NCBI RefSeq assembly: GCF_035621355.1
Contig: NZ_CP141769.1
Coordinates: 1,054,001-1,118,000 of the forward strand
Direction: 5' to 3'
From: Thiobacillus sp. SCUT-2
GTDB taxonomy: Bacteria > Pseudomonadota > Gammaproteobacteria > Burkholderiales > Thiobacillaceae
Length of the DNA: 64,000 bases
Shown: piece by piece, positions 1 to 64,000 of the stretch
Layout: the number at the start of each line of letters is the position of its first letter
Position numbering within the stretch: position 1 is the stretch's first letter
Made by a program: the position numbers and the translations under genes
Notes under the pieces: generated by a model
The model's database searches: none
Seen by the model: only the letters and a program-made list of their open reading frames with translations
What the model was told of the DNA's origin: nothing

Positions 1-59
1 ACGAGGATGGTCATCTCCATTGCCGTGCGGCCGATGGTCATTACGCTTTCGGGCGTCAT
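1..59 (-). CDS. fliQ: FliQ, flagellar export gate subunit (N-terminal fragment)
   Basis: Only the first 19 codons lie in the window; the reading frame leaves at base 1. The translation begins MTPESVMTIGRTAMEMTIL, which matches the start of FliQ, a two-helix inner-membrane protein of the flagellar type III export gate. The gene follows fliP by 11 bases in the order fliL-M-N-O-P-Q, so the assignment rests on both sequence and position. Confidence 0.85.
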   Translation of the reverse strand, partial: MTPESVMTIGRTAMEMTIL

Positions 60-70
60 GGGGTCCTCTC

Positions 71-829
71 TCAGTAGAAGCTCTGGGCGAGCGAGCCCAG
101 CAGCAGGTTCCAGCCGTCCACCAGGACGAACAGGATGATCTTGAACGGCAGCGACACGATTGCCGGCGACACCATCATCATGCCCATCGCCATCAGGATG
201 CTGGCGACGACCATGTCGATGATCAGGAAGGGGATGAAGACGGTGAAGCCGATCTGGAACGCCGTCTTGAGCTCGCTCGTGATGTAGGCGGGAATCAGGA
301 CCCGCATCGGCACGTCGGCGGCGGTCTTCAAGGGGGCCGACCGGGACAGCTTGACGAACAGGGCAAGGTCGGTCTCGCGCGTCTGCTTGAGCATGAAGGC
401 GCGCAGCGGCACGGCGCCCTTGTCGAGCGCCTCGCCCATCTGGATGCGGTTTTCGGCGAGCGGCTGGTAGGCCTCGACGTAGATCTTGTCGAGCGTGGGG
501 CCCATCACGAACAGGGTGAGGAATAGCGCGAGGCCGATCAGCACCTGGTTGGGGGGCGACGACTGCGTGCCCAGTGCATGGCGCAGCAGCGACAGCACGA
601 TGATGATGCGGGTGAAGCTCGTCATCATCAGCAGCGCGGCAGGGAGGAAGGACAGCGAGGTCAGCAGCAGCAGCGTCTGCAGGCTCAGCGTGTAGGTCTG
701 GCCGCCGCCGCTGGGCGTGCTGGTGAACGCCGGCAGGCCGGCAGCCTGGGCGAACGCCAGCGACGGCAGCGCGAGCGCGGCGAGCGCCAGCAGGACGGCA
801 GGCGCGCGCGAACGGACGTTACGTGCCAC
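71..829 (-). CDS. fliP: FliP, flagellar type III export gate protein
   Basis: FliP forms the core ring of the export gate through which rod, hook and filament subunits leave the cytoplasm. The 252-residue product has a cleavable-looking signal segment ([15 protein letters not shown]), then a hydrophobic hairpin, the family segment beginning [20 protein letters not shown], and a hydrophobic C-terminal half ending [12 protein letters not shown] chose the GTG at 829 because the longer upstream frame runs through fliO and reads as arginine-rich nonsense; this start gives the usual family length. It overlaps the end of fliO by 11 bases, which suggests translational coupling. Confidence 0.93.
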
Positions 830-1256
830 GGCGCTTGTCCCCGAACGGCGGCTTCTCGAGCAGGGTGTGCAGACTGGCGGCGAAGCTGCCGCTGGGCGCG
901 GCCGGCGGCGGCACCTGTCCGCGCGGCAGCGTCGCCAGGGCATTCACGCTGCCGGGCGCCACGCCGACGACCAGCCACGATTCGCCGATCTCGACCACGA
1001 CCACGCGCTCGCGCGCACCGACCGACGCGCTGCCGACGACCTGCAGCAGGTGGGAGCCGCCGCCCCGCATGACGCCGAAGCGCTTGGCCACCCAGGCCGT
1101 CGCGGCGATCAGCAGCAGCACCGCGACGAGGCCGACGAACACCTGCAGCAGGCTGCCGGCGGGCGAAATCGCCGGTGCCGGCGCGGCAGCGGGCGCGGCC
1201 GCGGCGTGGGCCAGCAGCGGGAGCGCCAGCATCATGCCGGCAAGGGTGCGTCTCAT
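819..1256 (-). CDS. fliO: FliO, flagellar export apparatus assembly protein
   Basis: FliO is a small single-pass membrane protein that helps assemble the FliP ring. The 145-residue product has a signal-like N-terminus, an Ala/Pro-rich periplasmic stretch, one strong transmembrane segment ([20 protein letters not shown], about residues 39-58), then a cytoplasmic domain with the family pattern around [20 protein letters not shown]. Its start overlaps the fliN stop by 4 bases (ATGA). FliO is poorly conserved, so position between fliN and fliP is an important part of the call. Confidence 0.88.
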
Positions 1257-1648
1257 TTGTTCAGCTTCCGGATCCGCTCGGCCGGCGTGATGATGTCGGT
1301 GAGGCGCACGCCGAACTTGTCGTTCACCACGACGACCTCGCCCTGTGCGATCAGGCAGCCGTTGACGAGCACGTCCATCGGTTCGCCGGCCAGGCCGTCG
1401 AGCTCGACCACCGAGCCCTGCGCCAGCTGCAGCAGGTTCTTGATCGCGATCTTGGTGCGGCCGAGTTCGACCGTCATCATCACGGGGATGTCCAGGATGA
1501 TGTCGATGTCCTTGGCCAGGCCGGCTGTCGCGCTGTTGTCGGACAGCTCCTGGAACACGGCCGGGGTCGGCGTGGCGGATGAGGTCTGCTCGGCGAGCGC
1601 GGCGGCCCAGTCGTCTTCGGCGATGGTTTGGGTGAGGTCTTCAGACAT
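1253..1648 (-). CDS. fliN: FliN, flagellar motor switch C-ring protein
   Basis: FliN forms, with FliM and FliG, the C-ring that controls rotation direction and docks the FliH-FliI export complex. The product has 131 residues. After an acidic, low-complexity N-terminal 45 residues, the SpoA fold follows (about 50-128), containing IPVMMTVELGRTKIAIKNLL and the turn LAGEPMDVLVNG. It overlaps fliM by 8 bases and fliO by 4, so these genes almost certainly share one transcript. Confidence 0.95.
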   Translation of the reverse strand: MSEDLTQTIAEDDWAAALAEQTSSATPTPAVFQELSDNSATAGLAKDIDIILDIPVMMTVELGRTKIAIKNLLQLAQGSVVELDGLAGEPMDVLVNGCLIAQGEVVVVNDKFGVRLTDIITPAERIRKLNK

Positions 1649-2645
1649 GCTGATCTCCTGTTTGCGGCTCGCTCGGGCTGATCGAGAGCAGTTTCTCGAC
1701 GCGCAGCGTGTATTGGCCGTTGAATTTTCCGTAGGCGCATTCCATGACCGGCACGCCGTCGACCTTGGCCTCGATCGTTTCCGGGATGTCGAGCGGGATG
1801 ATGTCGCCCACCTTCATGTCGACGATGTCGCGCAGGCTGACGCTGGCGGTGCCGAGGTCGGCGACGATCTCGACCTCCGCCAGCTGGATCTGCTGGCGCA
1901 TCAGGCGCAGCCAGCGCTTGTCGACCTCGAGGTTCTCCGCCTGCAGGGCGCTGGTCAGCAGGTCCTTGATCGGCTCGATCATCGAATAAGGCATGCACAT
2001 GTGCATCTCTCCGCTGATCTGGCCGAGCTCGATCGCGAAGGTCACCGCGACGACGACCTCGTTGGGCGTGGCGATGTTGGCAAACTGGGTGTTCATCTCC
2101 GAGCGGATGAACTCGAACTCGATCGGGTAGACGGGCTGCCACGATTTCGAATACGCCTCGAAGACGATGTTGAGGACGCGCTGGATGATGCGGTGCTCGG
2201 TCTGGGTGAAGTCGCGCCCTTCGACCCGGGTATGGAAGCGTCCGTCGCCGCCGAACAGGTTGTCGACCATGAGGAAGACCAGGTCGGGATTGAAGATCAT
2301 CAGGGCCGTGCCGCGCAGCGGCTTGAGCTGAACCAGGTTGAGGTTGGTCGGCACGACCAGGTTGCGGATGAACTCGCTGTATTTCGATACGCGCACCGGG
2401 CCGACCGAGATCTCCACGCTGCGGCGCAGGAAATTGTAGAGGCCGATGCGCAGCTGGCGTGCGAAGCGCTCGTTGATGATCTCGAGCGTCGGCATCCTGC
2501 CGCGCACGATGCGTTCCTGGGTGGCGAGGTTGTAGGGGCGCACGCCCCCGTTGTCATGGGCCTCGGCCGGCGACTCGTCGATTTCGCCGGTCACGCCCTT
2601 CAGCAGCGCGTCGACTTCGTCCTGCGAGAGAAAGTTGTCGGCCAT
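1641..2645 (-). CDS. fliM: FliM, flagellar motor switch protein and CheY-P target
   Basis: FliM links the rotor protein FliG to FliN and binds phosphorylated CheY. The 334-residue length is typical. The N-terminal LSQDEVDALL peptide (residues 5-14) is the classic CheY-P binding motif. A middle CheC-like domain (about 45-230, with the family segment around GTALMIFNPDLVFLMVDNLF) and a C-terminal SpoA domain (about 245-320) follow. The start ATG is 8 bases downstream of the fliL stop. Confidence 0.97.
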   Translation of the reverse strand: MADNFLSQDEVDALLKGVTGEIDESPAEAHDNGGVRPYNLATQERIVRGRMPTLEIINERFARQLRIGLYNFLRRSVEISVGPVRVSKYSEFIRNLVVPTNLNLVQLKPLRGTALMIFNPDLVFLMVDNLFGGDGRFHTRVEGRDFTQTEHRIIQRVLNIVFEAYSKSWQPVYPIEFEFIRSEMNTQFANIATPNEVVVAVTFAIELGQISGEMHMCMPYSMIEPIKDLLTSALQAENLEVDKRWLRLMRQQIQLAEVEIVADLGTASVSLRDIVDMKVGDIIPLDIPETIEAKVDGVPVMECAYGKFNGQYTLRVEKLLSISPSEPQTGDQHV

Positions 2646-2652
2646 GGCAGGT

Positions 2653-3147
2653 CTACTGGATCACGAAGGAGGTGAAGAGAACGTCGTCGACCTGCTGGGG
2701 CTTGCCCTTGGGATCGAACGGCTGCCTGACCTGGGCCAGGATTTCCTGGGCCAGCTTCTTCTTGTCCGCGGCGGTGACGAGCTCGCCCGCCTGCTTCCCG
2801 GAGAGCAGGGTCAGCAGGCGGCTGCGGACGCGCGGCATGTGCGCCTTGATGGCGTCGACCTGGGCGGGGTCGGAGACCTGCAGGGTGATGTCGGTCTGCA
2901 GGAATTGCTGCTCGGCGCCCTGGAGATTGACGGTGAAGGTTTCGAGCGGCAGATAGACCGGCGCCTTGGGCGGCTCCTCCTTCGGCGCGTCGGGGCCGCC
3001 GGCCGTCAGGAACCACGCACCGGCACCGCCGCCGCCGGCCAGCAGCACGAGCAGTCCGACGATGACGAGCAGCTTCTTCTTCGATTTCCGGACGGGCGCG
3101 ACCTCGGCGGCTTCGGCAGTTTCGACGGGTACGGCAGGTGCAGCCAT
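2653..3147 (-). CDS. fliL: FliL, basal-body-associated stator-supporting membrane protein
   Basis: FliL surrounds the stator at the flagellar base. The 164-residue product has a short basic cytoplasmic tail, one transmembrane segment (LLVIVGLLVLLAGGGGAGAW, about residues 28-47), a Gly/Ala/Pro linker, then the periplasmic stomatin-like domain beginning YLPLETFTVNL and ending in VLFTSFVIQ. It is the first gene of the fliLMNOPQ run; a 128-base gap separates it from fliK upstream. Confidence 0.93.
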   Translation of the reverse strand: MAAPAVPVETAEAAEVAPVRKSKKKLLVIVGLLVLLAGGGGAGAWFLTAGGPDAPKEEPPKAPVYLPLETFTVNLQGAEQQFLQTDITLQVSDPAQVDAIKAHMPRVRSRLLTLLSGKQAGELVTAADKKKLAQEILAQVRQPFDPKGKPQQVDDVLFTSFVIQ

Positions 3148-3192
3148 GGATGCGTTTCCTCTACACGGGCAGGGTGGAGCAGATGAGCTTCA

Positions 3193-3200
3193 TTATCGGA
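3193..3200 (-). promoter_or_regulatory. FliA-like -10 box upstream of fliL
   Basis: On the minus strand this reads TCCGATAA, 7 of 8 bases of the sigma-28 -10 consensus GCCGATAA, 46 bases before the fliL ATG. A matching -35 (TAAA) at the standard distance is weak: only a TCGAA-like sequence lies nearby. The same core followed by TG also occurs before fliF and the histidine kinase at 19536-21008, which raises confidence slightly. Confidence 0.4.
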
Positions 3201-3275
3201 ACGCGTGCACGCCTTCGATCGCGCAAAAAGAGGGGAAAAAGGCGCGCATATCGAGCGATGCGGGAGGTTTCCGGC

Positions 3276-4514
3276 TCAGGCGAAGGTGTCGACCAGGCCG
3301 CGCCCCGCGGATCGGGCCGGCATCTGGACCACGGGCCCTGCGACGTCGGCACCGGCGCCCGCCGCGGGGAAGGGGGCGGCAACGGCGGGCGCCTGGCGGT
3401 CGGGCGTGTCGTTCTGCCGCGGCGTGTCCGCGCTGACCGTCGCCTGGCCGAGGGTGATGCCGGCATCGCTCATCATCTCGCGCAGGCGCGGGAAGGCCGC
3501 CTCCAGCGCGTGGCGGACTTCGGGCTGGGCCGAAAAGAAGCTCGCCGTGGCCTGGTCGTTGCTGACGCTCAGCACGACCTGCAGCGGTCCCAGGTTCGGC
3601 GGGTTGAGTGTCAGCGACGCGGTCTGCTGCTGCCCCCCCACCATCCAGACCAGCTTGTCGCCGAGCGCCTGGCTCCACGCCTGGGTGCCGACCGGCGGGG
3701 CCAGCCGGGGCGACGCCGCGTCGGCCGGGGCGGCGTGGGACGCAAGCGCCCCATGCACGGCGGCGCGCAGCGCGGGGTTGGCCGCCAGATCGGCCGGCAC
3801 GCCGTCCGGACGGGCCCGTTCCGCCTGCAGCGCTGCAGCCAGGCGTTCGGTGAACGCCGTGGCCGCTGCGGCCTCGCTGCCCGCACCGGATGGACGCGCG
3901 GCGGGGGTGTCGGTCGTGGCCGCGGACAGTGGCTCGGGCTTGCCCGCCGCGCGGGCGTCGGCGGTGCGCGCCGCCGGCTGGGCGGCATGCTGGGTACGGG
4001 GCATCGGTGTCGCCTGCGCGGCGGCTTGGCCGGCGACCAGGACTTGGCTGGCGCGGCCGTCCGGCGCGGACGCCGCGACTGCGACGGCGCCGGGGACGCC
4101 TGTCGCGCCGGCTGCGGGCGCCGCCGCTTGCGGATCGCCGGTGGCGGCGGTGGCGGCCACAGCGGCCGGCTTGAACGCCTCCGGATTCATCGCCAGGGCG
4201 AGCAGGGCGGCCGCGTCCTCGGGAACAACGCCGTCACGTGGGTCGCGGCTGTCGTCGCCGGTGGCGCGGGCCGGCTTCGCCGCGGCGGCGGGCGCATCGG
4301 CCGGGGAATCGGACGAAGCCGCGGCGGCGGCTGCCGCCTGGGCGTCAGGGGCGTCGTTCGCGGGCGGTTTCGCGGGATCGCTCTTGCGGGCTTGCGCCAT
4401 TTCGCCCGACAGCACCTGGCTGAACGGAACCTCGGCGTCGTCCGCCTGCTTGCCCGATGGCGACGGCGTCGGGGCCGACTGGAGGGGATTGAGATTCAAG
4501 GGGGTCGCGTTCAT
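3276..4514 (-). CDS. fliK: FliK, flagellar hook-length control protein
   Basis: FliK is the secreted molecular ruler that stops hook growth and switches export specificity. The 412-residue product begins MNATPLNLNPLQSAPTP. It has a long Ala/Pro/Asp-rich, probably disordered N-terminal region (about 1-270) and the conserved FliK C-terminal domain (about 295-390) with the core LTLNPPNLGPLQVVLSV. A frame open far upstream (to 6365) overlaps fliI and fliJ antisense-free shadow sequence; the ATG at 4514, 14 bases after fliJ, is the sensible start. Confidence 0.92.
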   Translation of the reverse strand: MNATPLNLNPLQSAPTPSPSGKQADDAEVPFSQVLSGEMAQARKSDPAKPPANDAPDAQAAAAAAASSDSPADAPAAAAKPARATGDDSRDPRDGVVPEDAAALLALAMNPEAFKPAAVAATAATGDPQAAAPAAGATGVPGAVAVAASAPDGRASQVLVAGQAAAQATPMPRTQHAAQPAARTADARAAGKPEPLSAATTDTPAARPSGAGSEAAAATAFTERLAAALQAERARPDGVPADLAANPALRAAVHGALASHAAPADAASPRLAPPVGTQAWSQALGDKLVWMVGGQQQTASLTLNPPNLGPLQVVLSVSNDQATASFFSAQPEVRHALEAAFPRLREMMSDAGITLGQATVSADTPRQNDTPDRQAPAVAAPFPAAGAGADVAGPVVQMPARSAGRGLVDTFA

Positions 4515-4528
4515 GGCGTCGGTCCGGG

Positions 4529-4978
4529 TCAGGTGGTGGGGCGCTTGTGCAGCGAACGACGTGCCGCGTGTTCGTCGGTTTGCTTCTGGTCGCGCCGCAG
4601 CTCGCTGCGCGACTGTTCCTTGCTCGCCCGCTCGGCCAGCGTGACGAAGGACATCTTCTTCTGTTCGCAGGCCTGCCAGGCCGAGCGCGCCTGGGTGATG
4701 CGCTGCTGGGTTTCGGTGACGATCTTGTGCTGGCCCGTGATGGCGTAGTCGAGCTTCTGCATGAAGACCTGGAAGTTGTGCAGCTGGGTCGTGCTGATGC
4801 CGGACGCCATGTCGGCCGTGCCGCGCGCGGCGTAGTCGTTGCGGTACTGCGTCAGCAGGTCGAGCTTCTGGACGGCTTCCTCGCCGGCGCGCAGGCACGC
4901 GGCGAGCCGCTTGGCGGCTTCGTCGCTTTCCTTGTTCGCGAGGTCGATCAGCGTGTGCAGGGCGGAGGGGGTGGCCAT
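4529..4978 (-). CDS. fliJ: FliJ, flagellar export chaperone-escort protein
   Basis: FliJ is a coiled-coil protein that sits in the FliI ATPase ring and escorts unloaded chaperones to the export gate. The 149-residue product is almost entirely predicted helix with heptad-like Leu/Ala spacing (for example LAACLRAGEEAVQKLDLL). It is rich in Lys, Gln and Glu, with a basic tail. Its location between fliI and fliK is canonical. Confidence 0.9.
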   Translation of the reverse strand: MATPSALHTLIDLANKESDEAAKRLAACLRAGEEAVQKLDLLTQYRNDYAARGTADMASGISTTQLHNFQVFMQKLDYAITGQHKIVTETQQRITQARSAWQACEQKKMSFVTLAERASKEQSRSELRRDQKQTDEHAARRSLHKRPTT

Positions 4979-4996
4979 TCGGGTGCTCGATCGGGA

Positions 4997-6412
4997 TTAC
5001 GGGAGGGGCGCCGGCTGGAACAGCGTCGCCAGCGCGTCCAGGCTGTCGTCGACGCCGGCGCGTTCGTGGATGCCCTGCTGCAGGAAGGCCTCCATGCCGG
5101 CCTGCAGCCGGATGGCCTCGTCGAGCAGGGGATCGGTGCCGGGCGCGTAGGCGCCGACGTTGATCAGGTCGCGGCTGCGCTCGTAGCGCGAATAGAGCTT
5201 CTTCAGCCGGCGCGCCAGCTGCTGCTGCTCGGGCGTCGTGATGTTGTGCATCGCGCGGCTGATCGACTGCTCGATGTCGATCGCCGGGTAGTGGCCGCTT
5301 TCCGCGAGGCTGCGCGACAGCACGACGTGGCCGTCGAGGATGGCGCGCGCGGCATCGGCGATCGGGTCCTGCTGGTCGTCGCCCTCGGTCAGCACGGTGT
5401 AGAAGGCCGTGATCGAGCCGCCCCCCGGCTTGCCGTTGCCGGCGCGCTCGACCAGCGCAGGCAGCTTGGCGAACACCGACGGCGGATAACCCTTGGTCGC
5501 CGGCGGCTCGCCGATCGCCAGCGCGATCTCGCGCTGCGCCATCGCGTAGCGGGTCAGCGAATCCATGATCAGCAACACGTTCTGGCCCTGGTCGCGGAAA
5601 TGCTCGGCGATCGCGGTCGCGTAGGCCGCGCCCTGCAGGCGCATCAGGGGCGGCGTGTCGGCCGGCGCCGCGACGACGACCGAGCGCGCGAGGCCCTCCT
5701 CGCCGAGGATCTGCTCGATGAATTCCTTCACCTCGCGGCCGCGCTCGCCGATCAGGCCGACGACGATCACGTCGGCGCTGGTGTAGCGGGCCATCATGCC
5801 GAGCAGCACGCTCTTGCCGACGCCGGAGCCGGCGAAGAGGCCCATGCGCTGGCCCCGGCCGACGGTCAGCATGCTGTTGATCGCGCGCACGCCGACGTCG
5901 AGGATGTCGGTGATCGGCGCACGGGAGAGCGGGTTGGCGACGCGGCCGCTGAGGGGCGCGCTGGACGTCGTGTGAAGCGGGCCGAGGCTGTCGAGCGGAC
6001 GGCCGTTGGCGTCGACCACGCGGCCGAGCAGGCTGTCGCCGACCGGCAGGTGGCGGGTGCGGTCGCTCGGGCGACGGCGCGGGTGATCGACCTGGCCCGG
6101 ACGGGGCAGGGTGGCGACGACTTCGGCCGGAAAGACCTGGGCGCCGGGGACGAGCCCTTCGACGTCGCTCTGCGGCATCAGGAAGAGGTGGTCGCCGGAA
6201 AAGCCCACCACCTCCGCTTCGAGATGGGCACCGTTGGGCAGCGGCACCGTGCACGCGCTGCCGACCGGCAGCTTCAGCCCGACGGCCTCCATCACGAGCC
6301 CGGCGACGCGGGTGACGCGGCCGGATACCTGCATCGGGTCGGCGATCGCGAGCAGTTCGCCGCAATCCTGCAGGTAGGCCTTCCAGCGGGTGCTGTGCGG
6401 AGCCGCGTTCAT
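4997..6412 (-). CDS. fliI: FliI, flagellum-specific export ATPase
   Basis: FliI is the F1-beta-like ATPase energising flagellar protein export. The product is 471 residues. It has the N-terminal beta-barrel domain (about 25-100), Walker A AGSGVGKS at residues 194-201, the family segment [16 protein letters not shown], and Walker B with [16 protein letters not shown]. Its start codon shares a base with the fliH stop (TGATG). Confidence 0.97.
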
Positions 6413-7053
6413 CAGGCGCCCAGCCAGCCGGTGTCCTTGCCCAGCGCGGCGGCGAGGCGCTGCCAGCGGGTCGGCAGCGTCGCGTCGATCTGGTTGTTGG
6501 CGGTCTCGACGCGGCAGCCGCCGGGCTCGAGCTGGGTGTCGTCAGCCAGCTGCCAGCCGAGTTTGTCGAGTTCGTCGCCCATCCGGCTGCGCACCAGGCC
6601 GGCGTCGTCCGGATGCAGGTAGAGCAGGGCCGGCTGGTGCAGCGCCGGCAGGTAGCGCACCGCTTCCCTGACGATCGGCAGGACCAGCTCGGGTCGGACC
6701 GGCAGCGCGGTCTTCAGCAGGGCGCGGGCGAAATCGATCGCGAGGTCGAGCACCTGCTGCGAGATCGTCTCGTCGGCCTGCGCCACCTCGGTCGCGAAGG
6801 TGTCCGCGATGGCGCGCAGCCGGGCGATCTCGGCGGCCGCTTCCTGCTGGCCCTGGGCGTAGCCTTCGGCATGGCCGGCCTGGTAGCCCTCCTGCCGCGC
6901 CTGTTCCTCGATTTCGCTGATCTGCTCGACGGTGGGGAGGTTGACGCCGGCGTAGTCGGCGGGCTTGACCGGATGCGGGTCGACGTCGAAGCTGGTCAGC
7001 TCCCACGGCTTGCACGCCGCCGAATCCGCGCTCGAGATGAGGCAGCTAGACAT
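6412..7053 (-). CDS. fliH: FliH, negative regulator of the FliI export ATPase
   Basis: FliH dimerises, holds FliI and tethers it to FliN. The 213-residue product contains the typical Ala/Glu/Gly-periodic helix ([20 protein letters not shown], about residues 50-69), a central helical region, and a C-terminal domain with LELAIDF-type and [16 protein letters not shown] segments. It overlaps fliG by 8 bases, and its stop codon overlaps the fliI start. Confidence 0.94.
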
Positions 7054-8050
7054 ACTTCTCCTCTCCCTTGGCGCCGAGCGAGATCTGGCCCTCGTCGGCG
7101 AGGCGGCGGACGATCATGAGGATTTCCTTCTGCTGCGCCTCGACCTCGGACAGCCGCACCGGCCCCTTGGATTCGAGATCCTCGCGCATCATCTCGGCGG
7201 CACGCTGCGACATGTTCTTGAAGATCTTCTCGCGCATTTCCGCAGAGGCGCCCTTGAGGGCGATGATGAGCGAGTCGGACTGCACCTCGCGCAGCAGCAG
7301 CTGGACGCCGCGATCCTCGATGTCCATGATGTTCTCGAACACGAACATCTCGTCCATGATCTTCTGCGCCATGTCGGGGTCGTAGCTCTTCAGGTACTCC
7401 ATCGCGGACTGCTCGTTGTCGCCGCTCATGAAGTTGAGGATGTCGGCCGCCGCGCGGGTGCCGCCCATCGGCTGCTTCTTCAGCACGTCGCTGCCCGACA
7501 GCAGCTTGGTCAGCACGTCGTTCAGTTCGCGCAGCGCGGCCGGCTGCACGCCGGAGAGGGTGGCGATGCGCAGCAGCACGTCGTTGCGCAGGCGCTCGGT
7601 GAAGCAGGTCAGCACTTCGCAGGCCTGGTCGCGCTCGAGGTGCACGAGGATGGTCGCGATCGTCTGCGGGTGCTCGTTGTGGATGAGGTCGGCGACCGAT
7701 TCGGCGTCCATCCACTTCAGGCTCTCGATGCCGCTGGCGTCGCCGCCGCCGCCGAGGATGCGGTTGAGCAGGGAATTGGCCTTGTCGTCGCCGAGCGCCT
7801 TGCGCAGCACGCTGCGGATGTAGTCGTCGGAGTCGACGCCGAGCGAGTAATGCGCGTCGGCGGTTTCGGTGAAGTCCTGCAGGACCGTCTGGACATGCTC
7901 CTGCGGAATGGCCTTCATGCCGGTCATCGCCTCGCCGAGCTTCTGGACCTCGCGCGGCCCCAGGTATTTCATGACTTCCGCCGCGCCTTCCTCGCCCAGG
8001 GCGAGCATCAGGATGGCGCCGCGGGTGACGCCGTTGGCAAGATCACTCAT
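7046..8050 (-). CDS. fliG: FliG, flagellar motor switch / torque protein
   Basis: FliG sits on the FliF ring and interacts with the stator MotA to generate torque. At 334 residues it has the usual length. The N-terminal domain starts GAILMLALGEEGAAEVMKYL. The middle domain carries the EHPQ motif (HNEHPQTIATILVHL), and the C-terminal domain has the charged torque helix region around LIIALKGASAEMREKIFKNM. It overlaps both fliF (8 bases) and fliH (8 bases). Confidence 0.97.
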   Translation of the reverse strand: MSDLANGVTRGAILMLALGEEGAAEVMKYLGPREVQKLGEAMTGMKAIPQEHVQTVLQDFTETADAHYSLGVDSDDYIRSVLRKALGDDKANSLLNRILGGGGDASGIESLKWMDAESVADLIHNEHPQTIATILVHLERDQACEVLTCFTERLRNDVLLRIATLSGVQPAALRELNDVLTKLLSGSDVLKKQPMGGTRAAADILNFMSGDNEQSAMEYLKSYDPDMAQKIMDEMFVFENIMDIEDRGVQLLLREVQSDSLIIALKGASAEMREKIFKNMSQRAAEMMREDLESKGPVRLSEVEAQQKEILMIVRRLADEGQISLGAKGEEKYV

Positions 8051-9656
8051 TGCTGCCCACCCACGTCTTCACGATGTTGGCGACCGCGCGCGGATCCTCG
8101 CTGGCCAGCTTCTGCGCCCGCGACAGGTTTTCCTGGTAGTTGCGCTGGCCGGGCAGCGCCATGACGTCCGCCTGCTGCAGCTGGAGGTCGACGCTGTGCG
8201 CGGGCCGCGCCGGCGCCTCGGCGATCTTCTTCAGCAGCGGCTTGAGCAGGCGCAGGTAAAGCAGCGCCAGCGCCACGGCCATCAGGAGGTACTTGCCGCC
8301 CTGGAGCGTCAGGTCGAGCGTCTCCGGCCGCTTCCACAGCGGGGTCTCGGGGATTGCTTCCGGCGTTGCGGTCGCGAACGGGCTGTTGACGACGTTGAGG
8401 GTGTCGCCGCGCTCCTGGTTGTAGCCCATGGCCTCCTTGACCAGGTTGGTGACCTGGGCGAGCTCGGCGGCGGTCAGCGGCTTCATCGTGACCTTGCCCG
8501 ACTTGTCGACGCTCTTGCGATAGTTGACGACGACGGCGACCGACAGGCGCTTCAGGCCGCCGCCTGCTTTCTGGACGTACTGGATGGTCTTGTCGACTTC
8601 GTAGTTGACCGTCGAATCCTTCTGCGTCGTCGTGACCGCCGCGGGCGCGGCCGCGGCGGCGGCGGCGGGTGCCTTCTGGGCAGGGGCGGTGATCGGCGCG
8701 GTGGCCGGAGCCGGCGGCTGGTTGGTGAGCGCACCCGGCACGCCGGCGGGTCCGCCGGCGCCGTTGGTCGATTCGCTGGTCTGCTGGCTGCGGATCGCCA
8801 TCGCGTCGGGGGTCTGGTTCGGCTTGTAGGACTCGACCGCCTGCTCGCTGTGCGAGAAATCCATGTCGGCCGTCGCTTCGGCACGCACGTTGTCGGCGCC
8901 GACGATGGGCGCGATGATCGATTCGATGCGCTTCGCGACGTTGTCCTGATAGTCCTGGACGTACTTGATCTGGCTCGGGTCCATGCCGTTGGCGGCGGCG
9001 GTCTTGCTGGTGTCGGACAGCAGATTGCCGTTCTCGTCGACCACGGTCACGTTCTTGGGCGACAGTTCCGGCACGCTGCTGGCCACCAGGTGGACGATGG
9101 CGCTGACCTGCTGCGCGTCCAGCACGCGGCCGGGGTGCAGGTTGAGCAGCACCGAGGCGGTGGGCTGCTTCTGCTCGCTGACGAACACCGAGTCCTTCGG
9201 CATGGCGAGGTGCACGCGCGCGGCCTGGACCGCGGAGAGGGATTCGATCGAGCGCGCCAGCTCGCCCTCCATCGCGCGCTGGAAATTGACCTGCTCGATG
9301 AACTGGGAGGCGCCGAGCTTCTGGTTCTCCATCAGTTCGAAGCCGACGTTGCCGCCCTTGGGGAGCCCCTGCGCCGCCAGCTTGAGGCGGGCGTCGTGGA
9401 CGCGATCGGCCGGCACCAGCAGGGCGCCGCCGCCGTCCGCGTACTTGTACGGGATGTTCATCTTGTCCAGCTCGGCGACGATGGCACCGCCGTCGCGGTC
9501 GCTGAAATTCGCGAACAGGACGCGGTAGTCGGGTTGCCGGCCCCACATCCAGACGGCGGCCATGATCGCCACGACCGCGGCCGCGCCCAGTATCAGCATC
9601 AGCTTGCGGCCGCCGGCAGTCCGCGTGAAGTCCATCACATTGCCCGGAATCGCCAT
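8043..9656 (-). CDS. fliF: FliF, flagellar MS-ring protein
   Basis: FliF builds the membrane MS ring, the first structure of the basal body. The product is 537 residues from the ATG at 9656, which I chose because GCAGGAGAA lies directly before it; an in-frame ATG at 9677 has no such site. Transmembrane segments flank a periplasmic region: LMLILGAAAVVAIMAAVWMW near the N-terminus and YLLMAVALALLYLRLL near residue 455. Two ring-building motifs and a Pro/Ala-rich variable insert (about 295-345) lie between. The C-terminus (TWVGSNE) is the FliG-binding tail. Confidence 0.96.
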   Translation of the reverse strand: MAIPGNVMDFTRTAGGRKLMLILGAAAVVAIMAAVWMWGRQPDYRVLFANFSDRDGGAIVAELDKMNIPYKYADGGGALLVPADRVHDARLKLAAQGLPKGGNVGFELMENQKLGASQFIEQVNFQRAMEGELARSIESLSAVQAARVHLAMPKDSVFVSEQKQPTASVLLNLHPGRVLDAQQVSAIVHLVASSVPELSPKNVTVVDENGNLLSDTSKTAAANGMDPSQIKYVQDYQDNVAKRIESIIAPIVGADNVRAEATADMDFSHSEQAVESYKPNQTPDAMAIRSQQTSESTNGAGGPAGVPGALTNQPPAPATAPITAPAQKAPAAAAAAAPAAVTTTQKDSTVNYEVDKTIQYVQKAGGGLKRLSVAVVVNYRKSVDKSGKVTMKPLTAAELAQVTNLVKEAMGYNQERGDTLNVVNSPFATATPEAIPETPLWKRPETLDLTLQGGKYLLMAVALALLYLRLLKPLLKKIAEAPARPAHSVDLQLQQADVMALPGQRNYQENLSRAQKLASEDPRAVANIVKTWVGSNE

Positions 9657-9770
9657 TTCTCCTGCACCCGCCATCATCGTGCCCCCATCGTGCCGGCGTC
9701 ATGGGCCGCCCGGACTCGGATTGTGCTGTTCATTCGCATTGCCCCATGAGGATTTCTCTCTGTGATCGCA

Positions 9771-9778
9771 TTATCGGC
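9771..9778 (-). promoter_or_regulatory. Perfect FliA-like -10 box upstream of the fliF operon
   Basis: The minus strand reads GCCGATAA, 8 of 8 bases of the sigma-28 -10 consensus, 115 bases before the chosen fliF start. Upstream is TTGAAAG, a weak -35 at a spacing about 4-6 bases shorter than standard. It lies in the 245-base divergent region between fliF and fliE. A perfect box with a poor -35 may mean that an activator is needed; this is a candidate only. Confidence 0.45.
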
Positions 9779-9901
9779 AGCGCGGGCGCTTTCAATCGCG
9801 GGAATAGCAGGCGGATTCGGGCGCTTATCGACCTTATGGCTTGCGGCGGCCCTGATAAGGTGGGCACGTGGAAAACCGCCTGACGAGGCAAGGAGGGCAC
9901 G

Positions 9902-10261
9902 ATGAGCGTAGGCATGATCGATACGAGCAAGATCGAGGCCATGGTGGCGCAGCTCCGGGCTGCAGCCGCAAAGGCCAGCCCGGCGGGAGCCAGCCCGGTC
10001 GGCGAGGGCGCGCTCCAGGCGCGGCCGGCGGCCGGGGCGGTCGACTTCTCCTCGGCCCTGAAATCCTCGCTCGACCAGGTCAACCAGTCGCAGCTGCAGG
10101 CGCAGCAGCTGGCCGAGCGTTACGAGCTGGGCGACAGCAAGGTCAGCCTCTCCGACGCCATGATCGCCCTGCAGAAATCCAGCATCGCCTTCCAGCAGAC
10201 CGTCCAGGTCCGCAACAAGCTCGTTTCCGCCTATCAGGAAATCATGAACATGCCGGTGTGA
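9902..10261 (+). CDS. fliE: FliE, basal-body MS-ring/rod junction protein
   Basis: FliE joins the MS ring to the proximal rod and is the first protein exported by the apparatus. The product has 119 residues with a variable Ala/Gly N-terminal 50 residues. The conserved C-terminal helices include DFSSALKSSLDQVNQSQLQA and end in the family signature RNKLVSAYQEIMNMPV. GGAGGGCACG precedes the ATG. It is transcribed alone and divergently from fliF, as in enterobacteria. Confidence 0.96.
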   Translation: MSVGMIDTSKIEAMVAQLRAAAAKASPAGASPVGEGALQARPAAGAVDFSSALKSSLDQVNQSQLQAQQLAERYELGDSKVSLSDAMIALQKSSIAFQQTVQVRNKLVSAYQEIMNMPV

Positions 10262-10269
10262 GGGGGGCG

Positions 10270-10325
10270 GTAAGTGGTAAGTGGTAAGTGGCAAGCGGCA
10301 AGCGGTGAGCGGTGAGCTGTGAGCG
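10270..10325. repeat. Heptamer tandem repeat, left arm (8 units)
   Basis: Eight consecutive 7-base units drift from GTAAGTG (three) through GCAAGCG (two) to GTGAGCG/GTGAGCT (three). They lie just downstream of the fliE stop. The last units are the reverse complement of the CGCTCAC units of the right arm at 10364-10440, so the two arrays can form a long imperfect hairpin between the convergent genes fliE and cheV. Confidence 0.9.
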
Positions 10326-10363
10326 GTTAGGGCAGGGCCGAGGGAGATCGCCTAATCCGATCC

Positions 10364-10440
10364 TGCTCACTGCTCACTGCTCACTGCTCCCCGCTCACTG
10401 CTCACTGCTCCCCGCTCCCCGCTCCCCGCTCCCCGCTCCC
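10364..10440. repeat. Heptamer tandem repeat, right arm (11 units)
   Basis: Eleven 7-base units alternate TGCTCAC, TGCTCCC, CGCTCAC and CGCTCCC, ending 4 bases before the cheV stop codon. They are inverted relative to the left arm (10270-10325) with 38 bases between. The units grade from CAC-ending to CCC-ending across the array, as expected of slippage with drift. A role as a bidirectional terminator is possible but not shown. Confidence 0.9.
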
Positions 10441-10444
10441 CGCC

Positions 10445-11419
10445 TCAGTGAACCGCCGCCTGGGCGACCGATTGCAGCGCGCTGCGCAGCGCGTTCGCCA
10501 GTTCTTCCGCGGCGAATTTCGCCACATAGGCGTCGGCGCCGACCTTCCTGACATGCGCCTCGTTGGTCGATCCGGTCAGCGAGGAGTGGATCACCACCGG
10601 AAGATTGCCGAAGCGCGCGTCCTGCTTGATGTTGCGCGTCAGCGTGAAACCGTCCATCTCGGGCATTTCGAGGTCGGTCAGCACGAGGGCGACGCGGTCG
10701 TACACGGTCTGGCCCTCTTGCTCCGACTTGGCCGCGATCGCCTGCAGCTGGTCCCAGGCGTCCTTGCCGTTCTTGCACATGAGAAAGGGCAGGCCCATGG
10801 ATTCGAGGCCCTGCTCGATCATGGTGCGCGCGATCAGCGAATCGTCGGCCGCCAGGATGATCGTCCCGGGCTTGATCTCGACGTGCGGGGGCATGCCATC
10901 ACTGCCGGATTCCTCCTCGGTCGGCGGCATCACCTGGCGCAGGATCGTCTCGACGTCGAGCACCTGGGCCAGGCGGTCGTTGTTATCGGCGTCCAGGCGG
11001 GCGATGCTGGTCACCATGCCGCTGGCGCCCTTGCCCTCGGCCGACAGCACCTGGCGCCAGTCGAGGCGCACGATGTCCTCGACCGATTCGACCGCGAAGG
11101 CCTGCGTGCTGCGCGCGTATTCGGTGATCAGCAGGATGTTCAGCCCCGTCTTGGGCGTGCAGCCCGCGACACCGGGCAGGTCGATGACCGGCAGGATCTG
11201 GCCGCGCAGGTCGACCATCCCCATCATGTACTGGGGCGATCCGGCGACCGCGGTGATGGCCGGCATCGGGATGATCTCGCGGATCTTGAACACGTTGATG
11301 CCGAACAGCTCGCTGTGCCCGAGCCCGGGGTCCTCACCCAGCCTGAACAGCAGCAACTCCAGCTTGTTCGAGCTGGTGAGGTTGGTGCGTTCGTCGATTT
11401 CCTGCTGGATGGTTTGCAT
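10445..11419 (-). CDS. cheV: CheV, chemotaxis coupling protein with receiver domain
   Basis: CheV couples chemoreceptors to CheA and adapts through phosphorylation. The 324-residue product has an N-terminal CheW-like domain (about 15-165, with VAGSPQYMMGMVDLRGQILP and DLPGVAGC). A C-terminal receiver domain (about 183-315) begins IILAADDSLIARTMIEQ and has the phospho-acceptor in LVLTDLEMPEMDG. Placement among flagellar genes fits a motility role. Confidence 0.93.
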   Translation of the reverse strand: MQTIQQEIDERTNLTSSNKLELLLFRLGEDPGLGHSELFGINVFKIREIIPMPAITAVAGSPQYMMGMVDLRGQILPVIDLPGVAGCTPKTGLNILLITEYARSTQAFAVESVEDIVRLDWRQVLSAEGKGASGMVTSIARLDADNNDRLAQVLDVETILRQVMPPTEEESGSDGMPPHVEIKPGTIILAADDSLIARTMIEQGLESMGLPFLMCKNGKDAWDQLQAIAAKSEQEGQTVYDRVALVLTDLEMPEMDGFTLTRNIKQDARFGNLPVVIHSSLTGSTNEAHVRKVGADAYVAKFAAEELANALRSALQSVAQAAVH

Positions 11420-11455
11420 GGCGGAGTCTCCTTGTGTCCTGTGCCGGGGCGCCGG

Positions 11456-12220
11456 TCAGAGGGTGTTGCGGCGCGCGCGCTCGATGTTCATCACGAAGCG
11501 TTGCAATTTAGCGGCCATATCGTTGGGTAACTTGATGAACTTGCAGCCCAGCCGCGTCTGGAAGGCACCGTTGTGCAGGCGGATCTGGGCGGAATTGCGC
11601 ACTTCCAGCGAGGTCACGATCGCATCCGTCTCCGGCAGGAGCAGCTTGCAGTCGGCCAGGATGCGGCCGGTCTCGGGTCCCAGGCGGCCGCCGGTTTCGG
11701 CGATGGCGACGCCGCCGCAGCCGATGTCGACGATGTGCGTGACGATGGGATCGGGGTCGTCCGGCGAGAGCGGCGGAACGATGCACTTGACCGGATTCAC
11801 GATCGGCATCGGCACGCGGAAATGCTCGCGCCGCTGCAGGCGGATCAGCGCCTTCGGCAGGGCGATCCGCAGGGCGGGCAGCTTCTCGTATTCGCACAGG
11901 GCCACCGGGCCGGTGTCGAACGAGATCGAGACGCCGTCCATCTGGGTGACGAATTCGGCACCCTTGCCCGACAGCAGCTCGTGGTTGAGGGCGTCGCCGC
12001 GCGCGCTGTCGAGAATCACCGTATTGGCCTGCTCGTTGACTGCGAGCACCGACGTGACGATGATCTGGCGGCTGCCCGGCAGGTCCAGGTTGACGAGCAG
12101 CTTGCGCTTCTGGATCGCGCGCAGCTGGAACAGGATTTCGGCCCGCGAGCGCAGGGTATAGCGCTCGAGCGGGTCGTCACGGGTGTCGGCGGCGGGATGG
12201 GGCGGCGGGGAGATTGCCAT
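11456..12220 (-). CDS. ycgR: YcgR-type PilZ flagellar brake protein
   Basis: YcgR proteins bind cyclic di-GMP and slow the flagellar motor by contacting the rotor. The 254-residue product has the N-terminal YcgR_2 domain (about 18-125, FQLRAIQKRKLLVNLDLPG) and a PilZ domain (about 128-245). The PilZ RxxxR element is present in RLQRREHFRVPMP. The second motif reads DIGCGG, so the usual Ser of DxSxxG is Gly; that may alter c-di-GMP affinity. The nearby GGDEF protein (17130-18716) could supply the ligand. Confidence 0.9.
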   Translation of the reverse strand: MAISPPPHPAADTRDDPLERYTLRSRAEILFQLRAIQKRKLLVNLDLPGSRQIIVTSVLAVNEQANTVILDSARGDALNHELLSGKGAEFVTQMDGVSISFDTGPVALCEYEKLPALRIALPKALIRLQRREHFRVPMPIVNPVKCIVPPLSPDDPDPIVTHIVDIGCGGVAIAETGGRLGPETGRILADCKLLLPETDAIVTSLEVRNSAQIRLHNGAFQTRLGCKFIKLPNDMAAKLQRFVMNIERARRNTL

Positions 12221-12225
12221 GCGGA

Positions 12226-12519
12226 TCAGGGAGTGGGCGGCGGCAGGGCCGGTTGATCGGATTCTTCCAGGCGGTAGAGCCAGGCGAGCAGCTCGGCGAC
12301 CGCGACGTAGAGCTGGGGCGGAATATGGCTGTCGAGGTCGATCTGCATCAGCAGCGCCAGCAGCTCGCGCGACTCGTGGACGTACACGCCCGACGCGCGC
12401 GCGCGCTCGATGATGCTGTCGGCCAGGATGCCGCGCCCCTTGGCGACCACGCGCGGCGCGGCATCGCCGGCGCGGTAGGCGAGTGCGGCTGCGGCGCGCT
12501 GCTTGTCAGGCGCCGGCAT
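12226..12519 (-). CDS. FlhB C-terminal-domain homologue (FhlB-like)
   Basis: This 97-residue protein resembles only the cytoplasmic tail of FlhB, the export-specificity switch: the core reads APRVVAKGRGILADSIIERA, then HESRELLALLMQIDLDSHIP. It starts after the point where the NPTH self-cleavage motif would be, and has no membrane segments. Such stand-alone FlhB tails occur in several flagellated proteobacteria and can partly replace the cleaved FlhB tail. It overlaps the FliK-like gene upstream by 14 bases, so the two are probably coupled; a joint role in export switching is an inference. Confidence 0.8.
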   Translation of the reverse strand: MPAPDKQRAAAALAYRAGDAAPRVVAKGRGILADSIIERARASGVYVHESRELLALLMQIDLDSHIPPQLYVAVAELLAWLYRLEESDQPALPPPTP

Positions 12520-13597
12520 CGCGTTGCACCGTGAGGCTCTGCACGCTGCAGCCCGCGCCGGCGAGCTGGCTGGCGAGGCGCGCCTGGTTCTGCTGCAGCA
12601 GCGGTGCGACCTCGGGCTGCTCCGGCACCATCCGGATGCTGAAGGCCTGGTTCGCATCGAGCCGGATGTGGACGGTCAGTGCGCCCAGCCTGGGCAGCGT
12701 CAGGCGGAGCTGGGATTCCCAGCCCGTGCCGCCGGCGTCGGCTGGCGCTGCCGGGTTGCGCGCGTGCCCGTCTTCGGGTTCCTGGCGGATCTGCCACTCC
12801 AGCGGCTGGCCCGGCCACACTTCACCGCGCCAGACGAACTGCGGCGACTCCAGCACCTGCAATTGCTGCGCCAGCAGCGCATGCAGCGGGGTGAGCGCTT
12901 TCGCCGCGGCGCCTTCGCCGGCCGCGCCCGTCGCGCCGGCCAGGGAGGCCGCGGCGGCCTCGGCCGTCCTGGCAGCGACGGGGGCGGCCTCGTGCGGCGC
13001 GGCGGAGGGCAGGGCGGCGCCGGCCTGGCGGGCGGCATCGGCCACGGCCAGGCGGTTCTGCGGTTCCTGCATCAGGCCCTCCAGGCTGTCCTGGCCGACC
13101 GCCCAGTCCGCCAGATGCGACTCGTAGAAGAGGCCGCTGCGGACCAGTGCGGTACGCAGCGCAAGGGCAAGCTCGGCGGGATGCACGACGGGCTGCCCGA
13201 GCAGCGGGCCGGGCGGGGTGACGGTCGGCGGCGTCGGGCGGGCCGGCAGGCGCTGCACCAGGTCGCTCAGCAGGCGGGCGGCCTGGCTCAGCTGCGGCGC
13301 TTCGCCGGTGCTGCCCTCCGGGTTTTCGAGCAGGAAGACCGGCTGCGGCGCATGGCCGGCGAAGCGCAGGCGCAGGGTATCGCCGGCCGCCGGTGGCTGC
13401 GGCAGCCGCATCGCGACGGTCTGACCCTCGATGTCGACCAGCGTGATGCCCTTGGAGACGCCCTTCACCAGTCCGGTGAGCGCCTGTCCGACAGGCAGGT
13501 TGTCGAAGGCCGGATGCGGCGCGGCCTGGTCGCGCTCGATCGCGTCCAGCACGGGCTGGATGGCGACGATGCGCGACAGGGCCAGGGCCGGATACAT
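12506..13597 (-). CDS. Second FliK-like protein (hook-length control C-terminal domain)
   Basis: The 363-residue product begins MYPALALSRIVAIQPV. Its C-terminal part (about 275-355) has a FliK-type fold: ESQLRLTLPRLGALTVHIRL, then a helix with VAPLLQQNQARLASQLAGAG. The middle is Ala/Pro-rich. It differs from the canonical fliK at 3276-4514, so this genome has two. It sits between fliT and the FlhB-tail gene, an arrangement suggesting a partner pair acting on the export switch. The start at 13597 removes an arginine-rich out-of-character extension that overlaps fliT. Confidence 0.75.
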   Translation of the reverse strand: MYPALALSRIVAIQPVLDAIERDQAAPHPAFDNLPVGQALTGLVKGVSKGITLVDIEGQTVAMRLPQPPAAGDTLRLRFAGHAPQPVFLLENPEGSTGEAPQLSQAARLLSDLVQRLPARPTPPTVTPPGPLLGQPVVHPAELALALRTALVRSGLFYESHLADWAVGQDSLEGLMQEPQNRLAVADAARQAGAALPSAAPHEAAPVAARTAEAAAASLAGATGAAGEGAAAKALTPLHALLAQQLQVLESPQFVWRGEVWPGQPLEWQIRQEPEDGHARNPAAPADAGGTGWESQLRLTLPRLGALTVHIRLDANQAFSIRMVPEQPEVAPLLQQNQARLASQLAGAGCSVQSLTVQRDAGA

Positions 13598-13608
13598 GGC
13601 CGGCGGCG

Positions 13609-13938
13609 TCAGACCCGTTGCGCGCCGTAGGCCTCGGCGCTGCGGCGGGCGGTGCGCATCATGCCGAGGCGCTCCTCCAGTTCGTGCAGGCGCGGCTCGG
13701 TCAGCGCGCGGATCTGGGCGTCGTTCTGCAGGATGGTGCGGATGATCGCGACCTTGGCACGCTGCTCGGGTTCGCTCAGGCGCACCGGCGTGGCCTGCAT
13801 CAGGCTGCCCACGAATCCCTTGCAGCGCTGCTCGAGCGCGGCCAGATGGTCCCATTCGCCCTGGCGCGCGGCCATCAGCATGCTGCCGCTCAGTTCGGAG
13901 AGCGTTTCATAGGTGGCGAGCATTTCGTTGCTGGTCAT
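13609..13938 (-). CDS. fliT: FliT, flagellar export chaperone
   Basis: FliT-type proteins are small helical chaperones for the filament cap FliD. The 109-residue product is helical throughout (LATYETLSELSGSMLMAARQ, then VAIIRTILQNDAQIRALTEP), with the expected length and position directly after fliS. Sequence conservation in this family is low, so gene order is important to the call. Confidence 0.85.
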   Translation of the reverse strand: MTSNEMLATYETLSELSGSMLMAARQGEWDHLAALEQRCKGFVGSLMQATPVRLSEPEQRAKVAIIRTILQNDAQIRALTEPRLHELEERLGMMRTARRSAEAYGAQRV

Positions 13939-13952
13939 GAGGATCTCCGGTG

Positions 13953-14384
13953 TCAGGCGGCGATGGAATGGAAGGACGACTCGGGTGCGCCGCGGGGCGC
14001 GCCGATCTGTTGCCAGGCGTCGCGCAGCTCGCGCAGCAGGCCGAGGACTTCCTCGAGCGGCGCGGTCTGGTTGTTGAGGTGGGCGAGCGCCAGCCGCTTC
14101 AGCATGTAGTCGTAGAGCGCATCGAGCTGCTCGGCGATTTCGCCCCCCTGCTTGCGGTCCAGCGCAGCGCGCAGGCCTTCGAGGATGATCGCGCTGGCCT
14201 TGCTGATGGCGGCCGACTTCTTCGCGAGGTCGCCCTGCTCGATGTGCTGGATTGCCAGGCGCACGGAAAGCTCGGCGCCTTCGTAGAGCATGACGATGAG
14301 CCGGTGCGGGCTGGCGGAGGCCACGCCGGTTTCCAGGCCGACGTTGGCGTAGGCATGCGCGGCGGATTTCGATGGTGTGTACAC
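13953..14384 (-). CDS. fliS: FliS, flagellin-specific export chaperone
   Basis: FliS binds the C-terminus of flagellin and prevents its polymerisation in the cytoplasm. The product has 143 residues and the family signatures HAYANVGLETGVASASPHRL (near residue 9) and LIVMLYEGAELSVRLAIQHI. A four-helix bundle with YDYMLKRLALAHLNNQTAPL follows. It lies between fliD and fliT, as usual. Confidence 0.96.
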   Translation of the reverse strand: MYTPSKSAAHAYANVGLETGVASASPHRLIVMLYEGAELSVRLAIQHIEQGDLAKKSAAISKASAIILEGLRAALDRKQGGEIAEQLDALYDYMLKRLALAHLNNQTAPLEEVLGLLRELRDAWQQIGAPRGAPESSFHSIAA

Positions 14385-14405
14385 GTCTGTCCCCTGGTGT
14401 CGAAT

Positions 14406-15824
14406 TTATTTTCCGGAACCGAGTTGCGCGGTCAGATAGGCGCTGGTGCTGTTCATGCTGCTCAGCATCAGGTTGAGGTTGGTGTATTCGGCGGTGTATT
14501 TCTTCTGCAGCGCGTCGAGGCGGCTCTGCAGCCGGTCGATCGCCGTGTTCTGGTCGTCGATGTGCTTCTTGAGGCTCTGGGTGCGCGCGTCGATCAGGCC
14601 GCCGGGATCGAGCGCAGCCTGGGCCCAGGTCTTGAAGCGCGTCGCGAAGCCGGTCGACGACGACAGCAGGTTGGTCACGTCGCTGAAGTTGGCGGAAAGG
14701 GCGCTGTTGAGCATGCCGCTGTCGACCTTCAGAGAGCCGTCCGACTGCAGCGCGATGCCGACCTGCGCCAGCGCCGTCAGGGTGCCGCCCGTCGCCGGGG
14801 TGTTGAAGATGCCGCGCAGCTGGTCCTGCATCAGGCGCAGGGTGCCGTCGCCCGCGAGGGTGCCGCCCTTCTGGCCGTTGCTGGCGTAGGCGGAGCGCGA
14901 CTTGATCTGGCTCGCCAGCGCGTTGTAGGCGTCGGCGAAGCTCGAGGCCGCGCTGTTGATGCCCGCGGTATCGCGGTCGATCGCGAGGCTGATCGGGCTG
15001 GCCGTGGTGTTCTTGAGCGTCATCGTCACGCCCTGGATGGCGCCGCTGACGGTGTTGGTGGCGCTCGTCACCGCGATGCCGTTGACCGTGAGGCTGGCGT
15101 TCTGCGCCGCCTGGGTCTGCGTCAGGTTCTGCGTGCCGGCCGGATCGTAGGCCAGCAGGCCGTCGATCGCGGCGTCGCCGCCGCTGGTGGTGATTTTCAG
15201 GCTGTTGGCGACGCCGGAATTCTTCGACGTCAGCACCAGGTGGTAGGGCGTGCCGCTGCCGTCGTTGACGATGGTCGCGGTGACGCCCAGGCCGGCATTG
15301 TTGATCGCGTCGCGAATGCCGGCCAGCGTATTGTTGGTGCCGTCGATCGTGATGCTCTGGGTGCCGCTGCCGTTCGACGTGAACGCGGCGCCGCTGTACA
15401 CGCCGTTGGTCAGCGTGCCGCCACTGATCGTGCCGAAATCGAAGGTGATCGTCGTCGCGGTGCCGGTGCCGATCGCCACGGTCGTGCTGGCCTGTCCGGC
15501 CGTGAGCAGGTTCTGCGACTGCGCCAGCTTGGTGACATTCACCGAGTAGGTGCCGGGCACGGCGGTGCTGTCTGCGGTCGCGGACAGCACGCCCGTATCC
15601 GACGGCGTGGCGGCCAGCTTCTGCAGGCTGGCGCTGAGGTTGCTCGATGCCGTCTGGAAACCCGATACCAGGCTGCTGAGCGTGCCGAAGGACGAAATCT
15701 TCGATTGCGTGTCGGTGACGTCGGTATTGAGCTTGTCGAGGGGTTGGCGCTCGACCGCCATCAGCTGCGAGACGAGGGTGGGCACGTCGATTGCGGTGGT
15801 CGTCGAAGCCGATACGCTTGCCAT
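14406..15824 (-). CDS. fliD: FliD, flagellar filament cap (HAP2)
   Basis: FliD forms the pentameric cap that helps flagellin monomers add to the tip. The 472-residue product has the N-terminal FliD_N region (about 10-110, DVPTLVSQLMAVERQPLDKL), a middle Thr/Gly/Ser-rich beta domain exposed outside the filament, and the C-terminal FliD_C region (about 235-455). It ends in a coiled coil (AIDRLQSRLDALQKKYTAEY) and a YLTAQLGSGK tail. It heads the fliD-S-T cluster downstream of flaG. Confidence 0.96.
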   Translation of the reverse strand: MASVSASTTTAIDVPTLVSQLMAVERQPLDKLNTDVTDTQSKISSFGTLSSLVSGFQTASSNLSASLQKLAATPSDTGVLSATADSTAVPGTYSVNVTKLAQSQNLLTAGQASTTVAIGTGTATTITFDFGTISGGTLTNGVYSGAAFTSNGSGTQSITIDGTNNTLAGIRDAINNAGLGVTATIVNDGSGTPYHLVLTSKNSGVANSLKITTSGGDAAIDGLLAYDPAGTQNLTQTQAAQNASLTVNGIAVTSATNTVSGAIQGVTMTLKNTTASPISLAIDRDTAGINSAASSFADAYNALASQIKSRSAYASNGQKGGTLAGDGTLRLMQDQLRGIFNTPATGGTLTALAQVGIALQSDGSLKVDSGMLNSALSANFSDVTNLLSSSTGFATRFKTWAQAALDPGGLIDARTQSLKKHIDDQNTAIDRLQSRLDALQKKYTAEYTNLNLMLSSMNSTSAYLTAQLGSGK

Positions 15825-15839
15825 GGTCGATCTCCGGTC

Positions 15840-16190
15840 TCAGGCCTTGTGCTTCAGCAGGAGGCCTTGCTGGAACTGCTCGATGCCGCGCGAAATCGCC
15901 AGGGTTTCCTCGGACGGAAACTGGCGGAGGACTTCGCCGGTGCTGGTGTCGACCATCTTCACCACCGTTCGGTGGGTGTCGTCGTCGACGGTGAACTCCA
16001 GGCTGCGGTTGGATGCCTGCAGCGCCCTGTTGATCGTGGCCACGGCGGCCTTCACTTCTTCCGCGGAAGGCGGCCGCGGCGCGCTGGCAGCAGGCGTGTC
16101 GGCAACAGGCCTGACCGGCTGGGGCGCACCAACGCGCGCGTCCGGCTGCATGGCCGGACCGATTGCGGGGTGGGTCGTCTGGATGATCAT
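15840..16190 (-). CDS. flaG: FlaG family protein
   Basis: FlaG proteins are small flagellar accessory proteins that influence filament length. The product has 116 residues: a Pro/Ala-rich N-terminus (about 1-45), then the conserved FlaG domain with LQASNRSLEFTVDDDTHRTV and the VDTSTGEVLRQFPSEE signature. It is located between fliC and fliD, the standard place. Confidence 0.92.
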   Translation of the reverse strand: MIIQTTHPAIGPAMQPDARVGAPQPVRPVADTPAASAPRPPSAEEVKAAVATINRALQASNRSLEFTVDDDTHRTVVKMVDTSTGEVLRQFPSEETLAISRGIEQFQQGLLLKHKA

Positions 16191-16212
16191 GGTGATCTCC
16201 TTCGCGCTGAAT

Positions 16213-16237
16213 CCCCGGCCGGGGCGGCCGGCCGGGG
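16213..16237 (-). terminator. GC-only hairpin between fliC and flaG
   Basis: Arms CCCCGGCC (16213-16220) and GGCCGGGG (16230-16237) enclose a 9-base loop, 21 bases after the fliC stop. There is no T run after it, so it may be an attenuator or an mRNA 3'-end stabiliser that keeps fliC expression above that of flaG-fliD, rather than a full terminator. Confidence 0.5.
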
Positions 16238-16257
16238 CGTTCTCACTCGACTAGCGA

Positions 16258-16974
16258 TCAGCGCAGCAGCGTCAGCACGCTCTGCGGGTTCTGGTTGGCC
16301 TGCGCCAGCACCGCCATGCCGGCCTGCTGCAGGATGTTGTTCTTGGCCTGGGCGGCGGTCTCGGCCGCGTAGTCGGTGTCCATGACGCGGCTGAAGGAGG
16401 CCGAGTAGTTCACCGAGGCGGTCTGCAGCGTCGCCACGGCCGACGACAGGCCGGCCATGTCGGCACCGAACTTGGCGCGGGCGTTGTTGATCGCGGTCAG
16501 TTCGGTATCGAATGCGCTCAGGTTGGCGAAGGTCGCGGCGGCCGTGAACGTCGTCCCTGCACCGCCGGCCGTCTTGCCGTTCTCGTCGACGGTGACGGCG
16601 GTATCAGCCGTCACCAGGCCGGAGATACGGGTGTTTTCAGCGATCAGCGCCTTCGCCTCGTCGTTGGTGACCGCTTTGGTCTGGATGAAGATCTCGCGCA
16701 GTCGCTGGGTGTTTTCGGTGATCTGGGCCAGGTAGCCGTCGTTGGTCTGGGCGGCGGAGATGCCGTCGTTGGCGTTGCGGATGTACATGTTCGCGCCGCG
16801 GACCTTGGCGTCGAAGTTCGTGGCGATGCCGAGGCCGGTGGCGTCGTCCTTCGCGCTGTTGATGCGCAGGCCGGAGGACAGGCGCTGCTGGGCGGTCTGC
16901 AGGGCCGCGTTGGAGCGGTTCAGGGCCGAACCGGCGAACAGGGCGGCGACGTTGGTGTTGATTACTTGTGCCAT
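16258..16974 (-). CDS. fliC: FliC, flagellin (short form)
   Basis: This is the filament subunit. The 238-residue protein keeps the conserved D0/D1 helices at both ends: MAQVINTNVAALFAGSALNR, then QTAQQRLSSGLRINSAKDDA at the start, and NNILQQAGMAVLAQANQNPQ near the end. Only about 60-70 residues lie between, so the exposed D2/D3 domains of longer flagellins are essentially missing. A clear AAGGAGAAATACC site precedes the ATG. The candidate sigma-28 promoter at 17074-17100 probably drives it. Confidence 0.96.
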   Translation of the reverse strand: MAQVINTNVAALFAGSALNRSNAALQTAQQRLSSGLRINSAKDDATGLGIATNFDAKVRGANMYIRNANDGISAAQTNDGYLAQITENTQRLREIFIQTKAVTNDEAKALIAENTRISGLVTADTAVTVDENGKTAGGAGTTFTAAATFANLSAFDTELTAINNARAKFGADMAGLSSAVATLQTASVNYSASFSRVMDTDYAAETAAQAKNNILQQAGMAVLAQANQNPQSVLTLLR

Positions 16975-17073
16975 GGTATTTCTCCTTTAATGTGGGTCGA
17001 TGGTTCCGGCGTTCATGCCCCACCGGGGTACTCTGCCGTCAACGTTGGTCTGTGCGAACCGCCGTTGTGTGAG

Positions 17074-17100
17074 GAATCGTCGGGGGTCGGAGAAAGTTAA
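17074..17100 (-). promoter_or_regulatory. Sigma-28 (FliA) promoter of fliC
   Basis: The minus strand reads TTAACTTT, 11 bases, then GACGATTC. Compared with the consensus TAAAGTTT-N11-GCCGATAA this matches 6 of 8 and 5 of 8 positions with exactly the right spacing (core GACGAT for GCCGAT). It lies 100 bases before the fliC ATG in an otherwise gene-free leader, the expected place for a class III flagellar promoter. Confidence 0.6.
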
Positions 17101-17129
17101 GGCTCTATTTCGAAAAATCTGCATCGTCG

Positions 17130-18716
17130 TCAATCCGCTGCGTCGGCAGGCGCATCCGGGGCGAGGCAGACCCGGTTCTTGCCGCTGCGCTTGGCTTCGT
17201 ACATGGCGCCGTCGGCCCGCGTGATCAGCGCCTCCTGCGCCTCGCCGGGCGCGCGCTCGGCGACGCCGGCGCTGAAGGTGATCAGCACGCGCTCGTTGTT
17301 GTCGAGGAAATACTTCTTGGTCAGGCTGCGCTGCAGGCGGGTGATGATGCGGGCCGCCTCGTCGCGCCCGGTGTTCGGCAGGATGACGAGGAATTCCTCG
17401 CCGCCGAGCCGGGCGATGTGGTCGGTGATGCGCAGCTCCTCCTGGGCCACCTTGACGAGGTGGACCAGGGCGTCGTCGCCGGCCTGGTGGCCGCGCTTGT
17501 CGTTGAGCGCCTTGAAATTGTCGACGTCGAGCACGGCGATGGAAAACGGCGTGTCGTAGCGGTCGGCACGCGCGGCCTCGCGGACGAATTCGTCGTCGAG
17601 CCCGCGCCGGTTGAGGCTGCCGGTCAGCGGGTCCTCGCGGATGAGGGCGCTCATCCTGGCCAGCTGGTCTTCCAGGTCCTTGATGCGCGCCTCGGCCTGC
17701 AGCGCGGTGTCGCGTTCCTGCACCAGGTTCTCGTGGGCGCGGCGGCTGTCGGCCTGCGCGGCGCGGGTTTCCTCCAGCAGCGCTTCGAGGATGCGGTTGA
17801 GCTCGATGACGTCCTCGGTCCTGCTGATGCGGTCGATATGGGTGGCGATCCGGCCCTGGTATTCGTCGTTGGCGGCGACGGCGTCGCGCATGCGGCTGAC
17901 GAAGGTCGTCATGGTCGCCTTCAGGGTTGCGGTCGCCTCGCGCAGCCCGTGCTTGACCAGGCTCTGCTTGTAGATCACTTCCTTGAGGCGCTTTTCCGCT
18001 TCCTGCAGCGAGCGGATCTTGAGCGGGCCGGCCATGACCTCCTGCACCATGTCGAGCTGGCCGCGCAGCCAGGCGTCGTCGTCGAGCATTTCGCCGATGT
18101 TTTCCACCAGCAGCAGCAGGATGCGCTTGAGCGTGTCCTGCTGGTCGCGCGCTTCGGAGCTCTGCAGTTCGATGTCGACCCACAGCGACTTGAGGCCCGA
18201 GGCGGCATCCCGCAGGGTCGTGCTGCTGTTGGCGTCGCGCACGGCGACGGCGAGCTGCTGCCCGCGTTCGGCCAGGCGCGGGATGTGCGACAGCTGCGCC
18301 ACCACGCCGAATTCCAGGGTCTTGACGAGGAGTTCGCGCAGCAGCGTCAGGTTGTCGGCCTGCGGCCGCAGCTCGCCGCCGTCGCCCTGCTTGAGCTGGA
18401 GCACGACCTGGCCGAGCTGCTTGCGGCACTGCGCCCAGTCGCTCTTGCGGACGGCCTGGTTGAGGAGCTCGACCGGGCCGGCCAGATCCGGATGGTGCAG
18501 GCTGAGGTCGCGCGTCAGGCCGGCCAGCACGCCGGCTGCGCCGGACGACGGGTTGGCTTCGGGCGTGCCGGCGACGGGGCCGCCGACGATTTCCTCGTAC
18601 AGCGTCTGGTAGTTGTCCGGGGTCGGGGCGATCCGGCGCAGGGCGAGGCGGCGCAGGGTTTCGCGCGCGACTTCGGTCGGGTTGCCTGGGTTGATCTTGT
18701 CGCTGGGTTCGGCCAT
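17130..18716 (-). CDS. GGDEF-domain diguanylate cyclase
   Basis: The enzyme makes cyclic di-GMP from two GTP. The 528-residue protein has no membrane segment. It has an N-terminal helical domain opening ETLRRLALRRIAPTPDNYQT, a type common in betaproteobacterial cyclases, and a long helical middle. A coiled coil (DTALQAEARIKDLEDQLARM) leads into a C-terminal GGDEF domain that begins DPLTGSLNRRGLDDEF. The active site reads GGEEF at about residues 438-442 and is intact. The ATG at 18716 was preferred to one at 18815, which would add a Pro/Ser-rich leader with no ribosome site. Proximity to the YcgR gene suggests control of motility. Confidence 0.9.
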   Translation of the reverse strand: MAEPSDKINPGNPTEVARETLRRLALRRIAPTPDNYQTLYEEIVGGPVAGTPEANPSSGAAGVLAGLTRDLSLHHPDLAGPVELLNQAVRKSDWAQCRKQLGQVVLQLKQGDGGELRPQADNLTLLRELLVKTLEFGVVAQLSHIPRLAERGQQLAVAVRDANSSTTLRDAASGLKSLWVDIELQSSEARDQQDTLKRILLLLVENIGEMLDDDAWLRGQLDMVQEVMAGPLKIRSLQEAEKRLKEVIYKQSLVKHGLREATATLKATMTTFVSRMRDAVAANDEYQGRIATHIDRISRTEDVIELNRILEALLEETRAAQADSRRAHENLVQERDTALQAEARIKDLEDQLARMSALIREDPLTGSLNRRGLDDEFVREAARADRYDTPFSIAVLDVDNFKALNDKRGHQAGDDALVHLVKVAQEELRITDHIARLGGEEFLVILPNTGRDEAARIITRLQRSLTKKYFLDNNERVLITFSAGVAERAPGEAQEALITRADGAMYEAKRSGKNRVCLAPDAPADAAD

Positions 18717-18852
18717 CTCGGCACTCGGGCCCGGGGAAAGCGTTGACGATGCCGTGGATGGTAGGGCGGGCCGCGTCGGGTCGATGGCCGGATTAGGGCG
18801 GGAAAAGCCCGGCATTTCTCAGGGGGCTGCCGGGCGGCCGCTTGCGGCCGGG

Positions 18853-19500
18853 TCAGTCGAGCAATTCGTGCTTGATGGCGTAGTGCGTCAGCTCCGCGTT
18901 GTTCTTCATCTGCATCTTCTGCAGCAGCCGGGTACGGTACATGCTGATCGTCTTGACCGACAGGGCGAGCTTGTCGGCGATGCCGCTGACGGTCATGCCG
19001 GATGCGATCATGCAGAGGGTCTGGTATTCCCGGTTCGACAGCGCCTCGTGGGGCAGGGTGGCGCGCTCGCCGCTGACCTGGCTGGCGAGTTCCTGGGCGA
19101 CCTCCGCGCTGATGTATTTCTTGCCCGACGCGACCTGGCGGATGGCCTCGACCAGCTGGGCGGGCGCACTCTGCTTGTTCAGGTAGCCGGCGGCGCCGGT
19201 CTTCAGCGCGCGGACGGCATACTGCGTCTCGCGGTGCATCGACAGCATCAGCACCTTGATGCCGGGATGCTCCTTCCTGAGCAGTTCCAGCGTCTCCAGG
19301 CCGCTGCGGTCCGGCATGGTGATGTCCATCAGGACCAGGTCCCAGGGTTCGCGGCGGGCCATCTGCAGCGCACGGCTGGAACTGTCGGCCTCGCCGGCGA
19401 CCTCGATGTCGTCGACCTCGGCCAGGATCTGCTTCAGGCCCTCGCGGACGATGGCGTGGTCGTCGACGATCAGGATGCGGTACGGTCTTGCTGCTGCCAC
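18853..19500 (-). CDS. NarL/FixJ-family response regulator
   Basis: This 215-residue transcription regulator has a receiver domain (residues 8-125: acidic pair D13-D14, phospho-acceptor D59 in LMDITMPD, Lys in YLNKQS). A LuxR-type helix-turn-helix follows (about 150-208: LSNREYQTLCMIASGMTVSG, then LALSVKTISMYRTRLLQKM). It is downstream of its cognate histidine kinase, 35 bases apart, on the same strand. It resembles the UvrY/GacA-like NarL group; the target genes cannot be read from the sequence. Confidence 0.93.
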   Translation of the reverse strand: MAAARPYRILIVDDHAIVREGLKQILAEVDDIEVAGEADSSSRALQMARREPWDLVLMDITMPDRSGLETLELLRKEHPGIKVLMLSMHRETQYAVRALKTGAAGYLNKQSAPAQLVEAIRQVASGKKYISAEVAQELASQVSGERATLPHEALSNREYQTLCMIASGMTVSGIADKLALSVKTISMYRTRLLQKMQMKNNAELTHYAIKHELLD

Positions 19501-19535
19501 GGAAGTTCTCTGCGTATTTTGTCGGAATTATGCCG

Positions 19536-21008
19536 TCATTTTGCAGCGTCGGGCACCGGCGGCGGGAGCGGGATGCGCAGCCTGACCTCGGTGCCCTGGC
19601 GCCGGCCCGGCCGCACCTCGAGCTCGCCGCCGAGGGCGGTGGCGCGCTCGCGCATGCCGAGCAGCCCGAAGCTCGGCCGGGTGGCGTCGCCGGCCGCCGC
19701 CCGGATGCCGCGGCCGTCGTCGGCCAGGGTGACGGCCAGATGGCCGGCCTCGCGCTCGAGCCTGAGCTTCACCTGGGTGGCGGCGGCGTGCTTGGCGACA
19801 TTGGTGAGCGCCTCCTGCACGATGCGGAAGACCGCGATGGCCGCGTCCGGGTCGAGCGAAACGGGCTCGTCCGGCGCCTTGAAGCGGTAGCTGATGTCGG
19901 TATTGCGGGAAAACCGCTCCAGCTGCCACTTGAGGGCGGGCACGATCCCAAGGTCCAGCGCGGCCGGCCGCAGGTTCGACGCGATGCGGTGGGCGGCGTC
20001 GAAGGTCTGGTCGACGATCTGGTTCAGGTATTCGGTGCGCTGGATCAGGCGGGGCGCGTCCGGCGGCAGGTTCTGCTTGAGCCAGGCAAGCACGATCTTG
20101 ATCGCGGTCAGGTTGCCGCCGAGGTCGTCGTGAACCTCGCGGGCGAGCTTGAGGCGTTCCTGCTCCTTGACCTTTTCGACGTGGGAGGCGAGTGCGCCGA
20201 GCTGCTCCCGGGACTGCCGGATCTCGGCTTCCGCCTGCTTGCTGTGGGTGATGTTGAGCATGATGCCGTCCCAGATCAGGGTGCCGCCCTGCCTGCGCTG
20301 GCTCACCCGCACCGACACCCATTTCACGTCGGCCCAGGCCTTCATCCGGATGCGCCCCTCCCAGTTGAAGCTCAGGTGGCCGCCGCCGGCCTCCGCGAGC
20401 CGGGCGAGGTAGCCGGCACGATCCTCCTCCACGATCAGCTTGAAGAAGCGCTCGGGCTTGGCGCACAGCGTGCCCGGCGGGAGGTCGAGCAGCTGCTCGG
20501 ACTGTTCGCTGACGTAGCGCAGCACCGGCGCCGCGTCGTGTTCGCGCCGGATCTGGAAGGCCATGCCGGGGATGTGGGCGACGATGGCGCGCAGGTCGGA
20601 CTCCGAATGGGCCAGCGCCTGCCGCGTCGCCTCGCGCTGGCTGACGTCGTTGGCGATGCAGATGAACACCGGGCGGCCGCCGTCGCTCGCGTAGAGCAGG
20701 CGCGCCTCGACGGGGTAGGGGCGGCCCTCGCGGCGCAGGAAATGCACGTTGAGGGCGGTGCGGCGCCGCTTGCCGTTCTTAAGCAGGGCGAGCAGGGTCT
20801 TGAAGGCGCGCCCGTCCTGCGGCGTCATCAGGTCGAGCGGGGTCAGCTTCTGCAGGGCCTTCAGGCGATGCTGCAGGTTGTGGGTGGCGGCGGGGTTCGC
20901 CTGGACGATGCGCAGGCTCTCGGCGTCGAATACCAGCACCTCGGTCGTGGTTTCCTGCAGGATCGTATACAGCAGCGCGCCTTCGCCGGCGGCGTTCAGT
21001 GATGCCAT
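19536..21008 (-). CDS. Soluble PAS-domain sensor histidine kinase (NarL-pair type)
   Basis: The 490-residue kinase has two PAS-like domains (about 12-125 and 135-260), a HisKA_3 dimerisation domain with the phospho-acceptor H293 in REVHDDLGGNLTAIK, and a C-terminal ATPase domain with the N-box near ALTNVAKHAAATQVKLRLE and a DDGRGI G-box. No transmembrane or signal segment is visible, so it senses a cytoplasmic cue. It is transcribed with the response regulator downstream. A sigma-28-like promoter upstream suggests that it belongs to the flagellar regulon; this is an inference. Confidence 0.92.
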   Translation of the reverse strand: MASLNAAGEGALLYTILQETTTEVLVFDAESLRIVQANPAATHNLQHRLKALQKLTPLDLMTPQDGRAFKTLLALLKNGKRRRTALNVHFLRREGRPYPVEARLLYASDGGRPVFICIANDVSQREATRQALAHSESDLRAIVAHIPGMAFQIRREHDAAPVLRYVSEQSEQLLDLPPGTLCAKPERFFKLIVEEDRAGYLARLAEAGGGHLSFNWEGRIRMKAWADVKWVSVRVSQRRQGGTLIWDGIMLNITHSKQAEAEIRQSREQLGALASHVEKVKEQERLKLAREVHDDLGGNLTAIKIVLAWLKQNLPPDAPRLIQRTEYLNQIVDQTFDAAHRIASNLRPAALDLGIVPALKWQLERFSRNTDISYRFKAPDEPVSLDPDAAIAVFRIVQEALTNVAKHAAATQVKLRLEREAGHLAVTLADDGRGIRAAAGDATRPSFGLLGMRERATALGGELEVRPGRRQGTEVRLRIPLPPPVPDAAK

Positions 21009-21065
21009 GTTCCTCCTGGTCTCGGCCGCGGAACGGCCGGTGCGCCGTTCTTCTTCGATGCGCCA

Positions 21066-21093
21066 TTATCGGGGCAAATGCGCGGCGTCTTGA
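21066..21093 (-). promoter_or_regulatory. Sigma-28-like promoter of the histidine kinase operon
   Basis: The minus strand reads TCAAGACG, 12 bases, then CCCGATAA, 58 bases before the kinase ATG. The -10 box matches GCCGATAA at 7 of 8 positions; the -35 keeps the T-AAG core of TAAAG. Spacing is one base longer than consensus. Confidence 0.45.
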
Positions 21094-21145
21094 AACCCGG
21101 CCGATTCCCCCACATCTACTAAGGTGAAAGAAGAGGAATTGCCTG

Positions 21146-22507
21146 ATGAATGCCGTTCGCCCCGCCGCCGTTGCCGGACTGTTCTATCCGGACGATCCTG
21201 TCGCGCTGAAATCGACCGTCGACGACCTGCTCGCGCAGGCCCGTGCGGTCGCGCCGGTGCGCCGGCCCAAGGCCCTGATCGTGCCGCATGCCGGCTACCT
21301 CTATTCCGGGCCGGTCGCCGCCAGCGCCTACGGGCTGCTGGCGGGGCTGCGCGGCCGGATCCGGCGCGTGGTGCTGCTCGGGCCCACCCATCGCGTGTTC
21401 GTGCGTGGACTGGCCTTGCCCGAGGCGGAGCGCTTCGCGACGCCCCTCGGCGAAGTGGCGCTCGACGATGAAGGCATGCGGCGGCTCGCCGACCTGCCGC
21501 ATGTCGTGCGCAGCGCGGCGGCGCACGCGCAGGAGCATTCGCTCGAGGTCCAGCTGCCGTTCCTGCAGGCGGTATTGGGCGAATTCCGGCTGCTGCCGCT
21601 GGCGGTGGGCGAGGCCACCGCCGCCGAGGTGGCGGCGGTGCTCGAAGCCGTCTGGGGCGGCGAGGAGACGCTGATCGTGATCAGCTCGGATCTGTCGCAC
21701 TTCCTGCCCGACGCGGTCGCGCGCCAGGTCGACGGCGGCACGGTCGACGCGATCCTGGCGCTCGATTCGCATCTGAACCATGAGCAGGCCTGCGGCGCGA
21801 CGCCGATCAACGGCCTGATGCTGGCGGCGAAGCGCCATGGGCTGCATCCGGTGGCGCTCGACGTGCGCAATTCCAGCGACACCGCGGGCGACCCGGGACG
21901 GGTGGTCGGCTATGCCGCCTTTGCGTTCACCCCTGTGGCGGGCGACGACCAGCCCGCTGAGGAAGAAAAGGGTACCGCGCTGCTGCGGCTGGCGCGCGGC
22001 GAGATCGCCTCGCAGCTGGGCGAGGCGGCCGACCCGCCCGCGCGGGCCGGCTGGATGACGCCGCCGGGCGCGAGTTTCGTGACACTGACCCGCCAGGGCG
22101 AGCTGCGCGGCTGCATCGGCACCCTGGAGGCGCACCGACCGCTGTGGCTCGACGTGCGGGAGAACGCGCTGGCGGCGGCGTTCCGCGACCCGCGCTTTCC
22201 GCCGCTGACGCGCGGCGAACTGCACGACACGCGCGTCGAGGTGTCGCTGCTGTCGCCGACGCAGCCGATCGAGGTCAGGAGCGAGGCCGAGGCACTGGCG
22301 GCGCTGCACCCGCACGTCGACGGCGTGGTGTTCGAGTACGGCCACCATCGCAGCACCTTCCTGCCCCAGGTGTGGGAGCAGCTGCCGGAACCGCGCGAAT
22401 TCCTCGCCTACCTGAAGCGCAAGGCCGGGCTGCCGCAGGATTTCTGGGCCGAAGAGGTGCGCCTGTCGCGCTACACGGTCGACAAATGGAAGGAGGCAGC
22501 CGCATGA
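21146..22507 (+). CDS. amrB: AmmeMemoRadiSam proteins B and A fused (Memo + AMMECR1)
   Basis: The 453-residue protein joins two domains normally encoded separately in many genomes. Residues about 1-265 are a Memo-like (AmrB) domain with HAGYLYSGPVAASAY, LLGPTHRVF and the metal-binding-type SSDLSHFLP. Residues about 275-450 are an AMMECR1 (AmrA) domain with the signature GCIGTLEAHRPL and FRDPRFPPL. The radical SAM partner starts on its stop codon (ATGA). The family is widespread and its reaction is not settled; a protein- or small-molecule-modifying role with the radical SAM enzyme is inferred from this constant linkage. Confidence 0.92.
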   Translation: MNAVRPAAVAGLFYPDDPVALKSTVDDLLAQARAVAPVRRPKALIVPHAGYLYSGPVAASAYGLLAGLRGRIRRVVLLGPTHRVFVRGLALPEAERFATPLGEVALDDEGMRRLADLPHVVRSAAAHAQEHSLEVQLPFLQAVLGEFRLLPLAVGEATAAEVAAVLEAVWGGEETLIVISSDLSHFLPDAVARQVDGGTVDAILALDSHLNHEQACGATPINGLMLAAKRHGLHPVALDVRNSSDTAGDPGRVVGYAAFAFTPVAGDDQPAEEEKGTALLRLARGEIASQLGEAADPPARAGWMTPPGASFVTLTRQGELRGCIGTLEAHRPLWLDVRENALAAAFRDPRFPPLTRGELHDTRVEVSLLSPTQPIEVRSEAEALAALHPHVDGVVFEYGHHRSTFLPQVWEQLPEPREFLAYLKRKAGLPQDFWAEEVRLSRYTVDKWKEAAA

Positions 22508-23598
22508 GCATCCCCGAGTCGCATCACCCCGCACGCTGGTGGCGCGTGCTGCCGGACGGACGCATCGAGTGCGACCTCTGTCCCCGCTACTGCAAGCTGC
22601 ACGAAGGCCAGCGCGGGCTGTGCTTCGTGCGCAAGATGGAAGGCGGCAGGATGGTGCTGACCACCTACGGCCGCTCGTCCGGCTTCTGCGTCGACCCGAT
22701 CGAGAAGAAGCCGCTCAACCATTTCTACCCGGGCAGCTCGGTGTTTTCCTTCGGCACCGCCGGCTGCAACCTGGCCTGCAAGTTCTGCCAGAACTGGGAC
22801 ATCTCGAAGTCGCGCGAGACCGACACCATGGTCGACCGCGCCATGCCTGACGAGATCGCCGAAGCGGCCGAGCGGGCCGGCTGCAAGAGCGTCGCCTTCA
22901 CCTACAACGACCCGGTGATCTTTGCCGAGTACGCGATGGACGTCGCCGACGCCTGCCATGCGCGCGGCCTCAAGACCGTCGCCGTCACCGCCGGCTACAT
23001 GACGGAGGAGCCGCGGCGCGCGTTCTACGCCAAGATGGACGCCGCCAACGTCGACCTGAAGGGCTTCACCGACGATTTCTACGTCAAGCTGACCGGCGGC
23101 CATCTGCAGCCGGTGCTCGACACGCTGACCTACCTGAAGCGCGAGACCGACGTCTGGTTCGAGATCACGACGCTGCTGATCCCGGGGCACAACGACTCCG
23201 ACGCCGAGCTCGCGGCGATGAGCGCATGGATCTTCAGGGAACTCGGCCCCGACGTGCCGCTGCATTTCTCCGCCTTCCACCCCGACTGGAAGATGCTCGA
23301 CGTGCCGCCGACGCCGGCGTCGACGCTGACGCGGGCGCGCGAGATCGCGCTGAAGGCGGGGCTGCACTACGTCTACACGGGCAACGTGCACGACCCGGCG
23401 GGCGGCACGACGTCGTGCCCGAGCTGCCACGAGGCGCTGATCGTGCGCGACTGGTACCGCATCGACCATTACAGCGTGACGCCCGACGGCCATTGCCCGC
23501 ACTGCGGCACCGCCATCGCCGGCCGCTTCGGCGCGTTCAGCCATCCCTTCGGCAACCGCCGCATCCCGATTTCGATGCACCGCGAGGACCGGCCATGA
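22504..23598 (+). CDS. amrS: AmmeMemoRadiSam system radical SAM enzyme
   Basis: The 364-residue enzyme has the radical SAM cluster CNLACKFC with C88, C92 and C95 ligating the 4Fe-4S cluster that cleaves S-adenosylmethionine. Extra Cys pairs occur at the N-terminus (CDLCPRYC, residues 23-30) and the C-terminus (CPSCHE and CPHCG), suggesting further metal sites. It is related to pyruvate-formate-lyase-activating enzymes. Both neighbours overlap it by 4 bases, so the three genes form one translational unit. Confidence 0.95.
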   Translation: MSIPESHHPARWWRVLPDGRIECDLCPRYCKLHEGQRGLCFVRKMEGGRMVLTTYGRSSGFCVDPIEKKPLNHFYPGSSVFSFGTAGCNLACKFCQNWDISKSRETDTMVDRAMPDEIAEAAERAGCKSVAFTYNDPVIFAEYAMDVADACHARGLKTVAVTAGYMTEEPRRAFYAKMDAANVDLKGFTDDFYVKLTGGHLQPVLDTLTYLKRETDVWFEITTLLIPGHNDSDAELAAMSAWIFRELGPDVPLHFSAFHPDWKMLDVPPTPASTLTRAREIALKAGLHYVYTGNVHDPAGGTTSCPSCHEALIVRDWYRIDHYSVTPDGHCPHCGTAIAGRFGAFSHPFGNRRIPISMHREDRP

Positions 23599-24245
23599 GC
23601 ACATCCATGCTGGTCCACATCGCGGCCGGCCGGGCCACCGTCGAAGGCATGCTCGACATTCCCGACGGCGCGGTCGGGCTGGTGCTGTTCGCCCACGGCA
23701 GCGGCTCCTCGCGCCATTCGCCGCGCAACAACTACGTCGCCGGCGTGCTGCGGGCGGCAGGCGTCGGCACGCTGCTGATGGACCTGCTGACGCCGGAAGA
23801 GGACCGCGACTATTCGCGCCGCTTCGATATCGGCCTGCTGACGCAGCGCCTGCTCGATGCGGCGCGCTGGGTCGAGGCGCAGGAGGCGACGCGCGCGCTG
23901 CCGCTCGGCTTCTTCGGCGCCAGCACGGGCGCGGCCGCCGCGCTCGAGGCCGCGGCCGCGCTCGGCGACACGGCGCGCGCGGTGGTGTCGCGCGGCGGCC
24001 GCCCCGATCTCGCCAGCGAACTGGCGCTGCAGAAGGTGGGCGCGCCCACCCTGCTGCTGGTGGGCGGCTACGACGATGGCGTGATCGATCTCAACCAGCT
24101 GGCGTACGACCAGCTGCGCTGCCGCAAGGAGATGGTGATCGTGCCCGGCGCGACCCACCTGTTCGAGGAGCCGGGCACGCTCGAAGCCGTCGCGACGCGG
24201 GCGGCGGGCTGGTTCGCGGAGTACCTGCCGCGGCGGCCGGGCTAG
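23595..24245 (+). CDS. Alpha/beta hydrolase (dienelactone-hydrolase-like)
   Basis: The 216-residue protein has an alpha/beta hydrolase layout: [20 protein letters not shown] (oxyanion region), then [18 protein letters not shown] where the nucleophile elbow normally reads GxSxG (here GASTG), an acidic residue in [11 protein letters not shown], and a His in [11 protein letters not shown]. It starts on the amrS stop codon. Homologues are often fused or adjacent to phosphoribosyltransferases; one is present at 31167-31808. Substrate unknown. Confidence 0.85.
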
Positions 24246-24273
24246 GCGCTGGCCCGCCAGCGGCGGCCATGGC

Positions 24274-25005
<732 letters not shown>

Positions 25006-25009
25006 CGCC

Positions 25010-27571
25010 ATGGCCGCGCCGGGATGGCAGGACGCCGCGTCGAGCCTCTGGCAGCAGCCGCTGGCGGACTGCCTCGCGGTGCTCGAAAGCGGCGAGGGCG
25101 GGCTTGCCGAGGACGAGGCGGCGGCACGCCTTCAGCGCGTCGGCCCCAACCAGTTGCATCCGCGCGCGGAGCGCGCGCTGCTGCTGGAGTTCCTCGCCCA
25201 TTTCCGCAATCCGCTGGTGCTGGTGCTGCTGGCGGCCAGCGCGATCGCCGGTGCGCTGGGAGACGTGCGCAGCTTCGTCGTCATCAGCGCCATCGTGCTG
25301 ATGAGCGTGACGCTCGACTTCATCCAGGAATTCCGCGCCGGCCGCGCCGCCGAGCGGCTCAAGCGCCAGGTCGCGCTGCGTTCCAGCGTCGTGCGCGGCG
25401 GCAAGGCGCGCGACGTCGCGGCGGCCGGGCTGGTGCCGGGCGACGTGGTGCTGCTGGCCGCCGGCGACCTGGTGCCGGCCGACGGCCGCGTGCTGGAGGC
25501 GCGCGACCTCTTCGTCAACCAGGCGCTGCTGACCGGCGAGTCCTTCCCGGTCGAAAAGCGTCCCGCCGACCGCGCGCCGGCCGGGGCGGAAGGCGATCTC
25601 GCGGCGGCGACCCACGCCGTGTTCATGGGCAGTTCGATCATCAGCGGATCGGCGCGGGTCGTGCTGGTGCGGACCGGCGCGACGACCGCGTTCGGGCAGA
25701 TCGCCGACAGCCTGGCGCGGCGGCCGCCGCGCACCGCCTTCGAGCGCGGCACGCAGGCTTTCGGCAACCTGATCCTGCGCCTGACGCTGCTGCTGGTGCT
25801 GTTCGTGCTGCTGGTGAACGCGCTGTTCCACCGGCCGCTGCTCGAATCCTTCCTGTTCGCGGTCGCGCTCGCGGTCGGCCTGACGCCGGAACTGCTGCCG
25901 ATGGTGGTCTCGGTCACGCTGTCGCGCGGCGCCATGCGGCTCGCCAGACGGCGCGTCATCGTCAAGCGCCTGTCCGCGGTGCAGGACCTGGGCGGCATCG
26001 ACGTGCTCTGCACCGACAAGACGGGCACGCTGACCGAGGGCCGCATCCGGCTCGAGCGGCACGTCGACGCCGCCGGTGCGGACAGCGCGCCGGTGCTGGA
26101 GTGGGCCTACCTCAACAGCCGTTTCGAGAGCGGCATCCGCAGCCCGCTGGACGACGCCATCCTCGTGCATACCCACATCGACGTCGGCGGCTGGCGCAAG
26201 ATCGACGAGGTGCCGTTCGACTTCGAGCGGCGGCGCGTGTCGGTGCTGCTCGAGCGGGACGGAGCGCGCACGCTGGTCGCCAAGGGCTCGCCCGAGGACA
26301 TCCTGCGGCTGTGTACGCGCTACGAGGCGGACGGGCGTCCGTTGCCACTGGATGCCGCGGCCCGGGCCCGGATCGAGGACCTGTTCGCCTCGCTCAGCCG
26401 CGAGGGCTTCCGCGTCCTCGGCATCGCCTGGCGCGAGGTGGCACCCGAACACGCCCACGCGGTGCTGACCGACGAGGCCGAGCTGGTGTTCAGCGGCTTC
26501 GCCGCCTTCCTCGACCCGCCCAAGGCGAGTGCCGCGCCGGCGCTCGCCGCGCTGGCGGCGAGCGGCATCGACGTCAAGATCGTCAGCGGCGACAACGAGC
26601 TCGTCGCGCGCTACATCTGCGCGCAGCTCGGCGTGCCGGTGACGGGCGTGCTGACCGGCGGCGAGATCGCCCAGCTGGTCGACCCGGCGCTGCAGGCGCG
26701 GGTGCAGGAAGCCAACCTGTTCTGCCGCGTCACCCCGGCGCAGAAGACCCGCATCCTGGCGGCGCTCCGGGCACGCGGCCACGTGGTCGGCTTCCTCGGC
26801 GACGGCATCAACGACGCCCCGGCATTGCACGCGGCGGACGTCGGCATCTCGGTCGACAGCGCGGTCGACGTCGCCAAGGAAGCCGCCGACCTGATCCTGC
26901 TCGAGCATGACCTGGGCGTGCTGCACGACGGCGTGCGCGAGGGGCGGCGCACCTTCGGCAACGTCATCAAGTACATCATGATGGGAACCAGCTCCAACTT
27001 CGGCAACATGTTCAGCATGGCCGGCGCCACGCTGCTGTTGCCCTTCCTGCCGATGCTGCCGCTGCAGATCCTGCTCAACAATTTCCTCTATGATTTTTCC
27101 GAGATCGCCATTCCGCTCGACCGTGTCGACGAGGAGACGCTGGCGAAGCCGCGTGTGTGGGACATGGACTTCATCCGCCAATTCATGCTCACCCTCGGCC
27201 CGCTGAGCTCGGCGTTCGACTTCCTCACCTTCTGGCTGTTGCTCGGCGTGCTCGGCGCGGGCGAAACGCTGTTCCACACCGGCTGGTTCGTCGAGTCGGT
27301 GGTGACGCAGGTGCTGGTGATCTTCGTCATCCGCACGCGCGGCAACCCCTTCGCCAGCCCGCCGCATCCCGCGCTGACCGCACTCTCGCTGGCGGTCGTC
27401 GCGATGGCGGTCGCGCTGCCGTCGACCCCGCTCGGGGCGGAGCTCGGCTTCGTCGCGCCGCCGCCGGCGTTCTACGCGATGCTCGCGGGCATCGCGGTCG
27501 CCTACCTGGTGGCCGTGCAGGCACTCAAGCGCGCCTTCTACCGGAGATGGGACGCCCGCGCGTCCCGCTGA
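25010..27571 (+). CDS. P-type ATPase, MgtA-like magnesium transporter
   Basis: The 853-residue pump has an N-terminal cation-ATPase segment, the actuator motif LLTGESFPVEK, the phosphorylated D336 in DKTGTLTEG, the nucleotide domain, the hinge GDGINDAPAL and a C-terminal membrane bundle. The sequence around PEDILRLCTRYE, MMGTSSNFGNMFSMAGA and LNNFLYDFSEIAIPLDRVD is typical of MgtA/MgtB magnesium importers. It begins 4 bases after the ABC ATPase and ends 3 bases before the permease, so it is cotranscribed with an ABC exporter, an odd place for it. Magnesium specificity is by family resemblance. Confidence 0.92.
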   Translation: MAAPGWQDAASSLWQQPLADCLAVLESGEGGLAEDEAAARLQRVGPNQLHPRAERALLLEFLAHFRNPLVLVLLAASAIAGALGDVRSFVVISAIVLMSVTLDFIQEFRAGRAAERLKRQVALRSSVVRGGKARDVAAAGLVPGDVVLLAAGDLVPADGRVLEARDLFVNQALLTGESFPVEKRPADRAPAGAEGDLAAATHAVFMGSSIISGSARVVLVRTGATTAFGQIADSLARRPPRTAFERGTQAFGNLILRLTLLLVLFVLLVNALFHRPLLESFLFAVALAVGLTPELLPMVVSVTLSRGAMRLARRRVIVKRLSAVQDLGGIDVLCTDKTGTLTEGRIRLERHVDAAGADSAPVLEWAYLNSRFESGIRSPLDDAILVHTHIDVGGWRKIDEVPFDFERRRVSVLLERDGARTLVAKGSPEDILRLCTRYEADGRPLPLDAAARARIEDLFASLSREGFRVLGIAWREVAPEHAHAVLTDEAELVFSGFAAFLDPPKASAAPALAALAASGIDVKIVSGDNELVARYICAQLGVPVTGVLTGGEIAQLVDPALQARVQEANLFCRVTPAQKTRILAALRARGHVVGFLGDGINDAPALHAADVGISVDSAVDVAKEAADLILLEHDLGVLHDGVREGRRTFGNVIKYIMMGTSSNFGNMFSMAGATLLLPFLPMLPLQILLNNFLYDFSEIAIPLDRVDEETLAKPRVWDMDFIRQFMLTLGPLSSAFDFLTFWLLLGVLGAGETLFHTGWFVESVVTQVLVIFVIRTRGNPFASPPHPALTALSLAVVAMAVALPSTPLGAELGFVAPPPAFYAMLAGIAVAYLVAVQALKRAFYRRWDARASR

Positions 27572-27574
27572 CCG

Positions 27575-29944
27575 ATGCGCGCGCTCGACCGCAAGCTCTT
27601 CCGCGACCTCTGGCACCTGCGCGGCCAGGCGCTGGCAATCGCCGCCGTGATCATGGGCGGCGTCGCGACCCTGGTGATGTCGCTGTCGACCTACGATTCG
27701 CTGGTCGGCACGCGCGACCGCTTCTACAGCGAATACCGCTTCGCCGACGTTTTCGCGCCGCTGAAGCGCGCCCCCGAGCCGGTGGCCGAGCGGCTCGCCG
27801 CGATCCCCGGCGTCGAGCGCGTGGAGACGCGCGTGCGCGCCGGGGTGAAGCTCGAGGTGCCGGGCTTCACCGATCCGATCACCGGCATGCTGCTGTCGGT
27901 GCCGGACGTCGGCGAGCCGCGCCTCAACGCGCTCTATCTGCGTCGCGGGCGCATGGTCCAGCCGTGGAGCAGCGACGAGGTCGTGGTCTCGGATACCTTT
28001 GCCGACGCCCATCGGCTGCAGCCGGGCGACCGTCTCGCGGCGATCATCAACGGCAAGCGCAAGGCGCTCACCGTCGTCGGCGTCGCGGTGTCGCCGGAAT
28101 ACGTCTACCAGATCGCCCCCGGCGCGATGTTCCCCGACTTCAAGCGCTACGGCGTGCTGTGGATGGGGCGCCACGCGCTCGCCGCGGCGTACGACATGGA
28201 GGGCGGCTTCAACCACGTGTCGCTGGCGCTGGCCCGCGGCGCGCACGAGCAGGACGTGATCGACCGCGTCGACGCGATCCTCGCACCCTACGGCGGCACC
28301 GGCGCCTACGGCCGCCGCGACCAGTTCTCCAACCGCTTTCTCAGCGAGGAACTGAAGCAGCTGCGCACCATGGCGACGGTCTTCCCGGCCATCTTCCTCG
28401 GCGTCGCCGCCTTCCTGCTCAACGTGGTGATCAGCCGGCTGATCGCGCTGCAGCGCGAGCAGATCGCGATCCTCAAGGCCTTCGGCTACAGCTACCTCGC
28501 GATCGGCGCCCACTACGTCAAGCTGGTGATGCTGATCGTGCTGCTCGGCGTGGCCGCGGGCGTCGGGCTCGGCGCCTGGTTCGGCCAGGGGCTGTCGCAC
28601 GTCTACATGGAGACGACCTTCCGCTTTCCCTATCTCGACTACCGGCTGAGCGCCGACACGGTGTTCGTCGCGCTGGCGATCAGCGCGCTGGCGGCGATCA
28701 GCGGCACGCTTTATTCCGTGGCGCGCGCGGTGCGCCTGTCGCCGGCCGAGGGCATGCGGCCGGAGACGCCGGCGGTCTACCGCGTGACGCTGTTCGAGCG
28801 CATCGGCCTGCAGCGCTGGTTCGCCACGCCCACGCGCATGATCCTGCGCCACATCGAGCGGCGCCCGCTGAAGGCGCTGCTGACCGTGCTCGGCATCGCC
28901 TGCGCCTGCGGGCTGATGATGGTGGGCAACTACCAGAAGGGCGCGATCGACTTCATGGTCGACGTGCAGTTCCGCCAGGCGTCGCGCGAGGACCTGGCGC
29001 TCACCTTCATCGACCCCACCTCGGGGCGCGTGCTGAACGAACTGGCTGCGCTGCCGGGTGTCGAGCACGTCGAGGGCTATCGCGACGTGCCCGCGATCCT
29101 GCGCTTCGGCCACTACCGCCACCGCGCCGCGCTGTTCGGCATCGAGGCGGCCGGCCAGCTGCACCGCTCGCTCGACAGCAGGCTCAAGCCGGTCGCGCTG
29201 CAGCCGGGCGGCGTCGTGCTGACCGATCATCTCGCCAACGAGATCCTGCACGTGAAGCCGGGCGACATGCTGACGGTGGAGATTCTCGAGGGCAGCCGCC
29301 CGGTGCGGCAGGTGCCCGTGCTCGGCATCACCAAGCAATACCTCGGCGTGTCGGCCTATCTGCCGCGCGAGACGGTCAACGCGCTGCTGCGCGAGGGCAA
29401 TGCCGTGTCGGGCGCCTACCTCGCCGTCGAGCCGGGCAGCGAGGCGTCGCTCTATGCCGAGCTGCACGAGCGGCCGCGCGTGCTGGGCATGGTCGCCAAC
29501 AAGGCGGCGGTGCAGAGCTTCTATTCGACCATCGGAGAATTCATCCTCTTCTACAACATGGTGGCGACGCTGCTGGCCGGCGCGATCGGCTTCGGCGTCG
29601 TCTACAACAGCGCACGCATCGCGCTGTCGGAGCGCGGCCGCGAGCTGGCGAGCCTGCGGGTGCTGGGCTTCACCCGTGGCGAGATCGCCTATATCCTGCT
29701 GGGCGAACTGGCGTTGCTGACGCTGGCGGCGATTCCGGTGGGATTCGTGGTCGGCATCGGCCTGGTCGGCATCCTGGTCGTGGCATTCAAGAGCGAACTC
29801 TACCGGCTGCCGCTCCTGCTGACGCCGGAAAACTACGCCATGGGCGCAGCCGTCGTCATCGTCTCGGCGCTGCTTTCCGGCTGGCTGCTGTGGCGCCGCC
29901 TCGGCCGGCTCGACCTGGTGGCGGTGCTCAAGACACGCGAATAG
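27575..29944 (+). CDS. ABC exporter permease with two FtsX domains
   Basis: The 789-residue protein has an N-terminal membrane helix followed by a large extracytoplasmic domain. A FtsX-type three-helix block comes next (about 265-400, FPAIFLGVAAFLLNVVISRL). A second soluble domain and a second FtsX block (about 645-785, FILFYNMVATLLAGAIGFGV) complete it. This duplicated layout matches predicted exporters of lipids or peptides. It works with the ATPase at 24274-25005 and the adaptor at 29960-31165. Substrate unknown. Confidence 0.9.
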   Translation: MRALDRKLFRDLWHLRGQALAIAAVIMGGVATLVMSLSTYDSLVGTRDRFYSEYRFADVFAPLKRAPEPVAERLAAIPGVERVETRVRAGVKLEVPGFTDPITGMLLSVPDVGEPRLNALYLRRGRMVQPWSSDEVVVSDTFADAHRLQPGDRLAAIINGKRKALTVVGVAVSPEYVYQIAPGAMFPDFKRYGVLWMGRHALAAAYDMEGGFNHVSLALARGAHEQDVIDRVDAILAPYGGTGAYGRRDQFSNRFLSEELKQLRTMATVFPAIFLGVAAFLLNVVISRLIALQREQIAILKAFGYSYLAIGAHYVKLVMLIVLLGVAAGVGLGAWFGQGLSHVYMETTFRFPYLDYRLSADTVFVALAISALAAISGTLYSVARAVRLSPAEGMRPETPAVYRVTLFERIGLQRWFATPTRMILRHIERRPLKALLTVLGIACACGLMMVGNYQKGAIDFMVDVQFRQASREDLALTFIDPTSGRVLNELAALPGVEHVEGYRDVPAILRFGHYRHRAALFGIEAAGQLHRSLDSRLKPVALQPGGVVLTDHLANEILHVKPGDMLTVEILEGSRPVRQVPVLGITKQYLGVSAYLPRETVNALLREGNAVSGAYLAVEPGSEASLYAELHERPRVLGMVANKAAVQSFYSTIGEFILFYNMVATLLAGAIGFGVVYNSARIALSERGRELASLRVLGFTRGEIAYILLGELALLTLAAIPVGFVVGIGLVGILVVAFKSELYRLPLLLTPENYAMGAAVVIVSALLSGWLLWRRLGRLDLVAVLKTRE

Positions 29945-29959
29945 GAAGACGGGACCAGC

Positions 29960-31165
29960 ATGCAGCTGCGCGGAAAACTCGGTGGAAGACTCGGCATGGT
30001 GCTGACCCTGGCCGTGGTCGTGGCAGGGCTCGTCTGGGGTTTCCTGCCGCGCGCGCTGCCGGTCGACGTCGCCGAGGTCAGGCGCGGACCGCTCGAAGTC
30101 ACGGTCGAGGAGGAGGGCAAGACGCGGGTGAGGGAGCGCTACGTGGTGTCGGCGCCGGTCGCCGGCTATGCGCGGCGCATCGAGTTCGACGCCGGCGACG
30201 CGGTTCGCGCCGGGCAGGCGCTCGCGGTGATCGAGCCGTCGCGTGCGGTGGCGCTCGACCCGCGCACCCGCGCGCAGGCGCAGGCGCAGGTGAGCGCGGC
30301 GCAGGCGGCGCTGGCCGCGGCCCGGCAGAACGCACGCGCGTCCGATGCCGCCGCGCGGCTGGCGCAGCAGGAGCGCGCGCGCGCCGAGTCGCTGCGGCAA
30401 TCCAATTTCGTGTCGGCGCAGGCGCTCGACAATGCGCGCACCGCCGAAACGCGGGCCGTCGCGGCGCAGGAGGCGGCGCAGCACGCCGTCCGGGTCGCCG
30501 CGTTCGAGCTCGAGATGGCGCGCGCGGCGGTGGCGAGTACCGCACGCCTGCAAAGCGGCGCGGCCGATCGGGTGGAGGTGCGCGCGCCGGTCGCCGCGCG
30601 CGTGCTCAAGGTGCTGCACGAGAACGAGGGCGCGGTGGCGGCGGGCCAGCCGCTGCTCGAGATCGGCGACCCCGACAGCCTCGAAGTCGAGGTCGAGGTG
30701 CTGTCGACGCAGGCCGTGAAGATCGCGCCCGGCGCGCCGGTCGTGCTCGACCGCTGGGGCGGCGAAGGCGTGCTGCAGGGCCGGGTGCGCGTGGTCGAGC
30801 CGAGCGGCTACACGAAGATTTCCGCGCTCGGCGTCGAGGAGCAGCGGGTGCGCGTCATCGTCGATTTCACCTCCCCGCGCGAGGCCTGGGCGCGGCTCGG
30901 CGACGGCTATCGCGTGGAGGCGCGCTTCGTGCTGTGGTCGGGTCGCGACGTGCTGCAACTGCCGACCAGCGCGCTGTTCCGACAGAACAACGGCTGGGCC
31001 GTGTTCGCGCTGAAGAACGGCCGCGCGAAGCTGACGCCGGTGGAGACCGGCCAGCGCGCCGGGCTCGCGACGCAGGTGCTGTCGGGGCTGGCGGCGGGGG
31101 AGCGCGTCATCACGCATCCCGACGACCGGCTCAAGGACGGCGTGCGGGTGACGCCGCGCGCCTGA
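29960..31165 (+). CDS. Periplasmic adaptor (HlyD/MacA-type) of the ABC exporter
   Basis: The 401-residue protein has one N-terminal membrane anchor (MVLTLAVVVAGLVWGFLPRA, about 13-32). A lipoyl half-motif (VSAPVAGYARRIEFDAGDAV), a long Ala/Gln-rich alpha-hairpin (about 90-185), a second lipoyl half (VRAPVAARVLKVLHENEGAV) and a C-terminal beta-barrel domain follow. It bridges the inner-membrane permease to an outer-membrane channel that is not encoded nearby. It follows the permease by 15 bases. Confidence 0.9.
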   Translation: MQLRGKLGGRLGMVLTLAVVVAGLVWGFLPRALPVDVAEVRRGPLEVTVEEEGKTRVRERYVVSAPVAGYARRIEFDAGDAVRAGQALAVIEPSRAVALDPRTRAQAQAQVSAAQAALAAARQNARASDAAARLAQQERARAESLRQSNFVSAQALDNARTAETRAVAAQEAAQHAVRVAAFELEMARAAVASTARLQSGAADRVEVRAPVAARVLKVLHENEGAVAAGQPLLEIGDPDSLEVEVEVLSTQAVKIAPGAPVVLDRWGGEGVLQGRVRVVEPSGYTKISALGVEEQRVRVIVDFTSPREAWARLGDGYRVEARFVLWSGRDVLQLPTSALFRQNNGWAVFALKNGRAKLTPVETGQRAGLATQVLSGLAAGERVITHPDDRLKDGVRVTPRA

Positions 31166-31166
31166 T

Positions 31167-31808
31167 TCAGGATTTGGGCTGCCCGGCCTGGCGCAGGATG
31201 TCGATGACCTCCGCGTCGTCGACCTGCGGAAAGTCGGCGTAGAACTGTCCCACGGCCTGGAAGTACATCGGCGTGTCGAGGCACACCACCTCGTCGGCGT
31301 AGGGCCGGATCTTCTGGACCGTCTCGGGCGGCGCCACCGGCACCGCGCAGATCAGCTTCGCCGGCTGCTTTGCGCGCAGCGCGTGCAGTGCCGAGATCAT
31401 CGTGGCACCCGTCGCGAGGCCGTCGTCGACGACGATGACGATGCGGCCGGCCGGGTCGATGGGCGGCCGCAGCGGCGTGTACTGCGCGCGCCGTTTCTTG
31501 ATGGTGTCGAGCTGGGCCGCCTTTTCCTGCGCGAGATAGGTCGGGGTGCCGCCGGCCGATTCGGCATAGTCGGCGATGTAGCTCCAGCCCGATTCGTCGA
31601 TCGAGCCGAGCGCGAATTCCGGGTTGTACGGGGCGCGCAGCTTGCGCACCAGCACCACGTCGAGCTCGCCGCCCAGTGCCTCGGCCAGCCGCTGCCCCAT
31701 CGGCACTGCCCCGCGCGGGATCGCGAGGATCAGCGGGTGCTTCCCCTTGTAGGCCTGCAGCGCGACCGCGAGCCGGTCGGCGGCCTGGTTGCGGTTGGCG
31801 AACATCAT
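31167..31808 (-). CDS. Phosphoribosyltransferase
   Basis: The 213-residue enzyme contains the PRPP-binding signature VIVVDDGLATGAT (about residues 125-137), preceded by LVRKLRAPYNPEFALGSIDE, typical of bacterial proteins of the ComF/PRT group often linked to dienelactone hydrolases. The start at 31808 is chosen because AAGGAGG lies 7 bases before it; the longer frame from 31829 would place this site inside the coding region. It is convergent with the exporter operon, whose last gene ends one base away. Confidence 0.87.
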   Translation of the reverse strand: MMFANRNQAADRLAVALQAYKGKHPLILAIPRGAVPMGQRLAEALGGELDVVLVRKLRAPYNPEFALGSIDESGWSYIADYAESAGGTPTYLAQEKAAQLDTIKKRRAQYTPLRPPIDPAGRIVIVVDDGLATGATMISALHALRAKQPAKLICAVPVAPPETVQKIRPYADEVVCLDTPMYFQAVGQFYADFPQVDDAEVIDILRQAGQPKS

Positions 31809-31852
31809 GGCGGTTCCTCCTTGTTTCATCTTAGGCCGGCGCGGCCGCAGGC

Positions 31853-32107
31853 TCAGTGCTCGCGGTGCCAGATCAGCTCGCCGTCCTTGCGGACGGACTT
31901 GACCCGATGGAACGGGACTTCGTGGGTGTAGCCGTCGGCATCGGTGACCTGGAAGGCGAAGTGGTCGCCCGGCGTCAGCTGCACGCGGCTGAGCGGGACT
32001 TCGATCAGCCGGTCGTCGACGCGGTCGTAGTAGCCCAGCACGAAGCGACCTTGCGCGAACGCCGCGTCCCAGCGTATCCGGTTGAGCAGTTCATGGATGG
32101 GCATCAT
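31853..32107 (-). CDS. DUF504 / MJ1316-domain protein
   Basis: The 84-residue protein begins MMPIHELLNRIRWDAAFAQG and has the segments YYDRVDDRLIEVPLSRV and EVPFHRVKSVRKDGELIWHR. This pattern is that of DUF504 (MJ1316 family), linked in other organisms to recognition of RNA cyclic-phosphate ends. It lies 44 bases upstream of the phosphoribosyltransferase on the same strand and is probably cotranscribed. The molecular role here is unknown. Confidence 0.82.
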   Translation of the reverse strand: MMPIHELLNRIRWDAAFAQGRFVLGYYDRVDDRLIEVPLSRVQLTPGDHFAFQVTDADGYTHEVPFHRVKSVRKDGELIWHREH

Positions 32108-32267
32108 GGCGGGGTAGTCGGCGAGGAAACGTCATCGGATGCTAGGCGATCGGCGTCCGGCGGCCAATCGGCGGCACCCGGCACCGCCGGTTTGCGGATG
32201 TGCAAAAAACACAAATCATGTCTAATATGTGCATTATGAACACGCTCACCCGCTACGAGGAGGCCGC

Positions 32268-32630
32268 ATGAGCCTCGCCGTCGCCCGCCCCGACGCCGAC
32301 CGCGCCAGCGTCCTGGCCGAAGCCCTGGCCAACGCCGGCCGCCAGCTCGGCATGAGCCAGGCCGAGCTCGGCGCCGTCATCGGCAAGGACCGCACCGCGA
32401 TCAGCCGCGGCCGCATCGATCCGGACAGCAAGGCGGGCGAGTTGGCGCTGCTGCTCATCCGCTGCTACCGCGCGCTCTTCGTGCTGACGGGGGGCCACCC
32501 GGAACCGATGCGCCACTGGATGCAGACCGAGAACCTGCACACCGGCGGCATCCCGGCCGAGCAGGTGAAGACCGTGCAGGGACTCACCACGGTGCTGGAG
32601 TATCTCGACGCGATGCGGGGCAAGCTGTAG
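32268..32630 (+). CDS. Xre-family antitoxin with MbcA/ParS toxin-binding domain
   Basis: The 120-residue protein has an Xre-type helix-turn-helix (about 20-55: RQLGMSQAELGAVIGKDRTA) and a C-terminal antitoxin domain (about 60-118) with HWMQTENLHTGGIPAEQVKT and VLEYLDAMRG, as in RES-Xre antitoxins. GAGGAGG precedes the ATG. The AT-rich stretch at 32200-32240, with repeated ATGTGCA, is probably its own operator. The stop codon directly abuts the GTG of the toxin gene. Confidence 0.92.
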   Translation: MSLAVARPDADRASVLAEALANAGRQLGMSQAELGAVIGKDRTAISRGRIDPDSKAGELALLLIRCYRALFVLTGGHPEPMRHWMQTENLHTGGIPAEQVKTVQGLTTVLEYLDAMRGKL

Positions 32631-33377
32631 GTGACCGACTGGCGTGCCCGCGTGGCGGAGGTGGCGCCGGTCGAGCTGGCCGGCACGCTGCTGCGTCTGG
32701 TGGAAAGCCAGGAACAGGTGGCGACCAACCAGCTGGTCGGCTCGCTCGAGCGCCAGGCCCTGCTCGAATCCATGCTGGAGGCGACCAAGCCACCGTTGCG
32801 GCGCGGCAGCGAGTCGCTGCACTATCTGCTCGCCACGCCGTTCCGCTATCCGCCGTTGAAGCACGGCTCGCGCTTCGGCACGCGCAGCGAGCCGAGCCTG
32901 CTGTATGGCTCGCTCGAGGTCAGGACAGTGCTTGCCGAAGCCGCCTACTATCGCTTCGTGTTCTGGCACGGCATGGCGCGGCCGCCGGCCGGCAAGCTCG
33001 ACACGCAGCACACCCTGTTCGGCGCGGCCTACCGCACGGCGCGGGGCCTGCGGCTGCAGGCCCCGCCGTTTGATCGCCACCGCGCGGAGCTCGCCAGTCC
33101 GTCCGACTACCATGCCAGCCAGGCAGCCGGCAGCGCGATGCGCGCGGCCGGGATCGAGGCGTTCGAGTTCGTCTCCGCGCGCGACCCGGAGGCGGGGATC
33201 AATGTCGCGCTGTTCACGCCGCGCGCGCTGGCGAGGCCGGACCCCGTCTCGCAGGATGCCTGGCTGTGCGAACTCTCCGGCGAGCGCGTCCGCTTTCGCG
33301 CCGCGCGCGGCCGCGAGGTCCATGATTTTCCGCTGGGTCTGTTCGCGGTCGCCGGTCGGCTGCCGTGGCCGGCATAG
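32631..33377 (+). CDS. RES-domain toxin
   Basis: RES toxins degrade NAD+ and halt growth until neutralised by the Xre partner. The 248-residue protein starts with GTG immediately after the antitoxin stop codon, a tight coupling. The RES fold is visible at about 70-235, with the conserved Arg in GSRFGTRSEPSLLYGSLE, the Glu in VLAEAAYYRF, and a later Ser region around ASPSDYHASQAAG. It is longer than the common 150-residue RES toxins because of an N-terminal helical segment (about 1-65). Toxicity is inferred from family and pairing. Confidence 0.9.
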   Translation: MTDWRARVAEVAPVELAGTLLRLVESQEQVATNQLVGSLERQALLESMLEATKPPLRRGSESLHYLLATPFRYPPLKHGSRFGTRSEPSLLYGSLEVRTVLAEAAYYRFVFWHGMARPPAGKLDTQHTLFGAAYRTARGLRLQAPPFDRHRAELASPSDYHASQAAGSAMRAAGIEAFEFVSARDPEAGINVALFTPRALARPDPVSQDAWLCELSGERVRFRAARGREVHDFPLGLFAVAGRLPWPA

Positions 33378-33390
33378 ACCGACGGCCATG

Positions 33391-33415
33391 AAAAAGGCCC
33401 GCAGCGCGGCGGGCC
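33391..33415 (-). terminator. Rho-independent terminator of the FTR1 operon
   Basis: Arms GGCCCGC (33396-33402) and GCGGGCC (33409-33415) with a 6-base loop are followed, on the minus strand, by five T residues. It lies about 48 bases after the outer-membrane protein gene stop and also sits between it and the convergent toxin gene. Confidence 0.75.
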
Positions 33416-33462
33416 CAGGTAAGGGTGGTGCGCGCGCAGTCTCCCGCCCGCGTGATGCCGGC

Positions 33463-34194
33463 TCAGAACTCGTACTCGACCTGCATGCGGAAGGTATTGT
33501 CGGCCGCGGCATTGGTCATGCCGAACAGCCACGCGGCGTTGTACTTGATGAAGTGGTGGTCGCCCGCGGCGAACTTGCCGAACACCGCCGGGCCCGCCTG
33601 ATGGGACTGGCTGCCGGTGTCGTCGAGGTCGTTCCACGGGCCGGTGCCGCCGAAGCCCTGCAGGCCGTATTCGAACGCGGTCTGCCAGCGGTACTTGACC
33701 TGCCACTGGTAGCCCGTCTCGGTGGTGCTCGATTCGGTGGAGTCGAAGTGGTGCTCGAACAGGACGTTCGCGTTCAGCTGCAGCTTGCCGAATTCGGTCT
33801 GGAACAGCGGGCCGACCCGCACCTCGATGCCTTCCTCGTTGCGGTCGCGCGGAATCTCGATCTCGGTGATCAGGCCGACGTCGACCGGATACTTGCCGGT
33901 CTCGGTGAGCTGGAACTTGTTCTCCCATTCGACGGCGTCGTACTTGGCGTCGCCGCTGCCGGTCTTCGCGTATTTCACGTAGAGCTCGGTGAACCACCAG
34001 TCGTTGGCGCCGTAGCCGAAGCCGAGGCTGGCGGCGGAATTGCGCGGCGAGTTGTCGGCGGTGCCGAACTTGAAGTCGATCTCCTTCTCGCCCTTCTCGA
34101 CGGTGGGCGTGTACACATAGTCGGCGGGGCCGGCGTAGGCAGGCGACAGGCAAAGCGTGCCCATCGCAGCCAGCAGGGCTGCTTGCAGTTTCAT
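33463..34194 (-). CDS. Outer-membrane beta-barrel-like protein linked to FTR1
   Basis: The 243-residue product has a signal peptide (KLQAALLAAMGTLCLSPAYA, cleavage near residue 21). It then shows alternating polar/aromatic strands such as ASLGFGYGANDWWFTELYVK and ends in an aromatic residue (MQVEYEF), as outer-membrane barrels do. I do not recognise a named family. It is the third gene of the cupredoxin-FTR1 operon and 11 bases from FTR1, so a role in iron passage across the outer membrane is an inference. Confidence 0.75.
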   Translation of the reverse strand: MKLQAALLAAMGTLCLSPAYAGPADYVYTPTVEKGEKEIDFKFGTADNSPRNSAASLGFGYGANDWWFTELYVKYAKTGSGDAKYDAVEWENKFQLTETGKYPVDVGLITEIEIPRDRNEEGIEVRVGPLFQTEFGKLQLNANVLFEHHFDSTESSTTETGYQWQVKYRWQTAFEYGLQGFGGTGPWNDLDDTGSQSHQAGPAVFGKFAAGDHHFIKYNAAWLFGMTNAAADNTFRMQVEYEF

Positions 34195-34205
34195 CGGGTT
34201 TCCTT

Positions 34206-35024
34206 TCAGGCGGTTCGGGGGGTAAGGGTTCGGCTCCAGCGCATCCCGGCGAGGATGATCAGGAAGGTCAGGACGTAGAAGAGCACCTGCATGCCGCTCG
34301 GGCGGGCGTCGTAGCCTGCGACCAGATGCAGCACGTTGCCGATCACGGAATCCATCGGCAGCAGCGACGAGCTGTCCCACAGCGGGGTCGCGAGCGGCCG
34401 GACGATGTCGCCCTGGACCAGGAAACGCGCCATCTGGCCGGCGAGCCCGGCCGCGAGCAGCAGGATGAGGCCGCTGGTGACGGTGAAGAAATGGCGCAGC
34501 GGGATGCGCGCGAGCCCCGAGTAGAGGGCCCAGCCCGCCACGACGCCGGCCACCAGCCCGGTGAGGCCGCCGCCCAGCATCGATGCGTGGCTGGAGCCGC
34601 CGCCGGCGGCGAGGCCGTAGAGGAAGAGGGCGGTTTCCGAGCCTTCGCGCAGCACGGCGATGGCGATCAGGATCGCCAGCGCCGACATCTCGCGCTGGCC
34701 GCTCTTTACCGCGTGCCCGACCGACTTGGCCTGTGCCGCCATCTCGCGGCCGTGCCGCGCCATCCAGATGTTGTGCCAGCCCAGCATCACGACGGCGATG
34801 CCGAGGACCGCGGCATTGAACAGCTCCTGCCCGCTGCCCTCGGCCAGCTCGGCGATGCGCTCGGTCAGCCCCGCGACGACCAGCGAGCCGGCGAGGCCGG
34901 CCGCGATGCCCACGGCGATCCAGAAATTGCGCCGGGACAGGCCGCGCGTGGCCGCGGCGACAATGCTGATCAGCAGTGCCGCCTCGAGGCTTTCCCGGAA
35001 GACGATGAGGGCCGCGCCGAACAT
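34206..35024 (-). CDS. FTR1-family iron permease
   Basis: The 272-residue membrane protein has seven hydrophobic segments and both RExxE iron-binding motifs: RESLE at residues 10-14 and REGSE in AVLREGSETALFLYGLA. These are the hallmarks of FTR1/EfeU/FtrC permeases, which import iron delivered by a periplasmic partner. It follows the cupredoxin gene by 4 bases and shares the Fur box at 35379-35397. Confidence 0.95.
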   Translation of the reverse strand: MFGAALIVFRESLEAALLISIVAAATRGLSRRNFWIAVGIAAGLAGSLVVAGLTERIAELAEGSGQELFNAAVLGIAVVMLGWHNIWMARHGREMAAQAKSVGHAVKSGQREMSALAILIAIAVLREGSETALFLYGLAAGGGSSHASMLGGGLTGLVAGVVAGWALYSGLARIPLRHFFTVTSGLILLLAAGLAGQMARFLVQGDIVRPLATPLWDSSSLLPMDSVIGNVLHLVAGYDARPSGMQVLFYVLTFLIILAGMRWSRTLTPRTA

Positions 35025-35028
35025 GGCC

Positions 35029-35346
35029 TTACTCCGCGATGACCACGCCGCGCGCGGTCTTTTCGTTGAATTCGCCGAAGAAGGGGTATTTCCCGGGCTG
35101 CAGCGGGCCGATGTAGATCGTCGCCTTGCCGTTGCCGGCGATGACCTTTTCGCGGTTGAGCTCGTGGCTCTCGAATTCCTCGGGCGTCGGGTCCTGGTTC
35201 TGCACGATCAGCTTGATCTTCTTGCCGGCCGGCACCTTCAGCTCGGCCGGGGAGAACTGGTGGTTCCTGATGGTCAGGCTGGCTTCGAGATCGGCGGCGA
35301 TCGCGGCAACGGGAAGCATCAGGCAGGCGAATACGAGGGCTTTCAT
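35029..35346 (-). CDS. Periplasmic cupredoxin-domain protein of the iron uptake operon
   Basis: The 105-residue product has a signal peptide (MKALVFACLMLPVAAIAA) and a cupredoxin_1 domain: IRNHQFSPAELKVPAGKKIK, LIVQNQDPTPEEFESHELN, and YPFFGEFNEKTARGVVI. It resembles FtrB/P19-partner proteins that bind copper and help oxidise ferrous iron before uptake through FTR1. The classical C-terminal Cys ligand of blue copper proteins is absent, so it is not a typical electron carrier. The ATG at 35346 replaces a longer frame whose extra residues include the Fur box. Confidence 0.87.
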   Translation of the reverse strand: MKALVFACLMLPVAAIAADLEASLTIRNHQFSPAELKVPAGKKIKLIVQNQDPTPEEFESHELNREKVIAGNGKATIYIGPLQPGKYPFFGEFNEKTARGVVIAE

Positions 35347-35378
35347 GGACTCTCCGGAGCAACTTTCTAACAGGGAGT

Positions 35379-35397
35379 TATAACGATAATCGTTCTT
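35379..35397 (-). promoter_or_regulatory. Fur box of the cupredoxin-FTR1 operon
   Basis: The 19 bases match the classical Fur consensus (GATAATGATAATCATTATC) at 14 positions and contain the perfect palindrome AACGATAATCGTT (35382-35394). It lies 33 bases upstream of the cupredoxin ATG. Iron-dependent repression by Fur is therefore very likely. Confidence 0.85.
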
Positions 35398-35443
35398 ATT
35401 TAGATGTGCAAGCATTTTTTTTGCGTGGCGCAGCCGCCCCCGG

Positions 35444-37021
35444 CTACGCGTGCCCGGCGACGAGATGGGTCACGCGCGGGCGCTCGCCGTCGAGGTGGAA
35501 CGCGAGCGGCCGTTCGAGCACTTCGCGGTCGGCGACCGTCACGCGTTCGTGTTGCCGCAGATGCTCGACCCAGGACTCGACCATGAAGCATTCGACCATG
35601 CGGCCGGGCTGCTCGACGTCCGCGAACAGCTCCCACATGAAGGCGCCGTCGCGGCGCCGGATCGTGCGCACCTGCTGCAGCGCGCGGGCGAATTCCGCGC
35701 TGCGCGCCGGATCGATGCGGTATTCGATCGTGACCATGACCGGCCCGCGCTCGCGTCCGACCTGGTCGGCCCCGAGCGGCGTCGGCCAGACGAGCGACGG
35801 TGACAGGTCGACGGAATCGTGACGCCCGATCGGCCAGCGCCGCGTGACGAAGATCCCGGCGACGATGCCCGCGGCGGCCACGCTGAGGGCGCCGGGAATG
35901 CCGGTCCACGAGGCGAGCTGCCCCCACAGCGCGCTGCCGCCCGCCATGCCGCCCATGTAGACGACCCAGAACAGCGCCAGGCCGCGTGCGCGCACCCAGC
36001 GCGGCAGCGCGGTCTGCGCCGCGGTCATCAGCGAGGAGACGACGCTGATCCAGGCCAGGCCGGCGAGCAGCATGGCGCCGCCCGCGGCGAGCACGCTTCC
36101 GCTGTGGGCGAGCGCGAGCATCGCCGCGGCATAGAGCAGGGTCGCACCGGCGACGATGCGGTCGCGCGACATCCCGGCATGCAGTCGCGGCAGCAGCAGG
36201 GCGCCGGCGGTCGCGCCGGCGCCCAGGCACGCCAGGAACACGCCGTAGGTGCCCGGCCCGCGCTGCAGCTCCTGGCGGACGATCAGCGGCAGCAGCGCCC
36301 AGGAGGCGCTGGCGAAGATGAAGAAGGCGACGCCGCGCACGGCGACCGCGATCAGTTCGGGCGAATGGCGCGCATAGCGCAGGCCGGCGCGCAGGGCGCC
36401 GACCAGCCGTTCGGCCGGCAGGCCGGCTGGCTGCGTCTCGCGTTGCCAGCGCTGCAGGGCGACGATGACCGCGAGGAAAGACAACGCGTTGAGCACGAAC
36501 ACCGCGCCGGGGCCGGCCGCGGCGACGATGACGCCGGCCAGCGCAGGGCCGACCGCGCGCGCGACGTTCATGCCCATCGAGCCGAGCCCGACCGCGGCCG
36601 GCAGTTCGTGGCGCGCCACGAGTTCCGGCGTGATCGCGCTCCAGGCCGGCGTCATCATGGCGTTGCCGACGCCCAGTGCGAACGTGAACAGCAGCAGCAG
36701 CGGCGCCGTGGTCAGGCCGGCCAGCGTGAGCGCGCCGAGCGTGCCCGCCATGGCCAGCATCCACAGCTGCGATGCGATCAGGTAGCGCCGCCGGTCGACG
36801 ATGTCGGCCAGCGCGCCGGCGGGCAGCGCCAGCAGGAACACCGGGGCGGAGGTGGCCGCCTGCACGAGCGCGACCATCAGCGGGCTGGGCGCGAGCGAGG
36901 TCATCAGCCAGCCCGCGCCGACCTCGTGCATCCAGGTACCGATGTTCGACGCGACCGACGCGAGCCACAGCATGCGGAACATGCGGTTGCGCAGCGGGGC
37001 CCAGGGCGAGGCGACGCTCAT
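35444..37021 (-). CDS. MFS exporter with C-terminal monooxygenase-like (ABM) domain
   Basis: The 525-residue protein has about twelve transmembrane helices (residues 15-410) of the MFS_3/EntS group, with the loop motif GALADIVDRRRYLIASQ between helices 2 and 3. A soluble domain follows (about 430-525) with VTIEYRIDPARSAEFARALQ, GAFMWELFADVE and VESWVEHLRQHERVT. That pattern resembles antibiotic-biosynthesis-monooxygenase folds and recurs in a known group of MFS proteins. The start overlaps the stop of the esterase gene upstream (ATGA). Substrate unknown. Confidence 0.88.
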   Translation of the reverse strand: MSVASPWAPLRNRMFRMLWLASVASNIGTWMHEVGAGWLMTSLAPSPLMVALVQAATSAPVFLLALPAGALADIVDRRRYLIASQLWMLAMAGTLGALTLAGLTTAPLLLLFTFALGVGNAMMTPAWSAITPELVARHELPAAVGLGSMGMNVARAVGPALAGVIVAAAGPGAVFVLNALSFLAVIVALQRWQRETQPAGLPAERLVGALRAGLRYARHSPELIAVAVRGVAFFIFASASWALLPLIVRQELQRGPGTYGVFLACLGAGATAGALLLPRLHAGMSRDRIVAGATLLYAAAMLALAHSGSVLAAGGAMLLAGLAWISVVSSLMTAAQTALPRWVRARGLALFWVVYMGGMAGGSALWGQLASWTGIPGALSVAAAGIVAGIFVTRRWPIGRHDSVDLSPSLVWPTPLGADQVGRERGPVMVTIEYRIDPARSAEFARALQQVRTIRRRDGAFMWELFADVEQPGRMVECFMVESWVEHLRQHERVTVADREVLERPLAFHLDGERPRVTHLVAGHA

Positions 37022-37695
37022 GCGCTGTCGAGCGCCCGCTTCCAGGTCCGCAGCGGGATGCACGTCTGCAGGCGAACCAGCGCGCGCTCGACGAGGGCCG
37101 GATGGAGTGCGTGGCCGACCGTCGAGGCGACGTCCAGCGTGGCGTCGCCGCGCAGCTGCGAAAGACGGTCGTACGCCGCATGGGCGTGCGCGACCGGGAT
37201 GACGGCGTCGTCCTCGCCGTGCAGCAGATGGAAGGTCGTGAACTCGGGCGCGCGCTCGGGCAGCGTCGCGAAGCGCCCGCCGAACGCGAGCACGCGGCCG
37301 ACGCCGCCGTCGTGCGCGATCGCGTATTCGAGCGCCAGCGTGGCGCCCTGCGAGAAGCCGACCAGCGCGATGTCGGGCTGCATCACCTTGAGGCGCGCCT
37401 GTGCGTCCTGCAGCAGCGCGTGAAGCGCGGGCAGCACCGCCGCCACCCGTGCGGCACGGTTGTCGTCGCTGAGGCCTTCGAGCGGGAACCACTGGCGGCC
37501 GTGCGCGCCGGCGTCGTGCGACACGCTGCCTTCGGGCAGCAGGAAGGCGGCCTGCGGATAGCGGCGCCGCAAGGCGTCGACGAGCGGCAGCAGGTCGGCC
37601 GGCTGCCCGCCCGCGCCGTGCAGCAGGACGAACAGCTGCGCGACCGGGCCGTGCGCCGGCAGGCGTTCGATGCCGTGGAAGCGCCCCGCCGTCAT
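37018..37695 (-). CDS. Carboxylesterase/phospholipase (YpfH-like alpha/beta hydrolase)
   Basis: The 225-residue enzyme has the oxyanion region LFVLLHGAGGQPADLLPLVD, the nucleophile elbow GFSQGA, an Asp in HGEDDAVIPVAHA and the catalytic His in VGHALHP, a complete triad. This is the Abhydrolase_2 family of broad esterases. Both ends overlap neighbours by 4 bases, so it belongs to the same transcript as the old yellow enzyme and the MFS exporter. Confidence 0.9.
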   Translation of the reverse strand: MTAGRFHGIERLPAHGPVAQLFVLLHGAGGQPADLLPLVDALRRRYPQAAFLLPEGSVSHDAGAHGRQWFPLEGLSDDNRAARVAAVLPALHALLQDAQARLKVMQPDIALVGFSQGATLALEYAIAHDGGVGRVLAFGGRFATLPERAPEFTTFHLLHGEDDAVIPVAHAHAAYDRLSQLRGDATLDVASTVGHALHPALVERALVRLQTCIPLRTWKRALDSA

Positions 37696-38789
37696 CCCTG
37701 CCTGAACAGCTTGGCGAACGGCCGCGGCTGCGAGCGCCAGTACTGCTTCGGCGCCTCGACCTGCGCACCCAGCTCGGCCGCCGCATGCCAGGGCCAGCGC
37801 GGGTCGTACAGCATGCCGCGCGCGAGCGCGACGAGGTCGGCCTGGCCGCCGGCGACGATGGCCTCGGCCTGTGCCGCTTCGGTGATGAGGCCCACGGTGA
37901 TCGTGGGCATGCCGGCTTCGTGGCGGATGCGTTCCGCGAACGGCACCTGGTAGCCCGGTCCGACCGCGATCTGCTGCAGCGGCGACAGGCCGCCGCTGGA
38001 TACGTCGATGAAGGCGCAGCCGCGGCGCTGCAGCTCGCGCGCGAAGGCGACGCTCTGCTCGAGGTCCCAGCCGCCGTCGACCCAGTCGGTCGCGGAAATC
38101 CGCACGCCCAGCGGGAAGCCGGCCGGCAGCACGGCGCGCACCGCGTCGAAGACTTCGAGCGGGAAGCGCATGCGGTTCTCCAGCGTGCCGCCGTAGCGGT
38201 CGTCGCGCCGGTTCGACAGCGGCGACAGGAACTGGTGCAGCAGGTAGCCGTGCGCGGCGTGCAGCTCGATCGCGTCGAGGCCGAGCCGGTGGGCGCGGCG
38301 CGCCGCGTCCACGAAGGCATCGCGGATGCGCGCGAGCCCGGCCTCGTCGAGCGCGAGCGGCGGCAACTCGGTGGCGTCGAAGGGCAGCGCGGAGGGCGCC
38401 AGCGTCTGCCAGCCGCCCTGGTCCGGCGCGAGCTGCTGCCCGCCTGCCCACGGTGCGGCGGTGGAAGCCTTGCGGCCGGCGTGCGCGAGCTGGATCGCGA
38501 TCGGCGTCGACGCGTGGCGGCGCACCGATTCGAGGACTTGTGCCAGCGCCGCTTCGGTGTCGTCCGACCACAGGCCGAGATCGTCGGGCGAGATGCGCCC
38601 TTCGGGGGCGACGGCCGTGGCCTCGATGAACATCAGCCCGGCACCGGACAGCGCCAGGTGGCCGAGGTGGATCAGATGCCAGTCGGTGGCGCGTCCGGCA
38701 TCGGCCGAGTATTGGCACATCGGCGAGATCACGATGCGGTTGCGCAGGGTCAGCGTGCCGAGAGAAACGGGGGAAAACAGCATGCTCAC
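37692..38789 (-). CDS. Old yellow enzyme family NADPH:flavin oxidoreductase
   Basis: The 365-residue FMN enzyme reduces activated C=C bonds. It shows the YqjM/XenA-type features: IVISPMCQYSADAGRATDWH (with the redox-tuning Cys), IQLAHAGRKAS, the substrate-binding His pair in ELHAAHGYLLHQFLSPLSN, and the phosphate-binding RYGGTLENRMRFPLEV. The C-terminal Arg region (LARGMLYDPRWPWHAA) is present. It lies in a putative detoxification operon controlled by the divergent LysR regulator. Confidence 0.94.
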   Translation of the reverse strand: MSMLFSPVSLGTLTLRNRIVISPMCQYSADAGRATDWHLIHLGHLALSGAGLMFIEATAVAPEGRISPDDLGLWSDDTEAALAQVLESVRRHASTPIAIQLAHAGRKASTAAPWAGGQQLAPDQGGWQTLAPSALPFDATELPPLALDEAGLARIRDAFVDAARRAHRLGLDAIELHAAHGYLLHQFLSPLSNRRDDRYGGTLENRMRFPLEVFDAVRAVLPAGFPLGVRISATDWVDGGWDLEQSVAFARELQRRGCAFIDVSSGGLSPLQQIAVGPGYQVPFAERIRHEAGMPTITVGLITEAAQAEAIVAGGQADLVALARGMLYDPRWPWHAAAELGAQVEAPKQYWRSQPRPFAKLFRQG

Positions 38790-38804
38790 GGGGGAGGCCT
38801 CCGG

Positions 38805-39605
38805 TCAGGGTTCGAGCGTTGAAGACGGCCACACGTAGGCATCCATCGCCAGGCCGCCATACGTGAACGGCGGCCGGAGGCGCGCCGGCCGCTCGCCCGC
38901 CGCCGCGCCGAGGGCGACGAAGAACGGCAGGAAGTGCTCCTCGCTGGGGTGCGCCGCCGCGCCTTGCGGCGTGTTGCGATAGTCGAGCATCGCCGCGACG
39001 TCGCCGGCGGCTGCGCGTCCGGCCAGCCAGTCGGCGAAGGCCTGCGCTTCCGGCAGTGGGGGAGGATCGCCCGTCTCCTGCCCGTGCAGCCAGTCGAAAT
39101 TGTGGGTGATCGAACCGCTGGCGAGGAGCAGCACGCCCTCGTCGCGCAGCGGGGCCAGCGCCCGGCCCAGCGCGAGGTGAGCCGCCGGTCCCGCATGGCG
39201 CGCCAGCGAGAGCTGCGTGACGGGCACGTTGGCCTCCGGCACCATCGCCGACAGCGGCACCCAGGCGCCGTGGTCGAGCCCGCGGCTGGGGTGCAGTTCC
39301 GCCGCGATGCCGGCGGCGGTCAGCAGCGCGATCGCACGCTCGGCGAGCCCCGGCGCGCCGGGCGCGGGGTAGCGCATCGCGTGCAGCGCCGGCGCGAAGC
39401 CCGAGAAGTCGTGGATCGTCTCCGGCGCGCCGGCGAGGCTTGCGGTCGGCAGGCGCGCTTCCCAGTGCGCCGAGACCGCCAGGATCGCCTTCGGCGCCGG
39501 GACTTCCGTGCCGATGCGGCGCCAGCAGGCGACGGTCTCGGGCGCCTTCAGCAGGGCGTCGGGAGCGCCGTGCGACACGAACACGACGGGCATGCGAGCG
39601 GACAT
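38805..39605 (-). CDS. DODA-type extradiol aromatic ring-opening dioxygenase
   Basis: The 266-residue protein belongs to the LigB/DODA superfamily of metal-dependent dioxygenases. The metal-binding His positions are visible in VFVSHGAPDALL, AVSAHWEARLPTAS, LDHGAWVPLSAMV and ASGSITHNFDWLHG. E. coli YgiD is a characterised relative (4,5-DOPA dioxygenase). It follows the two YceI genes and precedes the old yellow enzyme; the true aromatic substrate is unknown. Confidence 0.92.
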   Translation of the reverse strand: MSARMPVVFVSHGAPDALLKAPETVACWRRIGTEVPAPKAILAVSAHWEARLPTASLAGAPETIHDFSGFAPALHAMRYPAPGAPGLAERAIALLTAAGIAAELHPSRGLDHGAWVPLSAMVPEANVPVTQLSLARHAGPAAHLALGRALAPLRDEGVLLLASGSITHNFDWLHGQETGDPPPLPEAQAFADWLAGRAAAGDVAAMLDYRNTPQGAAAHPSEEHFLPFFVALGAAAGERPARLRPPFTYGGLAMDAYVWPSSTLEP

Positions 39606-39627
39606 GGCGGCGGCCTTTCCTGGCGGC

Positions 39628-40203
39628 TTATTCCTTGCCGACCGCGACCGCCTCGACCGGGATTTCGAGCGTCACGTCGTCGGACACGTAGGGCGCATAC
39701 TTGCCCATGTTGAATTCGGTGCGCTTGATGTGCGTCACCGCGTTGGCGCCGATCGCGTCCTTCTTCATGATCGGATGCGGCATCGCCTGGAACGAGGTCA
39801 CGGTGAGCGTCACCGGCTTGGTGACGCCCTTGATCGTCAGGTTGCCGTCGACGGCGACCACCTTGTCGCCCTGGAATTTCACCGCGGTCGACTTGAACGT
39901 GATCGTCGGGTACTTCGCGGTGTCGAAGAAGTCCTCGTCCTGGATGTGCTGGTTCAGCAGCGCGTAGCCGGTGTTCACCGACGTGGCGTCGATGGTGACG
40001 TCGACCGAGCCGGTCTTGGCCTGCGCGTCGTAGACGATCGTGCCGCTGGTCTTGTCGAAGCTGTGCACCTGGTTGGAATAGCCGAAGTGGTTGTACTCGA
40101 AGCGCGGCTGCGTGTGCGTCGGGTCGATGACGTAGGTGACCGGCGCGGCGAAGGCCGTGGCGGCAAAGGAAGCGAAGGCGAGGGCGAGGGCGAGTTTCTT
40201 CAT
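39628..40203 (-). CDS. YceI-family periplasmic lipocalin-like protein
   Basis: YceI proteins bind isoprenoid quinones or similar lipids in a beta-barrel. The 191-residue product has a signal peptide (MKKLALALAFASFAATAFAA) and the family opening VTYVIDPTHTQPRFEYNHFG, with later TIKGVTKPVTLTV and MKKDAIGANAVTHIKRTEFN. It is the closer match to E. coli YceI of the two copies here. The ATG at 40203 follows a GGAGA-type site. Confidence 0.93.
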   Translation of the reverse strand: MKKLALALAFASFAATAFAAPVTYVIDPTHTQPRFEYNHFGYSNQVHSFDKTSGTIVYDAQAKTGSVDVTIDATSVNTGYALLNQHIQDEDFFDTAKYPTITFKSTAVKFQGDKVVAVDGNLTIKGVTKPVTLTVTSFQAMPHPIMKKDAIGANAVTHIKRTEFNMGKYAPYVSDDVTLEIPVEAVAVGKE

Positions 40204-40236
40204 GGGGGTCTCCTGGGTGAATGGGAACGGCTGCAA

Positions 40237-40860
40237 CTACTGCTTGCCGGCTGCCGCCGCGGCAACCAGCCTGAAACGGATCTGCACCTCGTTGGCGACG
40301 GTGCCGAAATCGGCCCACATGCCTTCGCCGATGCCGTAGTCGGCGCGCTTCAGCACGAAGCTGCCTTCGAACACGCCCAGGCTGCCCTCCTGGCGGAAGG
40401 TGGCCGGCGCCGTCGCGTCGTGCGTGCGGCCCTTGATCGTCATCTTGCCGGTCACCTGAAAGCGGTTGTTGCCGAGCGGCTTGACCGAGGTCGAGACGAA
40501 GCGCGCCTGCGGGAACTGCCGGATGTCGAACCACAACTTGCCACCCACCTCGTCGTTGCCCTCGGGGAATCCGGTGTCGATGCTGGCGAGTTCGATGGCG
40601 ATCTGCGCCTGCGCGGCCGCCGGACTGGCGGGGTCGAAGCGGATGGTGCCGCCGAAGCGGCTGAAGCGGCCCTCCATCGGCACGTTCATCTGCCTGTAGC
40701 CAAATCCGATCGCGCTCTTGTCGGGCAGCAGGCGGTTGAACTCGGCCGCCTGGACGGCGCCTGCCAGCAGCAGGGCCGCGAGGCCGGCGAGCGCCACCGT
40801 GCGGCGGGCGCGCGGATGCGGAGCGTGGGGAACGGTGGCGGGATTGGCGTCGGGGTGCAT
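40237..40860 (-). CDS. Second YceI-family protein
   Basis: The 207-residue protein has a Tat/Sec-like N-terminus with RARRTVALAGLAALLLAGAV and a YceI barrel: LLPDKSAIGFGYRQMNVPME, IRQFPQARFVSTSVKPLG, TIKGRTHDATAPATFR, and KRADYGIGEGMWADFG. It is diverged from the neighbouring copy at 39628-40203, so the two are old paralogues. It is first in the operon divergent from the LysR gene and so most directly exposed to regulation from the palindrome at 40945-40967. Confidence 0.9.
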   Translation of the reverse strand: MHPDANPATVPHAPHPRARRTVALAGLAALLLAGAVQAAEFNRLLPDKSAIGFGYRQMNVPMEGRFSRFGGTIRFDPASPAAAQAQIAIELASIDTGFPEGNDEVGGKLWFDIRQFPQARFVSTSVKPLGNNRFQVTGKMTIKGRTHDATAPATFRQEGSLGVFEGSFVLKRADYGIGEGMWADFGTVANEVQIRFRLVAAAAAGKQ

Positions 40861-40944
40861 GGATGAACTCCAGAGTGCGGGGAGCCGCGATGAGTTCACT
40901 GTATGCGCCCGGCACGCGAATAAATAGGCTACATTTTGCAAATT

Positions 40945-40967
40945 ATTGTTGCTACTTCAGCAACAAT
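40945..40967. promoter_or_regulatory. LysR-type operator: perfect 9-base inverted repeat
   Basis: Arms ATTGTTGCT (40945-40953) and AGCAACAAT (40959-40967) are exact reverse complements around ACTTC. The site is 13 bases before the LysR ATG and 84 bases before the divergent YceI ATG. It fits the T-N11-A pattern of LysR-type regulators, so it is probably the autoregulatory and activating site. Confidence 0.8.
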
Positions 40968-40980
40968 TGGGGAGGAAGGC

Positions 40981-41895
40981 ATGGATCGACTCGACAGCAT
41001 GCGCCTGTTCGTCCGCGTCGCCGAGCTGGGCAGCTTTTCCGCCGTGGCGCAGCAGATGAACGTGGCGCGCTCGGTGGTGACGCGGCAGGTGGCGGCGCTC
41101 GAGGCCCATCTCGGCACCAAGCTCCTGGCGCGCAGCACGCGGCGGCTCAGCCTGACGTCCGCCGGCGCGACCTATCTCGAGCAATGCCGCGAAATCCTCG
41201 GCCTGGTCGACGCCGCCGAGGCCGGCCTGACCGAGGACAGCCAGGCGCCGCGCGGCCATCTCCGCATCACGCTGCCGTTTTCCTTCGGCATCCGCCAGCT
41301 GATGCCGATGTTCGGCGATTTCATGCGGGCCAACCCGGAGATCTCGTTCGCGCTGGAGTTCAGCGACCGCCGCGCCAACCTGATCGAAGGCGGCTTCGAC
41401 CTCGCCATCCGCATCGCCGACCGCCTCGAGCCGGGCGACGTCGCGCGCAAGATCGGCAGCAGCCGCGGCGTCGTGCTCGCCGCGCCGGATTACGTGAAGC
41501 GCCACGGCCGGCCGCGCCACCCGCGCGAGCTGATCCGCCACGAATGCTTCGGCTACGTGCTCGACGAGCGCTCGAGCTGGCCCTTCGTCATCGACGGCAA
41601 GACGCAGTGGTTTCCGGTCGCCGGGCGGCTGCAGGCCAACAGCGGCGATGCCCTGCTGGCCGCGGCGGTCGCCGGGCTCGGCATCGTCACCCTGCCGACC
41701 TTCGTCGCCGAAACCGCGGTGCGCGAGCGCCAGCTGGAGATCCTGCTGCCGCCATTCCGGATGCCGGAGCTCGGCATCTACGCGGTCTTCCCGAGCAACC
41801 GCTACGTTCCGCACCGCGTGCGGACCCTGGTCGATTACCTGGCGCAGCGCATCGGCGCCAGCCCGCCGTGGGACGCGATCCTGCCGCGCGAGTAG
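40981..41895 (+). CDS. LysR-family transcriptional regulator
   Basis: The 304-residue regulator has an N-terminal winged helix-turn-helix (residues 4-62: SMRLFVRVAELGSFSAVAQQ, then VTRQVAALEAHLGTKLLARS). The substrate-binding domain spans about 90-298 and begins GHLRITLPFSFGIRQLMPMF. GGAGGAAGGC precedes the chosen ATG; the open frame further upstream includes the operator palindrome and is rejected. It is divergent from the YceI-DODA-OYE-esterase-MFS set and is the likely regulator of it. Inducer unknown; quinones or aromatics are plausible from the targets. Confidence 0.93.
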   Translation: MDRLDSMRLFVRVAELGSFSAVAQQMNVARSVVTRQVAALEAHLGTKLLARSTRRLSLTSAGATYLEQCREILGLVDAAEAGLTEDSQAPRGHLRITLPFSFGIRQLMPMFGDFMRANPEISFALEFSDRRANLIEGGFDLAIRIADRLEPGDVARKIGSSRGVVLAAPDYVKRHGRPRHPRELIRHECFGYVLDERSSWPFVIDGKTQWFPVAGRLQANSGDALLAAAVAGLGIVTLPTFVAETAVRERQLEILLPPFRMPELGIYAVFPSNRYVPHRVRTLVDYLAQRIGASPPWDAILPRE

Positions 41896-42001
41896 GCAGG
41901 CGGACTGGCCAAGCGGCGGCCGGGATGCGACACTCTGGCCGCGCCGCAAGGCGGCATGCCGCCGCCCGACGCCCTTCGCAACGACACCCACGACCCTCCG
42001 C

Positions 42002-42394
42002 ATGAACCAAGCCGCCGCCAAACCCTGCCCCTTCTGCGTGCTCGAGCCGCACCGCATCGTCGCCGAGGACGAACGGGCCGTCGCCTACCGCGACGGTTTC
42101 CCGGTCTCGCTGGGACACACCGTCATCATCCCGCGCCGCCACTTCGCGACCCTGTTCGAGGCGACCGAAGCCGAGCAGCTCGCGCTGTTCGGGATGCTGG
42201 CGCAGGCCAAGGAGGTGCTGGACCGGCTGCACCAGCCCGACGGCTACAACATCGGCATCAACCACGGCCAGGCTGGCGGCCAGAGCGTGCCGCACCTGCA
42301 CATCCACCTCATTCCGCGCTATCGCGGCGACAAGGAAGACCCGCGCGGCGGCGTGCGCTGGATCCTGCCGGACAAGGCCAAGTACTGGGCCTGA
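42002..42394 (+). CDS. HIT-family nucleotide hydrolase/transferase
   Basis: The 130-residue protein has the histidine triad HLHIHLIPR near residue 96 (preceded by GQAGGQSVP), and an N-terminal CPFC pair at residues 9-12 that may bind zinc. This is the Hint/Fhit-like group acting on nucleoside phosphoramidates or dinucleotides. The in-frame extension upstream of 42002 overlaps the LysR gene and is not real. Confidence 0.94.
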   Translation: MNQAAAKPCPFCVLEPHRIVAEDERAVAYRDGFPVSLGHTVIIPRRHFATLFEATEAEQLALFGMLAQAKEVLDRLHQPDGYNIGINHGQAGGQSVPHLHIHLIPRYRGDKEDPRGGVRWILPDKAKYWA

Positions 42395-42497
42395 GCCGGC
42401 TTCCTGCCGGGCGAGCGGGGACGGTGTACGGGCGCACCCGATCTGCTATTTTTCGAATTTGCACGTTTTTCCGACCACCTGACCTGGAGCCCTTCGC

Positions 42498-42920
42498 ATG
42501 TACAACACCTTCAAACCCGAACAGCCCATGGGCCTGATGGACTTCGTCCGCGCCGCCAAGGCCTGCACCAGGGAAATCTCCCCCCAGGTCCTGCAGGACA
42601 AGCTCACTGCCAAGGAAGACCTGCTGCTCCTCGACGTGCGCGAGCCCGGCGAATTCCAGGGCGGCCACATCAAGGGCGCGCACCTGGTGCCGCGCGGCCT
42701 CATCGAGGCCGCCGCCGATCCCGCCTATCCCAAGCACCTGCCCGAGCTGGCCGCCGCGCGCGACCGCCAGGTCGTCGTCTACTGCGCCACCAGCGGCCGT
42801 TCCGCCATGGCAGCCGCCGTGCTGCAGATGATGGGCTTCAAGAACGTGCTGAACATGGAAGGCGGCTACACGCGCTGGGTCGCCGACGGCCTGCCGCAGG
42901 AGCAGGAAGCCAACTACTGA
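42498..42920 (+). CDS. Rhodanese-like sulfurtransferase
   Basis: The 140-residue single-domain rhodanese has the active-site Cys at residue 96 in YCATSGRSAMAA, preceded by LLLLDVREPGEFQGGHIKGA, and ends with LNMEGGYTRWVADGLP. These elements make it a probable persulfide carrier. No sulfur-pathway gene is adjacent, so the partner is unknown. Confidence 0.93.
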   Translation: MYNTFKPEQPMGLMDFVRAAKACTREISPQVLQDKLTAKEDLLLLDVREPGEFQGGHIKGAHLVPRGLIEAAADPAYPKHLPELAAARDRQVVVYCATSGRSAMAAAVLQMMGFKNVLNMEGGYTRWVADGLPQEQEANY

Positions 42921-43110
42921 TCGCCGGCGGGCTCCCTCCCGAGCCCGGGCCGCACGAGGCCGTTGGGCTCGCCTCAAAGACATCAATTGAAACAGCCTGT
43001 CATGTGACTCATCGGCCGCGCCCTTCGTGAACGGTGCGGACCGGGCGCGGGCAGGCGGCTCGGGGGAGCGCGGGCGCGCCGCCCCGCGCGCCGCCCATGG
43101 GCCGCCGCCT

Positions 43111-43124
43111 ACAACTAAAGTTGT
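43111..43124. promoter_or_regulatory. Palindrome upstream of the tyrosinase-fusion gene
   Basis: ACAACT and AGTTGT are exact inverted arms around AA, 73 bases before the ATG of the 1342-residue protein. It stands out in a GC-rich leader and may be an operator. No family of regulators can be named from it. Confidence 0.45.
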
Positions 43125-43196
43125 ATGGCAATCCACAACCCGCCTCCTAAGCTGTTTCCACGGCTGCGGTTCGCAGCGACCGGAGGAGGGACAGCA

Positions 43197-46100
43197 ATGC
43201 AAGCGTTCGCGGATTTCGTGCGTCATGACAAGGCCGATCTCACGTTGCCGGAGCTGCTGAAGGAGGGCACCGGCGTGCTGCTGGGGGTGACCGCCGCTGC
43301 CGCCAGCGCACTCGCCGACATTGGAATCGCCACGGTTTTCGATCTCGGCGCATCGTGGGTCTTCGCCAATGCGCGGGCAGCCGCGGGGGCGGCCCGCGGC
43401 GACCAGCTCACCGCGCGGCTCGGCGTCGTTCCGACCGACTGGCTGCAGCCCGGGACCGTCGTCGGCCCGCTCGACCAGGTCGGCGACCTCGGGATCGAGG
43501 CGCTCCGCGGGCTGACCGCCGCGCAGGCGGCGGCGCTCAAGGCCGCGCTCGACGTCGATACGATCCGGGACTTTGCGCTCTGGCCGCCGCAGGCGTTCGC
43601 CCGTTCGCTGATCGTCGAGTCGGCCGGCGGCGAGCAGACGGTCGACGAGATCCAGACCGAACTGCTGCGCCCCCGCTTCGGGGACAGCCCGACCGAGCGG
43701 GTGTACTACAGCACGCTCGTCATGCTGCAGATGAACGAGAACGCCCAGGACGGCATGGTCCCGCTGGACGGCGCGGTCTCGCTCAAGCCGGCGGTCGACG
43801 TGAAGAGCGGATTCACGAAAATTGCCATTGGCGCCATGCTCAACTACTCGCAGTCCTGGTACGCGCAGGGAACGACGCTCGGGCACCTGCTGCATTCGCT
43901 CGCGCTGGCTCCCGGCGAGGCGACGCGCATTGCGGTGATCGACTGGAATCGCCGCACCTCCGCGACCGCATCGGAAGCCGTCGCCGAGAGCGAGCAGCTC
44001 GACTCGGCCACCTCGCATGCGCGGGCGATCAGCGAGGTGCAGAACGCCGTGGCCAGCGAGATGCAGGAAGGCGGCTCGACCTCGCACGCGACCTCGACCA
44101 CGACGAGCGATGCCGAACAGGCCGCGATCGGCACCGGGCTGCTCACCAGCCTGTGGGCCAGCGGCGACGCGTCCGTGTCGCGCCAGTCCGCGACGACGAC
44201 CTCGTCGGCCGAGTCCTCGTCGTGGTCGATGGGCAACCGCTCGGTCACGGCAAACATGGCCCAGAACATCAACGACCGCACCGAGCAGCATTCGACGAAC
44301 GTCCGCAACCGCCGGGCATCCGCGGTGCGCGAGGTCTCGCAATCCGAGCACGAGTCGGTCAGCACGCGCATCGTCGCGAACTACAACCACATGCACGCGC
44401 TCACCGTGCAGTACTACGAGATCGTGCAGATCTACCGGGTGGAGACTGCGCTCCACCAGGCCGACCGCGTGATGTTCATTCCCTTCGAGCTGATGGACTT
44501 CACGGCGCCGGATGCCTATGACTGGGTCGAGCGTTTCCGCGGCGCGCTGCTGCGCGCGGCGCTCAATGTCCGGGCCCGGCAGCTGCTGATCGACGACACG
44601 ACCGCCGTCGAGATCAAGCCGGAAGGCACGCCCGTGTATGTCCCGTCGCTGCGGCCCGAGATCGCGAAGGCATTCGGAACGATGCGCATCGCGCGCGTCG
44701 CCGAGACAGCCGCCCCCTTGCTGGCGGCGGCGGGCGCCGCCGGACCGGCGGCCGCGGAACCCGCCGTCGCCGCGGCGCTTCCGGTGCGCACGTGGGATGC
44801 GACGCGCATCGCGCTGGCGTCGCGCTTCGTGGCACGCCCCATCGTGCGGCCGGATTCGGACTCGCTGTTCTTTCCGGACGACACCGAGGTCCTGTCCCTG
44901 ACCTTCGACCGCGTGACGATCAGCAGCGCACGGCTCGATCGCGCCGATGCGGCCGGCGGCCCCCAGGACCTCACCGTCGTCAACGGCCGCGTCGATCTCC
45001 CGGCCGGAACCCGGCTGGGCGAACTGGAAGCGCTGTCCTGCGCCCGCCCCGACGGCAGCGACGCCAGCGGAACGGTGACGCTGCAGTGCGCCTATCTTGG
45101 CCGGCGCTTCTCGGCGCCGGCGATTCCCATCAACGTGGGAACGGCGATCGCCAAGGTGGTCAGCTTCCACTCCGACCAGGAAGACCGCAGGAAGGAACTG
45201 CTCGCCCACCTGAGCGCCAATCGCGCGCACTACACCAGCGCGGTCCTGAGTTCGCTGGACTCCGCGGCGCTCGTGCTGCTGCTGTCGCGGTACACGCTCA
45301 ACGGCCGCCCGGTGATCGACCAGGTGGAGCCCAAGCCGCTTCGCGTCGCGGGCAACTTCATGGTGTTGCGCGCGCCGGTCGACTACGACGAAGGCAGCGG
45401 CGTGTTCGACGGCGGCAACGAGCTGAAGTGGCAGCAACTGCTGACCCAGCGCGGCGTCCTCGCCGCCGAGGGGGAGCGCGTGATCATGCCGCGCGATACG
45501 CGCGTGATCCCCATCCCGACCAATGGCGTATTCGCCGAGGCCGTCCTCGGGCGCTCGAACAGCGCCGAAAAACTCGACATCACGCGCTTCTGGAACTGGC
45601 AGGATTCGCCGATCCCGATGCAGCCGACGGAGATCGCGCCGGTCGATACCGGAAGCCGCGCGCAGGCCGAGAATCTCACGCCCGGGCAGTTGAGCCCGCC
45701 GGTGCTGAACATCGTCAACCCGACGTCGCTGCCGAATCCCGCCGGGGTCGGCGCCGTTCTCGGCGCCGTCGCGTCGGGCAACATGTTCCGCGACATGAGC
45801 GGGCTGGCGGGGACGCAGGGGCTCGTGCGCACCGGCATCCAGGAGACCGCGCAGGCGGCCACCGACGCCGGGCAGATCGCGAGCGCCAACATGCGCACCG
45901 AGGCGCAGAAGGCCGTTTCGATGGGGCAGATCGCCGCCGACCTGGCGAAGAGCGCGATGTCGGCCGCGACCGGCGTGCCGGCGGGGGGCGGGGGCGGCTC
46001 GGTCTCCGGCATCTCCGGCGAGGGCGCGCGCATCAACCACGGCAAGAGCATGGACGACCGGGGCGTCGGCGGGGCATCCGGCGCAGGCGGCGGCTCGCCT

Positions 46101-47225
46101 GCGATCAACGCGGCCGGCGGTCAATCCGGCGGAGGCGGCGGTGCGGGTGGCGGCGGCTCCGGCGGAAGCGTCGGCGGCGGCGGGTCCGGCGCAGGCGGCG
46201 GGGGCGGCGCCGGCGGCGCGGCAGCGCCATCCAGCAGCAACGAGCAGGCCGCATTCGACCGCTCCCTGTGGGGCGGGGTCGGCAGTTCGGCGTCCGATCT
46301 CGCGGATCGAGGGCTCGCGTTCGCCAGCAACGTCTCCGGCTCGTCTGCGCTCGCCGTGATCGATTCGTCGGATTTCGACGGGCTGTTTTCGTTCGCGCAG
46401 CGCCACCGCCAGGCCGGTTCCGGTGGCGTGCCGCTGCGAAAGAATGCGGCCAACCTGCTGCCCGCCGAATGGAACCGGTTCAAGGCGGCGGTGAGCCAGC
46501 TGATCGCCAACGGGAAATACGCCCCGTTCGTCGCGACGCATGCCGACGCCTTCAACCGCGGCGCCGCCGCGGCGACCGCCAACACGCCGAACGACTGGGA
46601 GGCGCACTCGACCTTCGATGCCATGAACATGCCGCTCAGCCGCGGCACGAACTTCCTGAGCTGGCACCGCGGCTTCCTGTGCGCATTCGAAGACGCGCTT
46701 CAGGCCGTCGATCCGAACGTCACGATTCCGTATTGGGATTGGTACCACTTCCGGTCGCTGCCGGTGGAGCTGACGACGAACCTCCCCGCCAATTTCCCCA
46801 ACAACGGGCGGAACTTCGACGCGAACGGCATTCCGAGCCAGGGCGACATCCAGGCGTGGTGGCGCAGCGCCATCGCGAGCCGCAACTACACCCAGTTCCA
46901 GCGCACCCTCGAACTCAACCTTCACAACCTGGTGCATGGCGCCGTCGGCGGCGACATGGCCGACCCGACCCGGGCGGTATCGGACCCCGTGTTCTGGATG
47001 CACCACTGCTTCATCGACAAGCTCTGGGCCGACTACCAGGCCATCACGAACGGGAGCGTGCAGCCGTCGAACCTGACGGACGATCTCCAGCCGACGGCCC
47101 TGATGAACAAGAAGGTCTCGGACATCCTGCGCATCGAAGCGATTCCCGGCTGCCCGCATACGTACGAGGAGCTTTTCACGATCCCCGTCGTCGACTCGCC
47201 ATCTTCAGGGGTTCTTTTCGCCTAG
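43197..47225 (+). CDS. Giant multidomain protein with C-terminal tyrosinase-like di-copper domain
   Basis: The 1342-residue protein starts at an ATG preceded by GGAGGAGGG. Residues about 27-58 and 103-135 look like helix-hairpin-helix modules (LLGVTAAAASALADIGIATV). Residues about 150-900 match nothing I recognise; they include a Ser/Thr/Ala-rich helical tract (about 250-390) and the segment NYNHMHALTVQYYEIVQIYR. A Gly-rich linker (about 927-1014) leads to a tyrosinase/polyphenol-oxidase domain (about 1080-1342). CuB is canonical: H1243 and H1247 in LHNLVHGAVGGDM, H1269/H1270 in FWMHHCFID. CuA has H1115, H1137 and H1157 (FLSWHRGF), but the H2-H3 spacing is 20 rather than the usual 9. No signal peptide is seen. 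Oxidation of phenols is expected if CuA is functional. Confidence 0.85.
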   Translation: MQAFADFVRHDKADLTLPELLKEGTGVLLGVTAAAASALADIGIATVFDLGASWVFANARAAAGAARGDQLTARLGVVPTDWLQPGTVVGPLDQVGDLGIEALRGLTAAQAAALKAALDVDTIRDFALWPPQAFARSLIVESAGGEQTVDEIQTELLRPRFGDSPTERVYYSTLVMLQMNENAQDGMVPLDGAVSLKPAVDVKSGFTKIAIGAMLNYSQSWYAQGTTLGHLLHSLALAPGEATRIAVIDWNRRTSATASEAVAESEQLDSATSHARAISEVQNAVASEMQEGGSTSHATSTTTSDAEQAAIGTGLLTSLWASGDASVSRQSATTTSSAESSSWSMGNRSVTANMAQNINDRTEQHSTNVRNRRASAVREVSQSEHESVSTRIVANYNHMHALTVQYYEIVQIYRVETALHQADRVMFIPFELMDFTAPDAYDWVERFRGALLRAALNVRARQLLIDDTTAVEIKPEGTPVYVPSLRPEIAKAFGTMRIARVAETAAPLLAAAGAAGPAAAEPAVAAALPVRTWDATRIALASRFVARPIVRPDSDSLFFPDDTEVLSLTFDRVTISSARLDRADAAGGPQDLTVVNGRVDLPAGTRLGELEALSCARPDGSDASGTVTLQCAYLGRRFSAPAIPINVGTAIAKVVSFHSDQEDRRKELLAHLSANRAHYTSAVLSSLDSAALVLLLSRYTLNGRPVIDQVEPKPLRVAGNFMVLRAPVDYDEGSGVFDGGNELKWQQLLTQRGVLAAEGERVIMPRDTRVIPIPTNGVFAEAVLGRSNSAEKLDITRFWNWQDSPIPMQPTEIAPVDTGSRAQAENLTPGQLSPPVLNIVNPTSLPNPAGVGAVLGAVASGNMFRDMSGLAGTQGLVRTGIQETAQAATDAGQIASANMRTEAQKAVSMGQIAADLAKSAMSAATGVPAGGGGGSVSGISGEGARINHGKSMDDRGVGGASGAGGGSPAINAAGGQSGGGGGAGGGGSGGSVGGGGSGAGGGGGAGGAAAPSSSNEQAAFDRSLWGGVGSSASDLADRGLAFASNVSGSSALAVIDSSDFDGLFSFAQRHRQAGSGGVPLRKNAANLLPAEWNRFKAAVSQLIANGKYAPFVATHADAFNRGAAAATANTPNDWEAHSTFDAMNMPLSRGTNFLSWHRGFLCAFEDALQAVDPNVTIPYWDWYHFRSLPVELTTNLPANFPNNGRNFDANGIPSQGDIQAWWRSAIASRNYTQFQRTLELNLHNLVHGAVGGDMADPTRAVSDPVFWMHHCFIDKLWADYQAITNGSVQPSNLTDDLQPTALMNKKVSDILRIEAIPGCPHTYEELFTIPVVDSPSSGVLFA

Positions 47226-47627
47226 CGATCCAGCGAGAGCGCCCAATCACGAATCGTCACGCCGGGCACGAAGCAAAAGCGCCTCGCCTCGCCGCGAGGC
47301 GCTTCGTATCGGGCTCGCAGAGGGCGCTTCCGGTCATTCCGGGAGAAAGCGAAGGACTCCGGCGGAGCAGGCCCGCAGGGTGGGAAGGCGCGGGACGTTC
47401 GTCGCCGCCATGCCTTCGCCGCTGTGATGCCAGAGCGACGCGTATCGAGCGCAGGCGTCGAATGCTCCGCTTTGCTTAACATGTATTCAGGATGTATATT
47501 TACTCCTGGTTGCCTGCATTGAGTTGGGCGACACCGCCTGGATATCACCCGGCGATGTGACGCCCGTACTGCCAGGTCCATGCAGACCTTGTCGAATACC
47601 TCCGATTTTTTCCAGGAAAGAGCAAAC
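47226..47627. other. Gene-poor interval between the tyrosinase fusion and the HMA-like gene
   Basis: No convincing gene is present; a 147-codon minus-strand frame here lacks recognisable features and overlaps the next gene. The interval holds a hairpin terminator (47277-47304) and, at about 47480-47503, two copies of ATGTAT 8 bases apart in a locally AT-rich stretch that is probably promoter DNA for the gene at 47628. Confidence 0.5.
47277..47304. terminator. Hairpin after the tyrosinase-fusion gene
   Basis: Arms AAGCGCCTCG (47277-47286) and CGAGGCGCTT (47295-47304) form a 10-base-pair stem with an 8-base loop, 52 bases after the stop codon. There is no T run on the plus strand; the minus strand has TTTTG, so it may work in either direction. 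Confidence 0.55.
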
Positions 47628-47885
47628 ATGAAAACCGAGACCTTCCATATCATCGGCCCCGTCAACGCCCAGGCGACGGAGCGTGCCAGCGCCAGCCTGA
47701 AGGCGATTCCGGGCGTGCACGAGGTATCGTTTCTCGACGCCCCGGCGCGGCTGTTCGCGCACGTCGACGATAAAGCGACGACCCGTCCGCAATTGGTGTC
47801 GGCGCTTGCCGAAGCCGGTGTGCTCGTCGAAGAAAAACCGTCGCCGCACGCGAACGGGAGTTGTTGCGGCGGTTGCGGCAGCTAG
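47628..47885 (+). CDS. Small HMA-like ferredoxin-fold protein with Cys-rich tail
   Basis: The 85-residue protein has the beta-alpha-beta pattern of heavy-metal-associated domains: TFHIIGPVNAQATERASASL, then KAIPGVHEVSFLDAPARLFA and a final helix. The usual CxxC of loop 1 is replaced by VNAQAT. Instead it ends SCCGGCGS, giving three Cys that could bind metal. AGGAAAG precedes the ATG. It lies 400 bases after the copper-type tyrosinase gene, so a copper-handling link is possible but unproven. Confidence 0.7.
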   Translation: MKTETFHIIGPVNAQATERASASLKAIPGVHEVSFLDAPARLFAHVDDKATTRPQLVSALAEAGVLVEEKPSPHANGSCCGGCGS

Positions 47886-47953
47886 CGTGGTGCTTGCGAA
47901 ATAGCGGGTCAAGGCGACGGCCCTGCCGGGCCTATACGGGCCCTGAAATGCAA

Positions 47954-47979
47954 AAAGGCCACTCTGTAGAGTGGCCTTT
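47954..47979 (-). terminator. Terminator beyond the displaced tRNA-Asn 3' end
   Basis: AAAGGCCACTC and GAGTGGCCTTT pair with an 4-base loop; on the minus strand the stem is followed by further T residues. It sits 4 bases beyond the left repeat (47983-48032), so it is probably the original terminator of the tRNA-Asn gene before the island separated it. It can also end transcription of the HMA-like gene. Confidence 0.75.
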
Positions 47980-47982
47980 CTA

Positions 47983-48032
47983 TATCTGGCTCCCCGACCT
48001 GGGCTCGAACCAAGGACCTGCGGATTAACAGT
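47983..48032 (-). repeat. Left island boundary: duplicated 3' part of tRNA-Asn
   Basis: Fifty bases match 51635-51684 with one mismatch (A at 48013, G at 51665). The copy covers the tRNA-Asn 3' end up to the anticodon loop, then diverges. It is not a functional tRNA because the 5' half is missing. It is the signature left by site-specific integration into a tRNA 3' end (att site). Confidence 0.88.
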
Positions 48033-48145
48033 TGTTGTAACTAATTGTTTTTGTTGATCATGTGCCCGCCGGCGCTCGCTAATAATCGCTGGCTGTTGTC
48101 ATTCTTGTCACAGTCCGCTCGACCTAGGGGCCGAGGAGACTACCC

Positions 48146-48175
48146 TTGTGCGCTGGGGATTGGTGCGGGCATAAT
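48146..48175 (+). promoter_or_regulatory. Promoter of the methyltransferase operon
   Basis: TTGTGC (48146-48151), 18 bases, then CATAAT (48170-48175), matching the sigma-70 consensus at 4 and 5 of 6 positions. The start codon is 33 bases beyond the -10 box, with TAGGAGAGCAC as ribosome site. Confidence 0.6.
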
Positions 48176-48208
48176 GTCCGGTAATATTCCCAGATAGTAG
48201 GAGAGCAC

Positions 48209-49483
48209 ATGGCCACAGTCCTGCAGACCGGCCCCGACCGTGGCATGGCAGCGCGCTACCTCAGTGCGGCGCTACAGATTCACAAGCAAGCAGAGATCGC
48301 CCGTCACTTGGGCGTGGATGCGCGTACGGTTCGGCGCTGGGTGGTTGAGCAGTCGGTACCTGCACACTATGCCTTTGGTCTGCAGCGTTTGCTGCCCATG
48401 GAGTTCCCGTTCCCTGACAACGCTTCTTTTACGTTTATCGATCTCTTTGCGGGTATTGGCGGTATCCGCATGGCGTTTGAGGACCTAGGAGGCCATTGTG
48501 TATTTACTAGTGAGTGGGACGGCTACGCGCAAAAGACCTACGCGGAAAATTACCCGGGTGGGCATCAGATTAACGGCGATATAACGCAGGTCGCGGCGTC
48601 CGATATTCCCGATCATGATGTCTTGCTTGCTGGTTTCCCCTGTCAGCCGTTTTCAATAGCTGGCGTCAGCAAAAAAAATGCTCTCGGGCGTGCGCACGGA
48701 TTCGCGTGCGAAACACAGGGTACCTTGTTCTTCGATGTAGCTCGGATTATCGAGGAAAAGCGACCACGTGCCTTTCTACTTGAGAACGTCAAGAATCTCG
48801 TGTCGCATGATAAAGGTCGAACGTTCGACGTAATACGGCGGACGCTGTCGGATGAACTTGGTTATCACGTCCAATATCGGGTGATTGATGGGGCACATTT
48901 CGTACCTCAGCATCGTGAGCGCATCATAATCGTCGGCTTTCGCGAGCCGACGAGCTTTGATTTTGATGCCCTGCCGATGCCCGCTAAGGGGGGGCACACA
49001 ATGCAGGAGATATTGCACAAGGTGGATGGCACCGAACCTAATTTGCCATGGGACGGGGACCGTTTCTTCAACCATTCGTCATGCTCGGTTAACGAAAAAT
49101 ACACATTGACCGACAAGTTATGGGCTTATTTGCAGGGGTACGCGGAGAAACACCGGGCCAAGGGCAACGGTTTCGGCTTTGGGCTGGTTACTCAGGATTC
49201 CGTGGCGCGTACCTTGTCTGCCCGCTATTACAAGGATGGATCGGAAATCCTTGTCTATCAAGGAGAAAGCAAAAATCCACGCAGGTTGACGCCACGTGAG
49301 TGTGCTCGATTAATGGGCTTTCCCGACACATTTCGGATTCCTGTTTCCGATACCCGTGCATACAAACAATTCGGCAATTCGGTTGTTGTAGGTGTGATGG
49401 CGCATGTTGCAAAGCTTATGCAGCCGATGTTGACAGCCAACAACCGGGAACCTGAACTCCCACTTCGATATCGATCTTTGTAA
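48209..49483 (+). CDS. Dcm/M.EcoRII-like DNA (cytosine-5) methyltransferase
   Basis: The 424-residue enzyme methylates cytosine-5 in DNA. Motif I is [20 protein letters not shown]. The catalytic Cys is C145 in GFPCQPFS, motif VI is LLENVKNL, motif VIII is [14 protein letters not shown], and motif X is [11 protein letters not shown]. As in Dcm, an N-terminal helix-turn-helix-like segment precedes the catalytic core ([20 protein letters not shown], about residues 21-40) and may repress its own promoter. The motif VIII sequence and the adjacent Vsr and MvaI-type genes point to CCWGG as target; this is an inference. Base composition is clearly more AT-rich than the flanks. Confidence 0.93.
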
Positions 49484-49504
49484 ACACGATCTCGCGTTCC
49501 GTTC

Positions 49505-49915
49505 ATGGTTGATGTGGTCGATTCGGCTACCCGTAGCCGCATGATGGCGGGAATACGTGGGAAGAACACGAAGCCTGAAAGGTTGGTTAGAAGCTATTTG
49601 CATCGGGCCGGTCTGAGATTTCGCCTGCACGCAGGGGGCCTTCCGGGAAAGCCAGATCTCGTCTTAAAGAAATATCGGACCGTTGTTTTCGTACATGGGT
49701 GTTTTTGGCATAGCCACCCTCGATGTAAGTATGCGGTCGTACCATCCAGCAATGTTGAATTCTGGAAGAAGAAGTTGGACGCGAATCGAAGCCGGGATCA
49801 ACGGAACAGGCGTGAGCTGAGGGCGCTCGGCTGGAGAGTGCTCACGATCTGGGAGTGCCAACTGGATGAGAGACATCTTGTCGGCCTCGTCGAGAAAATA
49901 AAAACCAATGATTGA
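49505..49915 (+). CDS. vsr: Very short patch repair endonuclease (Vsr)
   Basis: Vsr nicks next to T:G mismatches made when 5-methylcytosine deaminates. The 136-residue protein has VDSATRSRMMAGIRGKNTKP, the catalytic Asp in LPGKPDLVL, and the zinc/active-site segment VFVHGCFWHSHPRCKYAVVP, followed by FWKKKLDANRSRDQRNRREL and GWRVLTIWECQL. The E. coli homologue pairs with Dcm. Its ATG is 22 bases after the methylase stop. Confidence 0.95.
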   Translation: MVDVVDSATRSRMMAGIRGKNTKPERLVRSYLHRAGLRFRLHAGGLPGKPDLVLKKYRTVVFVHGCFWHSHPRCKYAVVPSSNVEFWKKKLDANRSRDQRNRRELRALGWRVLTIWECQLDERHLVGLVEKIKTND

Positions 49916-49924
49916 TGAAAATAA

Positions 49925-51151
49925 ATGCTGAATCGACCGCTGGATAGCCTGTTTTCGTACGGAAAGTGGTTGTGCCAATTGGCTGGCAAGGAGATGCTCG
50001 GGGGCGAGGTCTTTGTAAAGGTTCTTACAAAGAATGATGATTCTGGGCGTCATGGAGTCTTGGTTCCTATCGAGGCATACGATTTCTTTCCTGCCATTGA
50101 AATAGGTGACCCGAATCAGAACGCGACGACGCGCTTCCAGGCTTTTGATGCCATCGGTGGGCGAGAGCAGACACTTTCATTCAAGTACTACCAGCGCTAT
50201 CCGGAGCGCCGTGTTACCTGCCTGAATGGAAATTTCAATGACCAGGACCAAGGCTTCCGGCTCGCAGTTTTTGTTAAAGCCAAGCATGCCGATGGCACTG
50301 TCGGTTACTACGCGGATGTCTTGAGGGAACGAGCGGAGCCAGAGTTTGCCCGCATGTGTTCCTTGCTGTTTGGTGATGCTGTTCGTCTGAGCGAAGGGCT
50401 GTTCGCGCTGCTGGCCGTCGATGCGTCCACATTCGTTCCGGATGAGGCAATTAACGACCTTCTAGCGCGCTTTGATGACATATCTGGACGTGGCTGGGTG
50501 GACTCGCTGCGGGGGGGAGATACGGGTATTGGATATACCTTCGAGACGCTGTTGGGGATTGAGGAGAACAATGACCGGCGAGCGGATTTCAGGGGTATTG
50601 AGATAAAGTGCAAGCAGGCCAGTGAGACGGGTGGGCGAGGAGGAAAAATCAACCTTTTTCAACAGGGGCCAACGTGGGATGGCCGCTTGACGGCGATCCA
50701 ACGATTACGCCAGCTTGGCCAGGCAGATGAACAGGGGCGCTACGCTTGCTATTCGCAAGTGACCACGACAGCCAACAACCTCGGGCTGTGGCTTGACCAG
50801 ACGGCGACCCCGGGGCAGATCGATTTGCTGAAGGAGACGACGCGGTTCGGATATTGGCCATTCGATGTGCTTGAAGAGCGGCTTCGTGAGAAGCATTCAC
50901 GTGCGGTCTTCGTGAAGGCAAAGGTTCGCACGTCTGCTGCGGGGCAACGTTTTCACTATGACGAATTAATCTACTGCGAGCGACCATCAATCGAGCACTT
51001 CAATAATCTCGTTCAATCAAGGCGCATCGTGTTTGAATTTCTGATGTCTGAAAAGGAGGGGGGCCGCGTTCGTAATCACGGCTATCCGTGGAGACTGGCA
51101 GGCGAAGAGTTTCTAAGTGAGCTATTTACCCTGCAGCTGAAGCTCCGGTAG
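49925..51151 (+). CDS. MvaI/BcnI-type restriction endonuclease with N-terminal extension
   Basis: The 408-residue protein carries a nuclease core in its C-terminal half (about 175-405). The sequence ADFRGIEIKCK gives D221, E226 and K228, the same D-x4-E-x-K spacing as in MvaI. Flanking segments TFETLLGIEENNDRR and NHGYPWRLAGEEFL fit the family. MvaI itself is about 246 residues, so the first 165 residues are an extra domain that I cannot name; an EcoRII-like effector domain is one possibility. It follows vsr by 9 bases. Expected cut site CCWGG, by association with the Dcm-like methylase. Confidence 0.85.
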   Translation: MLNRPLDSLFSYGKWLCQLAGKEMLGGEVFVKVLTKNDDSGRHGVLVPIEAYDFFPAIEIGDPNQNATTRFQAFDAIGGREQTLSFKYYQRYPERRVTCLNGNFNDQDQGFRLAVFVKAKHADGTVGYYADVLRERAEPEFARMCSLLFGDAVRLSEGLFALLAVDASTFVPDEAINDLLARFDDISGRGWVDSLRGGDTGIGYTFETLLGIEENNDRRADFRGIEIKCKQASETGGRGGKINLFQQGPTWDGRLTAIQRLRQLGQADEQGRYACYSQVTTTANNLGLWLDQTATPGQIDLLKETTRFGYWPFDVLEERLREKHSRAVFVKAKVRTSAAGQRFHYDELIYCERPSIEHFNNLVQSRRIVFEFLMSEKEGGRVRNHGYPWRLAGEEFLSELFTLQLKLR

Positions 51152-51181
51152 TTGTCGTTTTGCCCATTTGCACGTTTATTA

Positions 51182-51703
51182 ATGGCATCCGAACAAAAAT
51201 ACGGAAGACTCACGCCGGAAGATTTCAAGGCTCTTTTCTTGCTGCTCCCCCAGTTGGATCAAGAGAGACAAGAGCTCCAAGCGAAGATTGCTGAAAAGCC
51301 CGAAGCATTCGCTGAGAAATTCCTGACTACCGGCTTCACTTGGGCGCACCTCTACGAAGTGTCATTCCCCAAGCTGCTTTTGGGCTTCCTTGCCGTTGCG
51401 GGCGTCGATGAAGCAATCGCTCACGTTGCCAGGCAAACCCCATCACCCTCTGCCCCTGGACGGGGCGCCGGCTCCGGCTTCGCCTGCGGTTTGCATCGTG
51501 CCGATGCCAACGCGATGGGGTTTCCCGCGCCTAGGCACCAGCGTTTCAACCTTGGAGCAGAGTGCAGCAAAATTGCAGCAATAACCCCTGCGCAAATGAA
51601 AACGGCTCACGTTTTTACACGTAAGCCGTTGTTTTATCTGGCTCCCCGACCTGGGCTCGAACCAGGGACCTGCGGATTAACAGTCCGTCGCTCTACCGAC
51701 TGA
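51182..51703 (+). CDS. Hypothetical protein / possible remnant at the island edge
   Basis: The open frame starts MASEQKYGRLTPEDFKALFL, has a plausible helical stretch for about 85 residues (LLLPQLDQERQELQAKIAEK), then turns into Pro/Gly/Ala-rich sequence. It ends by reading antisense through the tRNA-Asn gene. The first 85 residues may be the 5' part of a real gene whose 3' part was lost when the island boundary formed. No function can be named. Confidence 0.4.
   Translation: MASEQKYGRLTPEDFKALFLLLPQLDQERQELQAKIAEKPEAFAEKFLTTGFTWAHLYEVSFPKLLLGFLAVAGVDEAIAHVARQTPSPSAPGRGAGSGFACGLHRADANAMGFPAPRHQRFNLGAECSKIAAITPAQMKTAHVFTRKPLFYLAPRPGLEPGTCGLTVRRSTD
51433..51523. repeat. Nested inverted repeats near the right island edge
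   Basis: AAACCCCATC (51435-51444) pairs with GATGGGGTTT (51514-51523), and GCAAACC (51433-51439) can instead pair with GGTTTGC (51488-51494). Smaller hairpins lie inside. The patch is more GC-rich than the rest of the island. It could be a REP-like element or part of the attachment site; no function is established. Confidence 0.5.
51601..51630 (-). terminator. Terminator-like hairpin after tRNA-Asn
   Basis: AACGGCTCACG (51601-51611) and CGTAAGCCGTT (51620-51630) pair over 11 positions, with a G-U pair in the minus-strand RNA. It lies 8 bases beyond the tRNA 3' end and probably ends tRNA transcription now that the island has displaced the original terminator at 47954-47979. The T run after it is short. 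Confidence 0.5.
51635..51684 (-). repeat. Right island boundary: att repeat within tRNA-Asn
   Basis: This is the partner of 47983-48032 (49 of 50 bases identical). It contains the 3' half of the intact tRNA-Asn gene and four bases downstream. Together the repeats delimit a 3.65-kb insertion holding the methylase, vsr and restriction genes. Confidence 0.88.
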
Positions 51704-51714
51704 GCTATCGGGGA
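51639..51714 (-). tRNA. tRNA-Asn (GUU)
   Basis: The 76-base minus-strand sequence folds as a cloverleaf: acceptor TCCCCGA pairs with TCGGGGA, D-arm GCTCAGTCGGTAGAGC, anticodon loop CTGTTAA (anticodon GUU), T-arm with GGTTCGAGCC, and an encoded GCCA 3' end. It closely resembles E. coli tRNA-Asn. It is the integration target of the neighbouring island and has been rebuilt intact on the right side. Confidence 0.97.
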
Positions 51715-51726
51715 AAGGAAGCGCGC

Positions 51727-51755
51727 ATTCTAGAGAGGGCGGGCGTTCCGGTCAA
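51727..51755 (-). promoter_or_regulatory. Promoter of tRNA-Asn
   Basis: On the minus strand TTGACC, 17 bases, then TAGAAT: 5 of 6 matches in each box with ideal spacing. The -10 box ends 12 bases before the mature tRNA 5' end. Confidence 0.85.
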
Positions 51756-51807
51756 CCCTTGCGGGCGATTTTGTCGATGTCCGACGCGCTGGTTTCGGCC
51801 AACCGGA

Positions 51808-53085
51808 TCACCCGGGGCTGGCCAGGTTCATGCGCTCCAGGCGCTGGCACAGGATGTCGATGATGCGGCGCGACAGCGGGGCGGAATGGCGCATGAGTTC
51901 TTCGAGGATCTGCGGCGGCAGGGCGAGCACGGTGATCTCGCCGTCGGCGACGACGGAGGCGGTGCGCTTCTCGTTGAGCAGGTAGGCCATCTCGCCGAAC
52001 AGCTGGCCCTCGTTGAGCTCGCCGAGGCGGCGGCGGCCGCCGTCGACGTTCTTGTAGACGGCGGCGCGTCCGGCGTAGAGGAAATAGGCGGTCTTCGAGT
52101 CGTCGCCTTCCTCGATCAGGGCATGGCCCGGCGGATGGACCTGGCCGTACTTGGCGAGCAGGCGCTGGGTGTCGCCGAAGACGTAGCCTTCGAGCTTGCC
52201 GGCGCCGGCGCCGCTGCCGGCGAGGAAGAGCTTTTCCAGCGCCGTGATGTCGGCCTTGCCGTAGGCATAGAGCGCCTGCGCCCACAGGTAGAGCAGCAGG
52301 AAGGCGAAGTAGCCGCCGATCAGCACGAACACGACGCCGCCCAGCGCGCCGTACAGGCTGCGGTAGCTCTCCAGCTTGAAGAACACGCCGGACAGCAGCA
52401 GCAGCGCGGCGAGGCTGGCGGCGGCGCCCAGCGCGAAGGCGGCGGCGTCGCGCGCACGCGGATGCTGGCGCGGCAGCCGCCAGTAGGCGGCGAACAGCAG
52501 GGCCCACACCATGGCGAAGCCGAATGCCGAGTTGAGCGCCTGCAGCACGTGCGCGTTGCCGGCGCCGATGAAGTCGTTGCGGGCGAGGAAGCTGAGCGTG
52601 GTCTGCGCCAGCGCGGCCAGTCCCATGAGCAGGAACAGCACGGGCAGGATGACGAGCGGCAGCACCCACGACACCACCACGTTGCGGCGGTTCTGCTCGG
52701 GAAAGATCACCTTGAACGCCCCGTTGACGGCGTTGACGAGCCCGCGCGACGACAGCAGCAGGGTGACGAGGCCGACCCCGCCGGCGGCGAGCTGGGTCTG
52801 GCGCGGGATGAAGCCGAGTGCGGTGAGATGCTCCAGCTGCAGCTGCTCGTAGAGCGCCGCCATCAGGATCGTCGCGGGGACGGAGTTCTCGGCGATGTGG
52901 CCGAGCAGCTGCAGGGCGTAGCTGAGCAGCAGCAGGAGCGGCGTGGCGGAGAGCAGGAAATAGAACGCCGTGGCCGCCGCGTGGTTGGTCAGGCCGTTCC
53001 GGCTGAACAGGCGCCAGGTCGTGTAGCCGAGCTGCAGCAGCCAGGCGAGCGTGCCGCGCGCGGGGGCGAGGGCGGGAGTGCGCAT
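51808..53085 (-). CDS. YihY/BrkB membrane protein fused to a cyclic-nucleotide-binding domain
   Basis: The 425-residue protein has six predicted membrane helices of the YihY (formerly RNase BN) family in residues about 30-285, with TNHAAATAFYFLLSATPLLL and LYGALGGVVFVLIGGYFAFL. A C-terminal cNMP-binding (CAP_ED-like) domain spans about 300-415: ALIEEGDDSKTAYFLYAGRA, LGELNEGQLFGEMAYLLNEK, and TASVVADGEITVLALP. The fusion suggests a transporter or membrane protein gated by a nucleotide ligand; neither ligand nor substrate is known. Confidence 0.9.
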   Translation of the reverse strand: MRTPALAPARGTLAWLLQLGYTTWRLFSRNGLTNHAAATAFYFLLSATPLLLLLSYALQLLGHIAENSVPATILMAALYEQLQLEHLTALGFIPRQTQLAAGGVGLVTLLLSSRGLVNAVNGAFKVIFPEQNRRNVVVSWVLPLVILPVLFLLMGLAALAQTTLSFLARNDFIGAGNAHVLQALNSAFGFAMVWALLFAAYWRLPRQHPRARDAAAFALGAAASLAALLLLSGVFFKLESYRSLYGALGGVVFVLIGGYFAFLLLYLWAQALYAYGKADITALEKLFLAGSGAGAGKLEGYVFGDTQRLLAKYGQVHPPGHALIEEGDDSKTAYFLYAGRAAVYKNVDGGRRRLGELNEGQLFGEMAYLLNEKRTASVVADGEITVLALPPQILEELMRHSAPLSRRIIDILCQRLERMNLASPG

Positions 53086-53125
53086 GGGGCGCTAGCCTAC
53101 CCGCGCCCGCGCCCTTGTGCCAGTG

Positions 53126-54319
53126 TCAGGCGACGGCCTGCGCGATGCGCTTGAGCGCCTTCTCGAGGTTGGCCTGCGAGGTCGCGAACGAAAGGCGGAT
53201 GTAGCCTTCGGTGCCGAAGGCCGAGCCGGGCACGACGGCGACGTCGGCCGATTCCAGCAGGTATTCGGAGAAGGCGATGTCGCTGCCCTGCTCGATGACG
53301 TCGCGCGAGAGCAGGGTCTGGATTGCCGGGCGCACGTCGGCGAAGGCGTAGAACGCGCCGCCGCTGTCGACGCACTTGAAGCCGGGGATGGCGTTGAGCG
53401 CGTCGACGACGTAGCGGTGGCGCGCCTTGAAGGCGGCGAGCATCGGCGCGATGCAGCCCTGGTCGCCGTTGAGCGCCGCCTCGGCGGCGACCTGCGAGAT
53501 CGAGGTCGGGTTGGAGGTCGACTGCGACTGCACGTTGGTCATCGCGCGCAGGATCGCTTCCGGGCCGGCGGCGTAGCCGATGCGCCAGCCGGTCATCGCG
53601 TACGCCTTGGACACGCCGTTCAGCACCAGGGTGCGCTCGTAGAGGTCGGGGCAGGCATTGAGGATGTTGACGAAGGGCGCGTCGTTGAGCCGGATGTGCT
53701 CGTACATGTCGTCGGACGCGATCAGCACCTGCGGGTGCTTGCGCAGCACCTCGCCGAGCGCCGCGAGTTCGGCCTTCGAGTACACCGCGCCGGTCGGGTT
53801 CGACGGGCTGTTGATGACGAAGAGGCGCGTCTTCGGCGTGATCGCCGCTTCGAGTTGCGCCGGGGTGATCTTGAAGCCCTGCTCGATGCCGGCCTCGACG
53901 ATCACCGGCTTGCCGTCGGCGAGGATGACGATGTCGGGGTAGGAGACCCAGAACGGCGCCGGGATGATGACCTCGTCGCCGGGGTTGATCACCGCCTGCA
54001 CGAGGTTGAAGAAGCTCTGCTTGCCGCCGCAGGAAACCAGGATCTGCTTGGGGCCGTAATCGAGGCCGTTGTCGCGCTTGAACTTGGCGATGATCGCCTG
54101 CTTCAGGCTCGGCGTGCCGTCGACCGCGGTGTACTTGGTGAAGCCGGTGTTGATCGCGGCGATCGCCGCGTCCTTGATGTGCTGCGGGGTGTCGAAATCG
54201 GGTTCGCCGGCGCCGAGACCGACGATGTCGCGGCCGGACGCCTTCAGCGCGGCGGCGCGGGCGGTGACGGCCAGGGTGGGCGAGGGCTTGATGGCCTGAA
54301 CGCGGCGGGAGAGTTCCAC
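53126..54319 (-). CDS. aspC: Aspartate aminotransferase (class I PLP)
   Basis: The enzyme transfers the amino group between aspartate and 2-oxoglutarate. The 397-residue product has [20 protein letters not shown], the Asn/Asp region [15 protein letters not shown], and the PLP-binding Lys in [30 protein letters not shown] and the Arg-containing [10 protein letters not shown] (carboxylate binding) follow. It is of the subgroup I-gamma type. The GTG at 54319 follows GAAGGA and gives the family length; a GTG at 54337 would place that site in the coding region. It is divergent from uvrB. Confidence 0.92.
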
Positions 54320-54385
54320 AGTGGTTCCTTCATGCACCCCGTCGGGATGCTACTATCGACAAGTTTTAACCGGCCGATTTTACCC

Positions 54386-56413
<2,028 letters not shown>

Positions 56414-56530
56414 GGCGTCCTCACGCGCGGTGCGGTGGCGGCGCGAGCGGCCCGGTCTCGCCGCGCGTTGAGGTTGGCTCTGCCCGCGAAATTTCTGCAC
56501 AATGCCCCTTTTGAATCAAAGGAGTCCCAT

Positions 56531-56956
56531 ATGGCTTCGGGACAAATCCACATCGCCATCCTGAACCCCGGCGTCGAGATCACGCCGCTGCGCCTGCGCG
56601 GCTGGCTGCATAAGGAGGCGGCGGCGATCGACAAGCGCGCCAACCCGGGCGACGGGGCGATCCTGCGGCTGTTTCTCACCAAGAAGCTGCGCTACGGCCT
56701 GCCCGCCAGGAAGCTCGACGCGATCCTGCAGGCGCTGATCGACAAGTATCCGGCGATCCAGCGCGTCGAAACGCAGCTGGTCGAAGCGCCGCTGATGCCG
56801 GAGGAGATGGAGGAACAGACCCGCCTCGCGAATGTCCATCTGGAGAAGTTCAAGCAGCGTGCGGAGGAGTACGCCAAGCGCAAGCAGGCCGAGGCGCTGG
56901 AGAACGCGCGCCCCGCGCCGATCCAGTGGCACACGCTCAAGAGCGCGCTGGACTGA
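56531..56956 (+). CDS. Conserved-looking hypothetical protein
   Basis: The 141-residue protein starts at an ATG preceded by AAAGGAG. It is mixed alpha/beta at first (GQIHIAILNPGVEITPLRLR, then LFLTKKLRYGLPARKLDAIL) and ends in a charged helix (VHLEKFKQRAEEYAKRKQAE) with probable coiled-coil character. No signal or membrane segment is present. I do not recognise a family. Codon use fits its neighbours, and it may be cotranscribed with the phosphatase 79 bases downstream. Confidence 0.8.
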   Translation: MASGQIHIAILNPGVEITPLRLRGWLHKEAAAIDKRANPGDGAILRLFLTKKLRYGLPARKLDAILQALIDKYPAIQRVETQLVEAPLMPEEMEEQTRLANVHLEKFKQRAEEYAKRKQAEALENARPAPIQWHTLKSALD

Positions 56957-57035
56957 GTTCATCCGTGCCTGCCCGAATGCGCCGGCGTGTCGTCGGATCG
57001 GGGTGCGGTTTCGGGTTCGTTGATCGAGGATACAC

Positions 57036-57524
57036 ATGGCTGTCAGGGTTCTTTTTGTCTGCATGGGCAATATCTGTCGCTCGCCGATGGCGGAAGGCAT
57101 GTTCCGCAAGGCGGTGCGCGAGGCGGGGCTGGAAAGCCGGGTCGAGACCGATTCGGCGGGCACCCACGCCTACCACGTGGGCTCGCCGCCCGATCCGCGC
57201 GCACAGCAGGCGATCCGCCAGCGCGGCGAGGACATCAGCGACCTGCGCGGGCGCAAGGTGGCGGACGCCGATTTCGAGCGCTTCGACTACATCCTGGTGA
57301 TGGACGGCGACAACTACGAGCGCCTGATCGAGCGTGCGCCGTCCAGGCACCACGGCAAGATCCGCCGCCTGCTGTCGTTCAGCCGCAAATGGCCCAATCT
57401 CGACGTGATGGATCCGTATTACGGCGGGCCGCAGGGCTTCGAGGAGAACCTCGACATGATCGAGGATGCGGTCCGGGGCCTGCTGCGCGAAATTGCCTCC
57501 GACTCGGGCGCAAACGCCCGATAG
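57036..57524 (+). CDS. Low-molecular-weight protein-tyrosine phosphatase
   Basis: The 162-residue enzyme has the CX5R phosphate loop CMGNICRS with C9 and R15, followed by PMAEGMFRK, and the general-acid Asp at residue 126 in DPYYGG. This is the eukaryotic-like LMW-PTP group of bacterial enzymes. No exopolysaccharide genes are adjacent, so its substrate is not indicated. Confidence 0.95.
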   Translation: MAVRVLFVCMGNICRSPMAEGMFRKAVREAGLESRVETDSAGTHAYHVGSPPDPRAQQAIRQRGEDISDLRGRKVADADFERFDYILVMDGDNYERLIERAPSRHHGKIRRLLSFSRKWPNLDVMDPYYGGPQGFEENLDMIEDAVRGLLREIASDSGANAR

Positions 57525-57684
57525 CCCGTTCGACGCATCGTCGATTTGCCGCGCCGGGCTGATGGCCCGGCTTGCCCCGTTTCCATTGCTGCCGTTATTC
57601 CGTGCCGGGTGTCACCGGCGGGAACGCATTTCGTCTTGCCGTCATCAAATGACGTAACCGCATAGCAAGAACTGGGAGCAACTC

Positions 57685-58401
57685 ATGCAACAGGCCATGC
57701 CGCAGGTCGCCATCGGGGAATTGACGGACGCCGAACTGGCGGGGCGCATTGCCTTGGGAGACCGGGTCGCGTTGCAGTACCTGATGCGACGACACAACCA
57801 GACGCTCTACCGAACCGCGCGCAGCATCCTGAAAGACGACGCCGAGGCCGAGGATGCCGTGCAGGAGGCCTATTTGCTGGCTTATCGTGCGATGGACCAC
57901 TTTCGCGGCGAGGCGAAGCTTTCCACCTGGCTGATCCGCATCGCGGTCAATGTGTCGATCCGGCGGGCACGAAAACTCAACCGCAGCGCCGAGGTGATCG
58001 ACCTGGTGGCCGACCCGGATGACATGCAGGAGACCGGCAGGGACCTGGGGGAGGCGGAGATGGATGAACGTGCGCCCGAACAGCCTGAACGCGCCACCTT
58101 GCGGGCGGAGACCCGGCGCCTGATCGAAGACAAGATCAACCGGCTGCCGGATGCCTTTCGCACGGTATTCGTCATGCGTGCCGTCGAGGAATTGTCGGTG
58201 GCCGAGACGGCCGTCTGCCTGGATATTCCCGAGGCCACCGTGCGCACGCGCTATTTCCGGGCGAAAAGCCTGCTGCGCGAGGCGCTGGCGCGCGAGATCG
58301 ACTTCTGCCTGGGCGAGACCTTCTCGTTTGCCGGAGACCGGTGCGACCGCATCGTCGCCGGCGTGTTGCGCCAGCTCGGCCCGCCGCCCGGCACGCCCTG
58401 A
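57685..58401 (+). CDS. ECF-type RNA polymerase sigma factor
   Basis: The 238-residue protein has sigma region 2 (about 35-105: RTARSILKDDAEAEDAVQEA, then STWLIRIAVNVSIRRARK), an acidic linker (about 107-150) and sigma region 4 (about 155-205: LPDAFRTVFVMRAVEELSVA, then DIPEATVRTRYFRAKSLLRE). It carries about 35 residues after region 4 with two Cys. No anti-sigma gene is next to it. Upstream, GGAAC (57621) and CGTC (57640) resemble an ECF promoter with slightly short spacing, which would allow autoregulation. It heads a run with a ferritin-like protein and a cytochrome c. Confidence 0.92.
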   Translation: MQQAMPQVAIGELTDAELAGRIALGDRVALQYLMRRHNQTLYRTARSILKDDAEAEDAVQEAYLLAYRAMDHFRGEAKLSTWLIRIAVNVSIRRARKLNRSAEVIDLVADPDDMQETGRDLGEAEMDERAPEQPERATLRAETRRLIEDKINRLPDAFRTVFVMRAVEELSVAETAVCLDIPEATVRTRYFRAKSLLREALAREIDFCLGETFSFAGDRCDRIVAGVLRQLGPPPGTP

Positions 58402-58490
58402 TTTCCCCGACTTCTTCTGCACACTGCCCGGTCACATCACGGTTGGGCAGGCAGATTCGTTCGCAGTACTTTTTTGAAAAGGAAAACATC

Positions 58491-59090
58491 ATGTCTTCAC
58501 GCATTCAAGTACCCAGCACTTCATCTGCCCCGGTCGATGACGCACCGGACCTGGAAACACGTCGTTCCTTCCTCGGGAAATTCGGGCTCGTGCTCTCCGG
58601 CGCGGCGATCGCCCTGCTGGCCGGACGCGACGTCCTGGCAAAAGGGGCGAAGTCCGCCGGCTCCGATGTGACCATTCTGAACAGCGCACTGGGCGCGGAG
58701 CTCGAGGCAATCGCCGCATACCAGGTGGGGGCGGAAAGCGGCCTGCTGCAAAAACCCGTGCTCGATCTCGCCGTGACATTCCAGGGACACCACAAGGCGC
58801 ATGCCGATCTGCTCGCAAAAACCATCGCCAAACTGGGCGGCAAGCCCGTGTCGGCAAAGGAGAAATACACCTTCCCGGTGGATACGCTGAAGACCCAGAA
58901 CGACGTGTTGCGCTTCGCGGCCATGCTCGAGAAGGGCGCCGTCAGTGCCTATCTGGGCGCGGTGCCGATCTTCGACAACCGCGATCTGGCCAAAGCAGCC
59001 GGCAGCATCCTCGGCGACGAGGCGATGCACTGGGCGATCCTGCGCAACGCGCTGGGCGAGTCGCCCGTGCCTGTTGCATTCATGTCGTGA
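58491..59090 (+). CDS. Tat-exported ferritin-like domain protein
   Basis: The 199-residue product has a twin-arginine signal (TRRSFLGK with R24-R25, then GLVLSGAAIALLAG, cleavage near residue 50). A four-helix ferritin-like domain follows, with metal-type residues in GAELEAIAAYQVG, FQGHHKAHADLL, LEKGAVSAYLGAV and LGDEAMHWAILR. Tat export implies folding with its metal before transport. It is 90 bases after the sigma gene, with AAAAGGAAAAC before the ATG, and its stop overlaps the cytochrome start. A periplasmic oxidative-stress or metal role is inferred. Confidence 0.87.
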   Translation: MSSRIQVPSTSSAPVDDAPDLETRRSFLGKFGLVLSGAAIALLAGRDVLAKGAKSAGSDVTILNSALGAELEAIAAYQVGAESGLLQKPVLDLAVTFQGHHKAHADLLAKTIAKLGGKPVSAKEKYTFPVDTLKTQNDVLRFAAMLEKGAVSAYLGAVPIFDNRDLAKAAGSILGDEAMHWAILRNALGESPVPVAFMS

Positions 59091-59494
59091 GCAGCGCAGT
59101 GCGTGCACAAGCCCTGCTCGGCATCGCGCTTGCCGTCGCCGCCGGCGGCGCGGTCGCGAAAGGTGAACCGATCGGCGATCCGAAAGCCGGCGAAGCGGTT
59201 TATGCACGCTGCGCCGCGTGTCATGCGCTCACCTACAACCGGACCGGCCCGAAGCACTGCGGTTTGCTGGGCCGGCGCGCCGGCAGCGTGGCGGGATTCG
59301 AATACTCGGCGGCGATGAAGCGCGCAAACTGGATCTGGGACAGAAAAACGCTCGACCGCTTTCTGGCCAATCCGATGAAGGTCGTCCCGGGAACCACGAT
59401 GGGGTATGCCGGCGTGAAGGACAGGCAGGAGCGCGCCGATCTGATCGCGTATCTCGAGCTGGCAGGCAAGTCCGGCGTGTGCCGCAAACCTTGA
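59087..59494 (+). CDS. Periplasmic class I cytochrome c
   Basis: The 135-residue protein starts with a GTG overlapping the ferritin-like gene stop. It has a signal peptide (ALLGIALAVAAGGAVAKG), the haem motif CAACH (C42, C45, H46) and a likely Met ligand at M105 in TTMGYAGV. TGPKHCGLLGRRAG follows the haem site, as in mitochondrial-type cytochromes c. Two further Cys (C58 and C132) could form a disulfide. Coupling with the ferritin-like protein suggests electron supply to it. Confidence 0.93.
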   Translation: MSSAVRAQALLGIALAVAAGGAVAKGEPIGDPKAGEAVYARCAACHALTYNRTGPKHCGLLGRRAGSVAGFEYSAAMKRANWIWDRKTLDRFLANPMKVVPGTTMGYAGVKDRQERADLIAYLELAGKSGVCRKP

Positions 59495-59518
59495 GCCGTC
59501 GCCCCGATCGGGACGCAT

Positions 59519-59555
59519 CAACGACAAGGGCCGCTTCGAGCGGCCCTTGTCGTTG
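59519..59555. terminator. Bidirectional terminator between cytochrome c and rne
   Basis: Seventeen-base arms (59519-59535 and 59539-59555) are perfect reverse complements around TCG, with core AGGGCCGCT/AGCGGCCCT and TTG/CAA at the ends. It lies 24 bases past the cytochrome stop and 13 bases past the rne stop, well placed to end both converging transcripts. Confidence 0.85.
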
Positions 59556-59568
59556 GGTGGCGAGATCG

Positions 59569-62148
59569 TCAATTCGACGGCGGATTCGACCGGGTTTCGA
59601 CCTGCACCAGCGGTTCCTGCACCTCGGCGAGCTGCGGGCGCGGCCGCCGGCGGGTGGGGTGGGGCGCGGCGGCGGGGGTCTCGGCGGCGGGCGCGGCCGC
59701 CGGTGCCGTCGTTTCCACCTGCATCAGGCCGACCGGTTCGGCCTCGGCTTTGGCCGCAGGACGGCGGCGCCGGCGCGGGCGGGAGGACCGCTCGCCGCCC
59801 TCCGCTGCGACGGCCGGGGCCGCCTGCGTTTCGACCTGCTGCAGGTCGGCGGCGCCGGCGGCGAGGTCGGCCAGCACCTCGGCAGGCGACGCGGTCACCG
59901 CGGCGGGAACGGATGCCGCCGGCGGAGCGGCTTCCAGCGCAAGCGCCTGCTGCGCCGGCGCGGCCGCTTCCGCCGCCGCGGGCTCGACCGCGACCGGCTT
60001 GGCCTTCGGGGGATGCGCGACTTCGACGATCGCGCGATAGCCGGCGATTTCGATGATCGTGTGCGGGGCGGCCGCTTCCGGGCGGCCCTCGCCGCGACCG
60101 CGGCGTCCGCGTCCGCGACGATTGCGACCTTCGCGCTTCTCCTCGGCGGCCGGCTCGCGCGGCGTTTCGGGTGCTTCGGCGACGCGGGGTGCGGCCTCGG
60201 CCTCGGGACGCGGCGGCTTGGGCTGCCTCGGCGGGCGCGGTGCCTTGGGCTGCTCGGCGCGCGCCTCGCGCGCTTCGGCCGGACGGCCTTCCTGCGGACG
60301 CGCTTCGCCGCCGCGGCCTTCACGGCCCTCGCCGCGGCCGCGGCGCTGGCCGGGCTTGCGCTCGCGCCGTTCGGCCGGACGTTCGGTGCGGGTGATGATC
60401 GCGACCGGTTCGGGAGCCGGCGCCGCCTCGGCGGCGGGCGCTTCCTCGCCGCGCTTCCGGAACCAGCCGAAGATGCGCTCGAACAGCCCGCCCTGAGGCT
60501 GGACCTGCGGCAGGACCTGGGGTTCGGCGGGTACGGCGGGGCGCGGCGCCGGAATCGGCTGCGGCGGCGCAATCGACTTGACGGCGGCTTCCTGGCGGGC
60601 CGGCGCGGCGGCTGCGGCGGTCTGGTAGACGGCCTCGGTCTCCGGAACCGCGACCATCTTGTAGCTCGGCTCGGCCGCTTCGCGCACGTTCAACTCGTCG
60701 TGGCGCAAACGGGTGATCGTGTAGTGCGGTGTCTCCATGTGGATGTTGGGGATCAGCACCACGTTGACCTTGAGCCGCGATTCGACGGCGTGGATGTCGA
60801 CGCGCTTCTCGTTCAGCAGGAAGGTCGCGACGTCGACCGGCAGCTGCACGTGCACCGCGCCGGTGTTCTCCTTCATCGCCTCTTCCTGCAGGATGCGCAG
60901 GATGTGCAGCGCGGAGGATTCGGTGCCGCGGATGTGGCCGGTGCCGTGGCAGCGCGGGCAGGGGTTGTAGCTGGTCTCGCCGAGCGAGGGCTGCAGGCGC
61001 TGGCGCGACATTTCCAGCAGGCCGAAGCGCGAGATCTTGCCGGTCTGCACGCGGGCGCGGTCGTGATGCAGGGCATCGCGCAGGCGGTTCTCGACCTCGC
61101 GCTGATGCTTGGGGTTCTCCATGTCGATGAAGTCGATCACGATGAGGCCGCCGAGGTCGCGCAGGCGCATCTGGCGGGCAATCTCGTCGGCCGCCTCGAG
61201 GTTGGTGTTGAATGCGGTCTGCTCGACGTCGCTGCCCTTGGTGGCGCGCGCCGAGTTGACGTCGACCGAGACCAGCGCCTCGGTGTGGTCGATGACGATC
61301 GCGCCGCCCGAGGGCAGGTTGACCTGGCGCGAGAACGCCGACTCGATCTGGTGCTCGATCTGGAAGCGCGAGAACAGCGGCACGTCGTCGCGGTAGAGCT
61401 TGACCTTGTTGACGTTGGTCGGCATCACGTGCGCCATGAACTGCTGCGCCTGCTCGTAGATGTCCTCGGTGTCGATCAGGATCTCGCCGATGTCGGCCGA
61501 GAAGTAGTCGCGGATCGCGCGGATCACCAGGCTGCCTTCCTGGTAGATGAGGAAGGAGCCGGACATCGACTGCGCGGCGCCGTCGATCGCCTTCCACAGG
61601 CTCAGCAGGTAGTTGAGGTCCCACTGGAACTCCTCGGCCGAGCGGCCGATGCCGGCGGTGCGGGCGATCAGGCTCATGCCTTCGGGGATGTCGAGCTGCG
61701 CCAGGGTGTCGCGCAGTTCGTTGCGCTCCTCGCCCTCGATGCGGCGCGATACGCCGCCGCCGCGCGGGTTGGTCGGCATCAGCACGACGTAGCGGCCGGC
61801 GAGCGAGACGTAGGTGGTGAGCGCCGCGCCCTTGTTGCCGCGCTCGTCCTTTTCCACCTGGACCAGGAGTTCCTGGCCTTCCTTGAGGTTTTCCGGGACG
61901 CGGCCGCCGTTGGGCAGGCAGGCGCGCGAGATTTCCTTGAACGGCAGGAAGCCGTGGCGCTCGCAGCCGTAGTCGACGAACGCGGCCTCGAGGCTGGGCT
62001 CGACGCGGGTGACGACACCCTTGTAGATGTTGCCCTTGCGTTGTTCCTTGCTGGCGGACTCGATGTCAAGGTCGACGAGCTTCTGCCCGTCGACGATGGC
62101 AACCCGGAGTTCTTCCGCCTGGGTTGCGTTGAAAAGCATGCGCTTCAT
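59569..62148 (-). CDS. rne: Ribonuclease E
   Basis: RNase E is the main endonuclease of mRNA decay and rRNA/tRNA processing and the scaffold of the degradosome. The product is 859 residues. It starts [20 protein letters not shown], has an S1 domain (about 35-120, [20 protein letters not shown]) and a 5'-sensor/DNase-like core. The metal-binding Asp residues occur in [11 protein letters not shown] and [13 protein letters not shown]. The Zn-link is in [12 protein letters not shown]. From about residue 520 it is Pro/Ala/Glu/Arg-rich with arginine clusters, the unstructured scaffold. GGGAGAAATA precedes the ATG. Confidence 0.97.
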
Positions 62149-62542
62149 TATTTCTCCCGCGCGCGTGCATACGGGACAGGCCAGACTGCCGCCTTGTGTC
62201 AGCGGCTCATGCGATCACGGGTTGAGTCGGGTGAATGGGCATGGATCAAGTGTCCTGTTCCTGGAGAGCTTCGCCGGCCAGGCCGGGGCGCTCTTTCCGG
62301 TTCCCGCCGCGGGCCGGGCCCGGGCGTGAACGTGCATCTTCGTATGCTGTTTGTCGCGTCGTTGATAACATCGCTGCTTTGCCGACTGGCGGGGCGGGTG
62401 GTTCGACTGTCCGCTCCGGCCCGATGAGGGGCAGAGCGGCAGGAATCCAGACGGGCCGGGCAGGCGGCGGCCGGTGAGCGTTTTAACCGGCATGGTATCC
62501 AATCGATCAGGCGCTTTGCCACCTGATCCGGCAGTAGTGTAT
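62149..62542. other. Divergent leader region between rne and rluC
   Basis: No gene is supported in these 394 bases. Most is likely the long 5' leader of rne, which in other proteobacteria folds into a feedback-control structure; GC-rich inverted stretches are visible around 62270-62330. A weak minus-strand promoter (TTATCA, 16 bases, CATACG) may lie near 62350-62375. On the plus strand TTGCCA, 18 bases, TATATG (62516-62545) looks like a promoter but overlaps the preferred rluC ATG, so the true rluC start site is uncertain. Confidence 0.4.
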
Positions 62543-63508
62543 ATGAAAATGAAGGACTTAGAGAAAGATTCGGTCAGGCGGCTGAAGATCGACGACGGCG
62601 CGGACAGCCAACGGCTCGACAACTTTCTGATGGCGCGCCTGAAGGGGGTGCCGAAGAGCCGGATCTACAAGCTGGTGCGTGGCGGCGAGGTGCGGGTCAA
62701 CGGCGGCCGGGTCGAGGTCAGCTACCGGCTGAAGCTCGGCGACGAGGTGCGCATCCCGCCGGTGCGCATGGCCGCGCCCGCCCAGCCGGCGGCGCCGAAG
62801 CTGCCGCCCTCGGTCAACCGCCTGCTGCCGCACGTCCTCTACCGCGACGAGGCGCTGATCGCGCTCGACAAGCCGTCCGGGATGGCCGTCCACGGCGGCA
62901 GCGGCGTCTCGCGCGGGGTGATCGAGCAGCTGCGGCTGGAACTGCCCGAATGCCGCTACCTGGAGCTGGTGCACCGGCTCGACCGCGAGACCTCGGGGGT
63001 GCTGCTGGTCGCGCTCAAGCGGCGCGCGCTCACCGGCCTGCACGCGGCGATGCGCGAGGGCAGGATCGAGAAGCGCTACCTGACCCTGGTGGCGGGGCGC
63101 TGGCCGAACCCGGTCCAGCACGTCAAGCTGCCGCTGCACAAGCGCGTCACGGACGAGGGCGAGAAGCGCGTCACGGTGCGCGACGAGGGGCAGGCCGCCC
63201 ACACGATCTTCCGCCGCCTGCAGCAGTTCGCCGACTTCAGCCTGCTGGAAGCGGAACTGAAGACCGGCCGCACCCATCAGATACGCGTGCATACCTCGCA
63301 TCTGGGCTTCCCCATCGCCGGGGACGACAAGTACGGCGATTTCGAACTCAACCGGCGGCTGATGAAGCAGGGCCTGAAGCGCATGTTCCTGCATGCCGCG
63401 AAACTCGTCTTCGACCACCCGATCACCGGCGAACGCCTGACGATCGAGGCGCCGCTTCCGGCCGACCTGGCCGCTTTTCTGGAAACATTGAATGCCCAAG
63501 CAATATGA
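62543..63508 (+). CDS. rluC: RluC, 23S rRNA pseudouridine synthase
   Basis: RluC makes pseudouridines 955, 2504 and 2580 of 23S rRNA in E. coli. The product (321 residues from this ATG) has an N-terminal S4 RNA-binding domain (about 20-75: QRLDNFLMARLKGVPKSRIY) and the catalytic domain with the Asp in VHRLDRETSGVLLVA. KTGRTHQIRVHTSHLGFPIA and a C-terminal FLHAAKLVFDHP follow. In-frame starts exist at 62474 and 62549; 62543 gives the family length. It is divergent from rne, its usual neighbour. Confidence 0.93.
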   Translation: MKMKDLEKDSVRRLKIDDGADSQRLDNFLMARLKGVPKSRIYKLVRGGEVRVNGGRVEVSYRLKLGDEVRIPPVRMAAPAQPAAPKLPPSVNRLLPHVLYRDEALIALDKPSGMAVHGGSGVSRGVIEQLRLELPECRYLELVHRLDRETSGVLLVALKRRALTGLHAAMREGRIEKRYLTLVAGRWPNPVQHVKLPLHKRVTDEGEKRVTVRDEGQAAHTIFRRLQQFADFSLLEAELKTGRTHQIRVHTSHLGFPIAGDDKYGDFELNRRLMKQGLKRMFLHAAKLVFDHPITGERLTIEAPLPADLAAFLETLNAQAI

Positions 63509-64000
63509 CCTGCTGATCTTCGACTGGGACGGCACCCTGATGGACTCCGCCGGCATCATCGTCGACTCGATCCAGCGCGCCTGCGAGGATATCGGCCTGC
63601 CCGCGCCGGGCGAGCGCGCGTCGCGCCAGATCATCGGCCTCGGCCTCGTGCAGGCGCTGCAGACCCTGCTGCCGGACCTGCCCACCGACGCCTACCCGCG
63701 GCTCGTCGAACGCTACCGCCACCATTACCTCGGGCGCGACGCCGACATTCCGCTGTTCGCCGGCGTCGCGAGCGGCGTTCGCGACCTTCATGCAAGCGGC
63801 TTCACCCTTGCGGTGGCGACGGGCAAGAGCCGCGTCGGCCTCGAGCGTGCGCTCGAAGCGAGCGGCCTCGGCGACTGGTTCGCCGCCACCCGCTGCGCCG
63901 ACCAGACGCATTCCAAGCCGCATCCGGCGATGGTGCTGGAGCTGATCGACGAGCTCGACGCCGATCCGGCGCGTACGCTGGTGATCGGCGACACCAGCCA
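63492..64000 (+). CDS. HAD-family phosphatase (Gph-like), 3' end outside window
   Basis: The frame opens MPKQYDLLIFDWDGTLMDSA, giving the nucleophile Asp of HAD motif I (DWDGT). Motif II lies in LAVATGKSRVGLE, the Lys of motif III in THSKPHPAMVLE, and motif IV begins in LVIGDTS at the window edge. It resembles phosphoglycolate phosphatase-like proteins found after rluC in betaproteobacteria. It overlaps the end of rluC by 17 bases. At least 169 residues are present; the C-terminus is cut. Confidence 0.93.
   Translation, partial: MPKQYDLLIFDWDGTLMDSAGIIVDSIQRACEDIGLPAPGERASRQIIGLGLVQALQTLLPDLPTDAYPRLVERYRHHYLGRDADIPLFAGVASGVRDLHASGFTLAVATGKSRVGLERALEASGLGDWFAATRCADQTHSKPHPAMVLELIDELDADPARTLVIGDTS

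Follow-up and report, generated by a model that had tools for sequence, protein, structure and literature searches.

A tyrosinase as one apparent cargo of an undescribed carrier family with exchangeable C-terminal domains

The tyrosinase fusion gene

The 64,000-nucleotide stretch of the Thiobacillus sp. SCUT-2 genome analysed here (the window) contains a gene in which a tyrosinase follows a long region resembling no known family, raising the question of what such a region does alongside a copper enzyme. The gene (43197..47225, + strand, as are all features below) comprises carrier, linker and tyrosinase, delineated by frame translation, Pfam and homologue search, and translation of the window gives a single intact frame of 1342 codons (1342 residues plus stop). 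A longer open reading frame starts at 43125, but this is probably not the true start, because the printed homologues begin at the Met equivalent to that of the 43197 frame. The earlier note had allowed that the frame might be two genes fused in assembly; we found nothing in favour of an assembly or annotation fusion for 43197..47225, and it is exceedingly unlikely, because homologues of comparable length also bear a tail past the same junction and the gene sits within a single-contig genome of 3.01 Mb.

Residues 1078-1295 (46428..47081) form a type-3 di-copper tyrosinase domain, assigned from Pfam, PDB matches and histidine positions. The domain reaches 102.6 bits with the Pfam Tyrosinase profile (PF00264; cut-off 22.6), and this score, together with the intact frame, bears out the fusion of a tyrosinase to an undescribed region of about 900 residues. 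The CuA histidines are H1115, H1137 and H1157, the last within a WHR element, and those of CuB are H1243, H1247 and H1269/H1270, of which H1270 is the one listed as a ligand position; the CuB residues and the WHR element had been named correctly beforehand, and H1115 and H1137 are additional. We take these six to be copper ligands from their roles in known tyrosinases, the positions being read from the sequence rather than from a structural alignment. The NCBIfam model for MelC2 tyrosinase (NF047834) gives 108.8 bits, below its equivalog cut-off of 450, and PDB sequence comparison matches the Streptomyces-type tyrosinase 1wx2 at 6.4e-28. Bacterial tyrosinases of PF00264 (Streptomyces MelC2 type, Bacillus megaterium) are alike in having six histidines at copper-ligand positions, but are about 280-300 residues long compared with 1342 here. 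The highest summed PDB scores go to molluscan hemocyanin, whose functional units match the same copper domain, because hemocyanin chains are multi-domain, whereas the fusion protein has one copper domain on an unrelated carrier.

Architecture of the carrier

No Pfam or NCBIfam profile, including any for a recognised trafficking domain, exceeds its cut-off in residues 1-900, so that the impression of a region fitting no known family holds. The carrier opens with a helical, HhH-like head (residues 1-145, 43197..43631), which homologues sharing this layout conserve and which is modelled as all-helical, with pLDDT above 85 in 12 of the first 14 ten-residue blocks. Its HhH character, suspected from the start, is backed by this model and by Pfam HhH matches at the extreme N-terminus of relatives with another layout, although the tyrosinase fusion protein itself has no Pfam match to HhH. 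The first part of the conserved core (residues 157-505, 43665..44711) consists of long strands and is common to all layouts from about residue 207 on. Within it lies a Ser/Thr-rich segment (residues 290-345, 44064..44231) carrying a hydrophobic tip, AAIGTGLLTSLWASG, at residues 309-323. Serine and threonine make up 45% of this segment, compared with 15% of residues 1-900, so the richness described in the earlier note stands, but the helix does not, the segment being modelled chiefly as long strands of low confidence (pLDDT <50). Segment and tip are measurable in 223 of 240 sequences, the tip of the tyrosinase fusion protein being modest (1.47 on the Kyte-Doolittle scale; family median 1.8, minimum 0.53). 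Such a tipped segment may point to a delivery module that inserts into membranes or assembles; no pore-former fold is recognised in the carrier.

Further along are a weakly PLAT-like β-sandwich (residues 530-660, 44784..45176), a nearly invariant but poorly modelled block, NGVFAEAVLGRSNSAEKLDITRFWNWQDSPIP (residues 776-807, 45522..45617), containing columns that are invariant in A1 and A4, and, in the structure model, a long predicted helix ahead of the linker (residues 871-925, 45807..45971). When conservation is set against pLDDT, several of the best conserved carrier blocks prove to be the worst modelled in the monomer, as expected for an assembly interface. The carrier ends in a conserved GARINHG-type boundary motif, ISGEGARINHGKSMDDRG (residues 939-956, 46011..46064), leading into a Gly/Ser-rich linker (residues 956-1014, 46062..46238) and a second boundary element, NEQAAFDRSLWGGVG (residues 1015-1029, 46239..46283), with the counterparts AFNRALWGPLG and SREAAYADQGALGYSP in homologues. 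The Gly-rich linker noticed previously is real, with 38 glycines across residues 956-1062.

A carrier family with swapped tails

The tyrosinase fusion protein belongs to an undescribed family in which a strongly conserved carrier of about 950 residues is followed by one of dozens of mutually dissimilar C-terminal domains, the connection being made by the boundary motif and by a Gly/Ser linker that is flexible. At least 948 proteins among 7999 scored candidates match residues 1-900. Two listings were analysed, the best 120 of 948 and the best 120 of 1325; in the former, the 119 other proteins are 48-62% identical over 900 residues and include named members of several phyla. On these searches, the family is undescribed and its patchy distribution takes in numerous bacterial phyla and a small number of archaea, the carrier occurring in 5 of 116 other genomes of the host's family and 4 of 396 other genomes of its phylum.

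The order of carrier, GARINHG-type motif, Gly/Ser linker and tail is found in 119 of the best 120 of 948 proteins, the tyrosinase fusion protein included, and the 119 usable tails from this listing fall into 36 groups without mutual BLAST similarity, so that the N-terminal part is indeed joined to other C-terminal enzymes. Among the tails are metallopeptidases, papain-like amidases, serine hydrolases, cell-wall amidases, OmpA and many that are unassigned; eight different Pfam families are represented among the tails of the 119 other proteins of the best 120, while most tails have no Pfam label. An HExxH motif is present in 37 of 120 tails, whereas shuffled sequences lead one to expect 0.6. In 34 more diverse members, HH_signal, GH25, M23, M15, C70, Amidase_6, OmpA and LysM domains occur in one member each, one Myxococcus member having two tail domains (C70 and Amidase_6), and 35 members with unlabelled tails match no Pfam family at E 0.01. 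OmpA is also the tail of one of the 120 same-layout proteins (best 120 of 948), and the second listing (best 120 of 1325) contains two OmpA and two LysM tails. The recognisable tails in the layout of the tyrosinase fusion protein look mostly enzyme-like, cutting peptides or peptidoglycan.

Carrier pairs that are 86-91% identical bear unrelated tails (per-block tail identity 0-38% in the two clearest pairs), and the similarity between them stops at the GARINHG-type motif or at the second element; on this comparison, therefore, tails are exchanged by recombination near the boundary motif. Along the carrier tree the tail changes 52 times, with 35 as the minimum, and the nearest carrier has the same tail group in just 66 of 119 cases.

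Its sequence context makes the tyrosinase look like one of many cargoes in a plug-in system. Were it instead an ordinary tyrosinase with a big accessory domain dedicated to phenol chemistry, as the earlier note had supposed for the N-terminal part, the canonical copper ligands would be explained, but the same accessory region is also borne with dozens of other tails and the tyrosinase motif is found in just 1 of 323 carrier sequences examined, that of the fusion protein itself. The tail swaps between closely related carriers and the 36 tail groups among 119 proteins already disfavour such a dedicated role, to which we give very little chance.

Neighbourhood and export

The tyrosinase fusion gene stands alone at a variable site, adjoining a restriction-modification cassette that is a separate insertion at tRNA-Asn. 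No dedicated immunity gene was found beside it: between its stop and 47580 just two + strand open reading frames start (32 and 35 residues), and the frame at 47580 occurs also in 13 of 25 other genomes of the genus, one of these a weak match, and lies in the one case compared on a different contig from the rhodanese. A same-strand open reading frame starts within 300 bp downstream in 9 of 19 printed carrier neighbourhoods, with varied sizes and kinds, and immunity genes across the family may differ by tail. Across the carrier loci examined no neighbour or secretion partner recurs, nor does any neighbour family specific to carriers.

Screening N-termini with a crude hydrophobicity cut-off turns up a signal-like stretch in one protein out of 120 for each of two layouts, that of the fusion protein and another; a laxer cut-off gives 20 of 120 and 15 of 120, respectively. 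These counts lend no support to the surface location proposed for the N-terminal region, whereas the carrier shared by 36 tail groups agrees with the other part of that proposal, a general assembly or presenting module. Of 18 carrier genomes searched, four have a phage-type sheath (PF04984) and four the T6SS protein VipB (PF05943); profile search finds neither in the host's own genome.

Putative function

In our favoured reading, for which we put the chances as about even, an oligomerising carrier that docks on a membrane or envelope brings a swappable tail, here tyrosinase, to targets outside the cytoplasm. The carrier would assemble into an oligomer and insert in or dock on membrane or envelope, and the tyrosinase tail would turn phenols, or tyrosines that are exposed, into quinones by oxidation. 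In this way it could damage proteins, or cross-link them, in a competitor, in a host or in the surroundings of the cell itself. As no dedicated immunity gene adjoins the gene, the target may not be the producer's own kind, or the cargo may be active only after release. Against this delivery count the lack of a signal peptide, of a recurring secretion neighbour and of sheath or VipB in the host's own genome; the OmpA and LysM tails, which bind rather than kill; the head, ComEA-type HhH being DNA-binding and unexpected in a membrane-delivery protein; and the modest hydrophobic tip, with no pore-former fold recognised.

An alternative is a self-directed surface or envelope scaffold: the carrier would build a structure at the producer's own envelope, either on it or within it, with tails as anchors (OmpA, LysM) or as remodelling enzymes; cross-linking or pigmentation of this structure would be the part of the tyrosinase. 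The OmpA tails in both listings and in the diverse members, the LysM tails in the second listing and in the diverse members, the cell-wall enzymes among the tails and the absence of an adjoining immunity gene favour it, but the missing signal peptide, the very patchy presence in the host's family and phylum and the frequent turnover of tails make it unlikely. The HhH head and the exchangeable tails would also suit an intracellular anti-phage defence, in which infection would be sensed by the carrier, perhaps via its head and nucleic acid, with the tail acting as a self-damaging effector; the stand-alone gene lies at a variable site next to restriction-modification genes, and one relative, on a Polaromonas plasmid, has genes for type I restriction, TIR and DUF262 in its vicinity. 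The local cassette, however, is a separate insertion, and tails acting on peptidoglycan make little sense inside the cytoplasm. PADLOC matches (2023 library) in 34 members are few (LeoBC in two, with 3.1e-4 as the best E; two ZorB models in one each; AbiEi in one), the ZorB matches probably reflecting an OmpA domain, and judging by family names none covers the shared core. We consider such a defence quite improbable.

Returning to delivery, we suggest tentatively, and with some doubt, that the carriers could form a hitherto undescribed, cross-domain class of self-sufficient modular delivery proteins. In it, a membrane-inserting, self-assembling carrier, spread horizontally through bacteria and archaea, would receive unrelated enzymes, dozens in all, at a boundary where recombination takes place. 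It would do without a secretion apparatus or an immunity gene dedicated to it, and its cargo in the present case would be an oxidative copper enzyme. Tyrosinase as cargo would, if true, be an unusual effector chemistry. As a carrier without a Pfam name unites dozens of mostly unassigned domains, its role would give a shared context to many tails now called hypothetical proteins, and would tell whether tail-swapping proteins without a recognised trafficking domain make up a class of their own, be it of conflict proteins or of surface-building ones.

Comparison with known tail-swapping systems

By its sequence, the tyrosinase fusion protein follows the known principle of a shared N-terminus and a swapped C-terminus, the carrier itself being undescribed. 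Rhs/YD-repeat and ABC (Tc) toxins, likened here by description only, also combine a large conserved part with variable C-terminal cargo, but the N-terminal part of our carrier is without any Pfam match. In the passages of Zhang et al. (2012, PMC3482391) on polymorphic toxin systems, which do not mention tyrosinase, a common N-terminal part is described with unrelated C-terminal domains diversified by recombination, and an adjacent immunity gene is a key feature. The tyrosinase fusion gene differs in having no dedicated adjacent immunity gene, and the carrier in having no recognised trafficking domain (Pfam/NCBIfam, residues 1-900). The carrier family is alike in its conserved N-terminus with swapped C-terminal domains and in its papain-like tails, the polymorphic toxins including papain-like peptidase tails such as Tox-PL1 (PMC3482391).

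Carrier family and exchangeable tails

The gene at 43197-47225 translates as a single open frame of 1342 residues (P0001), in which tyrosinase (PF00264) is the sole Pfam domain above cut-off (102.6 bits vs 22.6), while the NCBIfam match to MelC2 tyrosinase (108.8 bits) lies far below the equivalog cut-off of 450. Histidines H1115, H1137, H1157, H1243, H1247 and H1270, which we take to be the copper ligands, fall at type-3 copper enzyme positions, and the C-terminal tail is very probably a copper oxidase. A minus-strand ORF of 1616 codons (42309-47159) runs antisense through the gene; such long shadow frames are common in the GC-rich window.

Residues 1-900 of P0001 gave nothing above cut-off in Pfam or NCBIfam, the rows below it being TOM6p (E 0.052) and a flexirubin protein (E 0.24). 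As a query this region, the bulk of an N-terminal carrier of about 950 residues with an HhH-like head and a core, matched 948 of the 7999 candidate proteins that were scored. The best 120 include P0001 itself, the other 119 being 48–62% identical across 95–100% of the 900 residues. PF00264 occurs in P0001 alone among these 120, and only P0001 carries a tyrosinase signature among 323 carrier sequences (240 proteins plus 83 locus ORFs, a set in which some entries are fragments and some proteins may be counted twice).

The majority of the 120 have no Pfam tail label. Elsewhere the labels are PF13354 serine hydrolase, PF11579, PF10030 DUF2272, PF12671 Amidase_6, PF12385 peptidase C70, PF07737, PF00691 OmpA and PF01510 Amidase_2. 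HExxH, a zinc-peptidase signature, is found in 37 of the 120 tails, where shuffling would lead one to expect 0.6; 30 of the 37 are in one group. Among 34 members chosen for diversity, Pfam identifies HH_signal, GH25, M23, C70, M15, OmpA, Amidase_6 and LysM in one member each, and tectonin and HHH_3 in two each; the HH_signal match, to the Hedgehog N-terminal signalling domain, has E 5e-53 in one aligned carrier protein. Peptide and peptidoglycan hydrolases dominate the recognisable cargos of the P0001 layout, DUF2272 and Amidase_6 being placed with peptidoglycan amidases in a passage of PMC10318531.

BLAST grouping of tails, trimmed of their first 90 residues (119 of 120; P0119 was too short), gave 36 groups at E 1e-3 and 37 at 1e-6, consistent with the Pfam labels. 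Four pairs with carriers 86–91% identical have tails in different groups. In P0054/P0061 and P0068/P0070 identity in 50-column blocks runs at 74–98% as far as the motif GAKINHGxxMDxR, then drops to 0–38%; in P0080/P0088 and P0035/P0044 similarity breaks after a second boundary element (residues 1015-1029 in P0001). For 66 of 119 carriers the nearest carrier bears a tail of the same group, and a FastTree carrier tree (120 rows, weak support on 34 of 117 inner branches) requires 52 changes for the 36 groups, compared with a minimum of 35 and an average of 82.8 for shuffled labels, so tails are inherited in part within clades and often replaced.

Comparison of P0001 residues 1-985 with ORFs of genome-collection loci revealed several layouts. 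P0001 exemplifies head, core and long tail; Streptomyces and allies have a complete or partial head and a nearly tail-less core; Marinobacter proteins (756–757 aa) are core and little else; and in a further layout a longer, different N-terminal region precedes the core, which may or may not be followed by a tail. When the core of a Myxococcus member of this further layout, a protein with C70 and Amidase_6 as its two tail domains, served as query for a second search, 1325 of 8000 scored proteins matched; of the best 120, 93 carry an HHH_3 label and 15 carry DUF2272, C70, M15, LysM or OmpA, some overlapping with HHH_3. Single scans of five proteins of this layout placed the HhH match within residues 2-63, and HhH is therefore an N-terminal head, as in the P0001 layout. 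On Novosphingobium sp. PP1Y plasmid Lpl (5391-10148 of locus L106), 18 bp separate the end of a neprosin-type peptidase gene from the core gene that follows, which has no Pfam match and no recognised tail, suggesting the carrier's enzyme may also be supplied by a separate gene.

Distribution and possible roles

The genome-collection scan confirmed 101 stretches, the best 80 of which represent 76 distinct carrier loci; their record titles span Proteobacteria, Myxococcales, Actinobacteria, Bacteroidetes, Paenibacillus, Acidobacteria, Verrucomicrobia, Chloroflexi and others; one archaeal source, a Methanosarcinaceae MAG, is among them. Carrier matches occur on 29 of 72,556 plasmid records, in none of which does a single place cover 80% of the query; among 50,697 phage records there was one match, weak and partial. 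Two of the 29 are plasmids of the archaeon Haladaptatus, with an annotated DUF2272 product (one at 7263-11336 of locus L078); archaea lack typical peptidoglycan. Within its own genome (3.01 Mb, one contig) P0001 matches only itself. Carriers were found in five of 116 other family genomes, three as distant partial matches only, and in four of 396 other phylum genomes, with few candidates scored per genome. The closest identity is 42% in the genus and 44% in the family; as the best match anywhere among those listed is 62%, gain of the gene by horizontal transfer is the simplest reading.

These observations fit a polymorphic system of carrier plus exchangeable cargo. It differs from the polymorphic toxin systems described so far in that the P0001 gene has no dedicated immunity gene beside it, the adjacent immunity gene being named as their key feature in a passage of PMC3482391, and in that the P0001 carrier has no known trafficking domain. 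With OmpA and LysM among the tails, a non-toxic scaffold role is possible; so too, given the HhH head, is an intracellular role. No carrier-specific neighbour family was found to recur across carrier loci, the widest recurring neighbours being, by our own reading, LuxR-type regulators (12 loci) and ABC ATPases (9 loci). A gene downstream of the carrier is common to two Marinobacter loci: the similar-looking 322–325 aa genes (12289-13257 of L056, 12122-13099 of L057), each after a tail-less core gene, have no Pfam match.

Genomic site

The carrier gene is flanked on one side by a rhodanese gene (42498-42920) and on the other by a 60-bp direct repeat (47973-48032) that copies the 3' end of tRNA-Asn. 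The minus-strand tRNA-Asn gene itself (51639-51714; repeat partner region 51635-51759) bounds the far side of a restriction cassette encoding a cytosine C5-methylase, Vsr and an MvaI/BcnI-type endonuclease, with a GC content of ~50–57% vs ~61–74% elsewhere in the region; no integrase family was found in the four cassette ORFs scanned. From the rhodanese gene to a YihY-like gene the distance is 8.9 kb in the window vs 3.2 and 1.4 kb, with differing contents, in two genus relatives picked for closeness of these two genes, and about 15–27 kb in three further relatives; in others the genes are farther apart or on different contigs. The interval is therefore a variable site, at which the carrier gene and restriction cassette are accessory. 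A small ORF at 47580-47885, with a Cys-rich CCGGCG end and no match in a Pfam scan, has matches in 13 of the 25 other genomes of the genus.
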